From assembly GCF_009901525.1 (NCBI RefSeq), contig NZ_CP019288.1, positions 4,307,501-4,371,500 of the forward strand: a stretch of DNA of 64,000 nt. Reading direction: 5' to 3'. This DNA comes from Kordia antarctica. GTDB lineage: Bacteria; Bacteroidota; Bacteroidia; Flavobacteriales; Flavobacteriaceae. Positions 1 through 64,000 of this stretch are shown here, one piece after another (position 1 is the first letter of the stretch; each line of letters starts with the position of its first letter). Below the pieces are notes generated by a model. It did not search any database. It had not been told where the DNA came from and was given only the letters and a program-made list of their open reading frames with translations. A program made the translations under genes and the position numbers.

Positions 1-692
1 GCGTAGTGTAATTCTAACGTTTCACCAGGTTTCAAATACGCAGATTTTGCATTGGTTTTCAAGAAGCGACTCGGAAGTTTAGTATTGCTTATTTCGTTTA
101 CAACGGCACTGTTCACATATTGTTTCAAATGATATGGAACGGCAATTTGTTTACGATCAAACTCAATATCTAAAAACGTTTTTAGTTTTTTAAAATCGAG
201 CGAATCTTCTGTAATAGAAATATACAAAGACGAAATTTCTTGAAGCATGCGAATGCTATCTTTTTTACGTAATAATTGCGGAACTGCATACTTTTTGTAA
301 GAATGAGTTGCTGTCAATAAAGAGTCATTTTGAATATTTGATGGAAATCTAGGTTGTGAATTTTCAATAATAACTGTATTGGAATCTGTTTTCATTCGAT
401 GTTCTATCTTCAAAAAAATAGAATCAAAACTTGCGTTTTTCAGCCTCTTAATCGATTCAATATCATCAGTATTAGTAGAAGTGTCCATCGTTATAAACAT
501 CATTCTATCATTCTTTGCAATAGCTACATAATACGCTTCCACAGCATTATCCAAACTAATTTGAACCTGATTGATGAATTGTTGTTTGTTGACTTGATAG
601 TTTTTGTAATTCCAATATACTTGTACAGCAATCGTAATCGCTATCGTAGCAATAATGGTATATAAAACCCAAGAAGATCGTTGTTGCTTCAT
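1..692 (-). CDS. Sensor histidine kinase, N-terminal part (cut by window edge)
   Basis: The gene starts at an ATG read leftwards from 692 and stays open to base 1, so only about 230 N-terminal residues are visible. It begins MKQQRSSWVLYTIIATIAIT, giving one membrane helix at about residues 8-27, followed by a roughly 200-residue soluble region with an early heptad-like stretch. This layout, a short cytoplasmic tail, one helix and an extracytoplasmic sensor region, is typical of Bacteroidetes membrane histidine kinases, whose second helix and kinase core would lie beyond the window. No kinase motif is visible, so the call rests on N-terminal similarity I recognise. Another single-pass membrane protein remains possible. 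Confidence 0.6.
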   Translation of the reverse strand, partial: MKQQRSSWVLYTIIATIAITIAVQVYWNYKNYQVNKQQFINQVQISLDNAVEAYYVAIAKNDRMMFITMDTSTNTDDIESIKRLKNASFDSIFLKIEHRMKTDSNTVIIENSQPRFPSNIQNDSLLTATHSYKKYAVPQLLRKKDSIRMLQEISSLYISITEDSLDFKKLKTFLDIEFDRKQIAVPYHLKQYVNSAVVNEISNTKLPSRFLKTNAKSAYLKPGETLELHY

Positions 693-710
693 TTTAACCT
701 ATTTACTGTT

Positions 711-718
711 CAAATGTA
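711..718 (-). promoter_or_regulatory. Minus-7 promoter box for the sensor kinase
   Basis: On the minus strand this reads TACATTTG, an exact match to the Bacteroidetes minus-7 consensus TAnnTTTG, 19 bases upstream of the ATG. A TTG lies about 22 bases further upstream, slightly farther than the usual 17-20 spacing, so the minus-33 part is weak. Confidence 0.45.
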
Positions 719-881
719 AGAAGTTAATTAGGATAAAAAACAATCGCTTAACACTCGTTAACAAAAAACATATTTTTGCGATGACGATTTTATGACAGAA
801 AATTATATTAGTATTTTGTAAGAATAATATTTTAATTATTGTTATATTAGTTGCATTTAATACTAATTTAAAATAGGATGT

Positions 882-1733
882 ATGAAAAAAGAAACTAGAA
901 AAAAATACTTGAGATATTTTCTGAATTCCTTATTGGGAATGTGTATCTATATATTTTATGGAGTTATTTTCAATGGAAATCATCCAAAAATGTTTCCAGC
1001 TACTTGCGCAACCTTCTTTTTGATTTCTTTATGGATGACTAATAAAAGACAGTCAAAATCCAAAGATATTAGTATTTCGTTTTTAATGTCATTTATATTT
1101 TTATTGATGATTTTTATTTCTGATAATCTACTAACTGTTGCAGGACAGATTATATATGTAATAATGATGCCTCTAAGTGAGTTGATGGGAAGTTGGGCAA
1201 AAAAACAGAAGCTTCAATTTGCATATTTTCCGTTGTTATTGCTATTTGTAACTTTTTTGGTGCGACCTAATTTAATTCATTACTTCTGGAATACAGATTC
1301 GTTTAAAAATAAAAAAACGCCTGAAATTTCCTTTTATGCGTTAAATGAAGAAAAAGTAACTTTTACGAATAAAGTTACAGTAATTGATCTTTGGTCAACT
1401 TCATGTGGTGTTTGTTTTCGTAAATTTCCAGAGTTTGAAAAACTAAAACAAGACTTTGAAGGAAATGAAAATATCAAATTCTATAGTGCAAATGTTCCTC
1501 TGAAAAATGATACGCGTGAAAAAACGTTGGCAACTATTAAGCGACTCAACTATGATTATGAAACGCTTTTTGCCGAAAAATTTGAAATGATACGCGATAG
1601 TTTAGGAATCAATGGTTTTCCATATTTATTAATTATAAAAAATGATACCATTCGCTATTTAGGCGATATGGAAACTGATCGTAAAATTGTATTAACGAAT
1701 ACAAAAGATGTAATTCAGAATCTGTTAGAATAA
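882..1733 (+). CDS. Membrane protein with C-terminal thioredoxin (TlpA/ResA-like) domain
   Basis: This 283-residue protein has about four hydrophobic segments in residues 10-140. The C-terminal half is a thioredoxin fold: TVIDLWSTSCGVCFRKFPEF carries the redox motif CGVC, and the cis-proline motif appears as INGFPYLLII. This is the TlpA/ResA/DsbE style of membrane-anchored thiol-disulfide reductase, probably acting on the periplasmic side. Fusion to several N-terminal helices is less common than a single anchor. It stands alone between a divergent kinase gene and a GLPGLI gene and has its own terminator. The physiological partner is unknown. Confidence 0.75.
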   Translation: MKKETRKKYLRYFLNSLLGMCIYIFYGVIFNGNHPKMFPATCATFFLISLWMTNKRQSKSKDISISFLMSFIFLLMIFISDNLLTVAGQIIYVIMMPLSELMGSWAKKQKLQFAYFPLLLLFVTFLVRPNLIHYFWNTDSFKNKKTPEISFYALNEEKVTFTNKVTVIDLWSTSCGVCFRKFPEFEKLKQDFEGNENIKFYSANVPLKNDTREKTLATIKRLNYDYETLFAEKFEMIRDSLGINGFPYLLIIKNDTIRYLGDMETDRKIVLTNTKDVIQNLLE

Positions 1734-1754
1734 AATTGATACTTCTTTACAATA

Positions 1755-1790
1755 CAAAGTCTTTGCAAGAAAATTGTGAAGACTTTTTTT
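1755..1790 (+). terminator. Intrinsic terminator after the thioredoxin-like gene
   Basis: AAAGTCTT at 1756-1763 pairs with AAGACTTT at 1779-1786, followed by a run of T to 1790, starting 22 bases after the stop codon. Confidence 0.75.
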
Positions 1791-1874
1791 ATGCTTAACA
1801 CTCGTTAACGTTCATTAACTTTAAACTAAATTTTTAAAGATCATATTTGCAACATCAAATTAAAATAACGAACA

Positions 1875-2729
1875 ATGAAAAACAATTTTCCACAACCAAT
1901 TATTTTATTCGTCTTCATGCTGGCAACATTAGTATTGAGCGCACAAGATTTTCAAGGTGTAGCAACGTACAAAACCAGTCGTAAAATGGATCTTAAAATT
2001 GATAGCACATCTCAAAGCAATGGAATTGACAAAGAAATGCAGCAAAAACTGAATGCAATGCTGCAAAAACAATTTCAAAAAGAATACAAACTTACGTTTA
2101 ATGCTTCTGAATCTCTCTATAAACAACAAGAAAAACTAGCCGCGCCATCGCCAGGAAGTGACGGAATGAGTATTGTGGTTATGGGAAATAGCCAATCAAC
2201 AATATTATATAAAAACACCAAAGAAAAGCGATATGCAAACAAGCAAGATATCATGGGGAAGATGTTTTTAATTGAAGATTCTCTAAAAAATGAAGCATGG
2301 AAACTTGGCAATGAAACAAAATTTATTGGACAATATACCTGCTACAATGCAACGCGCACAAAGGAAATTGAAGTGTCAGCATCTTTTTCAATTAATGATG
2401 CAAAAGATGAACCAAAAAGAACCAAAAAAACGATTACAATTACAGCTTGGTATACGCTAGAAATTCCTGTTAATACAGGTCCAGGAATGTATTGGGGATT
2501 GCCAGGATTGATTTTAGAAGTCAACGACGGATCAGAAACGATAATTTGTAGTCAAATTGTTATGAATCCGGAAGATAGAATTAGTATTAATGAACCAACA
2601 AAAGGTAAAAAAGTGAATCAAGCGGAGTTTGAAGAAATCATGGACAAAAAGTCAAAAGAAATGATGGAGCGTCATCGCGGAAATGGTCGTGGTGATGGTA
2701 ATAGTGTTAGAATTGAAATTAAAGGGTAA
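1875..2729 (+). CDS. GLPGLI family secreted protein
   Basis: The 284-residue protein has a cleavable signal peptide (hydrophobic stretch ending LVLSAQD) and the diagnostic motif WGLPGLILEV at about residues 206-215, preceded by ITAWYTLEIPVNTGPG. This is the Bacteroidetes GLPGLI family (TIGR01200), extracytoplasmic proteins of unknown biochemical function. The C-terminus is charged and Gly/Arg-rich. A second GLPGLI gene and an outer-membrane barrel gene follow on the same strand. These families commonly sit together, which suggests a shared envelope role. A CATATTTG box (7 of 8 to the minus-7 consensus) at 1842-1849 may be its promoter. Confidence 0.9.
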   Translation: MKNNFPQPIILFVFMLATLVLSAQDFQGVATYKTSRKMDLKIDSTSQSNGIDKEMQQKLNAMLQKQFQKEYKLTFNASESLYKQQEKLAAPSPGSDGMSIVVMGNSQSTILYKNTKEKRYANKQDIMGKMFLIEDSLKNEAWKLGNETKFIGQYTCYNATRTKEIEVSASFSINDAKDEPKRTKKTITITAWYTLEIPVNTGPGMYWGLPGLILEVNDGSETIICSQIVMNPEDRISINEPTKGKKVNQAEFEEIMDKKSKEMMERHRGNGRGDGNSVRIEIKG

Positions 2730-2888
2730 ACATATTAAAATATGAAAAGCAGAAACAAAAACGTACATAATCTTACTAAAACGATTCATTTAGTCATTTT
2801 TTAAGAAAATTTTAACGATGTCTAATTAAACTCAAACCCAAAACAAAGGTCTAAATGAGGTTGAAAGTGTAACTTTTTGCACAATTAT

Positions 2889-3062
2889 GTACTAATACCA
2901 AATAAACTTTAAAATGATAGTTTAAAATCGGTTCTATTTCCTTTCTGTTTCAATATAAAACAGAACCGTAGCTAAGGCTATGCTTAGGTTTTCTGCCTCA
3001 CATAAAGAAAATATAATTCAATTTTTTATCAATCATTTTAAAATCCAATTGGTATAACGTAC
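2889..3062. mobile_element. MITE-like element with about 32 bp imperfect terminal inverted repeats
   Basis: The 364-base gap between the two GLPGLI genes holds a roughly 174 bp element. Its left end (2889-2920) starts GTACTAATACCAA and runs to AAAATGAT. Its right end (3031-3062), read in reverse complement, starts GTACGTTATACCAA and also runs to AAAATGAT. The interior is palindromic: CTGTTT/AAACAG at about 2945-2962 and CTAAG/CTTAG at about 2972-2987. There is no coding capacity. This fits a miniature inverted-repeat element or the collapsed ends of an insertion sequence. The parent transposase is not in the window. Confidence 0.5.
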
Positions 3063-3093
3063 TAAGAATCTTAAAAACAAAAAGACCTATTAT

Positions 3094-3978
3094 ATGAAAC
3101 GTATTTTATTATGGAGCTTACTTTTATGCACGACTAGCATATTTGCTCAAAAATTTCAAGGAAAAGCGTACTACCAATCCAAAACTACGATGGACATGGA
3201 TTTTGGTGGTAGAGAAATGTCAGAAGAACAGAAAAAAAGAATCAAAGAACGTATGAAAGGCTTTTTGGAAAAAGTATATATTCTTGATTTTAGTCAAACG
3301 GCATCTGTTTACAAAGAAGAAGAAAAAATTGCAGCTCCAGGACAAAGCAGAGGCGGATTTGGAAGTATGATGGCAGGAAGTTTTTCGCAAGGAACGCAAT
3401 ACAAAGATGTTCAAAAAGGTGTGATTATGGAATCGAAAGAATTCTTCGGAAAAAAATTCCTAATCAAAGATAGTTTGCCAAAGTTAGAATGGAAAATGGA
3501 AGGCGAAACCAAACAAATTGGTAAATACCTTTGTTTTAAAGCAACTGCGCTGAAAAAAGTTGATGAACTTGATTTTAGTAGTATGCGTCCAAGAAGAGGT
3601 AGAAATGATAGAGATAAAACTGATGAAGAAAAAAAGCAAGATTCTATCAAAGCGGCAAAAGATCCGTTGAGCCAAATAGACATTCCGAAAGAAATTTTAG
3701 TAACTGCTTGGTATACATTAGATATTCCAATTAATCAAGGTCCAGGCGAATATTGGGGATTACCAGGATTAATCTTAGAAATAAGTGCCTACAAAACGAC
3801 GATTTTATGTTCTAAAATTGTGATGAATCCAGGAGAAAAAGAAGTAATTGAGGAGCCAACAAAAGGAAAAGAAGTTTCTCGAAAAGAATACAATGAAATT
3901 GTGAAAGATAAAATGAAAGAAATGCAGGAAATGTATCGAGGTCGCGGTGGTCGTGGTGGAAGAGGCGGACGAGGATAA
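3094..3978 (+). CDS. GLPGLI family secreted protein, Gly/Arg-rich C-terminus
   Basis: This 294-residue protein has a signal peptide ending TSIFAQ and the family motif WGLPGLILEI at about residues 221-230. It is clearly paralogous to the GLPGLI protein encoded at 1875-2729, sharing the TAWYTLDIP...GPGEYWGLPGLI block and the downstream EEPTKGKEV region. The last residues are a simple RGGRGGRGGRG tail, likely an expanded repeat. It lies 45 bases before the outer-membrane barrel gene and is probably co-transcribed with it. Biochemical function is unknown for the family. Confidence 0.9.
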   Translation: MKRILLWSLLLCTTSIFAQKFQGKAYYQSKTTMDMDFGGREMSEEQKKRIKERMKGFLEKVYILDFSQTASVYKEEEKIAAPGQSRGGFGSMMAGSFSQGTQYKDVQKGVIMESKEFFGKKFLIKDSLPKLEWKMEGETKQIGKYLCFKATALKKVDELDFSSMRPRRGRNDRDKTDEEKKQDSIKAAKDPLSQIDIPKEILVTAWYTLDIPINQGPGEYWGLPGLILEISAYKTTILCSKIVMNPGEKEVIEEPTKGKEVSRKEYNEIVKDKMKEMQEMYRGRGGRGGRGGRG

Positions 3979-4023
3979 GCTTTCAAAACCACAACTAATC
4001 AAAATCAGAAGAAAATAAAACCA

Positions 4024-6741
4024 ATGAAAAGAATAATACTTGTATTGCTATGTTTGGTAGCACAGACAACTCTTGCCCAAATTGAATTTGAAGGCGTTGT
4101 AAAAGATTCCTTAAATAAACCTTTGGAACTTGCCAATGTAATTGCGCTTAACAAAGCAACAAACACGTTAGAATCTTACGGAATTACCAATAATGAAGGG
4201 CGTTTTAGACTTGCGCTAAAAAAGAATACAACGTACGCAATCAAAGTGAGTTATATAGGTCTTGCCACGATTGATGATTCATTGACAACTAAAGAAATAG
4301 ATATTACGAAAGATTTTGTAATGAAAGCTGACAATGACTTAGATGCTGTTGAGCTTACGTATGAAATGCCCGTAACCATAAAAGGAGATACAATTGTGTA
4401 CAATGCCGATTCCTTTAAAAATGGTTCTGAAAAGAAGTTGGGCGATGTTCTGAAAAAACTACCTGGCGTTGAGGTTGATGATGAAGGAGAAATAAAAGTA
4501 GAAGGAAAAACCGTGACGAAAGTGATGGTAGAAGGAAAAGAGTTTTTTGATGGCGATAGCAAATTAGCTACCAAAAATATTCCTGCGGACGCGATTGATA
4601 AGGTTGAAGTTTTAAAAAATACGAACGAAGTAGGGCAACTTAGAGGTCTTGGAAACGATCAAGATACGGTGATGATTAACATTAAACTGAAAGAAGGAAA
4701 GAAAAACTTTTGGTTTGGTGAAATTACCGCAGGATTAGGTCCTGAAGAACGCTATATTGCCAATCCAAGACTGTTCTATTACAGTCCAGAATATAGTGTT
4801 AATATTATTACAGATTTCAACAATATTGGCGCAATTCCGTTTACACGCCGTGATTATTTTAAGTTTTCGGGCGGATTTAGAAATACATCTAGAAATACCG
4901 GAACTAACTTCAATGTAGCTTCTAGCGATATCGGATTTTTAACGTTGCGAAATAACAGAGCTAAAGGAATTGATTCTAAATTTGGAGCAGCTAACTTTAG
5001 TTATTCTCCAACAAAAACACTTGATATTACTGGTTTTGCCATCTATTCAGGTTCGAGAACAGAAATACAAGAAAACAGTATTCGTACTTATATTGACGAA
5101 ACTACGCCAGATGAAATTACGCGTACAAATACAAAGCAAAAAAGTGACTTAGGATTGTTCAAACTAAGCACAAATTATAAGCCAAATGCGAACAATCAAT
5201 TGGATTACGATTTCTTTGCAAAAGTTTCCAAACAAAGCGAACGGCAAGATTTCTTTTCTTCGTTATTAGGGAATATTGATGAAAATCAAAAACAGAATCC
5301 ATACAGCATCAGTCAAAACTTAAACTATTATTATACGTTAAACGATAAAAATATTTTTGCTTTTGAAGCGCAGTATTTATTACAAGATGAAGATCCGTTT
5401 TACAACGCACGATTGGCGCAAAGTGAGCAATTTAGGTTCACAGATTTACTAGATTTAAACACGTCGCAATCGTTTTTAGACATTGCACAAGACAAACGTA
5501 TAAAGACAAATAAATTTGATTCGCGATTGGATTATTGGTATGTGTTGAATCAGAAAAGTAATATCAATATTACCGCAGGAACAACCTTAAGTACGCAACA
5601 GTTTGATGGTGAAATTTATCAGTTTTTAGATAGTGGAAGTAAATTGCCATTACAAGCACCGCAAGAAGATGTGATAAATGATGTAACCTATAATTTTAGC
5701 GATACGTATTTAGGAGCGCATTACAAGATAAAATCTGGAAAATTCACGTTTACACCAGGAATTACAGCGCATGCGTACAGTACTAAAAATGAGCAATTTG
5801 GTTCAGAATTTAAAGAAACATTCACGCGTTTCTTACCAGATTTAAACATTAGAGTGCAACTAAAAAACTCTGAAAACATCAACTTCAGATACCAAATGCA
5901 AACAGATTTTACAGATGTAAATAGTTTGGCAGAAGGTTTAGTGTTTAACAATTATAACTCTTTATATAGAGGAAACAGAGAACTAGAAAATGCAGTATCG
6001 CACAATTTAAACTTGAGTTATTTTAGTTTTAATTTGTTTAATTATACAAACATATTTGCCTTTTTAAATTATAACAAACGTGTAGACCCAATTAGAAATC
6101 GTTCGCAATTCTTAACAATTCCAGGTGCGAATCCAGGTGATCCTGATGTGCAAAGTACAAACAGTGTTTCGTCTCCTTTTAATTCCGCTTTTGCAGATGA
6201 AACATTTTCGGCAAACGGACGATTTGAACGTACATTTGGAAAACTAAAAGCTTCGGTTGGCGGAAACTTCTCTATGTCAAAATTTACACAAGAAATTAAT
6301 GGAAACAAAAGTGTTAACGAATCGTTTACGCAGTCGTATCAAACAAAATTAAGTACAAACTTTAGAGACGCTCCAAATGTTGAACTTGGGTATAATTTAA
6401 CGATCAATGAATACGATCAAGGAGGAAATTCAAACAAGTTTACTACAAACAGTCCATATATAAATGTGGATGCGTATTTCTTAAAAAGCTTCATCTTTAC
6501 AGCCGATTATTCGTATAATAATTATAAAAATGAAGAACGTACCATTAATAGTTACAGTTTCCTAAAAGCGGAATTGTCGTATCAAAAGAAAGATAGCAAA
6601 TGGGAATATACCGTAAGCGGAAGAAACTTGCTAAATACAAAATCGTTGAACCAAGATAATTCAAGTACTTTCTTGACAAGTACAAGTGAATATTTCATTC
6701 AGCCGCGGTATGTTATTTTGAGTTTGAAGTATAATTTGTAA
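4024..6741 (+). CDS. Outer-membrane beta-barrel protein with carboxypeptidase-regulatory-like and plug domains
   Basis: The 905-residue protein begins with a signal peptide ending TTLAQ. Residues about 20-100 form a CarboxypepD_reg-like beta sandwich (VVKDSLNKPLELANVIALNK). A TonB-receptor-type plug follows (GDTIVYNADSF..., LPGVEVDDEGEIKVEGK) at about 115-210. The remaining ~690 residues are alternating amphipathic strands ending in an aromatic-containing YVILSLKYNL, typical of the outer-membrane beta-barrel family paired with GLPGLI proteins (PF14905-like). It probably forms an outer-membrane transporter or scaffold with the upstream GLPGLI proteins. No substrate can be inferred, and no partner SusD gene is nearby. 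Confidence 0.85.
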   Translation: MKRIILVLLCLVAQTTLAQIEFEGVVKDSLNKPLELANVIALNKATNTLESYGITNNEGRFRLALKKNTTYAIKVSYIGLATIDDSLTTKEIDITKDFVMKADNDLDAVELTYEMPVTIKGDTIVYNADSFKNGSEKKLGDVLKKLPGVEVDDEGEIKVEGKTVTKVMVEGKEFFDGDSKLATKNIPADAIDKVEVLKNTNEVGQLRGLGNDQDTVMINIKLKEGKKNFWFGEITAGLGPEERYIANPRLFYYSPEYSVNIITDFNNIGAIPFTRRDYFKFSGGFRNTSRNTGTNFNVASSDIGFLTLRNNRAKGIDSKFGAANFSYSPTKTLDITGFAIYSGSRTEIQENSIRTYIDETTPDEITRTNTKQKSDLGLFKLSTNYKPNANNQLDYDFFAKVSKQSERQDFFSSLLGNIDENQKQNPYSISQNLNYYYTLNDKNIFAFEAQYLLQDEDPFYNARLAQSEQFRFTDLLDLNTSQSFLDIAQDKRIKTNKFDSRLDYWYVLNQKSNINITAGTTLSTQQFDGEIYQFLDSGSKLPLQAPQEDVINDVTYNFSDTYLGAHYKIKSGKFTFTPGITAHAYSTKNEQFGSEFKETFTRFLPDLNIRVQLKNSENINFRYQMQTDFTDVNSLAEGLVFNNYNSLYRGNRELENAVSHNLNLSYFSFNLFNYTNIFAFLNYNKRVDPIRNRSQFLTIPGANPGDPDVQSTNSVSSPFNSAFADETFSANGRFERTFGKLKASVGGNFSMSKFTQEINGNKSVNESFTQSYQTKLSTNFRDAPNVELGYNLTINEYDQGGNSNKFTTNSPYINVDAYFLKSFIFTADYSYNNYKNEERTINSYSFLKAELSYQKKDSKWEYTVSGRNLLNTKSLNQDNSSTFLTSTSEYFIQPRYVILSLKYNL

Positions 6742-6742
6742 T

Positions 6743-6791
6743 TTCATTCCTGCGTGGTTACTGAGTTTATCGAAGTGTAGGCAGGAATCTC
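6743..6791. repeat. Nested dispersed palindrome (REP-like)
   Basis: An outer palindrome, CATTCCTGCG with AGGCAGGAATCTC, the same family as at 40317-40342, is interrupted by a second unit of the ctgag...tcgaagtg family (about 6758-6778). It has no coding potential. Confidence 0.5.
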
Positions 6792-6847
6792 TACTTAATA
6801 GAAATTCGAAACAATAACTATCGAAATATAACCATAAAACCCAAAAA

Positions 6848-6880
6848 CCTTTCTGTAACTTAATGCAGAAAGGCTTTCTT
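6848..6880. terminator. Bidirectional intrinsic terminator
   Basis: CCTTTCTG at 6848-6855 pairs with CAGAAAGG at 6866-6873. T-rich sequence follows on the plus strand and an A run precedes the stem, so it can serve both the barrel gene (plus) and the convergent lipoprotein gene (minus). Confidence 0.75.
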
Positions 6881-6912
6881 TAAAAGAAAATAATTAAAAA
6901 ACCGCAATATTT

Positions 6913-8700
6913 TTAAAGGTCTCTCAATACATGTATAATTCCTGTAATTGAGTGATTTCCTGTAGTATCTGTGTATGTTCCTGAAAAGTTGATATCAATA
7001 TATTCGCCGATTGCGCCAAAACTTGATAGATTGTAAACAATCGTTATATTTTGTGCTGTATTTGAGTTAAACTGATCTCCGTTGGCATCTGGGAAAAATT
7101 GAAGTGCGGCTTGTCCATCTGCAATTGCATAACTTCCTGGCGTTACGCCCAACAATCCTATTTCTATATATTCTGAAGTACCTCCGGAATTTAGTTGATG
7201 TCTAATGCCATAAGAATTTGGAATATTTGGATTACCGCCTGTTGTAAAATTTTCATCGTAAAATATCGTTGGTTGATTGTCCACTTGATAACTAATAAAC
7301 TCCGTAACAGAATTACACGCTGCAATAGCACCAACACTTGTTATTGGACTTGTAAAACTATAATTTAAAATTCCTGTAGATTGAAGCGTTACAGCATCAA
7401 TTCCTTCAAGTGTAAACGTATTTTGTGAGGAACATCTTAACAGATTAAAATCAATAGTTCCATTTGTGATTGGTTCAATAAAAGTATTGCCTTCATACGT
7501 CAGTGTTACATAACCATCTGTAACAATATTTCCGTCGCAATTAACAAAATTACCAACAATATTTTCCGAAGAAATAGTAGCTATATCAATGGTAATTGTA
7601 ATGTCGGTAGGCGCTGAAAGCGGATCAAAGGTAGTTATGTAAAGAATAGAAGTAGTATCACATGGATTAAATACTTGTAATGTTAGTGTTTCATTCGTAG
7701 GAACAAGTCCGCAATTTTCGCCATCTCCGTTAGTGGTACTTTGCGCATAATTTAAATTTGAAGTAATTAATTTTACAACCGCATTTGTGACAGGTTGGTT
7801 GTTGGTATCTAAAACAGTTACACATAAAAAAGTTGTTTCAAACGGAACGTCACAATTCCAAAAAGTAAAATGTGTCACAGTTCCTATATATTCGTTTCCG
7901 ATAAGTTCTGCTTCGCCTTCTTCAATCCAATAGCCGTTTTCTTCATCAAAATACCAAAGTGGAATTGTACTTGGCGCTTCTGAAAGTAATTCAGGAGCTA
8001 CAGGAATTCGAATTTCCGCAGAAGAGTTTTCGGCAAGATTCAAATCTTCGCCATTTGTTCCACGCAATTCTACGGCAATCATTCCTAATGTTTTTAGCAA
8101 GCGCACTTCGTTTTGTGCATTGGCAGCGAGTAACATTCCGGGCATTTGTTCGGGCATATTTTCGTCTGTTGGATCTAAGTGATGAAGAATTACATTCACG
8201 CTTCCGTTGTACGGAGAACCATCTTCGTTTGCATACGCGCCATTCAAACTTACCGAAGCACCATTTGGTAAACTTATTGTAGCCTGACTTCCGCTTTGAG
8301 TGGTTCCTGTTACGGTTTCATCCAACAACATAATCGTCACTTTATTTGTTCCTTCCGTTGGTATAACAGCTCTTGAACCGTGAATGTATCCTTCTTTCTC
8401 AGCTTTTACGAAGCCAAAACGTTCTGAAATTGCAGCATTTTCTATGCTAAAAACTCCGTTTGCATCAGTAAAAACAACACTACTTCCAATCGTTATTTGT
8501 ACATTTTCGATTGGATTATTATTTGTATCGATAACAGTGCCTAAAAAATTGCGATTAATTGTACTTCCAAAATTTTGTAGAAATATTTCGGGATTCACAG
8601 TCGTTGGAGTTATTCCATTTTCAAAGTTTTCATCATCATTTTTGCAAGAAAAAAATAATAGTATTGCAAGAAAAAAAACTAGTAAATTGACATTTTTCAT
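6913..8700 (-). CDS. Large lipoprotein with carboxypeptidase-regulatory-like domain
   Basis: I start at the ATG at 8700 rather than the upstream in-frame one at 8751, because MKNVNLLVFF...LFFSCKND is then a proper lipoprotein signal peptide with Cys at residue 19. That gives 595 residues. A CarboxypepD_reg-like domain (FLGTVIDTNNNPIENVQITI) occupies about residues 45-120. Next comes a beta-rich region with PLWYFDEENGYWIEEGEAEL, found in many surface proteins of this phylum, then repeated Ig-like sheets. Acidic residues directly after the lipid-carrying Cys are compatible with surface export in Bacteroidetes. Function is unknown. A self-contained adhesin or matrix-type surface protein is plausible. 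Confidence 0.75.
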   Translation of the reverse strand: MKNVNLLVFFLAILLFFSCKNDDENFENGITPTTVNPEIFLQNFGSTINRNFLGTVIDTNNNPIENVQITIGSSVVFTDANGVFSIENAAISERFGFVKAEKEGYIHGSRAVIPTEGTNKVTIMLLDETVTGTTQSGSQATISLPNGASVSLNGAYANEDGSPYNGSVNVILHHLDPTDENMPEQMPGMLLAANAQNEVRLLKTLGMIAVELRGTNGEDLNLAENSSAEIRIPVAPELLSEAPSTIPLWYFDEENGYWIEEGEAELIGNEYIGTVTHFTFWNCDVPFETTFLCVTVLDTNNQPVTNAVVKLITSNLNYAQSTTNGDGENCGLVPTNETLTLQVFNPCDTTSILYITTFDPLSAPTDITITIDIATISSENIVGNFVNCDGNIVTDGYVTLTYEGNTFIEPITNGTIDFNLLRCSSQNTFTLEGIDAVTLQSTGILNYSFTSPITSVGAIAACNSVTEFISYQVDNQPTIFYDENFTTGGNPNIPNSYGIRHQLNSGGTSEYIEIGLLGVTPGSYAIADGQAALQFFPDANGDQFNSNTAQNITIVYNLSSFGAIGEYIDINFSGTYTDTTGNHSITGIIHVLRDL

Positions 8701-8842
8701 AATGGTTGGTTTTACAGAATAGATAACAAAATTGAAAAATGGTTGCGTCAATAATTTAAAAAAAATTAATTTTGATGTCGTAAAATTAACTTTTCACAGT
8801 GTTTTGTACAGATATTGTTTTTAGTGTAACTAACTGTAAAAC

Positions 8843-8887
8843 AATAAACACCGAGTAAAACAGATGCTGCTTTATTCGATGTTTATT
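8843..8887 (-). terminator. Long hairpin after the small ORF at 8926-9243
   Basis: AATAAACA at 8843-8850 pairs with TGTTTATT at 8880-8887, and the inner parts CCGAGTAAA and TTTATTCGA pair further, allowing G-U. On the minus strand it is followed by GTTTTAC, a modest U tract. Confidence 0.5.
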
Positions 8888-8925
8888 TGGACAATAATTT
8901 TTTTAAAAAAAGTTTTAAAACCTTA

Positions 8926-9243
8926 TCATTTCGTAATTATTTGCTCAACATATACATAAGGTCCATCTGGAGCTGATTGTGCAATACGCGCACAATACCA
9001 ATCTGCTCCATACGTTAATCCAGTATTCCAAGGACTATTTTTTGCATCTGCCCATGTCCAAGCTTTTGAATTTGAATCAGGGTTTGAAGGCCATCCTTTT
9101 TCGTATACTTCAATTTTATCTTTTTGCGCTCTAAAAGGTGCATTTGTGCTCCATTCGACAAACAAATTTCCTTGTCTTTCAAAAGTTGTTAATTTCCACT
9201 CATACGATTTTGTTGCTGTTTGATGTTGTGTTGCTTTTTCCAT
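8926..9243 (-). CDS. Small hypothetical protein, Trp-rich
   Basis: A 105-residue protein with an ATG start and no signal peptide or membrane segment. It is rich in aromatic residues (six Trp), with blocks such as KIEVYEKGWPSNPDSNS and WTWADAKNSPWNTGL, and reads like one compact beta-sandwich domain of lectin or cytolysin size. I do not recognise the family. It is monocistronic, divergent from the gene at 9519, and has a hairpin downstream. It has coding character: normal codon use for the window and no low-complexity sequence. Confidence 0.65.
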   Translation of the reverse strand: MEKATQHQTATKSYEWKLTTFERQGNLFVEWSTNAPFRAQKDKIEVYEKGWPSNPDSNSKAWTWADAKNSPWNTGLTYGADWYCARIAQSAPDGPYVYVEQIITK

Positions 9244-9392
9244 AATATGATAATTTAAAAGATTTGCCTACTCTATTAAAGGTTTTTCGGCTTCCACCTT
9301 TTTAGTTGATTTGATATTCCAAAATTCAGCATAACTGAAAGAAAATAATAGACTGTAAATACTGAAAATGCACTTCCGTAGATTCCCGTGAT

Positions 9393-9423
9393 TTGTGGTG
9401 GTTTTTACGTGTTTGTACGTTTG
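9393..9423 (+). promoter_or_regulatory. Promoter for the gene at 9519
   Basis: TTG at 9393-9395, a 20-base spacer and TACGTTTG at 9416-9423 (exact TAnnTTTG) form a Bacteroidetes sigma-A promoter. The untranslated leader would be about 90 bases. Confidence 0.5.
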
Positions 9424-9518
9424 TAAGCTGAAATAGAGCGGTTTTTTAGTTAGCTTTATATCCTATCAAAAGGAAAAACCTATCAAATTATTAATATTCA
9501 CATAAACTATTTTACCAA

Positions 9519-10253
9519 ATGGAAAATCAAAATCAACATTCAGAAACAACAGATTATTCAGAAGAAATCAAGCGTTGGGCAGAAGAAGATGTATTGCAAT
9601 TAGCGAATCATTTTCATAGATTAACTAAAGGTCAGTTTGAACGCACTAGCTATTTTACAATGACAGCACCAGATGTAGCCATTTTTCAAGAACTAAAACC
9701 ATTAATTACGGATCTCAGAATTTACATGGCAATAGAAGCTCAAAATAAAGAAAAACATACTTTTTTTCCTGTATTACGTGTGACGAACGATAAAGAAGAG
9801 CATACTTTTTTGAAACTCATAGCTCCTGAGGTACGAAAACAAAACTCCACAAAATCGGAAGTTGTGCCTGAAGTATTCAAAAATATGATTTCTAAAAATT
9901 GGGATGAAGTTGATTTTCATTTAATTGATGATTTATTTACAGCACGAAAAAAAGAGGAATTAAATAGAGTCGTAGTAGAATCGACAGTAAGAGTTTTGTA
10001 TTTTCAAATCAGTACGGATATTATTAATCATGTAATTAAAGAATTAACCGAAATTAAAGGAATAACATTATATTCAGGAATTGACATGAACAAGTTCTCA
10101 GACAAATACCAAATATCTTTTACGCCAGTTTTAGGATTTCAACATGGAAATATTGATGCAGGCGATTTCACATTTGGACTCAAAAGTATTGTAGAATTTT
10201 CTAAAGGAGAAGTCTTTATAGAATATTCAAGACCTTGTCCACCAACATGCTAA
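9519..10253 (+). CDS. Hypothetical cytoplasmic protein, Cys-terminated
   Basis: A 244-residue soluble protein with no signal peptide or membrane helix. It is helical in the first third (EEIKRWAEEDVLQLANHFHR) and mixed alpha/beta later (TFFPVLRVTNDKEEHTFLKL), and ends in PRCPPTC-like residues (two Cys in the last five). I do not recognise the family. It lies ten bases before the membrane protein and two-component pair and probably shares their transcript. A role in that signalling unit is possible but unproven. Confidence 0.7.
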   Translation: MENQNQHSETTDYSEEIKRWAEEDVLQLANHFHRLTKGQFERTSYFTMTAPDVAIFQELKPLITDLRIYMAIEAQNKEKHTFFPVLRVTNDKEEHTFLKLIAPEVRKQNSTKSEVVPEVFKNMISKNWDEVDFHLIDDLFTARKKEELNRVVVESTVRVLYFQISTDIINHVIKELTEIKGITLYSGIDMNKFSDKYQISFTPVLGFQHGNIDAGDFTFGLKSIVEFSKGEVFIEYSRPCPPTC

Positions 10254-10263
10254 ATAAAAAACA

Positions 10264-10926
10264 ATGAGTGAAGAATTCTTTGGAAACCTAAGTCTTATAT
10301 CATCTTTTGCGGTGATACTTCCGTTGCTAATTGCACTTTGGAAGTACAATCGCTTGCACAAAATGCAACTAAAATTAGTCTACTTACTCATTACGATTTT
10401 AGTAGTAGAATCCATTTCTAATATTTTGTGGTATCAGAAAATAAATAACTTACCAATCTATCATTTCTATTCGATTATTGAATTTGTGTTGATTGTAAAT
10501 ATCTATAAAGATGAATTGAGAAAAATATTTCCAAAGCGTTTCTTTTACATTTTGATTGCCGTTTTTGCCGTATTTTCAATTGTAAATATGTCTTACTTTC
10601 AAAAACTAGAAACGTTCAATTCCAATGCGACAACGTTATTAGGAATTTTGATGATTTTCCTCTCACTCAGCTATTTTTATGCATTATTAAAAGAAGTAAA
10701 ATACAGCGCTTTGGAACAAAATCCAATGTTTTGGCTAAATGCAGGGTTTTTAATATATTTTTCGAGTAATTTAATCCTGTTTTTCATTAACAACAGCATC
10801 TTTAAAGATCCAACTGCAGAAGCAAACGAAGTCAGTTATTTACTTTGGGGAATGCACGCAGTTGTCAATATAGTATTAATCTTATTTTACACAATTTCCA
10901 TATGGGTGAATCCGAAACAACCATAA
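10264..10926 (+). CDS. Polytopic membrane protein
   Basis: This 220-residue protein is almost entirely made of hydrophobic helices, about seven, with short basic loops (WKYNRLHKMQ, KDELRKIFPKR). It has no enzymatic motif I can identify. The end overlaps the start of the histidine kinase by 25 bases, so the two are translationally linked. This arrangement often marks a membrane partner or sensor subunit for a kinase lacking its own sensor domain, but here that is inference. Confidence 0.75.
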   Translation: MSEEFFGNLSLISSFAVILPLLIALWKYNRLHKMQLKLVYLLITILVVESISNILWYQKINNLPIYHFYSIIEFVLIVNIYKDELRKIFPKRFFYILIAVFAVFSIVNMSYFQKLETFNSNATTLLGILMIFLSLSYFYALLKEVKYSALEQNPMFWLNAGFLIYFSSNLILFFINNSIFKDPTAEANEVSYLLWGMHAVVNIVLILFYTISIWVNPKQP

Positions 10927-11681
10927 CATTACAAATTATTATTATTGGAATGATCATGCTTTTTGTATTGGCATTAGCAGTCATTTTATTTTTTATTATC
11001 TATCAGAAACGACTCTTGGCGCAACAAAAAAAGCATCAAGAAATTGCAGCAGAATATCAACGAGAATTATTGGGAGTTGCTATTGAAAGTCAGGAAAAAG
11101 AACGCACCCGAATTGGCAAAGAATTACATGACGATGTTGGCGCTTTATTAACGACAACGAAATTATATTTAAGTCAAGTTTCTCCTGAACTCTCTGCGGA
11201 AGAATTAACCAAAACTACCGAAAAAATGCGTTCACTTTTTGATGCAATGATTCAAGGAGTTCGGAATATTTCTCAAGATTTACGACCTGTAATTTTAGAG
11301 AAATTAGGATTGATAGAAGCGGTAGAAAATTTAGTGCAAACGGTAAATGATGTTGGTACAATAAACGCTACTTTCAATGATTTTTCCACGAGTGCTATCG
11401 CGAAAGCGGACGAATTAAATGTATACAGAATTATGCAGGAATTGATTAATAATACGTTAAAACATGCAATGGCATCCAACATTTCAATTGCGTTCAGCAA
11501 CGAAGGAACCGCATTAAAAATTACCTATAAAGATGATGGAATCGGATTACAGCAAGAATACTTAAACCAAAAAGGAATTGGACTCAGAAACATAGAAAGT
11601 AGATTATCAGTTTTGGCTGGAACAATACATTTCAATGCGCAAAAAACGGGCATGAAAGCAATTATAAAAATACCGATCTAA
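10902..11681 (+). CDS. Sensor histidine kinase, NarL/DesK type
   Basis: I start at the ATG at 10902 (MGESETTITLQ), giving 260 residues. Upstream in-frame codons encode part of the preceding membrane protein in another frame and do not look like a kinase N-terminus. One membrane helix at about residues 10-35 leads into a HisKA_3 dimerisation domain with the phospho-acceptor in GKELHDDVGALL (His76). The ATPase domain has NTLKHA (N box), KDDGIG and KGIGLRNIESRL (G boxes). It has no periplasmic domain of its own. It ends one base before the response regulator gene, its evident partner. Confidence 0.9.
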   Translation: MGESETTITLQIIIIGMIMLFVLALAVILFFIIYQKRLLAQQKKHQEIAAEYQRELLGVAIESQEKERTRIGKELHDDVGALLTTTKLYLSQVSPELSAEELTKTTEKMRSLFDAMIQGVRNISQDLRPVILEKLGLIEAVENLVQTVNDVGTINATFNDFSTSAIAKADELNVYRIMQELINNTLKHAMASNISIAFSNEGTALKITYKDDGIGLQQEYLNQKGIGLRNIESRLSVLAGTIHFNAQKTGMKAIIKIPI

Positions 11682-11682
11682 C

Positions 11683-12342
11683 ATGACGAAAAAAACCATA
11701 CAATTAGGCTTAGTAGACGACCACAATTTATTCCGAGAAGGCATCAAATCATTGCTCGATAAAATTGAAGAAGTTACGTTAGTATTGGAAGCTGTAAACG
11801 GAAAAGATATGTTTACAAAGTTGAATAATGTTGTGCCAGACGTAATTTTGTTAGACTTAGAAATGGAGGAAATGAATGGCGTTGACGCAACGTTGAAACT
11901 GCAAGAATTATTTCCAGAAGTGAAAATTTTAATCCTAACCATGCATAAAGAAGAACGCATGATTTCCTACTTAATGGAAATTGGCGCGAATGGTTATTTG
12001 TTAAAAGATACAACACGAGAAGAACTAGAAAAAGCGATTAAAACGGTTTATAAAAGCGGGTTTTACTTCAACGAATTTGTCTCGCAAGCATTGCTAAAAG
12101 GATTGAAAAACAAATCGGGCAGACCTTTAAAAATCGGCAAAGATTATCATTTAACGGCGCGTGAATTAGAAGTCTTAGAATTGATTGCACAAGAATTCAC
12201 AACCGCCGAAATGGCAGAAAAATTATTTCTCAGCGCACGAACTATTGAAGGTCATCGTAAAAACTTAATTAGCAAATTAGGCGTAAAAAATACCGCAGGT
12301 TTATTGATAAAAGCGATCAAAGAAAAGCTGATTGTGGTTTGA
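11683..12342 (+). CDS. LuxR/NarL-type response regulator
   Basis: The 219-residue protein has a receiver domain with acidic pocket DD at 12-13, phospho-acceptor Asp58 in VILLDLEME and the conserved Lys in LLKDTT. The C-terminal LuxR helix-turn-helix (LTARELEVLELIAQEFTTAE ... SARTIEGHRKNLISKLGVKN) binds DNA. It is encoded directly after its kinase. Targets cannot be read from the window. The upstream membrane protein and the unknown at 9519 are candidates for the same operon. Confidence 0.93.
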   Translation: MTKKTIQLGLVDDHNLFREGIKSLLDKIEEVTLVLEAVNGKDMFTKLNNVVPDVILLDLEMEEMNGVDATLKLQELFPEVKILILTMHKEERMISYLMEIGANGYLLKDTTREELEKAIKTVYKSGFYFNEFVSQALLKGLKNKSGRPLKIGKDYHLTARELEVLELIAQEFTTAEMAEKLFLSARTIEGHRKNLISKLGVKNTAGLLIKAIKEKLIVV

Positions 12343-12398
12343 TGGATTGCTACAAGTACTTTGTGTTATTACAAGTTTTCAATGTAGTTTTTTCTACT

Positions 12399-12428
12399 TT
12401 TGGATTAATTAAAAATCATTTATATTTG
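12399..12428 (+). promoter_or_regulatory. Promoter for the caspase/CHAT-like gene
   Basis: TTTTG ending at 12402, an 18-base spacer and TATATTTG at 12421-12428 match the Bacteroidetes minus-33/minus-7 promoter very well. The transcript would have about 135 untranslated bases, including the small ORF at 12541. Confidence 0.6.
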
Positions 12429-12540
12429 TAAGAAAGGAATACTATATAATGAACTGATGTTTATTGTATATAAGTTAGCCACAATTACAAATCTCTCCGT
12501 AAAAAAACTAATATAAATATTTAGTCCGTTTAGATTTAAA

Positions 12541-12573
12541 ATGGAAAAAAATTACACATTAAAATATTTATGA
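12541..12573 (+). other. Short upstream ORF overlapping the next start codon
   Basis: ATG at 12541 opens a 10-codon reading frame (MEKNYTLKYL) whose TGA stop (12571-12573) overlaps the ATG of the next gene as ATGA. That arrangement would couple translation of the two. It may be chance in AT-rich sequence. Conservation in relatives would decide. Confidence 0.3.
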
Positions 12574-13439
12574 CTGAAAAATATATTGAATTCAATAAAA
12601 TATACATTATAGAATCTTTAAATGTTAAAGATATTAAAACAGGGACTTTGTTAAAGAATGATGTATTAAGATGGAAAAAATTTAATGAAAATCATCCTGT
12701 CAAGACTAAATTATATTCTCCAAGTAAACGTAAAGAGTTCTTTCAAGTTCTTGACCTTATAAAATCGATTTGCATTAAGAACAAAACATATCCTATAATT
12801 CATTTTGAAATACATGGAAGTAATGATAAAAAAGGTTTGATATTGAACTCAGGAGATATGATTACTTGGGAGGAGCTAATTATCAAACTCCGAGAAATCA
12901 ATATAATAATAGCTAATAACCTATTTTTTACTATGGCTGTTTGTTACGGAGCATATCTCTTTAAAGCCGTAGAATTAGAATTACCCGCTCCTTTTTGTGG
13001 AATGATAGGCTCTGAAGAAGCTATCACTACTGATGATTTGATGATAAGATATCAAGAATTTTATAATGAACTTCTTAATAACTTAAATATAACAAAAGCT
13101 TATAAAGCCTTAAAAAAAGCTAATACCAACATGCATAACACATATAGGTTTATAGATTCTTCTCAAGCATTTAAAATTATCTATCGAAATTACTTTAAAG
13201 AAAATACATCAGATGAGGCTATTAAGGAAAGACTTATACAAGTTAAAAAAGATGAAAAATTAGAATTTAAAAATAGACAATCGGAAAGAAAATATAATAG
13301 AGGTTTCAAAAAAATTCTTTTACAAACAAGACAAAGATATTATTCTGAACATTCTGAAACTTTTTTTATGATTGATAAAGTTCCTTCACATAGAACTAGA
13401 TTTAACGTTCCTAAGTCTTATACAACTTTAATCAAATAA
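12570..13439 (+). CDS. Caspase/CHAT-like cysteine protease domain protein
   Basis: This 289-residue soluble protein has a caspase-fold signature. A hydrophobic strand leads into IIHFEIHGSNDKKGL (His82-Gly83). Then come GDMITWEELIIKLREIN and a second core strand, LFFTMAVCYGAYL, with Cys125. In CHAT and caspase families the HG...C pair forms the catalytic dyad, and the spacing here fits. The C-terminal third is lysine-rich and probably helical. There is no signal peptide. It stands alone with its own promoter, and no effector or sensor partner is adjacent. CHAT proteases often act in antiphage or cell-suicide systems. That role here is inference, and the family call is from motif reading only. 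Confidence 0.6.
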   Translation: MTEKYIEFNKIYIIESLNVKDIKTGTLLKNDVLRWKKFNENHPVKTKLYSPSKRKEFFQVLDLIKSICIKNKTYPIIHFEIHGSNDKKGLILNSGDMITWEELIIKLREINIIIANNLFFTMAVCYGAYLFKAVELELPAPFCGMIGSEEAITTDDLMIRYQEFYNELLNNLNITKAYKALKKANTNMHNTYRFIDSSQAFKIIYRNYFKENTSDEAIKERLIQVKKDEKLEFKNRQSERKYNRGFKKILLQTRQRYYSEHSETFFMIDKVPSHRTRFNVPKSYTTLIK

Positions 13440-13633
13440 TTGTAGCTAAAACAGGTAACCATTGCACATGCCTATAAATAATGATAAAATGTATCTATAG
13501 AAAGTCCTTTTGAGAGCTTTTTTAGGTTTTCAACAGTTGCATATTTCAATAATTCTCATTGCTTAAAATAATTACTATGAAGTTTTGAGTTGCTTTTGTT
13601 TCTAAAAAAATTGAACCAAATTTACTAGGCAAA

Positions 13634-14947
13634 CTAATCTTTTGTCTTTTCCTCAAACAACTTCTGAATCGTCTGTGAAATAAAAAGACTCATAATTACA
13701 AAACCGAGAAAAAAGTAAAATCCATATTGCAATTCAGATTCGTTAGTCGTCAGTATTTTAATACTATACGTTATATTTTCTAACTGATTCAACTGACTTG
13801 TAATGATTCCTGCAAAGCCAATATACGACATAAAAATTGCCACAACCATAACATCTGCCATCGACCATTTCCCACTTTTAAACACTAAAAATTGAATAAT
13901 TTTATTCTGCTGCAACTTTCTTTTAAAGACTAATAATAGACTTGAAATTAATTTCGCCACAGGGAAAATAACGCTAAAAAGTAATACTAAAAATCCAACA
14001 ATCATGATTTTCACTTTCTCTTGGATCAACATGGTTTGTGAGACTTCAATAATACTTTTACTTCGGAAATATAATACTTGATTGTAAAAGGAAATTGGTT
14101 CGCCCATTAGTTGAAATTCCATGGAAGAAATTCGTGCATCAATGGCAATCATTGGAAGATAAATACCCAAAATCAACAAATGCAGCGCCGCAATTACATA
14201 TGCAGTAATGGTAATTCTTGAATGTCCTTTTATTAAAAACATACTTATTAATAAAGATATAAAAGCAAGTAGTAGGATGAAATTTACAGCAGTTAATCTA
14301 TTATTAATTCGTTCTATTTCTTTAAGAATAATTGGTTTTGTGGCTGTCGCATCGGTGGCATTATATTTCGATAGAATATCATTAAACAGCGTATAATCAA
14401 TCTTTTGAAAAGTAGATTCCTTATAATCATTTAATTGTGTCAGAATGTATTTTTTGATGCTTTCCCGATTTTCTTCGTCGTTTAGAAAATCAAGAATACC
14501 TTCTGTAATTTCGGGAACTTGTACTTTTAGACTTTCAAAAATCTTAAAAAAGTTGGAACCTGCATTTTTCAAAGAAATACCTAAAAATGCGTTTCTTTTA
14601 TTTTCTGCTTTATAATTGGCTTCAAATTCGTTGATGGTTTCATACAAAAACGATCGAATTTTTCGTGCCGCATCTTCTCGGTCTTCTCCAACAAGATTCA
14701 ATTCTTCTACTTTTTTCGTTAGAATTTTAGAAAATTGTTCCATCCAAACATCCACATTAAACATGCCGTATTTAATATCGGAAAGTTCTATAACATCTGC
14801 TTGTAATATTCTTTTTTCGATTTCAATCCTATACGTAATCACAGCTGAAATACTGATTATAATCAACAAGACTATTACTATGATATTTTTGATATTAAAA
14901 TTTTTCACGTTAGTTTTTTTCAGTTTAGATTTAGTATTGTAAACCAA
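13634..14947 (-). CDS. PqiA-like (paraquat-inducible protein A family) membrane protein
   Basis: Up to 437 residues if translation begins at the TTG at 14947, or 424 from the GTG at 14908; no ATG is available near the N-terminus. A first helix (about 19-37) precedes a 180-residue charged, helical extracytoplasmic region. Five further helices follow. The segment FPVAKLISSLLLVFKRKLQQ...GKWSMADVMVVAIF resembles the PqiA family, which acts in envelope lipid transport. The long periplasmic insert is unusual compared with plain PqiA. The 5' end overlaps the oxidoreductase gene by 17 bases, suggesting one transcript. The start codon is uncertain. Confidence 0.65.
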   Translation of the reverse strand: MVYNTKSKLKKTNVKNFNIKNIIVIVLLIIISISAVITYRIEIEKRILQADVIELSDIKYGMFNVDVWMEQFSKILTKKVEELNLVGEDREDAARKIRSFLYETINEFEANYKAENKRNAFLGISLKNAGSNFFKIFESLKVQVPEITEGILDFLNDEENRESIKKYILTQLNDYKESTFQKIDYTLFNDILSKYNATDATATKPIILKEIERINNRLTAVNFILLLAFISLLISMFLIKGHSRITITAYVIAALHLLILGIYLPMIAIDARISSMEFQLMGEPISFYNQVLYFRSKSIIEVSQTMLIQEKVKIMIVGFLVLLFSVIFPVAKLISSLLLVFKRKLQQNKIIQFLVFKSGKWSMADVMVVAIFMSYIGFAGIITSQLNQLENITYSIKILTTNESELQYGFYFFLGFVIMSLFISQTIQKLFEEKTKD

Positions 14948-15902
14948 TTTTAGTTTGCACCTTTGTTAATAAAGTAGCTAAATTAAGGCTCAAATCTAAT
15001 GGTAATTTTGAACTTTCATTAACTCTATTGCGTAAACAATTGTTCACTTCTTCAATTTCGTGAAAATATCCATTTCCAACATATGGAAGTTCAAACACAG
15101 TTTCTGAGTCATCTTTAAAAAGAGTAATTGTATTGGATTGATGAAATCTTCGATGTAATTTTATAGTACCTTTTGTTCCATGAATAAAGGCTTCCGTTGG
15201 CGTATTTACTTCAAATGTAGATTCCAAAACCGCTTTTGCGTTGCTTTCATAATCGAATAATAATGCGCAAAAACTATCAACATCCGTTTCTGTCATTCGT
15301 GCCATTGCTTTAATATCTGAAGGAATTCCTAAAACTAATAAACTTAAAAAAATTGGGTAAATGCCAATATCTAATAACGAACCGCCGCCCAAGTTTTTAT
15401 TGAATAATCTACTTTCGAGATTTAGTTCGGCTTTAAAGCCAAAATCGGCACGCACTTGAATAATATCGCCAATAGTTTTTTCATGGAGAAGTGAAATCAT
15501 TTTTTCAATTGCTGGCATAAATCGTGTCCAAATGGCTTCCATTAAAAACAATTTTCGTGATTTCGCTTCTTCAATCATGGCTTTCACTTCCGTGGAATTA
15601 ATTCCCATAGGTTTTTCACATAAAACAGCTTTTCCGTTTCGCAAGCAAAGCATTGTGTTTTCAAAATGAAATGTATGTGGTGTTGCAATATAAATTACAT
15701 CAATTTTAGGATCATTTGCGAGTTTTTCATAGGAATCGTAAGCAGATATTGAATTATATTTTCCAGCGAAAGCGGTTGCTTTTTCCAAACTTCGAGAAGC
15801 AACTCCTTGAAGAAGTGTATTGTCAGCAAGTTGTAAATCGGCAGCAAACTTGTTTGCTATTTTCCCCAAACCTATAATTCCCCAATGTATTTTTTTTGGC
15901 AT
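14931..15902 (-). CDS. Gfo/Idh/MocA family oxidoreductase
   Basis: I choose the ATG at 15902 (MPKKIHWGIIGLGKIANKF) because family members start just before the Rossmann motif. An ATG seven codons upstream (15923) is also possible. The 323-residue protein has GLGKIA for NAD(P) binding and the sugar-dehydrogenase block VLCEKPMG, with the family Lys. Its C-terminal alpha/beta domain contains GGGSLLDIGIYP. Members oxidise or isomerise sugars, inositols or dihydrodiols. The substrate cannot be told here. It overlaps the start of the PqiA-like gene downstream. Confidence 0.88.
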   Translation of the reverse strand: MPKKIHWGIIGLGKIANKFAADLQLADNTLLQGVASRSLEKATAFAGKYNSISAYDSYEKLANDPKIDVIYIATPHTFHFENTMLCLRNGKAVLCEKPMGINSTEVKAMIEEAKSRKLFLMEAIWTRFMPAIEKMISLLHEKTIGDIIQVRADFGFKAELNLESRLFNKNLGGGSLLDIGIYPIFLSLLVLGIPSDIKAMARMTETDVDSFCALLFDYESNAKAVLESTFEVNTPTEAFIHGTKGTIKLHRRFHQSNTITLFKDDSETVFELPYVGNGYFHEIEEVNNCLRNRVNESSKLPLDLSLNLATLLTKVQTKIGLQY

Positions 15903-15968
15903 GTTTTTTTGTTTCGAATACATTCAAATTTAGGAAATTAAAAACAATCTTCGGGATTCTTTATTAAC

Positions 15969-16826
15969 TTATGTCATTAAAGATCCAGCGCCAGAACCAC
16001 TATTATCATCGTCATCTTTCCTAAACTTTTTCCAGATTTCTTTATCTCTCTCATTATCATCACTATGATATTCCTGATCAGAATAGCCATCTTCTGGTAA
16101 ATCTTTTGTTTTTTCAAACTTATGACTTGCATTACAGCGCAAACACAAAGGACGTAATCTTGAAGGATCATCGTGATCGGTTCTAATTTGGGCATCATTT
16201 TTTCTTTTCTTTTTTAACTTTTTCAATCGTCCGCTCCATTTTGGATAATGATCAAGTTGCCCAGATACTATATTATGGCGTTTCTTCTTTTTTTTACTAA
16301 TGAAATACGTTCTAATTTCTCTTCCCTTTCTATCAGCTAATGGCATTCCGCAACCTGGACACACATACATTCGATTTTTATTTCTGAGTGCTCCACTGGT
16401 AATTACACGTCTTCTGAGTGCTTTGCTAAATGTAGACCGATGTTTTTGTTGTTGACTTGACGGAAGCCACGCTTCATCACTCTCATCTCCAGGTTTTTTA
16501 GCTCGCTTTCTCTTAGTCTTATTCTTTGCTGATTTTCTTTTTCTTTTACGATCTTCATCACCTTTTCCCAATTGCACAACGTCATTTGAAGTGGTTATGT
16601 TGGTTGTTTTTAATTGTGTTATATTTTCTGAAATTTCTTCAATGATTTTTGACTGCGTCTCGTGAGTTCCATTTGTAATTTTATCGCGTAGTTTTCTTTG
16701 CGTAATAGCTTCTGGACGATTATCCACAAATTGAAAAGTAGATATATTACCACTCTGTTTTTTGGTAATTACATTTGCTGCCGATTGGTGTTTATGTTCT
16801 TTCTTTTTATCAGCGTGCGTATTCAT
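15969..16826 (-). CDS. Putative injection-system cargo toxin with HNH-type nuclease domain
   Basis: The start is the ATG at 16826 (MNTHADKKK; the codon two upstream is TTG), giving 285 residues. The N-terminal ~90 residues carry FVDNRPEAITQRKLRDKI, followed by Gln-rich text. That motif is common in Bacteroidetes and proteobacterial proteins linked to extracellular contractile injection systems and DUF4157 toxins. A very Lys/Arg-rich linker follows. The C-terminal domain has CPGCG, QLDHYPKWSGR, RPLCLRC and NASHKFE, a zinc-stabilised HNH-like nuclease layout with two CxxC pairs. No immunity gene or secretion structural gene is adjacent, so the delivery route is inferred from the N-terminus alone. 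Confidence 0.65.
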   Translation of the reverse strand: MNTHADKKKEHKHQSAANVITKKQSGNISTFQFVDNRPEAITQRKLRDKITNGTHETQSKIIEEISENITQLKTTNITTSNDVVQLGKGDEDRKRKRKSAKNKTKRKRAKKPGDESDEAWLPSSQQQKHRSTFSKALRRRVITSGALRNKNRMYVCPGCGMPLADRKGREIRTYFISKKKKKRHNIVSGQLDHYPKWSGRLKKLKKKRKNDAQIRTDHDDPSRLRPLCLRCNASHKFEKTKDLPEDGYSDQEYHSDDNERDKEIWKKFRKDDDDNSGSGAGSLMT

Positions 16827-16913
16827 AATCAACAGTATCTGGTTAGTGTTAGTGAATAAATATACTATTTAGAAGCGTTAAATTTGACTAAATGTCTTTT
16901 TAACTTGTAGGAT

Positions 16914-16930
16914 GTATACGAATTGTATAC
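16914..16930. promoter_or_regulatory. Near-perfect palindrome upstream of the nuclease toxin gene
   Basis: GTATAC at 16914-16919 and GTATAC at 16925-16930 flank GAATT, giving a 17-base near-palindrome about 90 bases upstream of the toxin ATG. It resembles a dimer-type operator but no cognate regulator is known. Confidence 0.3.
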
Positions 16931-16972
16931 GCCACTTGTCAGTTTTTATAATATTTTTTAAAATCAAACCAC

Positions 16973-17006
16973 AAAAAAACCGCTTCCATAAACTGAAAGC
17001 GGTTTT
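16973..17006 (-). terminator. Intrinsic terminator of metK
   Basis: On the minus strand AACCGCTTTC pairs with GAAGCGGTT, followed by seven T residues. It lies about 30 bases after the metK stop. Confidence 0.85.
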
Positions 17007-17035
17007 CTAAAATATATAACTAAGCTAAGAATCTC

Positions 17036-18289
17036 TTACAATCCAAAAGCAGTTTTAACTTTATCAACATAATCTAATTTTTCCCAAGTAAACAACTCAA
17101 CATCTAAAGTTTTACTTTCTCCATAAGGAGTTGTGAAGGTTTTAGAAACAGTTTCATTTTTACGTCCCATATGTCCGTAAGCAGCAGTTTCACTATACAT
17201 TGGTGTGCGTAACTTTAAACGACGTTCAATTGACGCAGGACGCATGTCAAATACTTTGGCAACGATCTTTGCAATCTCTCCGTCAGTCATATTTACTTTT
17301 GCCGTTCTGTACGTATCAACAAAAATTCCCATAGGTTCTACTACGCCAATTGCATACGAAACTTGTACTAAAATCTCGTCAGCAACGCCAGCCGCAACTA
17401 AATTTTTCGCTGCATGGCGAGTTGCATATGCAGCACTTCTATCTACTTTACTTGGATCTTTTCCTGAAAAAGCGCCACCACCGTGAGCACCTTTTCCTCC
17501 GTATGTATCTACGATAATTTTTCTTCCTGTCAGTCCTGTATCTCCGTGTGGTCCACCGATTACGAATTTTCCAGTTGGATTGATGTGATACTTAATATCA
17601 TTCCCAAATAACGCTTGAATTTTTGGAGTTAATTTTGATTTCACTCTTGGAATTAAAATATCAACGATATCCTTACGAATCTTCGCTAACATTACTTCAT
17701 CTTCATCAAAATCATCATGTTGTGTAGAAATTACAATTGCTTCCACGCGTGAAGGTACATTGTCATCATCATACTCAATTGTTACCTGACTTTTCGCATC
17801 TGGACGTAAGTAGTTGATTTCCTTGTTTTCTCTTCGCAAAGCAGCCAATTCAATCAACATTAAATGTGATAAATCTAAGGCTAAAGGCATTAAGTTTGAA
17901 GTCTCTTTCGTAGCATAGCCAAACATCATTCCTTGATCTCCGGCACCTTGCTCTTCTTTTGTTTCTCTATCAACACCTCTATTAATATCGTCAGATTGTT
18001 CATGAATTGCAGATAAAACTCCGCAAGAACTTCCGTCAAACATATATTCACTTTTCGTGTAACCAATTTTATTAATTACTTCTCTAGCAATCTTTTGTAC
18101 GTCTAAATACGTGTTCGATTTTACTTCGCCAGCTAAGATTACTTGACCAGTTGTTACCAACGTTTCACAAGCCACTTTTGATTCTGGATCGAATGCTAAA
18201 AAATTATCAATTAAAGCATCAGAAATTTGATCTGCTACTTTGTCTGGATGTCCTTCTGAAACGGATTCAGAGGTAAAAAAATATGACAT
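17036..18289 (-). CDS. metK: S-adenosylmethionine synthase
   Basis: The 417-residue protein matches MetK end to end. Motifs are [19 protein letters not shown] near the N-terminus, [12 protein letters not shown] for ATP binding and [19 protein letters not shown] for the phosphate loop. The enzyme makes SAM from methionine and ATP in the cytoplasm. The central insert (residues about 150-190) makes it slightly longer than the E. coli enzyme, as is usual in Bacteroidetes. It is divergent from the metY attenuator region. A promoter at 18499-18528 and a SAM-II-like leader precede it, so product feedback on expression is likely. Confidence 0.97.
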
Positions 18290-18366
18290 AATAAATCTTC
18301 TTTAAAAAATTATAAAAAGAGGGAAAACTAAAAATGATTGCTAAACAGCTAAAGAAGTAGTGAATT

Positions 18367-18490
18367 ACTGCTTTAGCATTTTTTAATATCCTAAAATTTA
18401 ATTTAGAATCTAGTTTACAATTAATTATAAACTAGGGACTGAAACAAGTTCAGCACATGAGGTTGCAATCAGTTCAAATTTTTCCTCAAA
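18367..18490 (-). ncRNA. Candidate SAM-II-type riboswitch in the metK leader
   Basis: Read on the minus strand, TGAGG (18484-18488) pairs with CCTCA (18458-18462) as P1. The enclosed loop holds ATTTGAACTGATTGCAA, close to the SAM-II loop pattern (AUUUGA..., GaUUGCAa). About 80 bases downstream is GCTAAAGCAGT (18367-18377). It supplies the conserved GCUAAA and can pair CAGT with ACTG of the loop, the expected pseudoknot. A hairpin GCTAAAG...CTTTAGC (about 18348-18377) could sequester GCUAAA as the off state. Position just after the metK promoter supports the call. The long spacer before GCUAAA is atypical, so a covariance-model search is needed. Confidence 0.5.
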
Positions 18491-18498
18491 ATCAAGAA

Positions 18499-18528
18499 CA
18501 AATGTATGAAAATCTACTTACATACAAA
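18499..18528 (-). promoter_or_regulatory. metK promoter
   Basis: On the minus strand TTTG (18525-18528), an 18-base spacer and TACATTTG (18499-18506) are a perfect Bacteroidetes promoter. The transcript would begin near 18493, immediately before the candidate riboswitch. Confidence 0.7.
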
Positions 18529-18618
18529 CAACAAAAAAATATAAATTCATATTTAGTTTAAAAATTGTTAAAAATAACTTTTTTTAAAAAATATTAGGAT
18601 ATTAAATAATTATGACTT

Positions 18619-18626
18619 TATATTTG
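18619..18626 (+). promoter_or_regulatory. Minus-7 box of the metY leader transcript
   Basis: TATATTTG is an exact minus-7 consensus, 20 bases before the ATG of the first Cys/Met leader ORF. The minus-33 element is weak (TTAGG region near 18592). A leader peptide starting so close to the transcript 5' end fits attenuation control. Confidence 0.55.
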
Positions 18627-18645
18627 TAACAAACAAAGACGAAAA

Positions 18646-18720
18646 ATGTTTACTAAAGTTTTCAATATGTGTTGTATGATGTGTTGCAGAAATGCCACAG
18701 AGGACACTATTGTACGATAA
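18646..18720 (+). CDS. Cys/Met-rich leader peptide 1 (attenuator ORF)
   Basis: A 24-codon ORF with seven consecutive codons reading MCCMMCC (codons 8-14), that is four Cys and three Met, followed by RNATEDTIVR and TAA. It lies directly after a promoter box and 27 bases before a strong terminator. CAGAGG at 18698-18703, in codons just past the Cys run, is identical to part of the terminator 3' arm and can pair with CCTCTG of its 5' arm. A ribosome stalled for charged tRNA-Cys or tRNA-Met would leave CAGAGG free and favour antitermination. Downstream is metY, the homocysteine-forming sulfhydrylase. The function is inferred from architecture. The peptide itself probably has no activity. Confidence 0.65.
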   Translation: MFTKVFNMCCMMCCRNATEDTIVR

Positions 18721-18747
18721 TTTTAAAAGAACATCTATCAATAATTT

Positions 18748-18775
18748 AAGCCTCTGCCAACGCAGAGGCTTTTTT
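18748..18775 (+). terminator. Attenuator terminator 1
   Basis: AAGCCTCTGC at 18748-18757 pairs with GCAGAGGCTT at 18762-18771 with a four-base loop, and T continues to 18775. Its 5' arm can alternatively pair with CAGAGG inside leader peptide ORF 1. Confidence 0.85.
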
Positions 18776-18813
18776 CATGATTATATTTTAAGTTAATTTT
18801 TTTTCAAAAACCA

Positions 18814-18939
18814 ATGATGACAATTTTTCAAATAGCGAAAATCAAAACTACAATGACACTAAGTTGTTGTATATTGGTTATGTGCATGACATGCTGTAGC
18901 CAAGTTCGCTGGTATCGAAAAGTTCCTGATAAACTTTAA
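18814..18939 (+). CDS. Cys/Met-rich leader peptide 2 (second attenuator ORF)
   Basis: A 41-codon ORF with ATG at 18814 and the central run SCCILVMCMTCC (codons 17-28), five Cys and two Met, followed by WYRKVPDKL. It lies between attenuator terminator 1 and a second terminator, in tandem before metY. Hydrophobic residues around CC could suggest a tiny lipoprotein. The tandem position, the matching Cys/Met enrichment and the terminator directly after it favour a leader ORF. Complementarity between the post-Cys codons (CGAAAAGTTCC) and the terminator 5' arm is only partial, about 8 of 11 positions, so the switch is less clear than in leader 1. Confidence 0.5.
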   Translation: MMTIFQIAKIKTTMTLSCCILVMCMTCCSQVRWYRKVPDKL

Positions 18940-18960
18940 ACAGTTTCTCGCATCTATAAA

Positions 18961-19007
18961 AAAAGGTTCTTTTGGTAAACGCACTTCCAAAAAGAACCTT
19001 TTTTTAT
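18961..19007 (+). terminator. Attenuator terminator 2
   Basis: AAAGGTTCTTTTGG from 18962 pairs with CCAAAAAGAACCTTT ending about 19001, with one bulged A, followed by T to 19005. It is a strong hairpin 22 bases after leader ORF 2 and before metY. Confidence 0.85.
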
Positions 19008-19014
19008 TTGGTTG

Positions 19015-19145
19015 AAAGTTAAAAGTTAAAAGTTAAAAGTTAAAAGTTAAAAGTTAAAAGTTGAAAGTGAAGTTAAAAGTGAAAAGTGAAAAGTGAAGTT
19101 GAAAGTGAAAAGTGAAAAGTGAAGTTGAAAGTGAAGTTGAAAGTG
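19015..19145. repeat. Heptanucleotide tandem repeat (AAAGTTA and variants)
   Basis: About seven near-perfect copies of the 7-base unit AAAGTTA pass into degenerate AAAGTGA/AAGTTGA copies. It lies in the untranslated stretch between attenuator terminator 2 and metY and has no coding potential. The same unit recurs near 24190, 24340, 24480, 38690 and 45005. Confidence 0.8.
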
Positions 19146-19194
19146 GAACAAATCAACACACAACCGAATTAACGAACAACAAACAAACAACAAA

Positions 19195-19413
19195 CAAAAA
19201 ATATAAATTCACACATTAATAAAAGAGCAAAGAACATAGAATATAGAGCAAAGATAGAATCAACAAATAACCAAATTAACAAACAACAAACAACAAACAA
19301 CAAACAAACAACGAACAAAAAATATAAATTCACAGATTAATAAAAGATAAAAGAGCAAAGAACATAGAATATAGAGCAAAGATAGAATCAACAAATAACC
19401 AAATTAACAAACA
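19195..19413. repeat. Tandem duplication in the metY leader
   Basis: About 92 bases (AATATAAATTCACA ... AAATTAACAAACAA) occur at about 19195-19286 and again at about 19315-19413. They are separated by AACAAAC heptamers. The second copy has an extra seven-base unit (ATAAAAG). No gene lies here, and the only downstream target is metY. Confidence 0.7.
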
Positions 19414-19436
19414 ATACATAACAAACACACAACAAT

Positions 19437-20732
19437 ATGAGCACACAAAAATTCGCAACAAAAGCATTACACGCAGGACACGATACCAAAGCAAACGGAG
19501 GAACACGAGCTGTACCAATTTATCAATCAACAGCATTTGTATTCAACAATTCGGATCATGCGTCAAACTTATTTGCATTGGCTGAACCTGGAAACATTTA
19601 TACCAGAATTAACAATCCAACCAATGACATTTTAGAACAACGATTAGCAGCTTTAGAAGGTGGAATTGCTGCCGTTGTAACCGCTTCCGGAGCTTCCGCA
19701 ATTGCAACAACATTGTTAACATTATTACGCGCAGGCGATCATATTGTAGCTTCAAGTAGTTTATATGGCGGAACGTATAATTTGTTAAATGTTACGCTTC
19801 CGCGATTGGGAATTACGACAACTTTTGTAAATCCTGATGACGAAAACAGTTTCAGCGATGCTGTGAAAGAAAACACAAGAGTCGTTTTTATTGAATCTTT
19901 AGGGAATCCGAAATTAGATGTTTTAGACCTTGAGAAAATTTCGGCGCAAGCCAAAGCAAACAAAATTCCATTAATCGTTGACAATACGATTGCCACACCA
20001 TACTTATTAAACCCGATAAAATACGGCGCAAACATTGTTATTCACTCACTCACAAAATACATCAACGGAAACGGAACTGCGTTAGGTGGCGCTATCATTG
20101 ACGCAGGAACCTTCGATTGGACCAACGGAAAATTCCCAGAATTTACAGAACCTTCTGCAGGTTATCACGGTTTAGTGTATAGCGAAGCACTAAAAGAAGC
20201 AGCATTTATTGCCAAAGTTCGTATTGAAGGATTGCGCGATTTTGGTTCGGCATTAAGTCCATTCAATGCATTTCAAATCATTCAAGGATTGGAAACGCTG
20301 CCAATTCGTATCAAACAACACAGTCAAAATGCATTGGAATTAGCAACATGGTTGCAAAAGCAAGAAGCCGTTGCTTGGGTAAACTATCCAGCATTAGATA
20401 CTAGTAAATATCAAGCATTAGCTAAAAAATACTTACCAAAAGGGCAAAGTGGAATTGTAACATTCGGAATCAAAGCAGGGTTTGAAGCAGCAAAACGCAT
20501 TGCAGACGAAACCGTAGTTTTCTCGCTTTTAGCAAATATTGGCGATACAAAATCACTCATCATTCATCCTGCAAGTACAACGCATCAACAATTGACAACG
20601 GAACAACAAGCTTCCACAGGTGTCACACAAGATTTAATTCGTTTGTCAGTTGGTTTGGAAGATATTGAAGATTTAAAAACTGATTTAAAAACCGTTTTTG
20701 ATAAGATAATCGCAGGAATTCCAGCATCATAA
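19437..20732 (+). CDS. metY: O-acetylhomoserine sulfhydrylase
   Basis: The 431-residue protein is a Cys/Met-metabolism PLP enzyme. It has ALHAGHDT at the start, the substrate motif YTRINNPTNDILEQR, and the PLP lysine in VIHSLTKYINGNGTALGG. The length above 420 and the inserts around residues 220-240 are typical of MetY rather than cystathionine gamma-synthase. It condenses O-acetylhomoserine with sulfide to make homocysteine. metX, 10 bases downstream, supplies O-acetylhomoserine. Transcription must pass two tandem Cys/Met leader-terminator units, so expression probably rises when Cys or Met tRNA is uncharged. Confidence 0.93.
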   Translation: MSTQKFATKALHAGHDTKANGGTRAVPIYQSTAFVFNNSDHASNLFALAEPGNIYTRINNPTNDILEQRLAALEGGIAAVVTASGASAIATTLLTLLRAGDHIVASSSLYGGTYNLLNVTLPRLGITTTFVNPDDENSFSDAVKENTRVVFIESLGNPKLDVLDLEKISAQAKANKIPLIVDNTIATPYLLNPIKYGANIVIHSLTKYINGNGTALGGAIIDAGTFDWTNGKFPEFTEPSAGYHGLVYSEALKEAAFIAKVRIEGLRDFGSALSPFNAFQIIQGLETLPIRIKQHSQNALELATWLQKQEAVAWVNYPALDTSKYQALAKKYLPKGQSGIVTFGIKAGFEAAKRIADETVVFSLLANIGDTKSLIIHPASTTHQQLTTEQQASTGVTQDLIRLSVGLEDIEDLKTDLKTVFDKIIAGIPAS

Positions 20733-20742
20733 AACCTATAAT

Positions 20743-21735
20743 TTGACACAAAAAATAGCACATATAACCATTGTAGATTTCTTTACGGAAAGTGGCGCGT
20801 ATTATCCGAATTTAAAGTTGAGTTATCAGCTCGAAGGTTTGGATAACGCGGATGCGCCAATTGTTTTAGTAAATCATGCCTTAACGGGGAATTCGGAAGT
20901 TACAGGCAAAAATGGTTGGTGGAATACGCTAATTGGCGATGAAAAATGTATTGATACGAATCACTTTAAAATTTTAAGTTTTGACATTCCTGGGAATGGT
21001 TTTTCGGGTGAAACTGGACCCATCAAACAATACAAAGATTTTGTTGCCAGAGATATTGCAAAAATTTTCATTAGAGGATTAGAACAGTTAAAAATCAATA
21101 CACTTTTTGCCGCTATTGGCGGATCATTAGGTGGTGGAATTGCTTGGGAAATGGCAGTTTTAGAACCAACTTTGATTCAAAATTTAATTCCGATTGCGTC
21201 TGATTGGAAATCTTCGGATTGGCTTATCGCGAATTGCTTCTTGCAGGAACGCATTCTGGAAAATTCTAGTCAACCAATTCAAGATGCGCGGATTCATGCG
21301 ATGTTGTGTTACCGAACGCCTTTTTCCTTAAAGGCAAAATTTCAGCGTACGCGAAACCAAGAGAAAAACGTATTCAATACGGAAAGTTGGTTGGCACATC
21401 ATGGAGAAAAATTGCAAGCGCGTTTTCAATTATCAGCATACAAATTGATGAATCGACTTTTAAAAACGATTGATATTACTAGAGATCGCGAAGCGTTTGA
21501 AAAAGTAGTTGCGCCAATTGCAGGAAATATTCACATTATTAGTATTAATACGGACATGTTTTTTTCGCCTGACGAAGATATAGAAACTTATAAAAGACTC
21601 AAGCTTGTCAAGGCAAATGTGCATCATTATGAAATACAATCTATTCACGGACATGACGCATTTTTAATAGAATACGAACAGTTGAGTAATTTACTCAAAA
21701 ATATATTTCAAGTTCAAAAATCATCCATCAAATAA
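20743..21735 (+). CDS. metX: Homoserine O-acetyltransferase (alpha/beta hydrolase fold)
   Basis: This 330-residue protein begins at a TTG (20743), because no ATG exists near the N-terminus. The nucleophile elbow is GGSLGGGIAWEMA, and the remaining triad residues are seen as NTDMFFSPDED (Asp) and SIHGHDAFLIEY (His). HALTGNSEVTGKNGWWNTLI matches the MetX oxyanion region. It acetylates homoserine from acetyl-CoA, feeding MetY. It lies 10 bases after metY and 10 bases before the aspartokinase/homoserine dehydrogenase gene, so the three form one operon. Confidence 0.92.
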   Translation: MTQKIAHITIVDFFTESGAYYPNLKLSYQLEGLDNADAPIVLVNHALTGNSEVTGKNGWWNTLIGDEKCIDTNHFKILSFDIPGNGFSGETGPIKQYKDFVARDIAKIFIRGLEQLKINTLFAAIGGSLGGGIAWEMAVLEPTLIQNLIPIASDWKSSDWLIANCFLQERILENSSQPIQDARIHAMLCYRTPFSLKAKFQRTRNQEKNVFNTESWLAHHGEKLQARFQLSAYKLMNRLLKTIDITRDREAFEKVVAPIAGNIHIISINTDMFFSPDEDIETYKRLKLVKANVHHYEIQSIHGHDAFLIEYEQLSNLLKNIFQVQKSSIK

Positions 21736-21745
21736 AAATATAGAT

Positions 21746-24148
21746 ATGAAAATATTAAAATTTGGTGGAAAATCACTCGCCAACGGAAAAGGAATTGAAA
21801 CTACAATCCAAATTATAAAGGAGAAGGCAATACGACAAGAAAGAATTGCAGTTGTATTGTCTGCGCGTGGAAATGCTACGGATGAATTGTTGGAAATGTT
21901 GGAAAAAGCGGCGCGAAAAGAAACGTATCGCGAAGAGTTGACAGCATTTAAAGCGTACCAAAGTCAAATAGCTACATCGGCGGATTGTTTAGAAGAATTT
22001 ACAACCTTGGAAAATTTACTTCAAGGCGTTTCTTTATTGGGCGATTATAGCGAAAAAATAAAAGATCAAATCATGTCGCTAGGCGAAATAATCGCTGCGA
22101 AATTGGTGACGAATTTGTTGCAAAAAGAAGGTGTAAACGCACATTTTACAGACACGAGAAGCTTGATAATAACAGACAATGTTTTTGGAAATGCGCGTCC
22201 TTTGGATTTGATTTCGAGAAAAAACATCATCAATCATTTTAAATCATATAATGGAACAACGGTCAATATTGTGACAGGTTTTATTGGCTCAAATCAAAAT
22301 AATGAAACGACTACTTTGGGCAGAAATGGAAGTAATTATACAGCGGCTTTATTAGCGAATTTTTTAGATGCTGAAGAATTACAAAACTACACACATGTGG
22401 ACGGAATTTTTACCGCAAACCCAGATTTGGTTGCTGATGCAAAAAAAATAGAAGCATTATCATTCAATGAGGCAAACGAATTGGCAAACTTTGGCGCACA
22501 CATTTTACATGCAAAAACCATTGTTCCATTAATAGAAAAAAACATTCCATTACGAATTTTAAATACATTCAATAGTTCGGATGGTGGAACTATTATTACA
22601 CAAAAAACAACGGCAAAAGGAATCAAATCAATTTCTGTTTTAGACAACGTAGTTTTGGTCAACTTAGAAGGTAGAGGTTTGCTTGGCAGAGTTGGAGTTG
22701 ATGCTCGAATTTTTAAAACCTTGAGCGAAAATGATATCAATGTCAGTATTATTTCGCAAGGTTCATCGGAACGTGGAATTGGCTTGGTCATCAATGCCAG
22801 CGAAGCTTCCAAAGCGATTGTCAGTTTGGAAAGAGAATTTGAAAATGACTTTTATACCAAAGATGTCAATAAAATATCAATCATTGATGATGTCGCTGTG
22901 ATTTCAATTGTGGGACAAGATTTAAGCGAATTTCACAAACCATATAATGCATTAATCAAAAATCAAATAGTTCCGATTCTGTTTAACAATACGGTTTCTG
23001 GCAAAAACGTGAGTTTGGTGGTAAAGAAGTCACAATTACACAAAGCTGTCAATGTGATTCACGGACAAATTTTCGGTGTTTCTAAAAAAATAAATATTGC
23101 TGTTTTTGGAAAAGGATTGGTTGGTGGCACATTGCTCGATCAAATTGTGAAAAGCAAAATAGCCATTTTAGACAAGAATAATATCAAATTAAATGTATTC
23201 GCTATTGCAGATTCACAACATGTTTATTTAAACAAAAACGGCACTGCGGACAATTGGCAAGATACATTTTCAAAAGAAAAAGTTGCGTACACGGTGCAAC
23301 AAATTATCGATTACTCAAAAATACATCACTTAGAAAATTTAATTGCGGTTGACACAACGGCAAGTAAAAAGTTTATTCATGATTATATACCTTTAGTTAA
23401 AAATGGCTTTGATTTGGTTTCGGCAAATAAAGTGGCAAATACGATTGAATATTCGTTCTATCAAGAATTACGGTTGGAACTTAAAAAGCATCAGAAGAAT
23501 TATTTGTACGAAACCAATGTTGGAGCTGGATTACCATTAATTGACACGATACGTTTATTACACAAATCGGGTGAAAGCATTAAGAAAATTCGCGGTGTAT
23601 TCTCAGGATCTTTAAGTTATTTATTTAATACTTTTTCTGTGGAAGATATTCCATTCAGTACGGTTTTGAAGCAAGCGGAAGAAAAAGGTTTTACTGAACC
23701 TGATGCGCGTGAAGATTTATCGGGAAATGATGTGGCTCGAAAATTATTAATCCTTGCCAGAGAATTGGATCTGAAGCATGAATTATCAGACATAAGCATT
23801 CAAAATTTATTGCCTGCGCATTTGCAAACGATCAGTTTACAGCAATTCAAAGAGAATATTTCAGATTTAGATGAAACCTTTAAACACATCAAAGCAAATC
23901 AGCAAGAAAATAATGTACTGCGTTACGTTGGCGATTTAGATACAGAAACAAAAATCTTGGAAGTCAAGCTAATTTCTGTGTCAAGCAACAGTGCATTGGG
24001 ACAAATAAAAGGTTCCGATTCTATTTTCGAAATTTACACAGAAGCGTACAAAGAACAACCATTAGTAATTCAAGGAGCTGGCGCTGGAGCAGCCGTAACA
24101 GCTAGAGGCGTTTTTGGAGATATTTTGCGATTAACAGAAAAATTATAA
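21746..24148 (+). CDS. thrA: Bifunctional aspartate kinase / homoserine dehydrogenase
   Basis: The 800-residue fusion has an aspartokinase domain at about residues 1-275 (KFGGKSLANG; GRNGSNYTAALLANFL; HVDGIFTANP), two ACT domains at about 305-450 and a homoserine dehydrogenase at about 455-800. The latter shows the NAD(P) motif FGKGLVGGTLLDQI and the catalytic regions SANKVANTIEYS and ETNVGAGLPLID. It performs the first and third steps from aspartate to homoserine. Placement after metY and metX suggests this copy serves methionine synthesis. ACT domains imply allosteric feedback. The terminal codons (LTEKL) are copied in the downstream repeats. Confidence 0.93.
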   Translation: MKILKFGGKSLANGKGIETTIQIIKEKAIRQERIAVVLSARGNATDELLEMLEKAARKETYREELTAFKAYQSQIATSADCLEEFTTLENLLQGVSLLGDYSEKIKDQIMSLGEIIAAKLVTNLLQKEGVNAHFTDTRSLIITDNVFGNARPLDLISRKNIINHFKSYNGTTVNIVTGFIGSNQNNETTTLGRNGSNYTAALLANFLDAEELQNYTHVDGIFTANPDLVADAKKIEALSFNEANELANFGAHILHAKTIVPLIEKNIPLRILNTFNSSDGGTIITQKTTAKGIKSISVLDNVVLVNLEGRGLLGRVGVDARIFKTLSENDINVSIISQGSSERGIGLVINASEASKAIVSLEREFENDFYTKDVNKISIIDDVAVISIVGQDLSEFHKPYNALIKNQIVPILFNNTVSGKNVSLVVKKSQLHKAVNVIHGQIFGVSKKINIAVFGKGLVGGTLLDQIVKSKIAILDKNNIKLNVFAIADSQHVYLNKNGTADNWQDTFSKEKVAYTVQQIIDYSKIHHLENLIAVDTTASKKFIHDYIPLVKNGFDLVSANKVANTIEYSFYQELRLELKKHQKNYLYETNVGAGLPLIDTIRLLHKSGESIKKIRGVFSGSLSYLFNTFSVEDIPFSTVLKQAEEKGFTEPDAREDLSGNDVARKLLILARELDLKHELSDISIQNLLPAHLQTISLQQFKENISDLDETFKHIKANQQENNVLRYVGDLDTETKILEVKLISVSSNSALGQIKGSDSIFEIYTEAYKEQPLVIQGAGAGAAVTARGVFGDILRLTEKL

Positions 24149-24755
24149 ATTATAAATGTTGAATTTTAAATGTAAAAGTGTTTTGCAAAAAAAAGTTAAA
24201 AGTTAGAAGTGATAAGTGAAAGTTGAAAGTGAAAAACTAAAAGTGGAACAAATAGCGAATTAACGAGCAAACAAAAGTTTATAAGTTCAATGGTTTATGA
24301 GTTTAGTATTTGTAATGAACATCGAACAACATAAAAGTTGAAAGTTGAAAGTGAAAAGTGTAAAGGGAAAAATTGATAGTGTAAACGAATTAACAAACAG
24401 GCAAAAAACAAATTAACAGAAAAATTATAAATTATAAATGTTGAATTTTAAATGTAAAAGTGTTTTGCAAAAAAAAAAGTTAAAAGTTAAAAGTTAGAAG
24501 TGATAAGTGAAAGTTGAAAGTGAAAAACTAAAAGTGGAACAAATAGCGAATTAACGAGCAAACAAAAGTTTATAAGTTTAAAGGTTTATGAATTTAGTAT
24601 TTGTAATGAACATCGAACAACATAAAAGTTAATAGTTAAAAGTGAAAAGGGAAAAATTGATAGTGTAAACGAATAAACAAACAGGCAAAAAACAAATTAA
24701 CAGAAAAATTATAAATTATAAATGCTGAATTATAAATGTAAAAGTAATTTCGCTT
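24131..24755. repeat. Tandem duplication of about 283 bp carrying the thrA 3' end
   Basis: The block starting TTAACAGAAAAATTATAA, the last codons of thrA, begins at 24131, again at 24413 and partly at 24697, giving periods of 282 and 284 bases. Copies differ by scattered substitutions and by heptamer number. The 699-base gap between thrA and metZ consists of this duplication plus heptamer arrays. No gene is visible in it. Confidence 0.8.
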
Positions 24756-24843
24756 AACAAGCAACAAGCAACAAGCAACAAGCAACAAGCAACAAGCAAC
24801 AAGCAACAAGCAACAAGCAACAAGCAACAAGCAACAAGCAACA
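24756..24843. repeat. Perfect heptamer array (AACAAGC)n
   Basis: About twelve uninterrupted copies of the 7-base unit AACAAGC end four bases before the metZ ATG and so occupy its ribosome-binding region. On the opposite strand the array reads as a spurious Cys/Leu-rich ORF with a 21-base period. Such an array is prone to length change by slippage. Confidence 0.9.
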
Positions 24844-24847
24844 AAAA

Positions 24848-26017
24848 ATGAACTCAAAACACATAGAAACACAAGCGATTCGAACACAAATGGAACGCTC
24901 CTCTTTCTTAGAACATTCCAATCCGTTATATCTTACTTCAAGTTTTGTTTTTGAAGATGCAGAAGATATGCGCGCTTCCTTTGCGGAAGAAAAAACACGA
25001 AATATTTATAGCCGATTTACCAATCCGAATACATCTGAATTTGTTTCTAAAATTTGCAAAATGGAAGGCGCAGAAGATGGACATGCATTTGCAACTGGAA
25101 TGTCTGCGGTGTTTTCCACATTTGCGGCATTGTTGAATAGTGGCGATCACATTGTATCATCGCGTTCTATATTTGGATCAACACATAGTTTATTTACAAA
25201 GTTTTTACCTAAGTGGAATATAGAAACAAGCTATTTCAAAATAAATGAAGTAGAAAAAATAGAAGCATTAATTCAGCCAAATACAAAAGTTATTTATGCA
25301 GAATCGCCAACGAATCCTGCAGTTGATATTTTAGATTTAGAAGTTTTAGGGAAAATTGCCAAAAAGCATAAGTTGCTTTTAGTTATAGACAATTGTTTTG
25401 CAACACCATATTTACAACAACCAATTAAATTTGGTGCGGATTTAGTCATTCATTCTGCAACAAAACTCATTGACGGACAAGGTCGTGTTTTAGGTGGCGT
25501 AACAGTTGGTCGCCCAGATTTGATTCGGGAAATTTATCTATTTTCAAGAAACACAGGTCCTGCAATGTCGCCGTTTAATGCGTGGGTTTTATCTAAAAGT
25601 TTAGAAACGTTGGTTGTCAGAGTGGACAGACATTGTGAAAACGCGCTGAAAGTGGCGGAGTTTTTAGAAAATCATTCAAAAATAAACTTTGTAAAATATC
25701 CGTTTCTAAAATCGCATCCGCAATACGAAATTGCTAAAAAGCAAATGAAACTTGGAGGAAACGTAGTTGCTTTCGAAGTCAAAGGTGGCGTTGAAGCGGG
25801 ACGAAAATTTCTGAATGCTATAAAAATGTGTTCGTTATCTGCCAATTTGGGCGATACGCGAAGTATTGTAACGCATCCAGCTTCTACGACGCATAGTAAA
25901 CTTTCTGTGGAGGATCGTTTGGAAACAGGCATTACAGACGGACTTATTCGTGTTTCTGTTGGATTAGAAAATATAAATGATATTATAGAAGATTTAAACC
26001 AAGCATTAGAGAACTAA
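24848..26017 (+). CDS. metZ: Trans-sulfuration PLP enzyme, O-succinyl/acetylhomoserine sulfhydrylase type
   Basis: A 389-residue Cys/Met-metabolism PLP enzyme, with IYSRFTNPNTSEF at the substrate site, the PLP lysine in VIHSATKLIDGQGRVLGG, and the GDTRSIVTHPASTTHS block. It is shorter than MetY and closer to MetZ/cystathionine gamma-synthase. A heptamer array abuts its ATG, leaving no recognisable Shine-Dalgarno sequence. It sits between the homoserine branch and the sulfate reduction genes. Direct sulfhydrylation is my preferred role, and cystathionine gamma-synthase activity cannot be excluded. Confidence 0.8.
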   Translation: MNSKHIETQAIRTQMERSSFLEHSNPLYLTSSFVFEDAEDMRASFAEEKTRNIYSRFTNPNTSEFVSKICKMEGAEDGHAFATGMSAVFSTFAALLNSGDHIVSSRSIFGSTHSLFTKFLPKWNIETSYFKINEVEKIEALIQPNTKVIYAESPTNPAVDILDLEVLGKIAKKHKLLLVIDNCFATPYLQQPIKFGADLVIHSATKLIDGQGRVLGGVTVGRPDLIREIYLFSRNTGPAMSPFNAWVLSKSLETLVVRVDRHCENALKVAEFLENHSKINFVKYPFLKSHPQYEIAKKQMKLGGNVVAFEVKGGVEAGRKFLNAIKMCSLSANLGDTRSIVTHPASTTHSKLSVEDRLETGITDGLIRVSVGLENINDIIEDLNQALEN

Positions 26018-26091
26018 CATCTTACCCTTGAAACTTTAAAAATATAACACTTTTTAACGCAAAACGATAGTGCTGTTCATCTAAATACATA

Positions 26092-26099
26092 TATATTTG
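26092..26099 (+). promoter_or_regulatory. Minus-7 box of the sulfate assimilation operon
   Basis: TATATTTG exactly matches the minus-7 consensus. It is 51 bases before the DUF2061 ATG and immediately upstream of the CTACCA/TGGTAG inverted repeat. Confidence 0.55.
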
Positions 26100-26108
26100 T
26101 CAAATAGC

Positions 26109-26134
26109 CTACCAACTCTATGGGTTAATGGTAG
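26109..26134. promoter_or_regulatory. Inverted repeat at the transcript start of the sulfate operon
   Basis: CTACCA at 26109-26114 and TGGTAG at 26129-26134 flank 14 bases, with AAC/GTT extending the symmetry. It begins about ten bases after the minus-7 box, a typical place for a repressor operator or a leader hairpin. The cognate factor is unknown. Confidence 0.45.
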
Positions 26135-26149
26135 TTTAATTGAAACAAA

Positions 26150-26401
26150 ATGATTTTAAATCAAATAATTAGAAATAAAAGCGATTATGCAACAGATATA
26201 AGTTCTGAGAAACCGCTGCGAAGTTTTGTGAAATCACTTAGTTGGAGAGTCATAGGAACATTAGATACGGTTTTGATTTCTTGGTTGGTTACAGGAACAT
26301 TAAGTGTTGCATTTGCAATAGGATCTATAGAAATGATTACAAAAATGGTGTTATACTTTTTTCATGAAAGGTTATGGAACATTATAAAATGGGGGAAATA
26401 A
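26150..26401 (+). CDS. DUF2061 small membrane protein
   Basis: The 83-residue protein has RSFVKSLSWRVIGTLDTVLI and a second helix (LSVAFAIGSIEMITKMVLYF) ending FFHERLWNIIKWGK, which is the DUF2061 signature. Two membrane segments are expected. The family is often found beside cysDNH genes, here two bases before cysH, which suggests a membrane role linked to sulfate assimilation. No biochemical activity is established. Confidence 0.88.
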   Translation: MILNQIIRNKSDYATDISSEKPLRSFVKSLSWRVIGTLDTVLISWLVTGTLSVAFAIGSIEMITKMVLYFFHERLWNIIKWGK

Positions 26402-26402
26402 A

Positions 26403-27017
26403 ATGCAAATAGACATTCAAAAAATAAACAAAGAATTACAAGATAAAACGCCTAGCGAAATTATCTCATGGGCGTTACAGCAAGGAGAAAAAGCGGTGGT
26501 AACGACTAATTTTCGTCCGTATGAAGGCGTAATTTTACATGCCTGTACACGCGTAAAACCAAACATTGATATTATCTGGTGCGACACAGGATATAATACG
26601 CCAAATACATACGAGCATGCAGAAATTTTAACGAAACAATTATCCTTAAATATAGATTTATATGTGCCAAAACAAACTGCTGCTCACAGAGATATTGTAC
26701 TAGGAATTCCTGATGTAACTGATGAAAAACATCAACTATTTACACAGCAAGTAAAATTAGAACCATTTAAAAGAGCAATGGAATTTCATGCGCCAAAAAT
26801 TTGGTTTACGAATTTAAGAAAAGGGCAAACGGCTTTTAGAGACTCTATAGATATTGTATCAAAAGGACAAAATGGTGTTTTAAAAGTGAGTCCATTTTAT
26901 CATTGGTCAGATGCAGAATTAGATGACTATTTGGAAACATACAAAATTCCAAATGAATTCAACTATTTCGATCCAACAAAAGTATTAGAAAACAGAGAAT
27001 GTGGATTACATTCATAA
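26403..27017 (+). CDS. cysH: Adenylylsulfate/phosphoadenylylsulfate reductase
   Basis: A 204-residue PAPS-reductase-family protein. It shows DIIWCDTGYNTPNTYEHAE, the substrate-binding FTNLRKGQTAFRDS and the catalytic C-terminal ECGLHS. It lacks the Cys-Cys pair that binds the 4Fe-4S cluster in assimilatory APS reductases, so by motif it looks like the PAPS type. Yet no APS kinase gene (cysC) is in this locus and CysN has no CysC fusion. It reduces activated sulfate to sulfite using thioredoxin. It lies two bases after DUF2061 and 10 bases before cysD. Confidence 0.88.
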   Translation: MQIDIQKINKELQDKTPSEIISWALQQGEKAVVTTNFRPYEGVILHACTRVKPNIDIIWCDTGYNTPNTYEHAEILTKQLSLNIDLYVPKQTAAHRDIVLGIPDVTDEKHQLFTQQVKLEPFKRAMEFHAPKIWFTNLRKGQTAFRDSIDIVSKGQNGVLKVSPFYHWSDAELDDYLETYKIPNEFNYFDPTKVLENRECGLHS

Positions 27018-27027
27018 GATAAAAGAC

Positions 27028-27933
27028 ATGAGTACGAACGTATTACAAACAAATGTATTAGAAAGTGAAGCGATACATATTTTCAGAGAAGTCGTGGCGC
27101 AATTTGAAAAACCAGTCTTGTTATTTTCTGGAGGAAAAGATTCAATTACTTTGGTTAGATTGGCTCAAAAAGCATTCTTTCCAGCAAAAATTCCTTTTCC
27201 TTTATTACATATTGACACAGGACATAATTTTCAAGAAACGATTGATTTCCGTGATAAATTAGTTAAAAAACTAGGATTAAAATTAATTGTACGAAATGTG
27301 CAAGACAATATAGACGCTGGCAAAGTGCAAGAAGAAACTGGAAAATATGCAAGTCGAAATATGTTGCAAACGGAAACCTTGTTAGATGCAATTGAAGAAT
27401 TCGGGTTTGACGCGTGTATTGGTGGAGCCAGAAGAGATGAAGAAAAAGCAAGAGCGAAAGAACGAATCTTTTCGGTAAGAGATGATTTTGGTCAATGGGA
27501 TGAAAAAAACCAACGTCCAGAAGTATTTGATATGCTCAACGGAAAAATTAATTTAGGACAAAACGTACGCGTATTTCCAATATCGAATTGGACAGAATTA
27601 GATGTGTGGAGTTATATTCAAAGAGAAAACATAGAAATTCCATCGATTTATTTTGCGCATACCAGAGCTACCTTTTTAAGAGACGGATTTATTTGGTCAG
27701 CAAATGATGAGGTAGTTTATCGAGAAGAAGATGAAGAAACAGAAGAACGCGTCATTCGGTTTAGAACAGTTGGCGATATGAGTTGTACCGCGGCAGTATT
27801 ATCTAATGCATACGATATTACTTCGGTAGTGCAAGAAATAAGACAATCGACTATTTCCGAACGTGGCGCACGAATAGATGATAAACGCTCGGAAGCCGCT
27901 ATGGAAAAAAGAAAACAACAAGGATATTTTTAA
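27028..27933 (+). CDS. cysD: Sulfate adenylyltransferase subunit 2
   Basis: I start at the ATG at 27028 (MSTNVLQTNVL); an in-frame GTG nine codons upstream would overlap cysH. The 301-residue protein has the PP-loop LLFSGGKDSITLVRLAQKAF, the ACIGGARRDEEKARAKERIF block, and the conserved C-terminus ERGARIDDKRSEAAMEKRK. With CysN it forms APS from sulfate and ATP, driven by GTP hydrolysis. It lies between cysH and cysN in the operon. Confidence 0.96.
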   Translation: MSTNVLQTNVLESEAIHIFREVVAQFEKPVLLFSGGKDSITLVRLAQKAFFPAKIPFPLLHIDTGHNFQETIDFRDKLVKKLGLKLIVRNVQDNIDAGKVQEETGKYASRNMLQTETLLDAIEEFGFDACIGGARRDEEKARAKERIFSVRDDFGQWDEKNQRPEVFDMLNGKINLGQNVRVFPISNWTELDVWSYIQRENIEIPSIYFAHTRATFLRDGFIWSANDEVVYREEDEETEERVIRFRTVGDMSCTAAVLSNAYDITSVVQEIRQSTISERGARIDDKRSEAAMEKRKQQGYF

Positions 27934-28008
27934 AATTTTCTTTAGTATAAAAAACAAAAAAGCTAATGCCTAAAACCCAAAAGCTAACAGCCAAAAGCTA
28001 AACAAAAA

Positions 28009-29256
28009 ATGGACGTACTAAAAGTAGCAACCGCAGGAAGTGTTGATGATGGAAAAAGCACCTTAATTGGTAGAATTCTGTACGATACAAAATCATTGAC
28101 GGATGACAAACTAGAAGCTATTGAGCGAAATAGCAAACAAAAAGGATTTGATTACCTAGATTTTTCTATGGCAACTGACGGATTGGTCGCAGAAAGAGAA
28201 CAAGGAATTACGATAGATGTTGCACACATTTATTTCTCCACAGCAAACAGAAGTTACATCATAGCAGACACACCTGGACATGTAGAATATACCAGAAATA
28301 TGGTTACTGGCGCATCAACCTCGCAAGTAGCAATCATTCTAATTGACGCAAGAAAAGGTGTTATAGAACAAACTTCGCGTCACTTTTATATCAACAATTT
28401 ATTGCGTGTAAAAGACATTGTAATTGCAGTAAATAAAATGGACTTGGTTGATTTTTCTGAAGAAAGATACAACGCTTTACAAGAAGAAATTCAAGCATTA
28501 ATTTCAAAAACTACCTATAAAGAACAAAACATTACATGTATTCCAGTAAGTGCTTTGCAAGGAGATAATGTGGTTGACAAATCTAAAAATATGTCTTGGT
28601 ATACTGGGAAAACACTCATTGAACATTTAGAACAAATAAATGCGCAAGATGTGTACGAAGAAGCACAAACACGTTTTCCTGTGCAAACTGTCATCAGACC
28701 AAAAACAGAAGATTACCATGATTTTAGAGGTTATGCTGGGAAATTGTACGGAGGCGATATTTCGGTTGGAGATGAAGTTATCATATTACCATCAGAAACC
28801 AAATCGAAAGTAAAGGAAATCTATTTCTATACTGAAAAATTTGAAAAAGCTGAAAGAGGAAGTTCCATTACACTAACGTTAGAAGATGATGTAAATGTAA
28901 GTAGAGGTGACATGATTGTAAAAGCTTCTGAAAAACCAACGGTTGAAAAAGAATTACAAGCTACCATTTGTTGGATGGACAAAAAACCATTAACAGCCGC
29001 TTCAAAATATAGTTTGCAACACGGCGTACACAATGTGTTGGCAAAAATAGTAGATGTAGAGACTATTGAAGAAACTAATTTTTCAGGAGAAAAAAGAGCA
29101 ATATCACAGCTTCAACTCAACGAAATTGGAAACATTCAGCTTAAGCTAAGCAAACCATTATTCTTTGATAGTTATCAAAAAAATAAACACAACGGCGGAT
29201 TCATACTGATCGATTTACAAACCAATACAACTGCTGGCGTTGGATTTATAAACTAA
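28009..29256 (+). CDS. cysN: Sulfate adenylyltransferase subunit 1 (GTPase)
   Basis: The 415-residue EF-Tu-like GTPase has the P-loop GSVDDGKSTLIGRILYDT, the switch II DTPGHVEYTRNM and the guanine-specificity NKMDLVD, followed by two beta-barrel domains. It powers APS synthesis by CysD. There is no C-terminal APS kinase domain. The 75-base gap after cysD contains CAAAAGCTAA-like short direct repeats. The next reading frame is the Cys-rich leader ORF before the sulfite reductase gene. Confidence 0.95.
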   Translation: MDVLKVATAGSVDDGKSTLIGRILYDTKSLTDDKLEAIERNSKQKGFDYLDFSMATDGLVAEREQGITIDVAHIYFSTANRSYIIADTPGHVEYTRNMVTGASTSQVAIILIDARKGVIEQTSRHFYINNLLRVKDIVIAVNKMDLVDFSEERYNALQEEIQALISKTTYKEQNITCIPVSALQGDNVVDKSKNMSWYTGKTLIEHLEQINAQDVYEEAQTRFPVQTVIRPKTEDYHDFRGYAGKLYGGDISVGDEVIILPSETKSKVKEIYFYTEKFEKAERGSSITLTLEDDVNVSRGDMIVKASEKPTVEKELQATICWMDKKPLTAASKYSLQHGVHNVLAKIVDVETIEETNFSGEKRAISQLQLNEIGNIQLKLSKPLFFDSYQKNKHNGGFILIDLQTNTTAGVGFIN

Positions 29257-29318
29257 TAAAATTTAACCAAAATAAACGATTACTAATTAAGAATTACTTT
29301 TAATCAAATACTAAAAAA

Positions 29319-29387
29319 ATGAATTCGAATATGAAAAACATGTCGATATGTTGCCAGTGCATCTTTCCAAAAACAAAAGGAACATGA
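29319..29387 (+). CDS. Cys/Met-rich leader peptide 3 (attenuator ORF)
   Basis: A 22-codon ORF reading MNSNMKNMSICCQCIFPK and on to GT. Three Cys occur in four codons (CCQC, codons 11-14), just after three Met codons. It lies 27 bases before a 14-bp terminator and upstream of the sulfite reductase gene. CAAAAGGA at 29374-29381, in the last codons, repeats the terminator 3' arm and can pair with TCCTTTTG of the 5' arm. A ribosome stalled at the Cys codons would expose it and allow antitermination. No exact promoter box precedes it, so the leader may be on the cysN transcript. Confidence 0.65.
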   Translation: MNSNMKNMSICCQCIFPKTKGT

Positions 29388-29414
29388 AGTAAAAATAGTA
29401 TCTATATTTTTAAT

Positions 29415-29452
29415 AAAAGTCCTTTTGAAACATAACTCAAAAGGACTTTTTT
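29415..29452 (+). terminator. Attenuator terminator 3
   Basis: AAAAGTCCTTTTGA at 29415-29428 pairs over 14 bases with TCAAAAGGACTTTT at 29437-29450, with T through 29452. It lies 20 bases before the sulfite reductase ATG. Its 5' arm can pair instead with CAAAAGGA in the leader ORF. Confidence 0.88.
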
Positions 29453-29472
29453 AATACTTGAAAACCAAACAA

Positions 29473-31566
29473 ATGCAAAGCTTTAGAACAGAAATAGAAA
29501 ACCCGATTGTTGAAAAAGACATTCTCGAATTAGAACAAAAAATCCGTGAATTCAAAGAAGGGAAAGTAGACGAAGAAAAATTCAGAAGCCTACGATTGGC
29601 GCGCGGTGTTTACGGACAACGGCAACATGGCGTACAAATGATTCGCATAAAACTTCCGTACGGAAAAGTTTCAAGTGCGCAGTTGCATAGAATTGCAGAT
29701 GTGTCTGACGAATATTCCAGAGGCAGACTTCATATTACAACACGACAAGACATTCAAATTCATCATGTAAGTCTAGATCGCACACCAGAACTTTGGGCAC
29801 AACTCGAAAAAGATGATATTACATTGCGAGAAGCCTGCGGAAATACCGTAAGAAATGTTACCGCAAGTGAAACCGCAGGAATTGACGTTGATGAACCTTT
29901 TGATGTTTCTGCGTATGCAGATGCAACTTTCAAATTCTTTTTGAGAAATCCGATCTCCCAAGAAATGGGAAGAAAGTTTAAAATTTCCTTTTCAGGAACT
30001 GACGCAGATACGGCTTTGGCATTCATTCACGATTTGGGTTTCATTGCTAAAATTCAAGATGGAGTTCGTGGTTTCAAAGTACTATTAGGCGGCGGATTGG
30101 GTTCGCAACCAAGACATGCAGATGTATTATATGAATTTTTGGAAACAGAAAAAATCATTCCGCTGATAGAAAGTGTTTTACGCGTATTCGATCGCTATGG
30201 AGAACGTGCTAAAAGAGGAAAAGCACGCATGAAATTTTTAGTGAAAGATGTCGGATTAGAAGCGTTTACAGAACTAATTGAAGTAGAACAAAAAGCATTA
30301 TCAAATACCAAAGTAGTAATTGAAACCATTGCATTTGAAGTCGCACCAAAATTTCAAACAGATTCCGTTGAAACCATCGTGCTTGAAGATGAAACTGCTT
30401 ACCAAGCATGGAAAGTAACAAATGTTATTCAACAGAAACAAAAAGGATTATTTGCGATCGGAATTCGAGTGCCTTTAGGAGATTTTTATACTGATAAAGC
30501 TCGATTACTTGCAGATTTAATCAAAAAATACGCAGCAGACGAATTGCGATTTACGTTGCGTCAAAACATACTTATTCGTCATGTTAGAGAAGCATTGCTG
30601 CCTTTCTTCTATCAAGAATTAAAAAAACTAGGATTTGCACAAACTGGTTACAATAAACTAGTAGATATCACAGCGTGTCCAGGAACAGATACGTGCAATT
30701 TAGGAATTTCTAGTAGTACAGGAATTGCAAGAGAATTGGAGAAAGTAATTGCGGCAGAATATCAAGAATTCATCACCACAAAAGACATTACCATTAAAAT
30801 AAGTGGTTGTATGAATGCCTGCGGACAACATAATATGGCGGAAATAGGTTTTCAAGGAATGACTATAAATTCAGGAAAATTAGTTGCGCCAGCTTTGCAA
30901 GTACTTTTAGGCGGCGGAACATTAGGAAATGGACAAGGTCGTTTTTCAGATAAAGTATTAAAAATACCTAGCAAGCGTGGACCTGAAGCATTGCGTCAAA
31001 TTTTAAATGATTTTAAAGCAAATGAACAACAAAATGAATCTTTTTTAGCGTATTACGAACGGCAAGGAAAAGCCTATTTCTATACATTGTTGAAAGCATT
31101 ATCAGATAGTTCGGAACTTACAGAAGATGATTTTATCGATTGGGGAAATGAAAAACCATACGTAAAAGCAGTTGGTATTGGAGAATGTGCTGGCGTTGTC
31201 ATCGATTTAATAGAAACATTACTATTAGAAAGTCAAGAAAAAATAGAAAATGCGTCGGCTGCATTCGCCAATGAATCCTACAGTGATAGTATTTATCATG
31301 CGTATGCTGCCATTTTAAATTCGGCGAAAGCCTTATTACTTTCGGTAGCTCAAAAAACAAATTCGCATGCAACTATTATCAATCAATTTGATGAAGTGTT
31401 TGTGGAAACTAAAAAAATAGTATTGCCAGATTCGTTTGCAACATTCATATATCAAATCCAAAAAAATGAACCTACTAAAGCCTTTGCCAAAAGTTATTTG
31501 GTAGATGCAAACTGGTTTTTACAACAACTAAAAACGTACAGAAAGGAGGAATTGACACATGCATAA
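29473..31566 (+). CDS. Sulfite reductase (siroheme, 4Fe-4S) with C-terminal HEPN domain
   Basis: I use the ATG at 29473 (MQSFRTEIEN); an in-frame TTG five codons upstream is less likely. The first ~530 of 697 residues contain two nitrite/sulfite reductase repeats, with cluster ligands in DITACPGTDTCNLG and SGCMNACGQHNM. Residues about 545-697 form an added helical domain resembling HEPN. This fusion occurs in flavobacterial sulfite reductases, and its role is unknown. The enzyme reduces sulfite to sulfide for MetY/MetZ and cysteine synthase. Siroheme genes and a ferredoxin-NADP reductase follow. Its start is just beyond a Cys-codon attenuator. Confidence 0.9.
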   Translation: MQSFRTEIENPIVEKDILELEQKIREFKEGKVDEEKFRSLRLARGVYGQRQHGVQMIRIKLPYGKVSSAQLHRIADVSDEYSRGRLHITTRQDIQIHHVSLDRTPELWAQLEKDDITLREACGNTVRNVTASETAGIDVDEPFDVSAYADATFKFFLRNPISQEMGRKFKISFSGTDADTALAFIHDLGFIAKIQDGVRGFKVLLGGGLGSQPRHADVLYEFLETEKIIPLIESVLRVFDRYGERAKRGKARMKFLVKDVGLEAFTELIEVEQKALSNTKVVIETIAFEVAPKFQTDSVETIVLEDETAYQAWKVTNVIQQKQKGLFAIGIRVPLGDFYTDKARLLADLIKKYAADELRFTLRQNILIRHVREALLPFFYQELKKLGFAQTGYNKLVDITACPGTDTCNLGISSSTGIARELEKVIAAEYQEFITTKDITIKISGCMNACGQHNMAEIGFQGMTINSGKLVAPALQVLLGGGTLGNGQGRFSDKVLKIPSKRGPEALRQILNDFKANEQQNESFLAYYERQGKAYFYTLLKALSDSSELTEDDFIDWGNEKPYVKAVGIGECAGVVIDLIETLLLESQEKIENASAAFANESYSDSIYHAYAAILNSAKALLLSVAQKTNSHATIINQFDEVFVETKKIVLPDSFATFIYQIQKNEPTKAFAKSYLVDANWFLQQLKTYRKEELTHA

Positions 31567-32335
31567 TCCAAAATTAACAGTTTTAGGCGCAGGACCAGGC
31601 GATCCTGAACTCATTACACTAAAAGGTGTAAAAGTATTACAAGTCGCAAATGTGGTTTTATACGATGCTTTGGTAAACAGAGAATTGCTTGTACATGCGC
31701 CTAATGCAACGCACATTTTTGTAGGTAAACGCAAAGGATTTCATAAATATACACAAGATGAAATCAATACACTTATTGTAGAGAATGCAACTAATTACGG
31801 ACATGTAGTTCGTTTAAAAGGTGGCGATCCATTCATTTTTGGTCGTGGAGCAGAAGAAATCCAATATGCAAAACAACACGGGTTAGAAACGGCAATAGTA
31901 TCTGGAATTACCTCTGCAATTGCGGTTCCTGCACACGTAGGAATTCCGTTGACAAAACGTGGAATTTCTGAAAGTTTTTGGGTAATTACAGGAACAACTT
32001 CTGAGCGAAAACTTTCGTTAGATGTGACGCTGGCAGCACAATCTACAGCAACGGTTGTCATTTTGATGGGCATGAGTAAACTCTCTGAAATCGTAACGCT
32101 TTTCAAATTAGAAGGAAAACATAAAACTCCTGTCGGAATCATTCAGAACGGAACAACAACCCATGAAAAATCAGTTTTTGGAACGGTAGATTCTATTATT
32201 GAAAAAGTAAAAGCGAACAATATTGCAACTCCCGCAATCATTGTAATTGGAGAAGTTGTGAATGAAGCTTCGGCGCAACTAAATGAATATCAAAACATTA
32301 ATAAAAGTCCTTTACCTCTTAGAGAAGTTATATAA
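31559..32335 (+). CDS. cobA: Uroporphyrinogen-III C-methyltransferase
   Basis: The 258-residue SUMT-family protein has VLGAGPGDPELITLKGVKVL and VVRLKGGDPFIFGRGAEE, both diagnostic for SAM-dependent methylation of uroporphyrinogen III to precorrin-2. Its start overlaps the sulfite reductase stop by eight bases. It is preceded by GGAGG seven bases before ATG, a strong Shine-Dalgarno sequence that is unusual in this phylum. Here it makes siroheme precursor for the preceding sulfite reductase. Confidence 0.94.
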   Translation: MHNPKLTVLGAGPGDPELITLKGVKVLQVANVVLYDALVNRELLVHAPNATHIFVGKRKGFHKYTQDEINTLIVENATNYGHVVRLKGGDPFIFGRGAEEIQYAKQHGLETAIVSGITSAIAVPAHVGIPLTKRGISESFWVITGTTSERKLSLDVTLAAQSTATVVILMGMSKLSEIVTLFKLEGKHKTPVGIIQNGTTTHEKSVFGTVDSIIEKVKANNIATPAIIVIGEVVNEASAQLNEYQNINKSPLPLREVI

Positions 32336-32339
32336 CCGT

Positions 32340-32924
32340 ATGGAAAAGAATGAATTATATCCAATATTTTTAAAAGTGCATCAACTCAATGTCTTAATTG
32401 TCGGAGGTGGAAATGTAGGTTTAGAAAAGTTAAGCTTTTTACTCAAATCGAGTCCAAATGCAAACGTATCATTAGTAGCACCTTTTATAAGAGAAGAAAT
32501 CAGAACATTAGCAATTGCGCACAAAACCGTAACACTGATAGAAGAAGTATATGTCAAAGATCATTTAGATGAAAAACATATGGTAATTGCGGCTACAGAT
32601 GATCAGCTCGTAAACTTGAACATATTTTTAGAAGCAAAGCGACGAAATCTTTTGGTAAACTTGGCAGATCAACCAGAATACTGCGATTTCTATTTAGGCG
32701 GAATTGTAACGAAAGGAAATGTAAAAATTGCAATTTCTACCAATGGAAAATCACCAACCACGGCAAAACGTTTGCGACAATTCTTTGAAGAAGTTATTCC
32801 AGAAAGTATCGATGAACTTGTTCAAAATTTACATACCTATCGGAAACGGTTAAAAGGCGATTTTGAAGAAAAAGTAGATACGTTAAATGAACTCACAGAA
32901 ACCTTGTTGAATGATAATTCATAA
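32340..32924 (+). CDS. Precorrin-2 dehydrogenase / sirohydrochlorin ferrochelatase
   Basis: I start at the ATG at 32340 (MEKNELYPIFLKVHQLNVLI), four bases after the SUMT stop; the longer frame from 32283 would overlap that gene. The 194-residue protein has the NAD motif VLIVGGGNVGLEKLSFLL and the CysG-N/Met8 block KGNVKIAISTNGKSPTTAKR. It oxidises precorrin-2 and inserts iron to give siroheme. With the SUMT gene it supplies the cofactor for the sulfite reductase encoded upstream. Confidence 0.92.
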   Translation: MEKNELYPIFLKVHQLNVLIVGGGNVGLEKLSFLLKSSPNANVSLVAPFIREEIRTLAIAHKTVTLIEEVYVKDHLDEKHMVIAATDDQLVNLNIFLEAKRRNLLVNLADQPEYCDFYLGGIVTKGNVKIAISTNGKSPTTAKRLRQFFEEVIPESIDELVQNLHTYRKRLKGDFEEKVDTLNELTETLLNDNS

Positions 32925-32976
32925 TAGAAATACAAATCAACGAATCAACAAATCAACGAACAAACAAACATCAAAA

Positions 32977-34032
32977 ATGATACAAACAGACATACTAATT
33001 GTCGGCGCAGGACCAACAGGGCTTTTTACAGTTTTTGAAGCAGGATTATTAAAACTAAAAACACACTTAATAGATGCGTTGCCACAGCCAGGCGGACAAT
33101 GTTCAGAAATATATCCTAAGAAGCCAATCTATGATATTCCTGGGTTTCCTGAGATCTTAGCAGGCGATTTAGTAAAAAATTTAGTAAAGCAAATTGCACC
33201 TTTTGAACCCGGATTTACCTTAGGAGAACGCGCAGAAACGTTAGAACGTTTAGAAGATGATACGTTTGTTGTAACCACAAATAAAGGAACAAAACATGCC
33301 GCGCCAATAGTTGTGATTGCTGGCGGATTGGGTTCTTTTGAGCCAAGAAAACCACCAATTAAAGGAATTGAAAACTATGAAGATAAAGGTGTTGAATATA
33401 TTATTCGCGATCCTGAAATCTATCGAAATAAAAAAGTAGTCATTGCTGGCGGCGGCGATTCTGCATTGGATTGGGTTATTTTTTTAGCGAATGTTGCCTC
33501 AGAAATAACACTAGTACATCGAAGAAATGAATTTCGTGGCGCGTTAGATTCTGTAGAAAAAGTACAAGAGTTGAAAAATCTTGGAAAAGTCAATCTCATA
33601 ACACCTGCAGAAATCACAGAATTGCATGGAGAAGGGCAACTTTCAGGTGTAACGATCACTAAAAAAGGAGAAGAGTCAATTCTGTTGGAAGTAGATCATT
33701 TCATTCCATTATTTGGACTCTCTCCAAAACTCGGTCCAATAGGAAATTGGGGATTAGAAATTGAAAAAAACGCAATTAAGGTAGACAATTCATACGATTA
33801 TCAAACCAATATTCCGGGCGTATATGCTATTGGCGATGTAAACACATATAAAGGAAAATTAAAACTCATTTTATCAGGGTTCCATGAAGCTGCGATTATG
33901 TGTCAAAGTGCGTATCAACGAATCAATCCGGGGAAAAAATATGTAATGAAGTATACAACAGTTTCAGGTGTAGAAGGATTTGACGGATCTAAAAAAGAAG
34001 CTAAAAAAGAAATTGTACAGACTATCTATTAA
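32977..34032 (+). CDS. Ferredoxin--NADP reductase, thioredoxin-reductase-like type
   Basis: The ATG at 32977 (MIQTDILIVGAGPTGLFTVF) gives 351 residues; the frame upstream to 32911 is AC-rich leader sequence. It has the FAD motif GAGPTGLFTVFEAG, the NADPH motif VIAGGGDSALDW and the C-terminal FAD contact GVYAIGDVN. It lacks a redox CxxC, which separates it from thioredoxin reductases and matches YumC-type ferredoxin/flavodoxin reductases. Placement after the siroheme genes makes it the likely electron supplier to sulfite reductase. Confidence 0.88.
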   Translation: MIQTDILIVGAGPTGLFTVFEAGLLKLKTHLIDALPQPGGQCSEIYPKKPIYDIPGFPEILAGDLVKNLVKQIAPFEPGFTLGERAETLERLEDDTFVVTTNKGTKHAAPIVVIAGGLGSFEPRKPPIKGIENYEDKGVEYIIRDPEIYRNKKVVIAGGGDSALDWVIFLANVASEITLVHRRNEFRGALDSVEKVQELKNLGKVNLITPAEITELHGEGQLSGVTITKKGEESILLEVDHFIPLFGLSPKLGPIGNWGLEIEKNAIKVDNSYDYQTNIPGVYAIGDVNTYKGKLKLILSGFHEAAIMCQSAYQRINPGKKYVMKYTTVSGVEGFDGSKKEAKKEIVQTIY

Positions 34033-34119
34033 TTAGATTTTGTTTGAGAGGAAAGTAAGTTTAGTTAAAGCGTTTACACTGAGTGACATGTTCATCTATG
34101 TCTAAATGTTTCACACTGA

Positions 34120-34157
34120 ACGCTTGCATTGAGCGGAGTCGAGACCAAGCCGAAGTG
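34120..34157. repeat. Dispersed palindrome unit (ttgagcgNagtcgaa family)
   Basis: CGCTTGCATTGAGCGGAGTC continues into GAGACC and CCGAAGTG. The same core is at 38789, 41571, 44823, 45041, 46132, 49944 and 54622. It lies between the reductase gene and the lanthipeptide-like gene. Confidence 0.6.
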
Positions 34158-34237
34158 TTAAATGTGGTATTCCCGTAATTCATTTTTAAGAATAAGTGGT
34201 ATCTTAACAAGATTATTAATCAATAATTTACCAAATT

Positions 34238-34480
34238 ATGAAAAAAAAGAATTTAAAAAGTTTAGCATTAAACAGAAAAACAATCTCCAATCTTGATGCA
34301 ACAATGAACACTGGTGGAATCGCAATCTCTGAAATGCAATGTCCATTAACAATCGTGGATATTAATGGTGGAAACCTCTGCCTTCGATCAGTTAAATGTG
34401 AGCTAACAGGGAATTGCGTAAGTGTTCGTATAGCATGTATCACTCAAACAGAATTCCCAACGTGTAGAGATTGTGCATAA
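34238..34480 (+). CDS. Lanthipeptide-like precursor peptide (orphan)
   Basis: An 80-residue peptide with leader MKKKNLKSLALNRKTISNLD and a Gly-Gly at about 26-27, followed by a core with seven Cys and many Ser/Thr (CPLT, LCLRSVKCE, GNCVSVRIACIT, FPTCRDCA). The LKSLxLNKxxIS leader is the recognition signature of Bacteroidetes class I lanthipeptide or GG-type natural-product precursors. No LanB/LanC, transporter or protease gene is in the window, so modification, if it happens, is in trans. It has its own terminator. Confidence 0.8.
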   Translation: MKKKNLKSLALNRKTISNLDATMNTGGIAISEMQCPLTIVDINGGNLCLRSVKCELTGNCVSVRIACITQTEFPTCRDCA

Positions 34481-34502
34481 TAATCATTAATTGTAACAAT
34501 AC

Positions 34503-34527
34503 AAGCGAACTTCGGTTCGCTTTTTTT
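34503..34527 (+). terminator. Terminator of the precursor peptide gene
   Basis: AAGCGAAC (34503-34510), loop TTCG and GTTCGCTT (34515-34522) are followed by T to 34527, a textbook hairpin. Confidence 0.92.
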
Positions 34528-34835
34528 ATGCCTAATTGGATTTATTCAAGCATTTTCCTCTCTAAAATTTATACATAAAAACACGTTTTAAACTACATAA
34601 TAACGAGCCGTATCAAATAATAATTGTTCTAAAATTATTATCATTTGATTTACGAAAAGTCGTAAATGCTTATGTGTATAGGTGTGAAAATAAAACTACA
34701 ACAAGAAAAGACGGCTTTGATTTCGACGAAATGATAAAAAAACACGTTGAAATACACTAAATGGACGTTGGTTGAAATGATATATTTTTTACATTTCATG
34801 GTAGGAATAATCCTAAAAATCAAAACCCCCAAGTT
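34528..34835. other. Gene-free stretch upstream of the T9SS cargo gene
   Basis: About 308 bases with no convincing gene. The only structure seen is an AT-rich hairpin, TCAAATAATAAT with ATTATTATCATTTGA, at about 34614-34650. A 22-codon ORF beginning MLMCIGVKIK lies near 34669 and has no supporting feature. Confidence 0.5.
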
Positions 34836-37800
34836 ATGCGAATACCTCTATCCCTAATTTTTTTCTTTTTATTTATTTTTTGTGTCGATGCTTTTACCTT
34901 ACACGCTGAAATATGCAAAAATAGTAGTTTTAATCATGAATTAGTCATTAGTAGTACGAATGATTCCTATCTGATTCCTGTAAATAATAGTTGCATGAGT
35001 GCTAAAAATCTGTCGGTCAGCACTTTAAATATTTATAAAATAAGTACTTCTGTAGATACAGAAAATTCAACACAAATTGCTACTACTGTAAGTTGTAATG
35101 GATTTACAGGGAATGCAGATGACGATGTGCGGCATAGTTTTATGGCAACGGCTTCAAGTCATGAGATGACAACGACAACTCTTGCTGGTGTCTGTCTACC
35201 AACAACAGATACACCAGATGTACTATACATTGATGAGGTTCGTTTTTTAGGAACTTTACAAGATGTCACAAATACGGGAACAAGTTATACAAGCGGATAT
35301 CAAGATTTTACAGGATTAACAACACCTTCTAGGCAAGTTGCAGGTGGAGGTGTTAATGTATTAGTGGAGGCAAATCTTAAATGCAGATTTAAAGCTTGGA
35401 TAGATTGGAATAAAGATGATGTATTTGACATTGCTACAGAAGAAGTATATGATACCGATGGAGTTTCAACGACAACTACGTTTGGGTTTATCATTCCATT
35501 AGTCATTGCGCCTGGTGATTACAAAATTCGAATTCGAAATTATACAGGATATAATTATTCTTTATCAAGTTATAGTACAGTATATGATTTCAATTCATGT
35601 GAAAATTTTGTAGATACTGGTTCTTCCATAGATCAATATGGAGAAGCGGAAGACTATCTATTTACGGTGGAGCCTTTATGTGATGCAGTCATTGATAATG
35701 TCACCGGAGGAGAAACGTGTGGTACTGGAAGTGTAAATTTATCCGTAGATGCTACGGGTATACCATTAATAGGCGATTATAGATGGTATGACGCAGAAAC
35801 AGGAGGAAACTTAGTAGCGGTAACACTCACAGGGAATTGGGCAACACCAGCAATTTCAAATACCACAACATACTATGTAACTGTTTTTAATGGAATATGT
35901 GAAACTTGGGTGCGTGAGCCAGTGATAGCAAAATTTAACCCTGTGCCTTTGTTGACGGTAACTCCTGGTCCTTCTGATAGAATTGTCTGTGGAGAAAATG
36001 ATATGTTGGAAATAGCAGCTGCAGGAAACATTGACGATGTATATTTAATTAATGAAGACTTTGAATCTGGAACACTAGGAGCATTCGATAACATTGCTAT
36101 AAATGATAATGGTCTTATCATCAATACGCTAACCGCATGGCAAAATCAATCAAGTATATTTATTCCAACGCAACAAGTGTGGTTTCCTTCCATTTCATCA
36201 GGATTGGGTAGCAATCAATTCGTTTTAAGTAACTCAGATGTAGGATTATATACAACAAACAACGCTTTGCAATCAATCACTTCATATGATACCACTAACT
36301 TTGTAGACCTTACATTAAGTTTTGATTGTTACTACTCACATCACTTATTAGATGGAATTGGTGGCACAGACGATTACTTAGCTATTGAAGTTTCTACGGA
36401 TGGAACCAATTGGACAGCTATCACAGCAAATATCACTTCAGATGTAGGAATTGGCACAAGATTTCAAAATCTCTCATATGATCTCTCAACATACATTAAT
36501 GAACCAACATTAAGTGTGCGTATTCGCTTTTATGCCGTTTGGTCGGATGGCGTGGCAGTTGACAATATAAAACTATTTGGAGACAAAGATATCACTGCCG
36601 TAAACTGGACAACGACGCCTACCGGAATTGTAAACTTATTTATTGATACTACAAATGATGGAATAGGTGACACACCTTACACTTCGGGTGCTTATAAAAA
36701 GGTATATGCAATGCCAACATTGGCACAACTAGAAGAAGCTTCCTATTCGTTTACTATAGATGCAAATCTTGCAAACGGATGTGGCGTCGTTAGCTATGAC
36801 TTCAATATTATAAATAGAACAAGAATATTTGATAGTAGTATTGATAATTGGGGCGTAGCATCAAACTGGGCGCAAGAATTAGTGCCTACTTCGGATGATT
36901 GTGTCATCATAAAAGAGAACGGATTAGCGCTTGACACTAGAGTGCCTGCTTCAGAAATAGGATTGGCAAAAAATCTAACCATAAAAAATGGAGGACACTT
37001 AGAAATGGAATCGTTGTCGGCATTGACTGTAACTGATTGGATTAGAGTGGAATCAGGCGGAAGTCTTAATATAAACGATAGTGCCAACCTAGTTCAAATA
37101 ACGGATGTTACGTCCAATAACAATTCGGGAGACATTAATATGCATCGTACGGTTTCAGGAGTAAATGATTTAGATTATGTATACTGGTCAACTGCGGTGG
37201 AAGGTTTTGATGTGACAAATATCTCACCAGGAACACAACCATATCTAATCTATCAATGGAATCCTACGGTAAGTGGAAACGGAATTGGAAATTATGGCGA
37301 ATGGCAAAATGCGTCAGGCGCGATGGAACTCGGAAATGGATACATAATTCGTGGAATTTCAGGAACAAGTGAAGCAAACACCGCAGAATTTGTTGGGCGA
37401 CCAAACAATGGAATTATCAATACAACGGTAACAAGAGGAACCTATGCAGGTGTTGACTATCCTGGACCTGGAGATACTGAAGTAACTGCATTAGATGATA
37501 ATTGGAACTTAGTTGGAAACCCGTATCCTTCAGCAATATCTGCGGATGCGTTTATCGTAAGAAATGCAGCTATCATCACTGATAATACAAGTCCTGCAAC
37601 AATAACTGGAACAGTATATTTATGGAGACACTTAAGCGTGCCTAGCGATGCGTACGCAGATCCGTTTTACAATAACTATCTGTATAATTACAATGAAAAA
37701 GATTACATTCAATACAATAGTACAGGTTCCAATCCTTTTGGATTCAATGGTTACATTGCGGCAGGACAAGCATTCTTTGTGCTTATGGATGATGCGGCAC

Positions 37801-38606
37801 CAACCACTTCTACCATAGAATTCAATAATTCGATGCGAGATGCTACATACAGCAACAGTCAATTTTACAGACTTGATGGCTATGTAAATACGGAACAACC
37901 AGAAAATGTAGAGACGACAAATACGATAGAAAAACACAGAATATGGCTGGATATCATCACTTCAGACAATACAGCATCATCAACATTAATTGGCTATCTT
38001 ACAGGTGCCACCAATAACAAAGATAGACTCTATGATGGTGATAATCTAAGTGAAGCACTAACACACATGTATTCACTTGTCGATGACGAAAAACTGGCAA
38101 TTCAAGGAAGGGCGTTGCCATTTCAAGATACTGATAAAGTCCCTTTGGGTGTCAATATAGGGGAGAATGGAAACTATTCGATTGCCATAAATGCACTCGA
38201 TGGATTATTTGAAAATACCAATCAAGCAATTTATTTGGAAGATTTATATACAAATACAATTCATGACTTACGTGTATTACCATACAGTTTCTATTCAGAA
38301 AAGGGCATCTTTGAAGATCGTTTTGTGCTAAAATATACTGATAATAGCATCTTAGCCGTGAGCGAATTTGAAGTAAATACAGGAATTATAATAGCAACAA
38401 ACAACAATCAAATAAAAGTACATTCACAAAACAGTCAAATAGAAGGCATATCAGTATATAACATTCTCGGGAAACGATTGGTCGATCTAAAAGATGTACA
38501 CCAAGATACGTACAACATCATCAATCTAAAACAAACATACAGTGCACTCATTGTAAAAGTGATACTGCGCAACGGGAAGCAAAAAATACAAAAAGTCATT
38601 TACTAA
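34836..38606 (+). CDS. Large secreted protein with GEVED domain and T9SS type A sorting domain
   Basis: The 1256-residue protein has a signal peptide in the first ~25 residues. A GEVED domain at about 130-280 ends QYGEAEDYLFTVEPLC. An Ig-like repeat follows (RWYDAETGG ... TTTYYVTVFNG) at about 295-370. Next is a jelly-roll-like region at about 415-580. A long tail of beta-rich repeats resembles T9SS cargo (ILGKRLVDLKDVHQDTYNII ... KVIY). The last ~75 residues are the C-terminal sorting domain that targets proteins to type IX secretion. It is likely exported to the surface or medium. No catalytic domain is recognised. Confidence 0.85.
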   Translation: MRIPLSLIFFFLFIFCVDAFTLHAEICKNSSFNHELVISSTNDSYLIPVNNSCMSAKNLSVSTLNIYKISTSVDTENSTQIATTVSCNGFTGNADDDVRHSFMATASSHEMTTTTLAGVCLPTTDTPDVLYIDEVRFLGTLQDVTNTGTSYTSGYQDFTGLTTPSRQVAGGGVNVLVEANLKCRFKAWIDWNKDDVFDIATEEVYDTDGVSTTTTFGFIIPLVIAPGDYKIRIRNYTGYNYSLSSYSTVYDFNSCENFVDTGSSIDQYGEAEDYLFTVEPLCDAVIDNVTGGETCGTGSVNLSVDATGIPLIGDYRWYDAETGGNLVAVTLTGNWATPAISNTTTYYVTVFNGICETWVREPVIAKFNPVPLLTVTPGPSDRIVCGENDMLEIAAAGNIDDVYLINEDFESGTLGAFDNIAINDNGLIINTLTAWQNQSSIFIPTQQVWFPSISSGLGSNQFVLSNSDVGLYTTNNALQSITSYDTTNFVDLTLSFDCYYSHHLLDGIGGTDDYLAIEVSTDGTNWTAITANITSDVGIGTRFQNLSYDLSTYINEPTLSVRIRFYAVWSDGVAVDNIKLFGDKDITAVNWTTTPTGIVNLFIDTTNDGIGDTPYTSGAYKKVYAMPTLAQLEEASYSFTIDANLANGCGVVSYDFNIINRTRIFDSSIDNWGVASNWAQELVPTSDDCVIIKENGLALDTRVPASEIGLAKNLTIKNGGHLEMESLSALTVTDWIRVESGGSLNINDSANLVQITDVTSNNNSGDINMHRTVSGVNDLDYVYWSTAVEGFDVTNISPGTQPYLIYQWNPTVSGNGIGNYGEWQNASGAMELGNGYIIRGISGTSEANTAEFVGRPNNGIINTTVTRGTYAGVDYPGPGDTEVTALDDNWNLVGNPYPSAISADAFIVRNAAIITDNTSPATITGTVYLWRHLSVPSDAYADPFYNNYLYNYNEKDYIQYNSTGSNPFGFNGYIAAGQAFFVLMDDAAPTTSTIEFNNSMRDATYSNSQFYRLDGYVNTEQPENVETTNTIEKHRIWLDIITSDNTASSTLIGYLTGATNNKDRLYDGDNLSEALTHMYSLVDDEKLAIQGRALPFQDTDKVPLGVNIGENGNYSIAINALDGLFENTNQAIYLEDLYTNTIHDLRVLPYSFYSEKGIFEDRFVLKYTDNSILAVSEFEVNTGIIIATNNNQIKVHSQNSQIEGISVYNILGKRLVDLKDVHQDTYNIINLKQTYSALIVKVILRNGKQKIQKVIY

Positions 38607-38634
38607 AAAGAAGTAAGAAAAGCACAAACAAAAC

Positions 38635-38661
38635 CTTGTCGCAGCAATGCGACAAGATTTT
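38635..38661 (+). terminator. Terminator of the T9SS cargo gene
   Basis: CTTGTCGC (38635-38642) pairs with GCGACAAG (38649-38656), followed by ATTTT. Confidence 0.75.
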
Positions 38662-38788
38662 AACAAAAACGAAAAAACGAAAAAAACAAAGAGTGAAAAG
38701 TTGAAAGTGAAAAGTGAAAAATTGAAAGTGAGCAAAAAAACGAATCAATAAACAAACAAAAGGAGCAAAGCGACAAAAACCCAAAACC

Positions 38789-38813
38789 TGTCACATTGAG
38801 CAGAGTCGAAATG
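38789..38813. repeat. Dispersed palindrome unit (ttgagcNgagtcgaa family)
   Basis: TGTCACATTGAGCAGAGTCG then AAATG, matching the unit at 41571 with one difference in the core. Degenerate AAAGTGA heptamers precede it at about 38690-38735. Confidence 0.6.
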
Positions 38814-38878
38814 CAAAACCCAAAACGAGTTGCTAAATAAAAATAGTTCGCTTACTTTTATGCAAAATCAAGAAAAGC

Positions 38879-39859
38879 ATGCTTAGCAATACCATAAAAG
38901 AACTGGCAACAACAATTCTCAACAATCAATCAGACATAGCAAAATCCAAAGAAGCCATCGATGAAATTCACAAACACTTCTTGGAAATCACAAAAATCGC
39001 AGACCTAGGTGACGGATTGCAATACATAGCCGGAGTTCCAACAGCAAGCGGAATGGCATTATCACTCAATCATGCAGCAGCTTGTTTACTAGACTATCAA
39101 CGATCAACCAAATTCCTTAACGGAATGGTTTCGCTCATTCGCGAAAAACAACAACAACATCCAAACGAAACCATCAACATATTCTATGCCGGTTGTGGTC
39201 CGTATGCACCATTCATCACAATGGTTGCGCCATTATTCGATCCAAAAGAAATACAATTTACATTACTCGAAATCAATGCGGCTTCCATGCAAGTAGCCGA
39301 AAAACTCATCACAGAACTAAAACTCACAGACTACATCACAGAATATTACACCGCAGATGCTGTAACCTTCCAAATTCCAAATGCGGAAAAATATCACATC
39401 CTATTCAGCGAAACCTTAGATGCGTTGCTATACCGCGAATCATATGTGCCAATACTCTGGAACATGTTGCCACAACTCTCAAAAAACTGTGCGGTCATTC
39501 CAAACAATGTCATCGTACAAGCAAGTCTAACATTTCCCAAACAAGAAGGAAAAGACACTAAAAAAGAAAAAAAAGCTGGTATCATTTTAGATGTTCGTGA
39601 AGCTGTAAAGGTTAACGACGGAAGCAAAACACTTCCTGAATCATTCGCGCCAACAACAATAAATCTAAGTGGCGAAGAAAAATATAACACGATGATAGTC
39701 GATACCAAAGTACACATATACAAAGACATTTGGTTACACAGAAACGAATCGTCACTAAGCATTCCGCTTGAAATGGAAATAGCATATCCATTAGATGCTC
39801 CAAACGTAACCTTCTTCTACCAACTCAAACCATCTGTTGAACTCAAACTAAAAAACTAA
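38879..39859 (+). CDS. SAM-dependent methyltransferase-like protein
   Basis: A 326-residue soluble protein. Residues about 97-175 hold a class I methyltransferase-type core. NIFYAGCGPYAPFITMVAPL is motif I, with the acidic ribose contact in FTLLEINAASMQVAEKL and a later YYTADAVTF. The C-terminal part (about 220-326) is beta-rich and resembles the barrel of arginine or RiPP methyltransferases. The substrate is unknown. It lies 0.6 kb before the metH SAM-I riboswitch but has its own upstream region, so shared control is not shown. Confidence 0.6.
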   Translation: MLSNTIKELATTILNNQSDIAKSKEAIDEIHKHFLEITKIADLGDGLQYIAGVPTASGMALSLNHAAACLLDYQRSTKFLNGMVSLIREKQQQHPNETINIFYAGCGPYAPFITMVAPLFDPKEIQFTLLEINAASMQVAEKLITELKLTDYITEYYTADAVTFQIPNAEKYHILFSETLDALLYRESYVPILWNMLPQLSKNCAVIPNNVIVQASLTFPKQEGKDTKKEKKAGIILDVREAVKVNDGSKTLPESFAPTTINLSGEEKYNTMIVDTKVHIYKDIWLHRNESSLSIPLEMEIAYPLDAPNVTFFYQLKPSVELKLKN

Positions 39860-39892
39860 AGGAACTACATTCAATAGTCTAAATTTTACAAA

Positions 39893-39936
39893 CGTCAGTT
39901 CGAGTGGCAAATCTGTGATTTGTGGTATCGAGATTC
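39893..39936. repeat. Imperfect palindrome in the gap before the SAM riboswitch
   Basis: GTCAGTTCGAGTGGCAAATC is followed by TGT and GATTTGTGGTATCGAG. The core CAAATC/GATTTG and outer CGAG repeats form a hairpin of dispersed-repeat type. Confidence 0.45.
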
Positions 39937-40118
39937 AACTATGAATTTAAAAACTTATAGGCTAATAAGTTTAGACAAACAAAGCAATTCAAAATGTAGC
40001 ATTCAACATTTAAAATTCAACACGAAAACGTTATCGTACAAAAATCACAAAAAAATAGTTGTATCTTTCTTACAGAATCCGTTAATTTGTGTAAATAAAT
40101 AGTTCATACACGTATTGT

Positions 40119-40220
40119 CGTTATCAAGAAAGGCAGAGGGATTAGACCCGATGAAGCCTTAGCAACCCTTTACTCATAAAGAAGGTGCTACGTTCTACTG
40201 CGCAAGCGGATAGATAACCA
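40119..40220 (+). ncRNA. SAM-I riboswitch (S box) of the metH locus
   Basis: GTTATC (40120-40125) and GATAAC (40213-40218) form P1. Inside are the conserved CAAGAAAGGCAGAGGGATTA, GACCCGATGAAGCCTTAGCA, ACC, and the P3/P4 strand GGTGCTACGTTCTACT. This is a full SAM-I aptamer. A box TTAATTTG at 40082-40089 may be the minus-7 element. A GAAAT/ATTTC hairpin with six T at 40225-40253 may form the expression platform. It lies 240 bases before split metH, with a repeat nest in between. Confidence 0.92.
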
Positions 40221-40268
40221 AAGAGAAATTTTCATCATTTCTTCAACTTTTTTGATACATAATATAAT

Positions 40269-40410
40269 GGCGTTACCCTAAAGGGTCAGGCTATTCGCAG
40301 TCGCTTTTTTGTGCTGTCATTCCTGCGAAGGCAGGAATCTCACCACAAAAAGAGCTCCAACAATGCTACTATCCTTAACGCGGAAGTTCCCATGAAAATG
40401 GAGAACCTTA
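40269..40410. repeat. Composite repeat nest A between riboswitch and metH
   Basis: GGCGTTACCC, GGGTCAGGCTATTCGC and ATCCTTAACG are the landmarks of one dispersed repeat, also at 54511-54619. It is interrupted by the unit CATTCCTGCGAAGGCAGGAA at 40317-40342 and followed by a GGAAGTTCCCATGAAAATGG hairpin unit (40381-40410). There is no coding potential. The nest makes up most of the long metH leader. Confidence 0.6.
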
Positions 40411-40462
40411 AAGACCAAAGACAAAGAACAAATAAACAGATAACAAAGAACAAAGAGCAAAA

Positions 40463-41464
40463 ATGAAAAACATCTGGAACGAAATAGAAAAAAGAATCCT
40501 TGTGCTCGATGGCGCAATGGGAACCATGTTGCAAGCCTATAAATTTCAAGAAGCCGATTTCCGTGGCAAACGTTTCAAAGACTATCCAACACCATTACAA
40601 GGAAACAATGACTTGCTTTCCATTACGCAACCGCACGCAATCAAAGAAGTACACGCAAAATACTTTGCAGCTGGCGCAGATATTGTAGAAACCAACACAT
40701 TCTCTAGTACTACGATTGCAATGGCAGACTACCAAATGGAAGATTTGGTGTACGAACTCAACTTCGAATCTGCAAAAATAGCCAAAGAAGTCGCGGACGA
40801 TTTCACAAAAAATGAACCACACAAACCACGTTTTGTCGCAGGTTCCATTGGTCCAACAAATCGTACCGCAAGTATGTCACCAGACGTAAACGATCCAGGA
40901 TATCGCGCAGTAACATTTGACCAATTGCGCATTGCGTACAAACAACAAGTAGAAGCGTTAATCGATGGCGGCGTTGATCTACTATTAGTAGAAACTGTCT
41001 TTGATACGCTCAATGCAAAAGCGGCATTATTTGCCATAGAAGAAGTAAAAGCCGAGCGAAACATCACAATTCCAATCATGCTAAGTGGAACAATCACAGA
41101 CGCAAGCGGACGCACATTATCAGGACAAACTGCGGAAGCTTTCCTAATCTCGGTTTCACACATTCCGCTACTATCTGTCGGATTCAACTGTGCTTTAGGT
41201 GCAAACTTATTACAACCGCATTTAGAAGCCATTGCAAACAAAACAGACTTTGCAATCTCAGCACATCCAAATGCAGGACTGCCAAACGCTTTTGGAGAAT
41301 ATGAAGAATCGCCAGCAGAAATGGCGGCTCAAATAGAAGAATACCTGAAAAAAAATCTCATGAATATCATTGGCGGTTGTTGTGGCACAACGCCCGATCA
41401 TATTACAGCTATTGCAGAACTATCAGCAAAATACAAACCACGTAATGTGGTTGCTAGTTGCTAG
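40463..41464 (+). CDS. metH: Methionine synthase, homocysteine-binding module (split MetH)
   Basis: The 333-residue protein is the homocysteine S-methyltransferase domain alone. It has ILVLDGAMGTMLQAYKF at the N-terminus, and zinc/homocysteine ligands in SVGFNCALGA (one Cys) and NIIGGCCGTTPDHI (two Cys). It corresponds to the first ~330 residues of MetH. The folate, cobalamin and activation modules are encoded separately 213 bases downstream, a split common in Flavobacteriaceae. Expression is expected to fall when SAM binds the upstream SAM-I riboswitch. Confidence 0.92.
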   Translation: MKNIWNEIEKRILVLDGAMGTMLQAYKFQEADFRGKRFKDYPTPLQGNNDLLSITQPHAIKEVHAKYFAAGADIVETNTFSSTTIAMADYQMEDLVYELNFESAKIAKEVADDFTKNEPHKPRFVAGSIGPTNRTASMSPDVNDPGYRAVTFDQLRIAYKQQVEALIDGGVDLLLVETVFDTLNAKAALFAIEEVKAERNITIPIMLSGTITDASGRTLSGQTAEAFLISVSHIPLLSVGFNCALGANLLQPHLEAIANKTDFAISAHPNAGLPNAFGEYEESPAEMAAQIEEYLKKNLMNIIGGCCGTTPDHITAIAELSAKYKPRNVVASC

Positions 41465-41570
41465 TTGTTAGTTTTTTGTTGTTGGTTATGGAATGTGGTA
41501 ATCAAACAGCGAATAAACAAATTAACGAAAAGACAAATCACTCACTATAGTTGTTAGTTATTTGTTCATT

Positions 41571-41598
41571 TCTGTCACATCGAGCGCAGTCGAGATGC
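41571..41598. repeat. Dispersed palindrome unit between the two metH genes
   Basis: TCTGTCACATCGAGCGCAGT then CGAGATGC, same family as at 38789. AC-rich leader sequence with AACAAAC-type repeats surrounds it. Confidence 0.6.
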
Positions 41599-41676
41599 TA
41601 ACCAAAAACAAATCAACAAATCAACAAATTGACGAATTGACAAAAAAACAAACAACGAACAACAAAGAAAAAGAAG

Positions 41677-44600
41677 ATGCGAGATTCTGAGCAAACCAAC
41701 AACCAACAACAAAAAACCAACAACGTGAAGCGAAAGCAAACAAAATTCATGCGCCTTTCAGGTTTAGAACCTTTAGTTTTAAACGAAAATAGCAACTTTA
41801 CAAATGTAGGTGAACGTACAAATGTAGCAGGTTCACGTAAATTCTTGCGACTCATTAAAGACGAAAAATTTGATGAAGCCTTGGCAATTGCCAGACATCA
41901 AGTTGATGGCGGAGCGCAAATCATTGACATCAACATGGACGATGGTTTAATAGACGGAAAAGAAGCAATGGTAAAGTTTCTAAACCTTATCGCTGCCGAA
42001 CCAGATATTTGTCGTGTGCCAATAATGATAGACAGTTCCAAGTGGGAAATCATAGAAGCAGGATTGCAAGTGGTACAAGGAAAATCGGTGGTAAACTCAA
42101 TCTCTTTAAAAGAAGGTGAAGAAAAATTCATTTGGGAAGCAACTCAAGTCAAACGGTATGGGGCCGCAGTAATTGTGATGGCTTTTGATGAGGTTGGACA
42201 AGCAGACAACTACGAAAGACGTTTGGAAATTGTCAAACGTTCGTACGACGTATTAGTAAACAAAGTAGGATTTGCTGAAGAAGATATCATTTTCGACTTA
42301 AACATATTTCCCGTAGCTACAGGAATGGATGAACATCGCAGAAATGCAATTGATTTCATCGAAGCAACACGTTGGACGCGCGAAACCTATCCAAATGTAA
42401 GTGTAAGTGGCGGCGTGAGTAATGTGTCATTCTCGTTCAGAGGAAACGATACCGTGCGTGAAGCAATGCATTCTGTTTTTCTATATCATGCCATTCAAGC
42501 TGGAATGAACATGGGAATCGTAAATCCAGCCATGTTGGAAGTCTATGACGAAATCCCGAAAGACTTGCTGGAACACGTGGAAGATGTAATATTTGATCGC
42601 AGAGAAGATGCTACGGAACGCTTGTTAGATCTAGCGGAAGCTTTCAAAGGAGTCAAAAAAGACGATACAGAAGCTGTGCAAGAATGGCGTAGTTATGAAT
42701 TGCAAGATCGAATCACACATTCGCTCGTAAAAGGAATTGACAAATACATTCTTGAAGACATAGAAGAAGCACGTTTGCAAGCCGAAAAACCAATAGAAGT
42801 CATTGAAGGAAATTTGATGATCGGAATGAATGTCGTAGGAGATTTATTTGGTTCAGGAAAAATGTTTCTGCCACAAGTTGTAAAATCGGCGCGTGTTATG
42901 AAAAAAGCAGTCGCATACCTAAATCCGTTCATTGAAGCGGAAAAAAAGAAAAATGCCCCTAAATCCCCAAAGGGGACTTTACATTGGAAAACGGCTGATC
43001 CTATGCTATACGGTTTGTTGAAAGAGTACGCTAAAAAAATGCGGAATGAACCAACGGAAGCAGAAGCTTTATTGTGGAATGTACTAAGCGGTAAAAAATT
43101 AGATGGATATAAATTTAGAAGACAACACATTATAGGAAGTTTTATTGTTGATTTTATCTGCTTAAAATCTAATCTAATTATAGAAGTAGATGGATTAATT
43201 CATCAATTGCCTGAAAATAAAATATCAGATGTAACCCGAACTAGATGGTTAGAAGATGAAGGATATAAAGTAGTACGAGTTACAAATAATGAAGTATTAT
43301 CTAATCTTGACAGTGTATTAGAAAAAGTAACTGACGTACTGGAAGCTTCCCCTTCGGGGACGGGAGGGGCTGGAAAAATTTTAATGGCAACCGTAAAAGG
43401 AGACGTTCATGATATTGGAAAAAATATTGTAAGTGTTGTGCTTGGTTGTAATAACTACGAAATTGTAGATTTAGGTGTTATGGTAGCGCCAGAAAAAATC
43501 ATTGCTGCTGCCAAAGCCGAAAACGTAGATGTCATTGGATTATCGGGTTTAATTACGCCTTCGCTTGATGAAATGGTGTATTTGGCAAAAGAAATGGAAC
43601 GTCAAAACTTTAGCATTCCACTGCTAATTGGTGGCGCAACAACTTCCAAAGCACATACAGCTGTAAAAATTGATCCTGAATACAAAAATGCGGTAGTTTA
43701 TGTCAACGATGCATCAAGAGCAGTAACCGTAGTTGGTGATTTATTAAGTAAGAAAAAATCAAAGGAATATCGTGAAAATCTAAAGAAAGATTATGATGAA
43801 TTTCGTGAGAAATTCTTAAAACGTAAAAAAACAAAATCATATTTTTCATTAGCAACTGCGAGAAAGAAGAAGTATAAAATTGATTGGAAAACAAGCAATA
43901 TTGTAAAACCAAAAGAACTCGGAATTCAGAAGTTGACTCAGCTAAGTTTAAAAGAATTAGTTCCGTTTATTGATTGGAGTCCATTTTTTAGATCGTGGGA
44001 TTTACACGGACGTTTCCCTAATATTTTAACAGATGCTATTGTTGGCGAACAAGCGACGCAATTATTCGCAGATGCGCAAGAAATGATTAAAGAAATCATT
44101 GCGAAACAATCATTAAAAGCAAAAGCAATTTTTGGATTGTTTGAAGCAAATACCATCAACGACGACGATATTTCTATTCAGAAGAATGGAAAAGAAATTG
44201 CTGTTTTTAGAACGCTTCGTCAACAATCGGAAAAACGTGCGGAAGTTCCAAATATTGCATTGGCAGACTTTATTGCGCCAAAAGAAAGTGGAAAGCAAGA
44301 TTATATGGGCGCGTTTTGTGTTGCCATATTTGGTGTAGATAAATTAGCAAATAGTTACAAGAAAAAAGAAGATGATTACAATGCAATTATGGCGCAAGCT
44401 ATTGCAGACAGATTTGCAGAAGCTTTAGCAGAATATTTACACAAACAAGTTCGAATTAAACATTGGAGTTACGGAATTGATGAAGAGTTAACCAACGAAG
44501 ACTTAATTAAGGAAAATTATAAAGGAATTCGTCCTGCGCCAGGATATCCGGCATGTCCAGATCATTTGGAAAAAGAAACCATTTGGGAATTGCTCGATGT

Positions 44601-44805
44601 AGAAAAAGTAATTGGCGTTACGTTAACGGAAAGTTTAGCAATGTGGCCAGCCGCCGCAGTTTCGGGTTATTACTTTGGAAATGAAGAAGCGAAGTATTTT
44701 GGATTGGGAAAAATTACCCAAGATCAAGTAGAAGATTTTGCAAATAGAAAAGGAATATCAGTAGAAAAAGCACAAAAATGGTTGCATCCAGCGATAGCGG
44801 ATTAA
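41677..44805 (+). CDS. metH: Methionine synthase, folate/cobalamin/activation modules, with an in-frame DUF559 insert
   Basis: The 1042-residue protein has a pterin-binding domain ([20 protein letters not shown]), a cobalamin cap, the B12 motif [16 protein letters not shown] and the SAM activation domain ([19 protein letters not shown]). Residues about 427-565 are foreign: a complete DUF559/Vsr-like nuclease domain ([31 protein letters not shown]) between cap and B12 domains. The reading frame is intact through the insert and motifs on both sides are preserved. The ATG at 41677 opens into AC-repeat sequence. ATG at 41749 ([11 protein letters not shown]) may be the true start. With the upstream module it methylates homocysteine. 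Confidence 0.9.
42955..43370 (+). mobile_element. DUF559 endonuclease-like element with terminal inverted repeats, inside metH
   Basis: The left end GCCCCTAAATCCCCAAAGGG continues GACTT (42955-42979). The right end at 43343-43370, in reverse complement, starts GCCCCTCCCGTCCCCGAAGG and continues GGAAGCTT, giving 25-28 bp imperfect inverted repeats. Between them the frame encodes a whole DUF559 domain with [24 protein letters not shown] and EVDG (probable metal-binding acids) and [17 protein letters not shown]. Insertion between EAEKKKN and [10 protein letters not shown] of the host removes no recognisable MetH motif. It resembles a selfish nuclease element but has no intein splicing motifs. 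Confidence 0.75.
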
Positions 44806-45166
44806 CCCGCGTTAGTGATAGCAGCACTTCGACTACGCTCAGCACAGGCTTATCCTTTTTAAAACTTTGAACTCGTCATTACGAGGAGGAATCGACGAAG
44901 TAATCTGTTTCATGAATGCACAGATTGCCAAGAGTTCTCTAATTTTTTTGTAATGACAATTGTTTAAAAAGATATAGCGGATAGCACGGTAAACGCCCAA
45001 AAGAAAGTTAAAAGTTAAAAATTAAAAGTGAAAAGTGCGCTGCATTGAGCGAAGTCGAAATGAAAAGTTGAAAGTGAAAAAAACAGATCAACAAATCAAC
45101 GAATAACAAAGAAAAATATACAAATGTAGATTCCCGTTTTAACGGGAATAAAATCTAAAGGATTCA
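44806..45166. repeat. Repeat-filled gap between metH and metF
   Basis: These 361 bases hold no gene. In order: a CACTTCGACTACGCTCAGCA unit at 44823-44849; a CGTCATTACGAGGAGGAATC unit from 44873 with the hairpin AATCTGT/ACAGATT (44902-44926); AAAGTTA/AAAGTGA heptamers from about 45006; a CATTGAGCGAAGTCGAAATG unit at 45043-45062; and a hairpin GATTCCCGTTTTAACGGGAA at 45129-45148. Confidence 0.7.
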
Positions 45167-46123
45167 ATGAAAGTAACAGAACATATCACCAATGCAGACG
45201 GAAAAACAATGTTTTCCTTTGAAATATTACCGCCATTAAAAGGACAAGACATCAAATCAATTTTTGATAATATTGATCCGTTAATGGAATACAAACCACC
45301 ATTTATTGACGTCACGTATCACCGAGAAGAATATACATTTAAGGAATTGGGCAACGGATTGTTGAAAAGACAAGTCGTAAAAAAACGTCCAGGAACAGTT
45401 GGAATTTGCGCGGCGATTCAGAATAGATATCAAGTAGATGCGATTCCACATATTTTGTGTGGCGGATTTACGAAAGAAGACACTGAAAATTTTTTGATTG
45501 ATCTTGATTTTTTAGGAATTGACAATGTGGTTGCTTTGCGTGGCGATGCAGTAAAAAGCGAAACTTATTTTAAGCCAGAAAAAGAAGGACATCAATATGC
45601 TTCCGAATTGGTAAGTCAAATACAGGAGTTAAATAATGGGAAATATTTGGATGAAGAATTGCAAAACTCATCTCAAACAAATTTCTGTGTTGGTGTTGCA
45701 GGTTATCCTGAAAAACATATGGAAGCACCGAGTTTAGATTCGGACATTCATTTTTTGAAAAAGAAGATAAAAGCTGGCGCGGAATATATTGTAACACAAA
45801 TGTTTTTTGATAATGAGAAATTCTTTGCATTCGTAGAAAAATGTCGAAAAGAAGGAATTACAGTGCCAATTATTCCAGGATTAAAACCGATTGCGACGCG
45901 GAAACAATTGAATATGATTCCACATCGTTTTCATGTTGATTTACCCGACGATTTAATTATGGGTATTGTACGTTGTAAAGATAATAAAGAAGTTCGCCAG
46001 GTCGGAATTGAATGGTGTACGCAGCAAAGTAAAGAATTAATTAAAGCTGGCGTACCAATTTTGCATTACTATTCTATGGGAAGGTCGAGCAATATTGAAG
46101 CGATTGCGAAAGCGGTATTTTAA
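45167..46123 (+). CDS. metF: Methylenetetrahydrofolate reductase
   Basis: The 318-residue TIM-barrel protein has MFSFEILPPLKG (the conserved catalytic-region Glu), FIDVTYHREEY, HILCGGFTKEDTENFLIDL and VALRGDAVK for FAD and folate binding. It makes 5-methyltetrahydrofolate, the methyl donor for MetH encoded just upstream. The C-terminal ILHYYSMGRSSNIEAIAKAV closes the family. It follows metH by a repeat-rich gap and is likely regulated with it, though no second riboswitch was seen. Confidence 0.95.
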   Translation: MKVTEHITNADGKTMFSFEILPPLKGQDIKSIFDNIDPLMEYKPPFIDVTYHREEYTFKELGNGLLKRQVVKKRPGTVGICAAIQNRYQVDAIPHILCGGFTKEDTENFLIDLDFLGIDNVVALRGDAVKSETYFKPEKEGHQYASELVSQIQELNNGKYLDEELQNSSQTNFCVGVAGYPEKHMEAPSLDSDIHFLKKKIKAGAEYIVTQMFFDNEKFFAFVEKCRKEGITVPIIPGLKPIATRKQLNMIPHRFHVDLPDDLIMGIVRCKDNKEVRQVGIEWCTQQSKELIKAGVPILHYYSMGRSSNIEAIAKAVF

Positions 46124-46131
46124 AAAAAAAG

Positions 46132-46205
46132 TGTCAAATTGAGCGCAGTCGAAATTCAATAGAAATAAAGATGTTCTTTAGATTCTCGACTGCGCTCGAA
46201 ATGAC
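46132..46205. terminator. Long bidirectional hairpin made of two inverted repeat units
   Basis: GAGCGCAGTCGA at 46141-46152 pairs perfectly with TCGACTGCGCTC at 46186-46197, extended by TGTCA/TGACA. It is built from two opposed copies of the dispersed palindrome and lies between convergent metF (plus) and the peptide gene at 46259 (minus), so it may act as their shared terminator. Confidence 0.6.
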
Positions 46206-46258
46206 AACAATTAAGACTTTTTTGACAGCCTCTTTTACTGTATAATTAGATTGAAATA

Positions 46259-46459
46259 TTAGCAATCATTCATAGTAGCTTGAAACAATCCACAATTTAG
46301 ATTTCCATAACATCTTGTGGCATTAATAGTTTCACAGAAATTGTTTTCAGATTCGCATAAGTATACAGAATCTCCAAATCCACCTTTTACGCTATCAACA
46401 TTTAAAGCAGAAACAGCTGTTTTTTTAAGTTTTAATTTTAAAATTGATTTTTTCTTCAT
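46259..46459 (-). CDS. Lanthipeptide-like precursor peptide A of the 46 kb trio
   Basis: A 66-residue peptide with leader MKKKSILKLKLKKTAVSALN and Gly-Gly at 26-27, then a Cys-rich core containing CETINATRC and ending MNDC. It is the last of three tandem minus-strand genes with matching leaders. No modification enzyme is nearby. The core shares the CETIxxTRC motif with its neighbours but is otherwise diverged, as expected for precursor families. Confidence 0.75.
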   Translation of the reverse strand: MKKKSILKLKLKKTAVSALNVDSVKGGFGDSVYLCESENNFCETINATRCYGNLNCGLFQATMNDC

Positions 46460-46491
46460 GATATGTTTTTTAGGTTAATTATGAAAGTTGA

Positions 46492-46692
46492 CTAAAAATT
46501 TTGATCAGTTGGAGTTTGATAAATTTGACAGTTATATTCGTTTCTACAGCGTGTGTAATCGATAGTTTCACAAATATTTACGGATTGGCAAAATAGGGTT
46601 CCTCCAATAGTTCCTCCTTTAATCGCATTTGCATTCAATGTAGAAATGGATGCTTTATTTAATGATAATTTTTGAATTGACTTTTTTTTCAT
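46492..46692 (-). CDS. Lanthipeptide-like precursor peptide B of the 46 kb trio
   Basis: A 66-residue peptide with leader MKKKSIQKLSLNKASISTLN, Gly-Gly at 26-27 and core GTLFCQSVNICETIDYTRCR then NEYNCQIY. It is very similar to the gene at 46732 (CQSVNICETIDYTRC identical) and diverges only at the end, showing recent duplication. The 32-base spacer to the next gene suggests one transcript. Confidence 0.8.
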   Translation of the reverse strand: MKKKSIQKLSLNKASISTLNANAIKGGTIGGTLFCQSVNICETIDYTRCRNEYNCQIYQTPTDQNF

Positions 46693-46731
46693 GATTTAAT
46701 TTTTTTTAATTTAATAGAATTTAGCAATAAA

Positions 46732-46923
46732 TTATCTTTCATTTCTATCATAAATATGACAATAAAACTCTCCGTTACATCTTGTGTAATCAATAGTTTC
46801 ACAGATATTTACTGATTGACAAAATCCGGTTCCTCCAATAGTTCCACCAGTAGCTTTATTAGCGTTTAATGCAGAAATTGAAGCTTTCTTAAGTTTTAAT
46901 TTTTGAATTGACTTTTTTTTCAT
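46732..46923 (-). CDS. Lanthipeptide-like precursor peptide C of the 46 kb trio
   Basis: A 63-residue peptide with leader MKKKSIQKLKLKKASISALN, GTIGG at the putative cleavage region and core CQSVNICETIDYTRC followed by NGEFYCHIYDRNER. It is first of the three on the minus strand. The double GG (TGGTIGG) offers two possible cleavage sites. Confidence 0.8.
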   Translation of the reverse strand: MKKKSIQKLKLKKASISALNANKATGGTIGGTGFCQSVNICETIDYTRCNGEFYCHIYDRNER

Positions 46924-47116
46924 GATTTAAGATTTTTTAAGTTGATCGTAAAATACTAAAAACCAAACTGTTTAGTGTCGGTTTTCCATTACTAGAAGTA
47001 GGTGTATTCAGTAGTTAACATTATTTTAATAGTTGAAAATATTTAACGTAGTTATCGACAACAAGAAAAAAAACAATAACATAAATTACACGAAAAAAAC
47101 TACATTTGTCATTGCA

Positions 47117-48211
47117 ATGAGAAATGTAGTTTTTTTAATATTCATCTATTCGTGTTTTTGTGTAGCACAAGAAACACCACAAAAAGGCGCAACGCTAGAT
47201 GTCAATTATTTTGGCGGAAGCATTGTACGTCATAATGACGATATTTTACACTTAATTTCAGGACATCCAGAAGGTTTCATCATTAGTTACAACCGAAAAA
47301 CATTTGGGTATGATGATTGGTCAGAATTCTATAACTATCCAGATTATGGTGTTTCTTTAAGTTATCAAAATCTAAAAAATCAATATTTAGGCAAAAATGT
47401 TGCGTTGTATGCACATTACAATTTCTACCTTTTCAAACGAAATGTCATATTTCGAATTGGTCAAGGATTTGCGTATACAAACAATCCGTACGACAAAAAG
47501 GACAACTTTAGAAATATTGCATTTGGTTCTCGCATCATGAGTAGCACCTATTTAATGCTCAATTATAAAAAGGAAAACATCTTTGACCGATTTGGCTTAC
47601 AAGCAGGTTTATCGTTCATTCACTATTCCAATGCAAATGTAAAAGCACCAAATACAAGTATCAATACATTGGCTTTAAATGTTGGTGTAAATTATAATTT
47701 AGATGATATTTCTCAGATTGAATATCAAAAAAATGATAGCATTCAAAACTTTTCAGAATCAATCAAATATAACATTGTCTTACGTTCAGGAATTAACGAA
47801 AGCGACGCCATAGGAAGCGGACAATATGGTTTTACAATTCTTTCTGCGTATGCAGACAAACGATTGGGAAGAAGAAGCGCAATTCAGGTGGGAACAGAAG
47901 TCTTTTATTCTAACTTTTTAAAAGAATGGATTCGACACAGATCAATTGCATTTCCTAACGGAGAAGTCAAAGGTGATGAAGATTTTAAGCGTGTTGGCGT
48001 ATTTGTGGGACACGAATTATTTATCAATAAATTTTCAATAATTACACAATTCGGATATTATGTATACTATCCTGTAGATTTTGAAGGAAGAACCTACATA
48101 CGCGCCGGAATGAAACGATATATTGGCAAAAAGTGGTTTGTGGTTGGTACGCTAAAATCTCATACGGCAAAAGCAGAAGCCTTTGAATTAGGTGTTGGAA
48201 TTAGATTGTAA
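47117..48211 (+). CDS. Acyloxyacyl hydrolase / PagL-like lipid A deacylase, outer membrane
   Basis: I use the ATG at 47117 (MRNVVFLIFIYSCFCVAQ), which gives a signal peptide; the longer frame starts at a TTG. The 364-residue protein has antiparallel strand patterns of a small outer-membrane barrel. It contains FIHYSNANVKAPNTSINTLA, matching the PagL catalytic HxSN region. Family members trim acyl chains from lipid A. The C-terminal half is a second beta-rich region (VGTEVFYSNF...), making it longer than the ~180-residue PagL of proteobacteria, as in other Bacteroidetes. Confidence 0.75.
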   Translation: MRNVVFLIFIYSCFCVAQETPQKGATLDVNYFGGSIVRHNDDILHLISGHPEGFIISYNRKTFGYDDWSEFYNYPDYGVSLSYQNLKNQYLGKNVALYAHYNFYLFKRNVIFRIGQGFAYTNNPYDKKDNFRNIAFGSRIMSSTYLMLNYKKENIFDRFGLQAGLSFIHYSNANVKAPNTSINTLALNVGVNYNLDDISQIEYQKNDSIQNFSESIKYNIVLRSGINESDAIGSGQYGFTILSAYADKRLGRRSAIQVGTEVFYSNFLKEWIRHRSIAFPNGEVKGDEDFKRVGVFVGHELFINKFSIITQFGYYVYYPVDFEGRTYIRAGMKRYIGKKWFVVGTLKSHTAKAEAFELGVGIRL

Positions 48212-48314
48212 ATTAATAGTTTTTAGCATTGAGTTGTAAGTATTGAGATATTAAATTGAGAGCAAAAAATGAAAATTTGTAACAATTAAGATATCAATCA
48301 AAAAAACTACAGTC

Positions 48315-48875
48315 ATGAAAAAAAGAGCTATCTATTGTGTGTTAATAGTTTTGTTTATCAGTCAAGCTGGAATTGCGCAAGTTGCTCCTGAGGAGAATAT
48401 TAAAAAAAATAAGCTTGAGTTAGAAAGCGATTTTGAAAAAAGCCCTAAATTAAAAGGAATCATTTTAGGTGTGCATGGAGCAAGAGAAACAATGTTTGAA
48501 ATTGGTTATTTTTATTATGATTGGATAGAACAAACATCGGGTAAAATCCCTGCCATTGGCGGACTTGGATATTCAATATCTATAGAAAACTATATAAATC
48601 ACAACTATATTATTGCGCCAAAAACAGCTATTTGGGTAAATCTTTTATATTTTAATGTTGGAATGAGTTTTCCGTGGTATTTTGATATGGAAAAAAATAA
48701 TAGTTTCAGAGTCAGACCAGAAATCGGATTCGGTTCAGGAGATTTCAAACTAACATATGCTGTAAATATGGCAATTACAAATAAAGACATGAATAACATA
48801 AGTAAACATATGGTTTCTGTCATTTGTTTTTTGAATTTTAACAGAAAAGCAAGTGAAAATAAGCAAAAATGGTAA
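48315..48875 (+). CDS. Hypothetical secreted protein, beta-rich
   Basis: A 186-residue protein with a signal peptide (MKKRAIYCVLIVLFISQAGI, then AQ). The mature part alternates strands (SKLKGIILGVHG..., IGYFYYDWIEQ, FNVGMSFPWYFDM), like a small outer-membrane or periplasmic beta protein. No family recognised. It lies 103 bases after the PagL-like gene on the same strand and may be co-expressed with it. Confidence 0.65.
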   Translation: MKKRAIYCVLIVLFISQAGIAQVAPEENIKKNKLELESDFEKSPKLKGIILGVHGARETMFEIGYFYYDWIEQTSGKIPAIGGLGYSISIENYINHNYIIAPKTAIWVNLLYFNVGMSFPWYFDMEKNNSFRVRPEIGFGSGDFKLTYAVNMAITNKDMNNISKHMVSVICFLNFNRKASENKQKW

Positions 48876-48893
48876 TGTTTTATGATGAATGTT

Positions 48894-48952
48894 TTAAACC
48901 TTAAACCTTGAACCTTGAACCTTGAACCTTGAACCTTGAACCTTGAACCTGA
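48894..48952. repeat. Heptamer array (CCTTGAA)n
   Basis: About seven copies of CCTTGAA, preceded by CCTTAAA variants. A second array of CCTTAAA units lies at 49139-49175, just before the lipoprotein gene. The 311-base gap between the genes at 48315 and 49187 consists mainly of these two arrays and near-repeats of GAATATTGAACAAGGAATTT. No gene is seen in it. Confidence 0.85.
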
Positions 48953-49186
48953 AAAATAACGAATATCGAACAAGGAATTTTGAATATTGAAGTTTGGTTG
49001 AAGAAAATAGGTTGTAAGCTAAATCTAAATAGAGAAGCGACAAACAAACGAATCAACAAATCAACAAAGTATAAAATTAGAAGTTTAAAACTTTGGAATA
49101 ACGAATATTGAACAAAGAATTTTGAATGTTGAAGTTTTTAAACCTTAAACCTTAAACCTTAAACCTTGAACCTGAATTGGAGTGCA

Positions 49187-49933
49187 ATGAAAAAAACATA
49201 CTACATATTACTACTTATAGCAATTAGTTCTTGCGATAATGAAGATGCAAACGATTGTTTTCAAACGTCGGGAAGTATCATCACCAAAGAAATTCGTGTG
49301 AATGATTTCTCCAAAATAGAAGTCAATGAAGGAATTAATTTAGTTTTAAAAGAAGGTTTGAGTCAAGAAATACTGATTGAAACTGGCGCAAACCTAATCA
49401 ATGAAGTAGAGGCAACTGTGATTGGCGACAAACTATTTTTATACGATCATAACAATTGTAATTACGTGCGCGATTATGGAATTACAACCATTTACGTGAC
49501 GTCACCAAACATTACGGAAATTCGCAGTAAAACACAATATGAAGTACGTTCTGACGGAATACTAACCTTTCAGAATCTCGCGTTGATATCCGAAAACTTC
49601 ACAATTGATAATGCAGCTTCTGGGAATTTCAGATTGCAAATGCAAAATCAAGAGTTAAGTATTGAATTCAACAACTTATCAAACTTGTTCATTTCGGGAA
49701 GTACAGATCGTTTTAATATCAATTTTCCAGGTGGAAACTCACGTGTAGAAGCGGAAGATTTTACTGCAAACGTAGTTAATATATTTTCTCGCGGAAGCAA
49801 TGATATCATCATAAATCCACAATTAGAACTTTCAGGAGATATTTACGGAACTGGAGATGTAATTGCGGTAAATCGTCCAGTTTTGGTAACACTTACAGCA
49901 CATTATATTGGAAGTTTACTTTTTCAGGATTAA
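49187..49933 (+). CDS. Head GIN domain (DUF2807) lipoprotein
   Basis: Start at ATG 49187 (MKKTYYILLLIAISSCDNED), giving a lipoprotein signal with Cys17; the longer frame starts at a TTG inside a heptamer array. The 248-residue mature part is a right-handed beta-helix-like DUF2807 domain: KEIRVNDFSKIEVNEGINLV, then repeated short turns (LFISGSTDRFNINFPGG). Such proteins sit in the outer membrane or periplasm. Their function is unknown. It has its own leader but no clear promoter. Confidence 0.85.
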   Translation: MKKTYYILLLIAISSCDNEDANDCFQTSGSIITKEIRVNDFSKIEVNEGINLVLKEGLSQEILIETGANLINEVEATVIGDKLFLYDHNNCNYVRDYGITTIYVTSPNITEIRSKTQYEVRSDGILTFQNLALISENFTIDNAASGNFRLQMQNQELSIEFNNLSNLFISGSTDRFNINFPGGNSRVEAEDFTANVVNIFSRGSNDIIINPQLELSGDIYGTGDVIAVNRPVLVTLTAHYIGSLLFQD

Positions 49934-49943
49934 TTTTTTAGAA

Positions 49944-49970
49944 TCACATTTCGACTCCGCTCAATGTTCA
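49944..49970. repeat. Dispersed palindrome unit (reverse orientation)
   Basis: CACATTTCGACTCCGCTCAA then TGTTC, the reverse complement of the ttgagcggagtcgaaatg core at 54622. Short copies of AAAAGCGCAGCGATCTAA follow at about 50018-50075, up to the gldA stop. Confidence 0.55.
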
Positions 49971-50072
49971 AGATTCGTTATCACAACAAATCCACAAGAA
50001 CACAACAGTAAGAAAATCTAAAAGCGCAGCGATCTAACATCTAACAGCGCAGCGTTCTAAAAGCGCAGCGAT

Positions 50073-50966
50073 CTAATTTGTTAACTCCCGAAACAAACTC
50101 TCCAAATTCTTATTCTTTTGGTTAATTTTTAGTGCTTTCAAATCATTATCATGTGCAAAATCAAATACGGTTGGGCGCATATCTTTTGTAGTATCAAACG
50201 TAATTTCATATACTAAACCATGTGTGTTCACAACATGCGTCACATGCGGAATTTGTTGTATCAATACATCTTCTATGCGATAATCAAACTCAATTTCGAT
50301 TACTTGTTTTTGATCTTTCTGAAGTTTTGCCAATGTTGTATCTGCGACAATTTCACCTTTGTTAATAATAATCACACGATCACAAATGGCTTCTACTTCT
50401 TGCATAATATGTGTGGAAAGAAAAATAGTTTTCTCTTTTCCAATAGAAGTAATCAAATTCCGAATCTCGGTCAACTGATTCGGATCCAAACCTGTAGTTG
50501 GTTCGTCCAAAATTAACACTTCAGGATCATGCAACAATGCATTTGCCAATCCGACACGCTGACGAAAACCTTTTGACAATTGACTAATCTTCTTATGCGC
50601 TTCTGGCAAAAGTCCTGTCATTACAATCACTTCTTCAATGCGCGATTTAGGAGTTTTGTACACATTTGCGTTAAACGCTAAATATTCACGCACATGCATA
50701 TCCAAGTACAACGGATTGTGCTCCGCAAGATACCCAACGCTTTTTTGAACATTTCGTGCTTCCGTAGTTGTATCAAATTCATTTACAACGGCATTTCCTG
50801 AAGTCGCTTTCAAATACGTAGTCAATATTTTCATCATCGTAGACTTTCCAGCACCATTTGGACCTAAAAACCCAACAATCTCTCCTTTAGCAATGCGAAA
50901 AGAAACATTATGCAATGCTTTCTGTTCTCCATAAATTTTTGTGATATTTTCTACTACAATAGACAT
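50073..50966 (-). CDS. gldA: Gliding motility ABC transporter ATP-binding protein
   Basis: The 297-residue ABC ATPase has the Walker A GPNGAGKST, signature LSKGFRQRVGLANAL and Walker B VLILDEPTTGLDP, with an extra ~75-residue C-terminal domain. The sequence matches flavobacterial GldA along its whole length (DMHVREYLAFNANVYKTP; KNKNLESLFRELTN). GldA works with GldF and GldG, which are not adjacent here, as often in this family. It is required for gliding in Flavobacterium. Direct motility is not implied for this strain without further genes. Confidence 0.88.
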   Translation of the reverse strand: MSIVVENITKIYGEQKALHNVSFRIAKGEIVGFLGPNGAGKSTMMKILTTYLKATSGNAVVNEFDTTTEARNVQKSVGYLAEHNPLYLDMHVREYLAFNANVYKTPKSRIEEVIVMTGLLPEAHKKISQLSKGFRQRVGLANALLHDPEVLILDEPTTGLDPNQLTEIRNLITSIGKEKTIFLSTHIMQEVEAICDRVIIINKGEIVADTTLAKLQKDQKQVIEIEFDYRIEDVLIQQIPHVTHVVNTHGLVYEITFDTTKDMRPTVFDFAHDNDLKALKINQKNKNLESLFRELTN

Positions 50967-51147
50967 ATACAGGAATTAAAGATTCAAAACTACATAAATT
51001 TTTATCAGTATTTCATATGATTAAATCAAATAAAAACAAAAAATACTGCTGTTTGCTGATAAAAACGTTTTTCTTCAAAAAATATTGGCAAACCATTTTG
51101 ATTATAAAAATTAATCTATACATTAGCTGAACATTAATAAAAAAAAC

Positions 51148-51234
51148 ATGTTTAATACAAATTATTTATGGCAAGGTTATTTTTACTTCTTTTTTTATAG
51201 AAAGAAGCAGGAACTCCTAGTTGTATATAGTTAA
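51148..51234 (+). CDS. Phe/Tyr-rich leader peptide (pheA attenuator ORF)
   Basis: A 28-codon ORF: MFNTNYLWQGYFYFFFY, then basic residues and LLVVYS. Seven consecutive aromatic codons (YFYFFFY, codons 11-17) plus Trp8 precede a terminator that begins 27 bases after the stop. GGAACT at 51210-51215, just past the aromatic run, repeats part of the terminator 3' arm and can pair with AGTTCC of the 5' arm. Stalling for Phe or Tyr tRNA would therefore favour antitermination of the downstream aromatic operon. A minus-33/minus-7-like pair (TTTTG and TACATTAG) lies upstream. Confidence 0.7.
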   Translation: MFNTNYLWQGYFYFFFYRKKQELLVVYS

Positions 51235-51260
51235 TTTTAATTAAACTCAACATATAAAGC

Positions 51261-51292
51261 AAGTTCCGAAATATATTCGGAACTTTTTTTTT
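51261..51292 (+). terminator. Attenuator terminator before pheA
   Basis: AAGTTCCGAA (51261-51270) pairs perfectly with TTCGGAACTT (51276-51285), followed by T to 51292. The 5' arm can pair instead with GGAACT inside the leader ORF. Confidence 0.9.
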
Positions 51293-51361
51293 GGAGTAAA
51301 AATTAAAAAGTGAGGAGTTATATGTAATTAAGCTAATCTAGATTTTACATGAAAATCGAAA

Positions 51362-51441
51362 TGGTTTTTCTTTTTCCGAAGTGTAGTAATTCTTTTCGTT
51401 AAGAATTTTTGAAGCCTTGGAAAAAATTTAGAAAATAATTA
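51362..51441. repeat. Dispersed ~75 bp repeat, copy 1
   Basis: CTTTTTCCGAAGTGTAG, then TTTTCGTTAAGAATTTTTGA and AGCCTTGGAAAAAATTTAGA, is repeated nearly exactly at 59034-59114 and partly at 60221-60275. A CTAGTTTTT/AAAAACTAG hairpin follows at 51447-51470. Together these fill the 384-base gap between the attenuator and pheA. Confidence 0.7.
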
Positions 51442-51675
51442 CGGTTCTAGTTTTTCAGAGAAAAAACTAGAAACACCTCTGGAAAAAGCGCCTTTTCTTT
51501 TGTTTCTTTTCTTTGGGCGAGCAAAGTAAAAGAAATCGAAGATTCATAAGTTCCTTAATTTTAAAATAGAAATGACACGAATTAAAATAAAAAACTAAAA
51601 TAAAATACTTTTTGAGAAGCATTTTGATTAAAAATTATATCAAATGAATCTTTTAAGCTAGAAGTATATAGACTA

Positions 51676-52506
51676 ATGAAACAAACAATAGCCATACAAG
51701 GAATTCAAGGTTCCAATCATCACAAAGTAGCACAATTGTATTTCGGAAACGATGTGCAATTGGACGAATGCTTATCATTTGATGCATTGGTTTCTAGCTT
51801 AATGAACGAAAAAAGCAGTTACGCAATCATGGCGTTGGAAAATACCATTGCAGGTTCTATAATTCCAAACTATGCATTAATTGATACAAATAACATTCAC
51901 ATCAATGGAGAATTTTATCTAAACATTCATCATCATTTAATGGCGTTGCCAAATCAAACTATTGAAGATATTACGGAAGTTTGTTCGCATCCGATGGCGC
52001 TATTACAATGTAAAGAATTCTTCAAGAAATATCCACACATAAAATTAGTAGAAGATGCAGATACGGCGGCAGTTGCGGAGAGAATTCAACAAAAACAATT
52101 AAAAGGAGTAGCCGCAATTGCAACAAAAACGGCAGCCGAATTATTCAATTTAGAAATACTTTCTGGAGAAATTCAAACCATCAAAACAAATGCAACGCGT
52201 TTTGTAATTCTTCAAAAAAAACCACCTAAAAATGGCATCGATCAAATTGATAAAGCTTCTTTACGATTTGAATTAGATCACAAAAGAGGAAGTTTAGCAA
52301 CAGTACTCAATGTAATGAGCGATTGCAAAATTGATCTCACCAAAATACAATCCTTACCAATTATTGAAAGACCTTGGAAATATGCCTTTTTCGTAGATGT
52401 TACGTTTGAAGACTATGAAAATTACACCAAAGCGATTTCAGTATTGGAAATAATGACGACAAGTTTAAAAGTGTTAGGAACCTACAAAAACCAACGAAAC
52501 CAATGA
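51676..52506 (+). CDS. pheA: Prephenate dehydratase
   Basis: The 276-residue protein has the dehydratase domain at about 1-185, with ALENTIAGSI for substrate binding and ATRFVIL (TRF catalytic motif). A C-terminal ACT domain follows (RGSLATVLNVMSDCKIDLTK) for phenylalanine feedback. It converts prephenate to phenylpyruvate. It overlaps the aminotransferase start by four bases, and the two are translationally coupled. Transcription must pass the Phe/Tyr leader attenuator. Confidence 0.95.
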   Translation: MKQTIAIQGIQGSNHHKVAQLYFGNDVQLDECLSFDALVSSLMNEKSSYAIMALENTIAGSIIPNYALIDTNNIHINGEFYLNIHHHLMALPNQTIEDITEVCSHPMALLQCKEFFKKYPHIKLVEDADTAAVAERIQQKQLKGVAAIATKTAAELFNLEILSGEIQTIKTNATRFVILQKKPPKNGIDQIDKASLRFELDHKRGSLATVLNVMSDCKIDLTKIQSLPIIERPWKYAFFVDVTFEDYENYTKAISVLEIMTTSLKVLGTYKNQRNQ

Positions 52507-53654
52507 TTCCAGCAAAACGCATACATACAGTTGAAGAATACTATTTCTCTAAAAAATTACGCGAAGTACGTGGTTTAATAGCGGCTGGAAAACCGATTAT
52601 CAATCTTGGTATTGGAAGTCCCGATTTACAACCGCCAACTGTTGTAGTAACTGCTTTAGAAGCAAGTTTGCACGATGAAACTGCGCACAAATATCAAAGT
52701 TATCAAGGAATTCCTGAGTTGAGAAATGCCATTGCAGATTTCTATCAAAAAAATTACAACGTGTCGCTAAACGCGAATGATGAAATATTGCCATTAATGG
52801 GAAGTAAAGAAGGTATTATGCATATTTCAATGGCGTATTTAGATGAAGGCGATGAGGTTTTAATCGCAAATCCAGGATATCCAACATACACTTCGGTAAC
52901 GAAACTATTAGGCGCAATTCCGAAATATTATAATTTAGATGCTTCAACGAATTGGTTGCCCGATTTAGCAAAATTGGAACAACAAGATTTAAGTAAAGTA
53001 AAATTGATGTGGGTAAACTATCCGCACATGCCAACAGGCGCGAAAGCAACAAAAGGGTTCTTTGAACGCTTAATTGTGTTCGCTAAAAAGCATCAAATTC
53101 TAATTATTAATGACAATCCTTATAGTTTCATTCTCAACGATGAACCGTTAAGTATTTTGTCAATAGCTGGCGCAAAAGATGTTGCGTTAGAGTTGAATTC
53201 GCTCAGTAAATCGTTCAATATGGCAGGTTGGCGTACAGGAATGGTGATGGGAAAAGCAGCACACATTCAGCATGTATTAAAAGTAAAAAGCAACATGGAT
53301 TCAGGCATGTTTTACGGAATCCAAAAAGGAGCTATCAAAGCATTAGAAAGTTCTAAAGAATGGTTTACAGAACTCAATAAAATATATGCAAAACGGCGTG
53401 AACTCATTTGGGAATTGGCAACAAAACTAGAATGTGTATTCGACAAAGAAACTGCCGGAATGTTTGTTTGGGCAAAAATGCCAAAAAATAGCAACCTGAC
53501 TTCGGAAGCATTCATAGACAAATTGCTCTATGAAAAAGACGTATTCATTACGCCAGGAAGCATTTTTGGAACGCAAGGCGAAGGTTATGTGCGTTTTTCA
53601 TTATGTGTATCTGAAGAAAAAATAAAAGAAGTCATTAAAAGAATAGAGCAATAA
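52503..53654 (+). CDS. Class I/II aminotransferase, aromatic biosynthesis
   Basis: The 383-residue PLP enzyme has INLGIGSPDLQPP near the N-terminus, the PLP region LNSLSKSFNMAGWRTG (Lys in SLSKSF) and the C-terminal arginine in VRFSLCV. The position between pheA and tyrA argues for transamination of phenylpyruvate and 4-hydroxyphenylpyruvate to Phe and Tyr, or of prephenate. Sequence alone would also allow a general aminotransferase. It overlaps pheA by four bases and tyrA by one. Confidence 0.88.
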   Translation: MIPAKRIHTVEEYYFSKKLREVRGLIAAGKPIINLGIGSPDLQPPTVVVTALEASLHDETAHKYQSYQGIPELRNAIADFYQKNYNVSLNANDEILPLMGSKEGIMHISMAYLDEGDEVLIANPGYPTYTSVTKLLGAIPKYYNLDASTNWLPDLAKLEQQDLSKVKLMWVNYPHMPTGAKATKGFFERLIVFAKKHQILIINDNPYSFILNDEPLSILSIAGAKDVALELNSLSKSFNMAGWRTGMVMGKAAHIQHVLKVKSNMDSGMFYGIQKGAIKALESSKEWFTELNKIYAKRRELIWELATKLECVFDKETAGMFVWAKMPKNSNLTSEAFIDKLLYEKDVFITPGSIFGTQGEGYVRFSLCVSEEKIKEVIKRIEQ

Positions 53655-54502
53655 TGAACGTATACATCATAGGAATCGGACTTATTGGCGGAAGCATGTC
53701 GTTGGATATTCAAGAAAAATATCCAGAAGCAATCATATATGGAATTGACGCAAATGAAACGCATTTAGAAGAAGCATTGCAAGGAAAGTTAATTCATAAA
53801 AAAGCAATACTTCAAGATGTACAATTTGCAGATGTTGTCATTGTCACAATTCCTGTGCACGTATCTGTTGGCGTTATTACGGAAGTTTTAAACACAATTA
53901 ATGACGATACGTTGGTAATTGATGCAGGTTCTACCAAAGAAAAAATCTGCGAAAGCATTGCAACACATCCAAAACGAAGAAACTTTTTGGCGTCACATCC
54001 AATTGCAGGAACGGAGTTTTCAGGGCCAAAAGCTGCTGTCAAAGGATTATTCATTGGGAAAACAATCATCATATGTGAAGTTGAAAAAACAGCATTCACA
54101 TTACAAGAAAAAGCGTTGGAAATATTCAAAAACTTAGGCATGCGCATTCGATATATGGATTCAAAATCGCACGACAAACACATTGCGTACGTATCGCATT
54201 TATCGCACATAAGTTCGTTCATGCTAGGAAAAACGGTCATTGAAAAAGAAAAAAATGAACGCGATATCTTTGATTTGGCAGGTAGTGGATTTGCCTCAAC
54301 AGTACGTTTGGCAAAAAGTTCGCCAGCCATGTGGACACCAATATTTGAACAAAACAAAGCCAATGTCATCGAAACATTAGAAGAATACATTGCCAACTTA
54401 CAAGAATTTAAAAACTTAATGTTGCAAGACAATTTTGAAGGAATCTATCAAGAAATGGAAAATACGAATCACATAAAAAAAATATTAAAAGGAATCAAAT
54501 AA
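53654..54502 (+). CDS. tyrA: Prephenate dehydrogenase
   Basis: The 282-residue protein has the NAD motif IIGIGLIGGSMSLDI and the TyrA substrate blocks VIDAGSTKEKICE, SHPIAGTEFSGPKAA and HDKHIAYVSHLSHISSFML. It oxidises prephenate to 4-hydroxyphenylpyruvate. Start overlaps the previous stop as TAATG. It is followed by repeat nest B and the DAHP synthase gene. Confidence 0.94.
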   Translation: MNVYIIGIGLIGGSMSLDIQEKYPEAIIYGIDANETHLEEALQGKLIHKKAILQDVQFADVVIVTIPVHVSVGVITEVLNTINDDTLVIDAGSTKEKICESIATHPKRRNFLASHPIAGTEFSGPKAAVKGLFIGKTIIICEVEKTAFTLQEKALEIFKNLGMRIRYMDSKSHDKHIAYVSHLSHISSFMLGKTVIEKEKNERDIFDLAGSGFASTVRLAKSSPAMWTPIFEQNKANVIETLEEYIANLQEFKNLMLQDNFEGIYQEMENTNHIKKILKGIK

Positions 54503-54510
54503 TAATACTT

Positions 54511-54672
54511 AGGGCGTTTCCAATAAGAACACTTCGAGAAAACCTCAGTGTGCTTCTTGGTCGGGCTATTCGCTGTATCTCCCGAGAAAATCGGGAGGAT
54601 GCCGCTGCTATCCCTAACGTATTACATTGAGCGGAGTCGAAATGCGGAAGTTCCCACGAAAGTGGGAATCTC
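54511..54672. repeat. Composite repeat nest B between tyrA and the DAHP synthase gene
   Basis: GGGCGTTTCC, TCGGGCTATTCGCTGTATC and TATCCCTAACG repeat the landmarks of nest A at 40269-40380. This copy is interrupted by a hairpin, AAGAACACTTCGAG...CAGTGTGCTTCTT, at 54526-54558 and contains CTCCCGAGAAAATCGGGAG at 54580-54598. It is followed by a CATTGAGCGGAGTCGAAATG unit and a TTCCCACGAAAGTGGGAATC unit. AAAGAAT heptamers follow at about 54678-54707. Confidence 0.65.
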
Positions 54673-54761
54673 AAAGAGCAAAGAATAAAGAATAAAGAAT
54701 AAAGAATAAAATAACAAATAACAAAGAACCAAGAGCAAAAAAACAAAAAACAAAAAAACCC

Positions 54762-55844
54762 ATGGAAAACAAAAAAGAACTTAGAAATTGGTTAGATGCC
54801 TTCGGATTAGATCATCCATTAGTAATTGCAGGACCATGTAGTGCCGAAACAGAAGAGCAAGTACTAAAAATAGCGCATCAATTAAAAGATACAGATGCAA
54901 CGGTATTGCGCGCAGGAATATGGAAACCTCGTACGCGTCCAGGAAATTTTGAAGGTGTTGGCGCGCTTGGACTCAAATGGTTGCAAAAAGCAAAAGAAGA
55001 AACAGGAATGTTAATTGCAACGGAAGTGGCAAACGCAAACCATGTTCGCTTAGCTTTAGAACACGATGTAGATGTATTATGGATTGGAGCACGCTCAACA
55101 GTAAGTCCATTTATTGTACAAGAAATTGCAGATGCTTTAAATGGTACAGACAAAATTGTATTGGTAAAAAACCCAGTAAATCCTGATTTACCATTATGGC
55201 TTGGTGCTATTGAACGTTTGTACACGGCAAACATAAAAAACTTAGGAGTAATTCACAGAGGATTTTCAACCTACGAAAAAACACGTTACCGAAACAATCC
55301 AGAATGGCAAATTCCGATTGAATTGCAAAACCGATTCCCAGATTTACCATTAATATTAGATCCTTCTCACATTGCAGGACGAAGAGATATTATTTTTGAT
55401 ATCTGCCAAACAGGTTTAGATTTAAACTATGATGGCTTAATGGTGGAAACACATTTTGATCCAGACAATGCTTGGAGTGATGCCAAACAACAAATTACGC
55501 CAGCTACTTTAGTAGAGTACATGGAAGATTTGAAAATCAGAAAAGAAACAGATACCGAAGCTGATTACAAAAATGCGCTAAACACATCGCGTACACAAAT
55601 TGATGTTATTGACCATCAATTAATAGAAATGTTAGGAAAACGTATGAAAGTTGCCGACAAAATTGGTGCCTTAAAAAAGGACAAAAACGTAGCAATCTTA
55701 CAAACCAAACGTTGGAATGAAATTTTAGGAAAAATGATTTTGGAAGGCGAAGAAAATAAATTAAGCGAAGAATTTATCTTAAAAATCTTCAAAGCCATTC
55801 ACCAAGAATCAATCAATCATCAAAAGAAAATTATCAATAGCTAA
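54762..55844 (+). CDS. Bifunctional DAHP synthase / chorismate mutase
   Basis: The 360-residue fusion has a type I DAHP synthase core: VIAGPCSAETEEQVLKIAHQ, GIWKPRTRPGNFEGVG and LPLILDPSHIAGRRDIIFDI. A C-terminal AroQ-type chorismate mutase follows at about 265-360 (SRTQIDVIDHQLIEMLGKRM). It performs the first step of the shikimate pathway and chorismate to prephenate, feeding pheA and tyrA. Its 3' end (IHQESINHQKKIINS) was copied downstream in a tandem duplication. Confidence 0.94.
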   Translation: MENKKELRNWLDAFGLDHPLVIAGPCSAETEEQVLKIAHQLKDTDATVLRAGIWKPRTRPGNFEGVGALGLKWLQKAKEETGMLIATEVANANHVRLALEHDVDVLWIGARSTVSPFIVQEIADALNGTDKIVLVKNPVNPDLPLWLGAIERLYTANIKNLGVIHRGFSTYEKTRYRNNPEWQIPIELQNRFPDLPLILDPSHIAGRRDIIFDICQTGLDLNYDGLMVETHFDPDNAWSDAKQQITPATLVEYMEDLKIRKETDTEADYKNALNTSRTQIDVIDHQLIEMLGKRMKVADKIGALKKDKNVAILQTKRWNEILGKMILEGEENKLSEEFILKIFKAIHQESINHQKKIINS

Positions 55845-55908
55845 TATTTAATTGGGTAACATGGCTAGGTTTTTGTGACTACATATTATAACATTAAAAC
55901 CATATATT

Positions 55909-56115
55909 ATGAAAAAAAACAAAGTAAACTCAAAAATCAGCATCACAAAAAGCGTAATCGCAAGTTTGAATGAAGTTGATGTTCGTAAAATTGTTGGTGG
56001 AGCAATTACTGGAAACGACTGTTTAAACAACACATTACGGTGTCACGAAAGTGAAGTAATTTCTTGCTACAGTCCATGTGGTGGTTCAGCAGCAACTATT
56101 GGATGTCATAAATAA
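55909..56115 (+). CDS. Lanthipeptide-like precursor peptide D
   Basis: A 68-residue peptide with leader KISITKSVIASLNEVDVRKI and the cleavage-type VGGA at about 34-37, then a core with Cys-rich CLNNTLRC and SCYSPCGG. The leader is identical to that of the gene at 56351 over the first 36 residues. It has its own terminator. No modification enzyme is nearby. Confidence 0.8.
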   Translation: MKKNKVNSKISITKSVIASLNEVDVRKIVGGAITGNDCLNNTLRCHESEVISCYSPCGGSAATIGCHK

Positions 56116-56126
56116 AATTAGATACT

Positions 56127-56155
56127 AAAAAAGCGAGCCAATCGGCTCGCTTTTT
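56127..56155 (+). terminator. Terminator after peptide D
   Basis: GCGAGCC (56133-56139) and GGCTCGC (56144-56150) with A and T flanks make a strong, nearly symmetric hairpin that could work in both directions. Confidence 0.9.
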
Positions 56156-56180
56156 GTTTTTCAGCAATAGCTATAAAAAA

Positions 56181-56209
56181 CTAGACACATGTACAGGCAG
56201 TATTTGCAA
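56181..56209 (-). pseudogene. Fossil 3' end of a minus-strand precursor peptide gene
   Basis: On the minus strand these bases read NTACTCV then TAG, closely matching the end DTRCTCA and stop of the intact gene at 56654. The flanking TATAAAAAACTA is also shared. The rest of the gene is missing because the duplication junction lies just beyond at about 56210-56226. Confidence 0.45.
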
Positions 56210-56350
56210 TGAGCGTTTCAGGCGAATATTTTCAAAGCTATTCACCAAGAATCAATCAATCATCAAGAAAAAATCATCAATAATTAAAATAAACTGGGTA
56301 ACATGGCTAGGTTTTTGTGACTACATAGTATAACATTAAAACCATATATT

Positions 56351-56578
56351 ATGAAAAAAAACAAAGTAAACTCAAAAATCAGCATCACAAAAAGCGTAAT
56401 CGCAAGTTTGAATGAAGTTGATGTCCGTAAAATCGTTGGTGGAGCAAATAATACTCACATAGTATGTTATAATAACACAGAGCGGTGTAAACTCAGTAAT
56501 GAAATTTCTTGTTATAGTCCTTGTGGTCCAGGTGGATTTGGAACTCTTGCCTGCAATCCAGGAACTACTAATTGTTAA
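56351..56578 (+). CDS. Lanthipeptide-like precursor peptide E
   Basis: A 75-residue peptide sharing its first 36 residues with peptide D. Its core keeps the frame CxNNTxRC and ISCYSPCG but adds a Gly/Cys-rich tail (GFGTLACNPGTTNC). The conserved Cys spacing with diverged residues between suggests selection on the Cys pattern. It is a product of the 442 bp tandem duplication. Confidence 0.8.
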   Translation: MKKNKVNSKISITKSVIASLNEVDVRKIVGGANNTHIVCYNNTERCKLSNEISCYSPCGPGGFGTLACNPGTTNC

Positions 56579-56598
56579 CAATAAGTAATGAATTTTGT

Positions 56599-56628
56599 AA
56601 AAAAAGCGAGCCAATTGGCTCGCTTTTT
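56599..56628. terminator. Bidirectional terminator between convergent peptide genes
   Basis: GCGAGCC (56606-56612), AATT and GGCTCGC (56617-56623), flanked by runs of A and T. It serves peptide E on the plus strand and probably the peptide gene ending at 56654 on the minus strand. Confidence 0.9.
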
Positions 56629-56653
56629 ACTTTTCAGCAATGTTTATAAAAAA

Positions 56654-56836
56654 CTAAGCGCATGTACATCTCGTATCTGGTAAGTCCGATTTTGGAAAGC
56701 AAATTTTTGGATCAATAGAATTCGGGTTATGTTCGCTTCCGCCAGAAGTATCAATTGGATTATCTCCACCTTTAATAGTAAAATCAGCAATTGATTTCTT
56801 GTTCAATGCTAAACTTTTTAAATTTCGTTTTTTCAT
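56654..56836 (-). CDS. Lanthipeptide-like precursor peptide F
   Basis: The ATG at 56836 (MKKRNLKSLALNKKSIADF) gives 60 residues; a TTG three codons upstream is less likely. A Gly-Gly occurs at 23-24 and another at 32-33. The core has only three Cys (ICFPKSDLPDTRCTCA) and many Ser/Asp. The leader matches those of the genes at 56855 and 34238 rather than peptides D and E. Confidence 0.75.
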   Translation of the reverse strand: MKKRNLKSLALNKKSIADFTIKGGDNPIDTSGGSEHNPNSIDPKICFPKSDLPDTRCTCA

Positions 56837-56854
56837 AATATTCAAGTTTTTAAA

Positions 56855-57073
56855 TTAACAATCTCCAGCGACGGAAGGTCCATGTGGTACACATCCTATT
56901 CCCTGCGTGTTTGGAGCTTGTTCGGAAGGACAATGAGCATAGATATGATGTGTTTGTGGAAAAGGAATTGATTCTTCGCAAGGATACGTTTCTTCAGCAT
57001 TTTCGCTTCCACCTTTTAGTGAGGAAACAGCAATTTTGTTTAATTGTAAACTTTTTAAATTTCGTTTTTTCAT
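56855..57073 (-). CDS. Lanthipeptide-like precursor peptide G
   Basis: A 72-residue peptide with leader MKKRNLKSLQLNKIAVSSLK, Gly-Gly at 21-22, and a core with Cys at CEESIPFPQ, HCPSEQ, GCVPHG and a terminal DC. It is 18 bases upstream of peptide F on the minus strand, likely in one transcript with it. Confidence 0.78.
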   Translation of the reverse strand: MKKRNLKSLQLNKIAVSSLKGGSENAEETYPCEESIPFPQTHHIYAHCPSEQAPNTQGIGCVPHGPSVAGDC

Positions 57074-57281
57074 AATAGTTATAGTTTTAAAATTAATAAT
57101 GAATCAAAAGAAGAAAAAAAAGTTCATCAAAAAAAGAAACACTATTGACGGTTTATGAATTCGCAATAAGCTACTGAAAATGTGTAAAATAGATTGTTGA
57201 TGGTTTATGAAAACGTACTAAATAGTCCAGTTAACTGATGTGCATTTGCGAACTTTATTTTTAATAACTGATATTTATCAA

Positions 57282-57289
57282 TAGATTTG
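57282..57289 (+). promoter_or_regulatory. Minus-7 box for the frameshifted gene
   Basis: TAGATTTG exactly matches TAnnTTTG, 58 bases before the ATG at 57348. The minus-33 element is not clear. Confidence 0.45.
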
Positions 57290-57347
57290 CCGCCTCCCAA
57301 ATGTATTAGTTTACATAAAAATTATTCTAAAAATTTTACAAACAAAC

Positions 57348-58995
57348 ATGAAACACATTTTACACGTATTGCTATTTCTATTTGTGCTCAACTTAAATGC
57401 GCAAGGTAAATTAGGACCAATTACAATTTCTTATGGACAAGAAATTAAAGAAGACAAAGAAAAAATTGTTCGAATTGCAGGAGAACTTAATGGCAAAATT
57501 TACACGCTAGCACGCAAAGGAAAAAAGAAGTATTTCTTAAAAATGTTTAGTGCGGACAAAATGGAAGTGTTGGCAACACAACAAATTGAATTTTCAGAAT
57601 ACAAAGGAAAAGACCTTACGTTTGAGGAAATCATTGTTGTTGGAAATAACTTATATGCATTTGGAAGTTTATATGATCGTAAAGCAAAAGAAAATCATTT
57701 AGTAGGATTTCCAATTTCGGCAGACGGAAAACTTTCAAAAGAAGGACAATTATTGTTCAATACGAAAGTGACTAAAAAAAGAGAAAGAGGTGCTTTCTAC
57801 TTTAAGGAATCTCCAACAGGCGATAGATTGCTAATTATGCATGCCGCTTTTTTTGATAAAAAAGAAGAAGTACAATATGAAGTAAAGTTATTTAATGAAA
57901 ATCTTGAAGCGGAAATGACGAACTTAGAAACAGTTTCCGTTTGAAGATAGAAGAGATTTAGAATTTAATATTGCCGATTTTGATGTAAATGTATATGATG
58001 ATATTTTTATTGTCATTAATGAAAGTTACAGAGATCGTAAACAGAAAAAAAACATTGAAAAATTTGAAGTACATGCTTTCAAAAAGGAAAGCGGATACGC
58101 AAAAGAAATTATCAATATCGATTTTACAAACAGAGAAGTCATCAACTGTGAATTATTGGCAACAAACAAAGATGTATTGCATTTAGTAGGTTTTTACTCA
58201 AGTGTACGCAAAAACGGAAAAGCCAACAGAAAACTTAGAGGTGTATATGCGGCAACAATTGATGCTAAAACCAATGAAGTCACAAATTTGAAATTCAATA
58301 AATTTGATCTTGAAACTAAAATAAAACTAATTGGAGAGCGAAGAGCTAAAAAAGATAAAGACATTTTACCATTATACCGCACACATAGTTTGATTGAAAA
58401 AAATGATGGCGGATTATTCCTATTATCTGAATATCAAGAAATAATTGTTGGGAGAAGTCAAGGAATTGGTCCAGTATCTGTACAACCAATTACGTACATT
58501 AACAATGAAATTATTGTAACCTCTTTAAATGCAGATGGAACAATTGCTTGGACAAATGTAATAGCAAAAAGACAAGTAGCAAGTTTTACAGTATTCTCAC
58601 TTGGAATTTTTGGTTTTGCACAAGGAAATGGTTTTTCAGTTGGTGTTGGAATCTCAATTCCAATCGCAGTAGCAGGTAAAGGACCAGAATATTTAAGTGC
58701 GATTCCTATTTATGAAGACGGACAATTGACAGTAATTTTTAATGACAACAAAAAGAATATTGGTGTAACTGATATTGAAGAAGTTAAAAAACTTGGAAAC
58801 TATAACAAAGCCATTCCAACGGCATTTGTATTTGACGATCAGGGGAAAATTACACGAATTGATTCAAAAGAAGTAAAAGACGAGCAATTAGTCATCAGAC
58901 CCGGAATTTATTACCGAAAAGGCCCAAATGATTACATTATTTATGCATCGAGAAAATCGAAAGATAAACTTGGGAGAATGCAAATTAAGAAGTAA
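57348..58995 (+). pseudogene. Secreted hypothetical protein interrupted by a +1 frameshift
   Basis: The ATG at 57348 gives a signal peptide (LFLFVLNLNAQG) and reads through 198 codons to a TGA at 57942. The sequence continues without a gap in the next frame from about 57937 (PFEDRRDLEFNIADFDVNVY) to a stop at 58995. One extra T in GTTTCC at 57933-57938 explains the break. Without it the protein would be one ~549-residue secreted product (ETVPFED). It may be a mutation, a phase state, a programmed shift or a sequencing error. The family is not recognised. The C-terminal part has a beta-rich ending RPGIYYRKGPNDYIIYASRK. Confidence 0.7.
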
Positions 58996-59033
58996 TATAA
59001 ACTGAATTTGATGTAAAATAGTACGAAACAGAT

Positions 59034-59114
59034 TCTTTTTCCGCAGTGTAGCAGGCATTTTTCGTTAAGAATTTTTGAAGCCTTGGAAAAAATTTAGAAA
59101 AATGAATGCGGTTT
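59034..59114. repeat. Dispersed ~75 bp repeat, copy 2
   Basis: CTTTTTCCGCAGTGTAGCAG, then TTTTTCGTTAAGAATTTTTG and AAGCCTTGGAAAAAATTTAG, nearly identical to 51362-51441. A truncated third copy lies at about 60221-60275 between rsgA and dtd. Confidence 0.7.
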
Positions 59115-59250
59115 TTAACTCGAAATATTCTTAAATAAACTTAAATTATTTAGAGAATTCACATTAATATAACTCAAAACAATAACAAAAGGTTTGTATG
59201 AAAGTGCAAACCTTTTGTTATTTCTAAGAATAATCTTGATATTTGCCGCA

Positions 59251-60204
59251 ATGATAGGAACAGTTTATAAATCTACGGGAAGTTGGTATTTGGTGAAAAC
59301 CGAAGAAGGCAAAGCGTATGAATGTAGAATTAAAGGTAAATTTAGGCTCAAAGGAATCAAAAGCACCAATCCTATTGCGGTTGGTGACAAAGTGAACTTT
59401 ACACTGGAAACCGACAACAATACGGAAACAGGTATTATTGATAAGATTTTTGATCGAAAAAACTACATTATCCGAAAATCGGTCAATCTCTCGAAGCAAA
59501 CACACATTATTGCTTCAAACATAGATCAAGTATTTCTATTAATCACCATTGACAATCCGCCAACATTTCCAAACTTCATAGATCGTTTCTTAGTCACCGC
59601 AGAAGCCTATTCGATTCCGTGTGTATTAACATTCAATAAAATTGATACCTACACAGAAATTGAACGCCGTGCAGAAGTTATGTATCTCAAAGATATTTAC
59701 GAGAAAATTGGGTATGAATGTATAGAAATTTCCGCCAAGGAAAATAAAAACATAGAAGCCATTAAACAACGGATGAAAGGAACAGTAAGTATGTTTGCAG
59801 GACATTCTGGTGTTGGAAAATCAACGTTGGTAAATGCAATTGCGCCAGAACTCAATCTGAAAACCAAAGAAATTTCAGATCAACACAAGCAAGGACAACA
59901 CACCACAACTTTTGCGGAAATGTTCGATTTAGAATTTGGTGCAAAAATAATTGATACGCCAGGAATTAAAGGATTTGGAATTGTAGACATGGAAAAAGAA
60001 GAATTAGATAACTATTTTCCAGAATTTCTAGCTTTAAAAAACAACTGTAAATTCAACAATTGTATTCACATTGAAGAGCCATATTGTGCCATAAAAGATG
60101 CAGTTGACGATGGAGAAATTGCTTGGTCGCGTTACAAAAGTTACGTGCAAATCATAGAAAATGAAGAAAATAATTACCGCGTAGACGAATTTAAAGATGA
60201 CTAA
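59251..60204 (+). CDS. rsgA: Ribosome small subunit-dependent GTPase
   Basis: I start at the ATG at 59251 (MIGTVYKSTGSWYLVKTEEG); the upstream frame begins at a TTG. The 317-residue protein has an N-terminal OB fold and a circularly permuted GTPase: TFNKID first, then the P-loop GHSGVGKSTLVNAI and DTPGIKGFG. A zinc-binding C-terminus follows (NNCKFNNCIHIEEPYCAIKD). It assists maturation of the 30S ribosomal subunit. GATATTTG at 59238-59245, five bases before the ATG and about 20 after TTG, looks like a promoter, so the mRNA may be almost leaderless. Confidence 0.95.
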   Translation: MIGTVYKSTGSWYLVKTEEGKAYECRIKGKFRLKGIKSTNPIAVGDKVNFTLETDNNTETGIIDKIFDRKNYIIRKSVNLSKQTHIIASNIDQVFLLITIDNPPTFPNFIDRFLVTAEAYSIPCVLTFNKIDTYTEIERRAEVMYLKDIYEKIGYECIEISAKENKNIEAIKQRMKGTVSMFAGHSGVGKSTLVNAIAPELNLKTKEISDQHKQGQHTTTFAEMFDLEFGAKIIDTPGIKGFGIVDMEKEELDNYFPEFLALKNNCKFNNCIHIEEPYCAIKDAVDDGEIAWSRYKSYVQIIENEENNYRVDEFKDD

Positions 60205-60314
60205 TGTTTAAATGTTTCACTGGTTTTTTTCTTTTTCCGCAGTATAACAATTTTTTTTCGCTGGTTAAAAAAAACTTTAAAATATCAAATAAAGAATACT
60301 ATATTTAGTTGTTT

Positions 60315-60767
60315 ATGAAAGCAGTAATTCAAAGAGTTTCAGAAGCAAGCGTTACGGTTGATCAAAAAAAAGTAGCCGAAATTAGTCATGGAGTATTAAT
60401 TTTACTCGGAATTGAACACGAAGATACACACGAAGATATTGCGTGGCTTTCTGCCAAAATTTCCAAACTTAGAATCTTCAATGATGAAAATGGCGTCATG
60501 AATACGTCACTAATTGATATTAATGGCGAAGCAATTGTTGTAAGTCAATTTACATTGCATGCGAGTACAAAAAAAGGGAATCGTCCCGGATATATCAAAG
60601 CAGCAAAACCTGACGTTTCAATTCCGTTATACGAAGCATTTGTAGCACAATTAGAACAAGACATTCACAAAAAAGTACACACAGGAATCTTTGGCGCCGA
60701 TATGAAAGTTGCGTTGCTAAATGACGGACCTGTAACCATTATTATAGACACAAAAAACAAAGAATAA
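60315..60767 (+). CDS. dtd: D-aminoacyl-tRNA deacylase
   Basis: Start at ATG 60315 (MKAVIQRVSEASVTVDQKKV); the codon two upstream is a TTG. The 150-residue protein carries VVSQFTLHASTKKGNRPGY (the SQFTL active-site motif) and the cross-subunit NDGPVTIIIDT. It removes D-amino acids mischarged onto tRNA. It is the usual length for the family. It lies between rsgA and the DUF3857 genes. Confidence 0.96.
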   Translation: MKAVIQRVSEASVTVDQKKVAEISHGVLILLGIEHEDTHEDIAWLSAKISKLRIFNDENGVMNTSLIDINGEAIVVSQFTLHASTKKGNRPGYIKAAKPDVSIPLYEAFVAQLEQDIHKKVHTGIFGADMKVALLNDGPVTIIIDTKNKE

Positions 60768-60807
60768 GACTTTGTAAACTTTTTCTTATGTTTATGGAGA
60801 TTAAATT

Positions 60808-60836
60808 TGTTAAATCATTTCTTTTAGTATCTTCGC
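60808..60836 (+). promoter_or_regulatory. Promoter for the DUF3857 gene at 60875
   Basis: TTG at 60808-60810, an 18-base spacer and TATCTTCG at 60829-60836 (7 of 8 to TAnnTTTG). It lies inside the longer in-frame ORF and supports the downstream ATG. Confidence 0.5.
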
Positions 60837-60874
60837 AACATGTTTTCCCCAACATATTGAAAAAACATACACGT

Positions 60875-62782
60875 ATGCGCATAAAATTATTTTGGATTAC
60901 ACTCTTCTTACTAAGCATAAACTTGGTCACTGCACAAGATGATCTCACAAGTTATTTAACACTTCCGTCAGAATTAACAGAAAATGCAAATGCTGTTGTT
61001 CGATTAGATGAAACCATTGTTGACGTAAGAGCGATCAACGATATGGAAATCTCAGAAAAACGGATTGTAACGGTTCTCAACGAAAAAGGAATCTACAAAA
61101 TTGGAGCTGCTGTTGGTTATGATAACGACATTAAAGTAAAAGATGTAGAAGTTAGAATCTATGACAAATTTGGAAAGCAAATTAAGAAAATTCGTGAACG
61201 CGATTTCATAGATGTAAGTGCTGTTTCTGGCGGAACTATGTATACAGATTCACGTGTAAAATATATTGATTACACACCGACAGAATATCCGTTTACGGCA
61301 GTATTTACAAGTACAATCCAAACCAAAAACACAGCAAACTTGCCAAGTTTCAATCCAATAGGATACTATATAGGAATTCAAAAAAGTCGTTACAAAATTA
61401 CGTATCCATCATCATTTATCTTACACAAAAAAGAACTCAATTTAAAAGAATTTGGAGTTATAAAAGATGAAAAAGAAGGAAAGCTGTCGTATAGTATTGA
61501 AAATTTTCCAGGTATAAAACCTGAATCACTAAGTCCATCAGAATCCGAAATTGAGCCGAAAGTATTCTTAGCGTTAAACAAATTTAGTTATGATGGCGTT
61601 ACCGCCGAAATTAACAATTGGGAAGAATTTGGTTCATGGATGTATCAAAGTTTATTAAATGGTCGTGCAACGGTTGATGCAGAAACAACAGCAACCATTG
61701 AAAACTTAGTGGCAAACGCAACTTCAGATCGTGAAAAAGCAAAAATCATTTATGAATTCATGCAAAACAAAACACGGTATATCAGCGTGCAAGTTGGTAT
61801 TGGAGGTTTTCAGCCAATTCCAGCAAATGAAGTAGACAAAGTTGGGTATGGCGATTGTAAAGGTTTGACAAACTACACCATGGCTTTACTAAAAATTGCA
61901 GGTGTAGAATCGTATTACACGCATGTAGAAGCTGGAAACGAAATAGTAGGTTTCTATGATGACTTTGCGTCGCTAGCACAAGGAAATCATGTGATCTTAA
62001 ACATTCCAAATAATGGTGATGATATCTGGTTGGAATGTACAAGTCAAAAAGTACCTTTTGGTCACATTGGCGACTTTACAGATAATAGAAATGTATTAGT
62101 CATTACACCTGAAGGTGGAAAAATAAAGCGCACGAAAAAATACAGCACAGAAGAAAATCTGCAAGAAACAAATGGTTTGTACACGCTAAACAATGACGGA
62201 AACATCATTGCCGATGTTACTGTGATGACAAAAGGAATTCAGTACGACAGTCGGTATTATCTGCAAGACCGATCTGATGTAGAAAAAGACAAACATTACA
62301 AAAGATATTTTAGAACCGTAAACAACGTAAACATTGATGAAATTGCGCTTAAAAATGATAAAGAAGCAATTGCATTCTCTGAAAAAATAAAATTTAAAGC
62401 AGATGCATATGGTGTCATTACGGGCAATCGTATGTTGTTTGCGCCAAATGCCTTAAACAGATATACAAACATTCCGGATAGATACCGAAATCGTAAATTT
62501 CCATTAGAAATTCAACGCGGTTATTACGATACGGATGCTTACGAAATAAAACTGCCAAATGATTACAAAATAGAAGCCATTCCAGACAATGTAACTTATG
62601 AAACCAAATTCGGAAGTTACTCGTTTACAATTACAAAAAAGGATGATCAAACCTTGCAATATCAAAGAACAATTAAAATAAAAGATGGTTTATATCCAAA
62701 AGAAGCCTATAAAGAATATCGAAAATTTATCAAAAAAATCGTCAAATACGATGGTTCTAAAATCGTATTAATCAAAAAATAA
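60875..62782 (+). CDS. DUF3857 and transglutaminase-like secreted protein
   Basis: I start at the ATG at 60875 (MRIKLFWITLFLLSINLVTA then Q), which gives a signal peptide; the frame upstream to 60788 contains the promoter. The 635-residue protein has an N-terminal DUF3857 beta domain (VVRLDETIVDVRAINDMEIS). A transglutaminase core follows with Cys in GYGDCKGLTNYTMAL and His in YYTHVEAG, then a C-terminal beta domain ending RKFIKKIVKYDGSKIVLI. Such proteins are periplasmic or surface, and their substrates are unknown. A paralogue follows 30 bases downstream. Confidence 0.88.
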   Translation: MRIKLFWITLFLLSINLVTAQDDLTSYLTLPSELTENANAVVRLDETIVDVRAINDMEISEKRIVTVLNEKGIYKIGAAVGYDNDIKVKDVEVRIYDKFGKQIKKIRERDFIDVSAVSGGTMYTDSRVKYIDYTPTEYPFTAVFTSTIQTKNTANLPSFNPIGYYIGIQKSRYKITYPSSFILHKKELNLKEFGVIKDEKEGKLSYSIENFPGIKPESLSPSESEIEPKVFLALNKFSYDGVTAEINNWEEFGSWMYQSLLNGRATVDAETTATIENLVANATSDREKAKIIYEFMQNKTRYISVQVGIGGFQPIPANEVDKVGYGDCKGLTNYTMALLKIAGVESYYTHVEAGNEIVGFYDDFASLAQGNHVILNIPNNGDDIWLECTSQKVPFGHIGDFTDNRNVLVITPEGGKIKRTKKYSTEENLQETNGLYTLNNDGNIIADVTVMTKGIQYDSRYYLQDRSDVEKDKHYKRYFRTVNNVNIDEIALKNDKEAIAFSEKIKFKADAYGVITGNRMLFAPNALNRYTNIPDRYRNRKFPLEIQRGYYDTDAYEIKLPNDYKIEAIPDNVTYETKFGSYSFTITKKDDQTLQYQRTIKIKDGLYPKEAYKEYRKFIKKIVKYDGSKIVLIKK

Positions 62783-62812
62783 CAAAGTATCACTACTAAC
62801 AAATTCACACAG

Positions 62813-64000
62813 ATGAAAAAATACATCGTACTCGCGTTTGCATTTGTATGTTTCGCAACAATCAATGCACAAGAGGTTAAATTTGGAGACATTTCCAAAG
62901 CAGCATTAGAAGAAAAACAACATCCAAAAGATCCTGAGGCAAATGCAGCTGTCTTATACACAAGTACATACTGTTTCATACGTTATACAAGTGGATTGGG
63001 TTTTCAGCTAGAAACAGAAATTCATACACGAATCAAAATCTATAACAAAGATGGTTTTAATTGGGCAAATCATTACATACCATTATACAAAGGAAATAGT
63101 GCCGATCGTGAAAAAGTTGCCAACTTAAAAGCATACACGTACAACTTAGAAGATGGGAAAATAAAAGATACCAAACTAAGAAAAGACGGAATCTTCAAGG
63201 AAAAACGTTCTGAATACATAAGCGTGCAAAAAATAACAATGCCTAACATTAAAGAAGGTTGTATTGTAGAGTTTAAGTACAAAATGATTTCTCCATATAT
63301 CGGAAATGTAAACGAAATTCACTTTCAATATGACATTCCTGTAAATAAAATTGATGTTATATTTCAAACGCCAGAATATTATACTTTCAAAAAACATTAC
63401 AAAGGATACTTTAGACTGAATCCAAAAGAAACTAGCAAAAACGGTAAAATTGGTACAGCTTCTGGATCGAACTTTTCAAGCAGAGAACATTCAGGTTTTA
63501 GTCAAGGAAGCCTCGAATTTACATATTATATCACAAAATTTGATTTAAAAGATGTGCCCGCACTAAAAGAAGAAAGCTTTGTAACTAACATTGAAAACTA
63601 TCGAAGTGCTGTAAAATTTGAATTATCACAAATTCAAATGCCAAAAAGAATACCACAATATGTAGTACAATCTTGGGATGACGTTGTCAAAACTATCTAC
63701 AGAAGTCCGTTATTTGGAGGGCAATTAGAAAAAAACTCATACTTTAAAAGTGATATTGATGGATTGATTGCAGGTGTTTCTGGCGATATGCAAAAAGCAG
63801 CATTAATCTACAATTATGTACGAAACAAAGTAAAATGGAATGGAAGCTACGGGAAATATACAGATGTTGGTGTTCGTAAAGCATATAAAGAAAATGCTGG
63901 AAATGTAGCAGATATGAACTTAATGCTCACAGCAATGTTGCGCTATGCTGGCGTAAATGCCAATCCTGTAATTCTAAGTACGCGACTTCATGGAATAAAA
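62813..64000 (+). CDS. DUF3857 domain protein, N-terminal part (cut by window edge)
   Basis: ATG at 62813 opens a signal peptide (MKKYIVLAFAFVCFATINAQ) and 396 codons run open to the window end. It has a DUF3857-like domain (about 50-250) and a transglutaminase-like fold from about 310 (NYVRNKVKWNGSYGKY ... GNVADMNLMLTAMLRYAGVN). In the paralogue encoded upstream the matching segment is GDCKGLTN with the catalytic Cys. Here it is GNVADMNL, without Cys, so this copy is probably not a cysteine transferase. The gene continues beyond 64000. Confidence 0.85.
   Translation, partial: MKKYIVLAFAFVCFATINAQEVKFGDISKAALEEKQHPKDPEANAAVLYTSTYCFIRYTSGLGFQLETEIHTRIKIYNKDGFNWANHYIPLYKGNSADREKVANLKAYTYNLEDGKIKDTKLRKDGIFKEKRSEYISVQKITMPNIKEGCIVEFKYKMISPYIGNVNEIHFQYDIPVNKIDVIFQTPEYYTFKKHYKGYFRLNPKETSKNGKIGTASGSNFSSREHSGFSQGSLEFTYYITKFDLKDVPALKEESFVTNIENYRSAVKFELSQIQMPKRIPQYVVQSWDDVVKTIYRSPLFGGQLEKNSYFKSDIDGLIAGVSGDMQKAALIYNYVRNKVKWNGSYGKYTDVGVRKAYKENAGNVADMNLMLTAMLRYAGVNANPVILSTRLHGIK

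Follow-up and report, generated by a model that had tools for sequence, protein, structure and literature searches.

Two short open-reading frames crowded with Cys and Met codons lie upstream of metY in Kordia antarctica, each followed by an intrinsic terminator, and we consider it very probable that this region regulates the operon behind it by ribosome-mediated transcription attenuation. The leaders, the terminators, the alternative RNA pairings and an exchange with the SAM-I riboswitch emerge from sequence comparison across relatives, and codons, terminators, covariation and SAM-I exclusion together bear out the leader-peptide attenuation reading that a preliminary description had drawn from the letters of this DNA. 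Throughout, the window is the whole 64-kb stretch that was analysed.

Leader peptides, terminators and a probable promoter

The features of the locus are as follows.

17036-18289, - strand: metK, upstream of ORF 1
18619-18626, + strand: putative promoter -7 box of the leader region, TATATTTG, matching the Bacteroidetes TAnnTTTG
18646-18720, + strand: leader peptide 1 (ORF 1), MFTKVFNMCCMMCCRNATEDTIVR, conserved in 11 of 11 Kordia
18748-18771, + strand: terminator T1, arms 18748-18757 and 18762-18771, 10 pairs and a 4-nt loop, then a U-tract
18814-18939, + strand: leader peptide 2 (ORF 2), MMTIFQIAKIKTTMTLSCCILVMCMTCCSQVRWYRKVPDKL, containing SCCILVMCMTCC
18956-19007, + strand: terminator T2, arms about 18958-18975 and 18987-19004, -19.6 kcal/mol
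19437-20732, + strand: metY, O-acetylhomoserine sulfhydrylase (TIGR01326, 626.7 bits, cut-off 495.1)
20743-21735, + strand: metX-like homoserine O-acyltransferase (best NCBIfam match TIGR01392, 181.1 bits, below the cut-off of 500)
21746-24148, + strand: thrA-type bifunctional aspartokinase/homoserine dehydrogenase (NF006959, 768.9 bits, cut-off 726)

The seven-codon Cys/Met run of ORF 1 and the Cys/Met run of ORF 2 are both present as first described. ORF 1 and ORF 2 are the only ones with at least six Cys/Met in 10 residues among the 771 ATG open-reading frames of 10 or more codons on both strands of the whole window, and no such frame occurred in 40 order-1 Markov windows. Cys and Met together account for 26% and 35% of internal codons in the two leaders vs. 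1.2% in the proteins of the operon. All 11 Kordia genomes carry these codons, leader 1 with 3-4 Cys and 3-4 Met and leader 2 with 5-8 Cys and 4-9 Met, and an alignment, the check proposed at the outset, finds Cys/Met codons in other genera too. Gap lengths in the aligned run of leader 2 are multiples of three in 67 of 67 counted gap runs, as expected if codons matter; in leader 1, gap runs of 2, 4 and 5 (columns 43-47) are partly clipped by the counting window and we draw no claim from them.

The conservation of Cys codons on which the preliminary description staked its reading holds throughout Kordia and fails in L122-L125, where Cys is (nearly) lost and Met remains (6-10 internal Met codons, 0-1 Cys each), so Met alone may suffice there; many leaders before sulfite reductase (below) are Cys-dominated, so Cys alone may suffice in those. 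Sensing of a single amino acid, whether Met or Cys, with the other incidental, is nonetheless unlikely, as 11 of 11 Kordia keep both kinds of codon in both leaders and the choice of codons tends to match the pathway, with Cys ahead of sulfite reduction and Cys plus Met ahead of homocysteine synthesis. Before metY, both Cys and Met probably count.

T1 begins 27 nt past the ORF 1 stop, inside the 22-27 bases first given for both terminators, whereas T2 begins, by fold, 16 nt past the ORF 2 stop. A simple terminator scan detected T1 and missed T2, which has a longer loop. Terminators of the T1 kind are expected by chance 0.8 times (about once) in such a stretch, so their significance rests on conservation. 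The naming of the genes behind them as metY-metX-thrA stands for metY and the thrA-type gene, both above their cut-offs, while the metX-like gene falls below the curated ones.

The Bacteroidetes -7 box consensus is TAnnTTTG (given in the accessible text of PMC9723704); a sigma-70 promoter scan was set aside, its model being unsuited to Bacteroidetes promoters. An exact box lies within 70 nt upstream of leader 1 at 21 of 41 unit-1 loci vs. 5.7% of shuffled sequences, and in 13 of these 21 it sits at -26 to -30, ten of the 13 being Kordia. From the end of the window's box to the ATG of ORF 1 there are 19 nt, and the transcript would probably start 10-20 nt upstream of leader 1. None of 32 tandem loci has an exact box between T1 and leader 2. 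It is likely that polymerase meets T1 and then T2, the units acting serially, because exact boxes precede leader 1 and none lies between the units. A one-mismatch box, TATATTTT, recurs in every one of the 11 Kordia, 29-34 nt ahead of leader 2, for which reason we allow that a second promoter may lie there, though boxes with one mismatch, present between the units at 17 of 32 tandem loci, often arise by chance (61% of shuffled 70-nt stretches). In three loci of one large genus, g128 (probably Flavobacterium), the spacer between units is 128 nt or more (L035, L091 and L096), which leaves more room for an internal promoter.

Alternative pairings in the two units

Each unit would contain four segments, of which 1 pairs with 2, 2 pairs with 3, and 3 and 4 are the 5' and 3' arms of the terminator; segment 1 would lie at or before the regulatory codons and segment 2 just past the Cys/Met run.

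18663-18667, + strand: unit 1 segment 1, CAATA, pairing with TATTG at 18708-18712
18698-18703, + strand: unit 1 segment 2, CAGAGG, the antiterminator strand within ORF 1, pairing with the T1 5' arm
18911-18922, + strand: unit 2 segment 2, GGTATCGAAAAG, pairing with CTTTTGGTA of T2 around a bulged G

Folding recovered the pairing of CAGAGG with CCTCTG of the T1 5' arm that had been proposed from the sequence. When the full unit 1 of the window is folded, 1:2 and 3:4 form; when the part up to the Cys run and segment 4 are left out, mimicking ribosome cover and a segment not yet transcribed, 2:3 forms. Across 42 unique units, the 2:3 duplex of unit 1 averages -12.39 kcal/mol with each unit's own segments vs. 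-9.96 kcal/mol when permuted, and 0 of 10,000 permutations were as low; all permutations reported here, for 2:3 and 1:2 alike, disregard relatedness, so that these are counts and not probabilities. Compensatory change, the second check proposed for this pairing, was found, both sides varying together across relatives: GCAGCGG faces CCGCTGC in L029 (GCAGCG in L023), GCAGGG faces CCCTGC in L042 and L122, TGTGGG faces CCCACA in L104 and L115, and TGAGGG faces CCCTCA in L118. In L104, L115 and L118 the 2:3 match extends 2-3 bases into the terminator loop and is there free of the terminator's own constraint, while in L103 and L120 it is just 4 bp (-6.9 kcal/mol).

Structure alignments used 32 of the 45 units of each kind, the 13 omitted including nine unit-1 sequences of the CTCCC kind. 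In these, T1 is paired in 99.4% of cells with five of ten pairs changed on both sides. The 2:3 helix of unit 1 is paired in 93.7% of cells, above all 500 shuffles and every slide; both-side changes fall on one of seven pairs, a number matched in 283 of 500 shuffles, and in 12 of 30 cells the bases at 65-124 do not form a pair. The protector helix 1:2 is CAATA/TATTG, extended to TGCAATA/TATTGCA in many units; over 41 unique units its own duplexes reach -5.81 vs. -4.47 kcal/mol permuted, a value that none of 10,000 permutations equalled. Pairing is moderate, at 78% with the inner hairpin included and 66% of cells in that hairpin taken by itself, and a shift of the structure by -2 yields no fewer cells with double changes (14 vs. 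12).

The word past the Cys/Met run of leader 1 is generally GCAGAGG, and ACAGAGG in the window. Of 32 valid leaders, 20 read GCAG[AGC]G in frame 0, as SAE or AAED, and 12 read it in frame 2, as PQR or PQG, a count that omits W, L055 and L056 (word picked at the wrong place) and ten units without the word. A word conserved in two reading frames is kept as RNA, not as peptide. The same drift of residues past the run speaks against arrest by the nascent peptide in response to redox, metal or another small molecule rather than tRNA charging, which we hold very improbable: Cys-rich chains could bind metals or become oxidised, and MCCMMC recurs in leader 1 of several genera, but the run itself drifts (MCCMMCC, MMQAMMMM, MMAMMMMC, MCMCC, CCCC) and its nearly Met-only versions are almost thiol-free.

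In unit 2, the end of leader 2 carries a conserved CTATTRCC(N)AAAA that pairs with both the 5' arm and the loop of T2, CTTTTGGTAA. Across 43 unique units the 2:3 duplexes average -11.82 vs. -10.14 kcal/mol permuted, with no permutation of 10,000 as low, and the same count, 0 of 10,000, holds for the 32 units outside Kordia alone. T2 is paired in 99.2% of aligned cells with nine of 12 pairs changed on both sides, and the 2:3 helix in 93.2%, above all 500 shuffles, with both-side changes on two of eight pairs (matched in 183 of 500 shuffles). In single-sequence folding the antiterminator of the window's unit 2 is weak, 156 of 200 shuffles folding as well, and the 1:2 protector pairing of this unit was seen by eye. 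The comparison thus yields an open-reading frame with regulatory codons, a conserved terminator, 2:3 covariation (the count of double-changed pairs being weak on its own) and a 1:2 pairing over the regulatory codons, moderate in unit 1.

Promoter use, translation, stalling, the amino acids sensed and read-through we infer from these features, in a scheme of two attenuators in series. With charged tRNA-Cys and tRNA-Met plentiful, a ribosome would cross segment 2 and leave, 3:4 would pair and transcription would end; with either charged tRNA scarce, the ribosome would stall in the run and cover segment 1, and segment 2 would capture segment 3, allowing read-through. From a single promoter, polymerase would have to pass both units before metY-metX-thrA, so a steeper, two-input response is expected. 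Placed by the size of its footprint, a ribosome at the ORF 1 stop would overlap only the end of segment 2, and masking in passage plus 1:2 refolding would do the rest. Shortage of Met would slow leader initiation too, opposing stalling.

Distribution at metY and exchange with SAM-I

We examined the region upstream of metY at 100 loci in 99 genomes: the window, the 40 top relatives of 199 family genomes ranked by MetY score, nine further Kordia, 10 plus three more family members and 37 loci from g128 (a 101-base duplicate, L064, was removed). Because g128 and close MetY relatives are over-represented in the sample, its proportions do not describe the family as a whole. Leader units are present at 54 of the 100 loci, 36 with both, nine with unit 1 only and nine with unit 2 only, T1 having been assigned by hand in four of the 36 tandem loci (L029, L110, L115 and L118). 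Both leaders occur in 11 of 11 Kordia, and at least one unit at all 37 g128 loci fetched (61 genomes of this genus were searched, and the 24 without a strong MetY match lie outside the locus count). The tandem pair, thought unusual when first noticed, is the prevailing arrangement here, at 36 of the 54 loci with leaders.

Rfam scans place a SAM-I aptamer upstream of metY on the same strand at 44 of the 100 loci (18/20, 16/20, 0/40 and 10/19 by sample batch, and 0/1 for the window at the metY position). No locus of the 100 has a leader unit and SAM-I together, none of the 54 leader-bearing loci having a SAM-I aptamer at gathering score upstream of metY, and L068 and L069 are the only two with neither. 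A MetY tree of 40 genomes, 21 with leaders and 19 with SAM-I, requires five changes of state, at least three of them forced by well-supported branches, and places Kordia among SAM-I lineages; this is a gene tree with 12 of 37 inner branches weak, it does not give the direction of change and it is compatible with transfer. By this comparison of sequences, leader units and the SAM-I riboswitch have exchanged places at metY.

Mutual exclusion in 100 loci is hard to reconcile with the ORFs being small functional Cys-rich proteins, followed by ordinary terminators and a metY with its own downstream promoter. The window offers space for such a promoter, with about 430 nt between T2 and metY, but that distance is only 36-59 nt in 13 relatives, and RNA-level conservation across frames and antiterminator covariation also tell against this explanation, which is even less probable than nascent-peptide arrest. 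Chance ORFs beside chance terminators can be dismissed, for although about one T1-kind terminator is expected per such stretch, such ORFs were absent from all 40 Markov windows and conservation over genera contradicts it. A Rfam search at gathering score found no known RNA element in 18646-19007, and the T-box covariance model had zero matches at gathering score in the window. SAM-I was rejected for the metY upstream region, the window's one RF00162 match lying at 40118-40220, and on the evidence above small functional proteins, a T-box and chance were rejected as well. The mycobacterial type that acts on translation without a terminator does not fit either, terminators being present and T2 lying about 430 nt from metY.

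That RF00162 match (78.3 bits) is upstream of homocysteine methyltransferase- and metH-like ORFs, as judged by eye, and one genome may thus read SAM at the last step of Met synthesis and Cys/Met at homocysteine synthesis. SAM-II is absent from the window at gathering score; SAM-II aptamers lie opposite the metY strand, probably before a divergent metK, in L009, L057-L060, L062, L091, L095 and L096. Other Rfam matches in the window are DUF805b and Flavo-1 RNA at 9265-9300 and 54555-54622, both on the - strand. Repeats of the AGTTAAAAG type follow T2 at about 19011-19060, and similar stretches account for most of the 57 whole-genome matches of that query. In some g128 genomes (L089, L091 and L094) a small gene of about 60 residues, seen by eye, lies between T2 and metY.

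Wider searches returned further units. The pattern NMCCMM matched in 6 of 397 family genomes only and is too strict, because leaders vary. A pattern scan of named genomes gave 14 loci, four Kordia, L084 (G096) and nine others; among them L083 is Neptunitalea, L085 ends at the end of its stretch, and L077, L080, L081, L086 and L087 look like chance matches. A model of unit 1 (R1) searched over the order matched, at E <= 0.01, in at least 152 of 395 genomes; outside the family, the weak matches among those listed mostly score 40-50 bits and may be terminators only, and no count is drawn from them. In L202-L204, L206 and L209-L211 the unit 1 model matches ahead of metX-like and thrA-like genes, no metY being seen in the interval, and Met/Cys leaders are flagged in L206, L209 and L211.

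Leaders before sulfite reductase and comparison with known attenuators

The same design, with a Cys-rich leader, would also stand before a sulfite reductase gene, in the window and in other Bacteroidia.

29319-29387, + strand: third leader peptide, MNSNMKNMSICCQCIFPKTKGT, with segment 2 CAAAAGGA
29415-29450, + strand: T3, the terminator behind the third leader; its 5' arm contains TCCTTTTG
29473-31566, + strand: sir, sulfite/nitrite reductase family (Pfam NIR_SIR and NIR_SIR_ferr, two stretches each)

This element, an addition to the earlier reading, which had been confined to metY, was found with the unit 2 model (29319-29457, 54.9 bits; E 1.3e-6 whole-genome), and its segment 2 CAAAAGGA faces TCCTTTTG. 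The protein fell below the cut-off of all NCBIfam models; its substrate is presumably sulfite, because the gene is placed after cysH/cysN-type genes. A C-terminal HEPN match (PF05168, residues 581-648, 28.1 bits) was also seen in it.

Six of the 11 Kordia have sir, and a Cys-rich leader precedes it in all six (that of L224 starting at GTG). Among 198 genomes drawn across the class, 48 have sir at E <= 1e-150; the best-scoring 29 new loci were taken and the start was located in 24, leaving out L249, L252, L254, L255 and L259. Allowing ATG, GTG or TTG starts, a Cys/Met leader is present at 11 of these 24 loci outside Kordia, with 0.54 expected and a maximum of three in 200 simulations, and is lacking at the other 13; weak cases among the 11 include L262 and L263. 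A terminator follows the leader in 11 of 11. The 2:3 duplexes of the 11 loci average -14.1 vs. -12.2 kcal/mol permuted (100 of 10,000 as low), and with five Kordia added, 16 loci in all, 0 of 10,000 were as low. L251, L256 and L257 have two leaders and two terminators in series.

More distant cases were also found. L213 comes from a different family within the order; it matches the model of unit 1 (E 4.3e-7) and by eye has a second Cys/Met leader and terminator before genes resembling cysH, cysD and cysN. L075, a Sphingobacteriaceae MAG, has an MCCMMC leader, a terminator and the same reductase, and by eye TCAACGGA faces TCCGTTGA. L079, a Rhodohalobacter, which we take to belong to the phylum Balneolota, has NMCCMMCC, a terminator and a rhodanese-like gene (pairings and gene name by eye). 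In L199 (G629) a second unit-1-like leader, MNFTMNNMSMMMWRFSAEDSIV, lies at about 124-190 before a gene that by eye resembles those for cystathionine synthases, some 6 kb away from the stronger unit-1 match. On balance we favour the view that Bacteroidia, and probably a related phylum, possess an unrecognised sulfur regulon of leader-peptide attenuators, with codons tuned to the step (Cys-dominated at sulfite reductase, Cys plus Met at homocysteine synthesis, nearly Met-only in some lineages), often doubled as serial gates and swapped with SAM-I several times at metY.

If true, the first ribosome-mediated attenuators known to read methionine would belong to this regulon, and Met-codon leaders raise a direct question, because initiation, too, should be limited in a cell starved of methionine. 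With two units in tandem, one can ask whether serial attenuators sharpen a response or combine two inputs. The sulfur genes of a phylum for which our literature search found few such regulators also gain a testable regulatory annotation. That search found no leader attenuator built on Met codons, nor any Cys/Met leader in Bacteroidota, which is weak evidence, as subscription papers lay mostly outside it and sources were partly accessible.

The trp, his and phe attenuators combine a short ORF rich in codons for the product, 1:2, 2:3 and 3:4 pairings, a terminator and a biosynthetic operon. The codon-run ORF, the three alternative pairings, the intrinsic terminator and the biosynthetic operon are shared here, and the differences are that the codons are Cys and Met, that two units stand in series, that the host is a member of the Bacteroidota, that segment 2 of unit 1 lies inside the ORF and that the 2:3 helix of unit 2 reaches the terminator loop (see also the accessible part of PMC2965389). 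Leaders with Cys runs are described before cys operons in Mycobacterium and related actinobacteria, with no conserved terminator hairpin found, according to the accessible text of PMC1262725, and leaderless polycysteine ORFs are said to attenuate downstream translation (Canestrari et al. 2020, cited in the accessible part of PMC9031893). As far as those texts go, both have a short ORF with Cys runs towards its end and sulfur genes downstream, and intrinsic terminators with antiterminators and Met codons set the present units apart. The uORFC-8-2 motif before cysS in Rhodobacterales likewise has tandem Cys codons in a uORF, a terminator and inferred tRNA-Cys sensing, but differs in its tRNA synthetase target, two conserved Cys codons, single unit and alphaproteobacterial host (PMC8632094, accessible text).

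Flavobacterium psychrophilum, of the same bacterial family, shows clues of leader-peptide attenuation, the same proposed mechanism, before amino acid operons (PMC9723704); in the accessible main text 'methionine' is absent and the attenuation section names no metY, Cys or Met leader, though the supplement might. A map of Bacteroides thetaiotaomicron reports short ORFs reminiscent of leader peptides (accessible text of PMC7366714). SAM-I (S-box) in sister genera holds the same position upstream of metY, presumably for the same purpose, and differs in that its aptamer senses SAM. Sister genera with a metabolite riboswitch or a double leader attenuator at the same gene offer a natural experiment in RNA sensor exchange.
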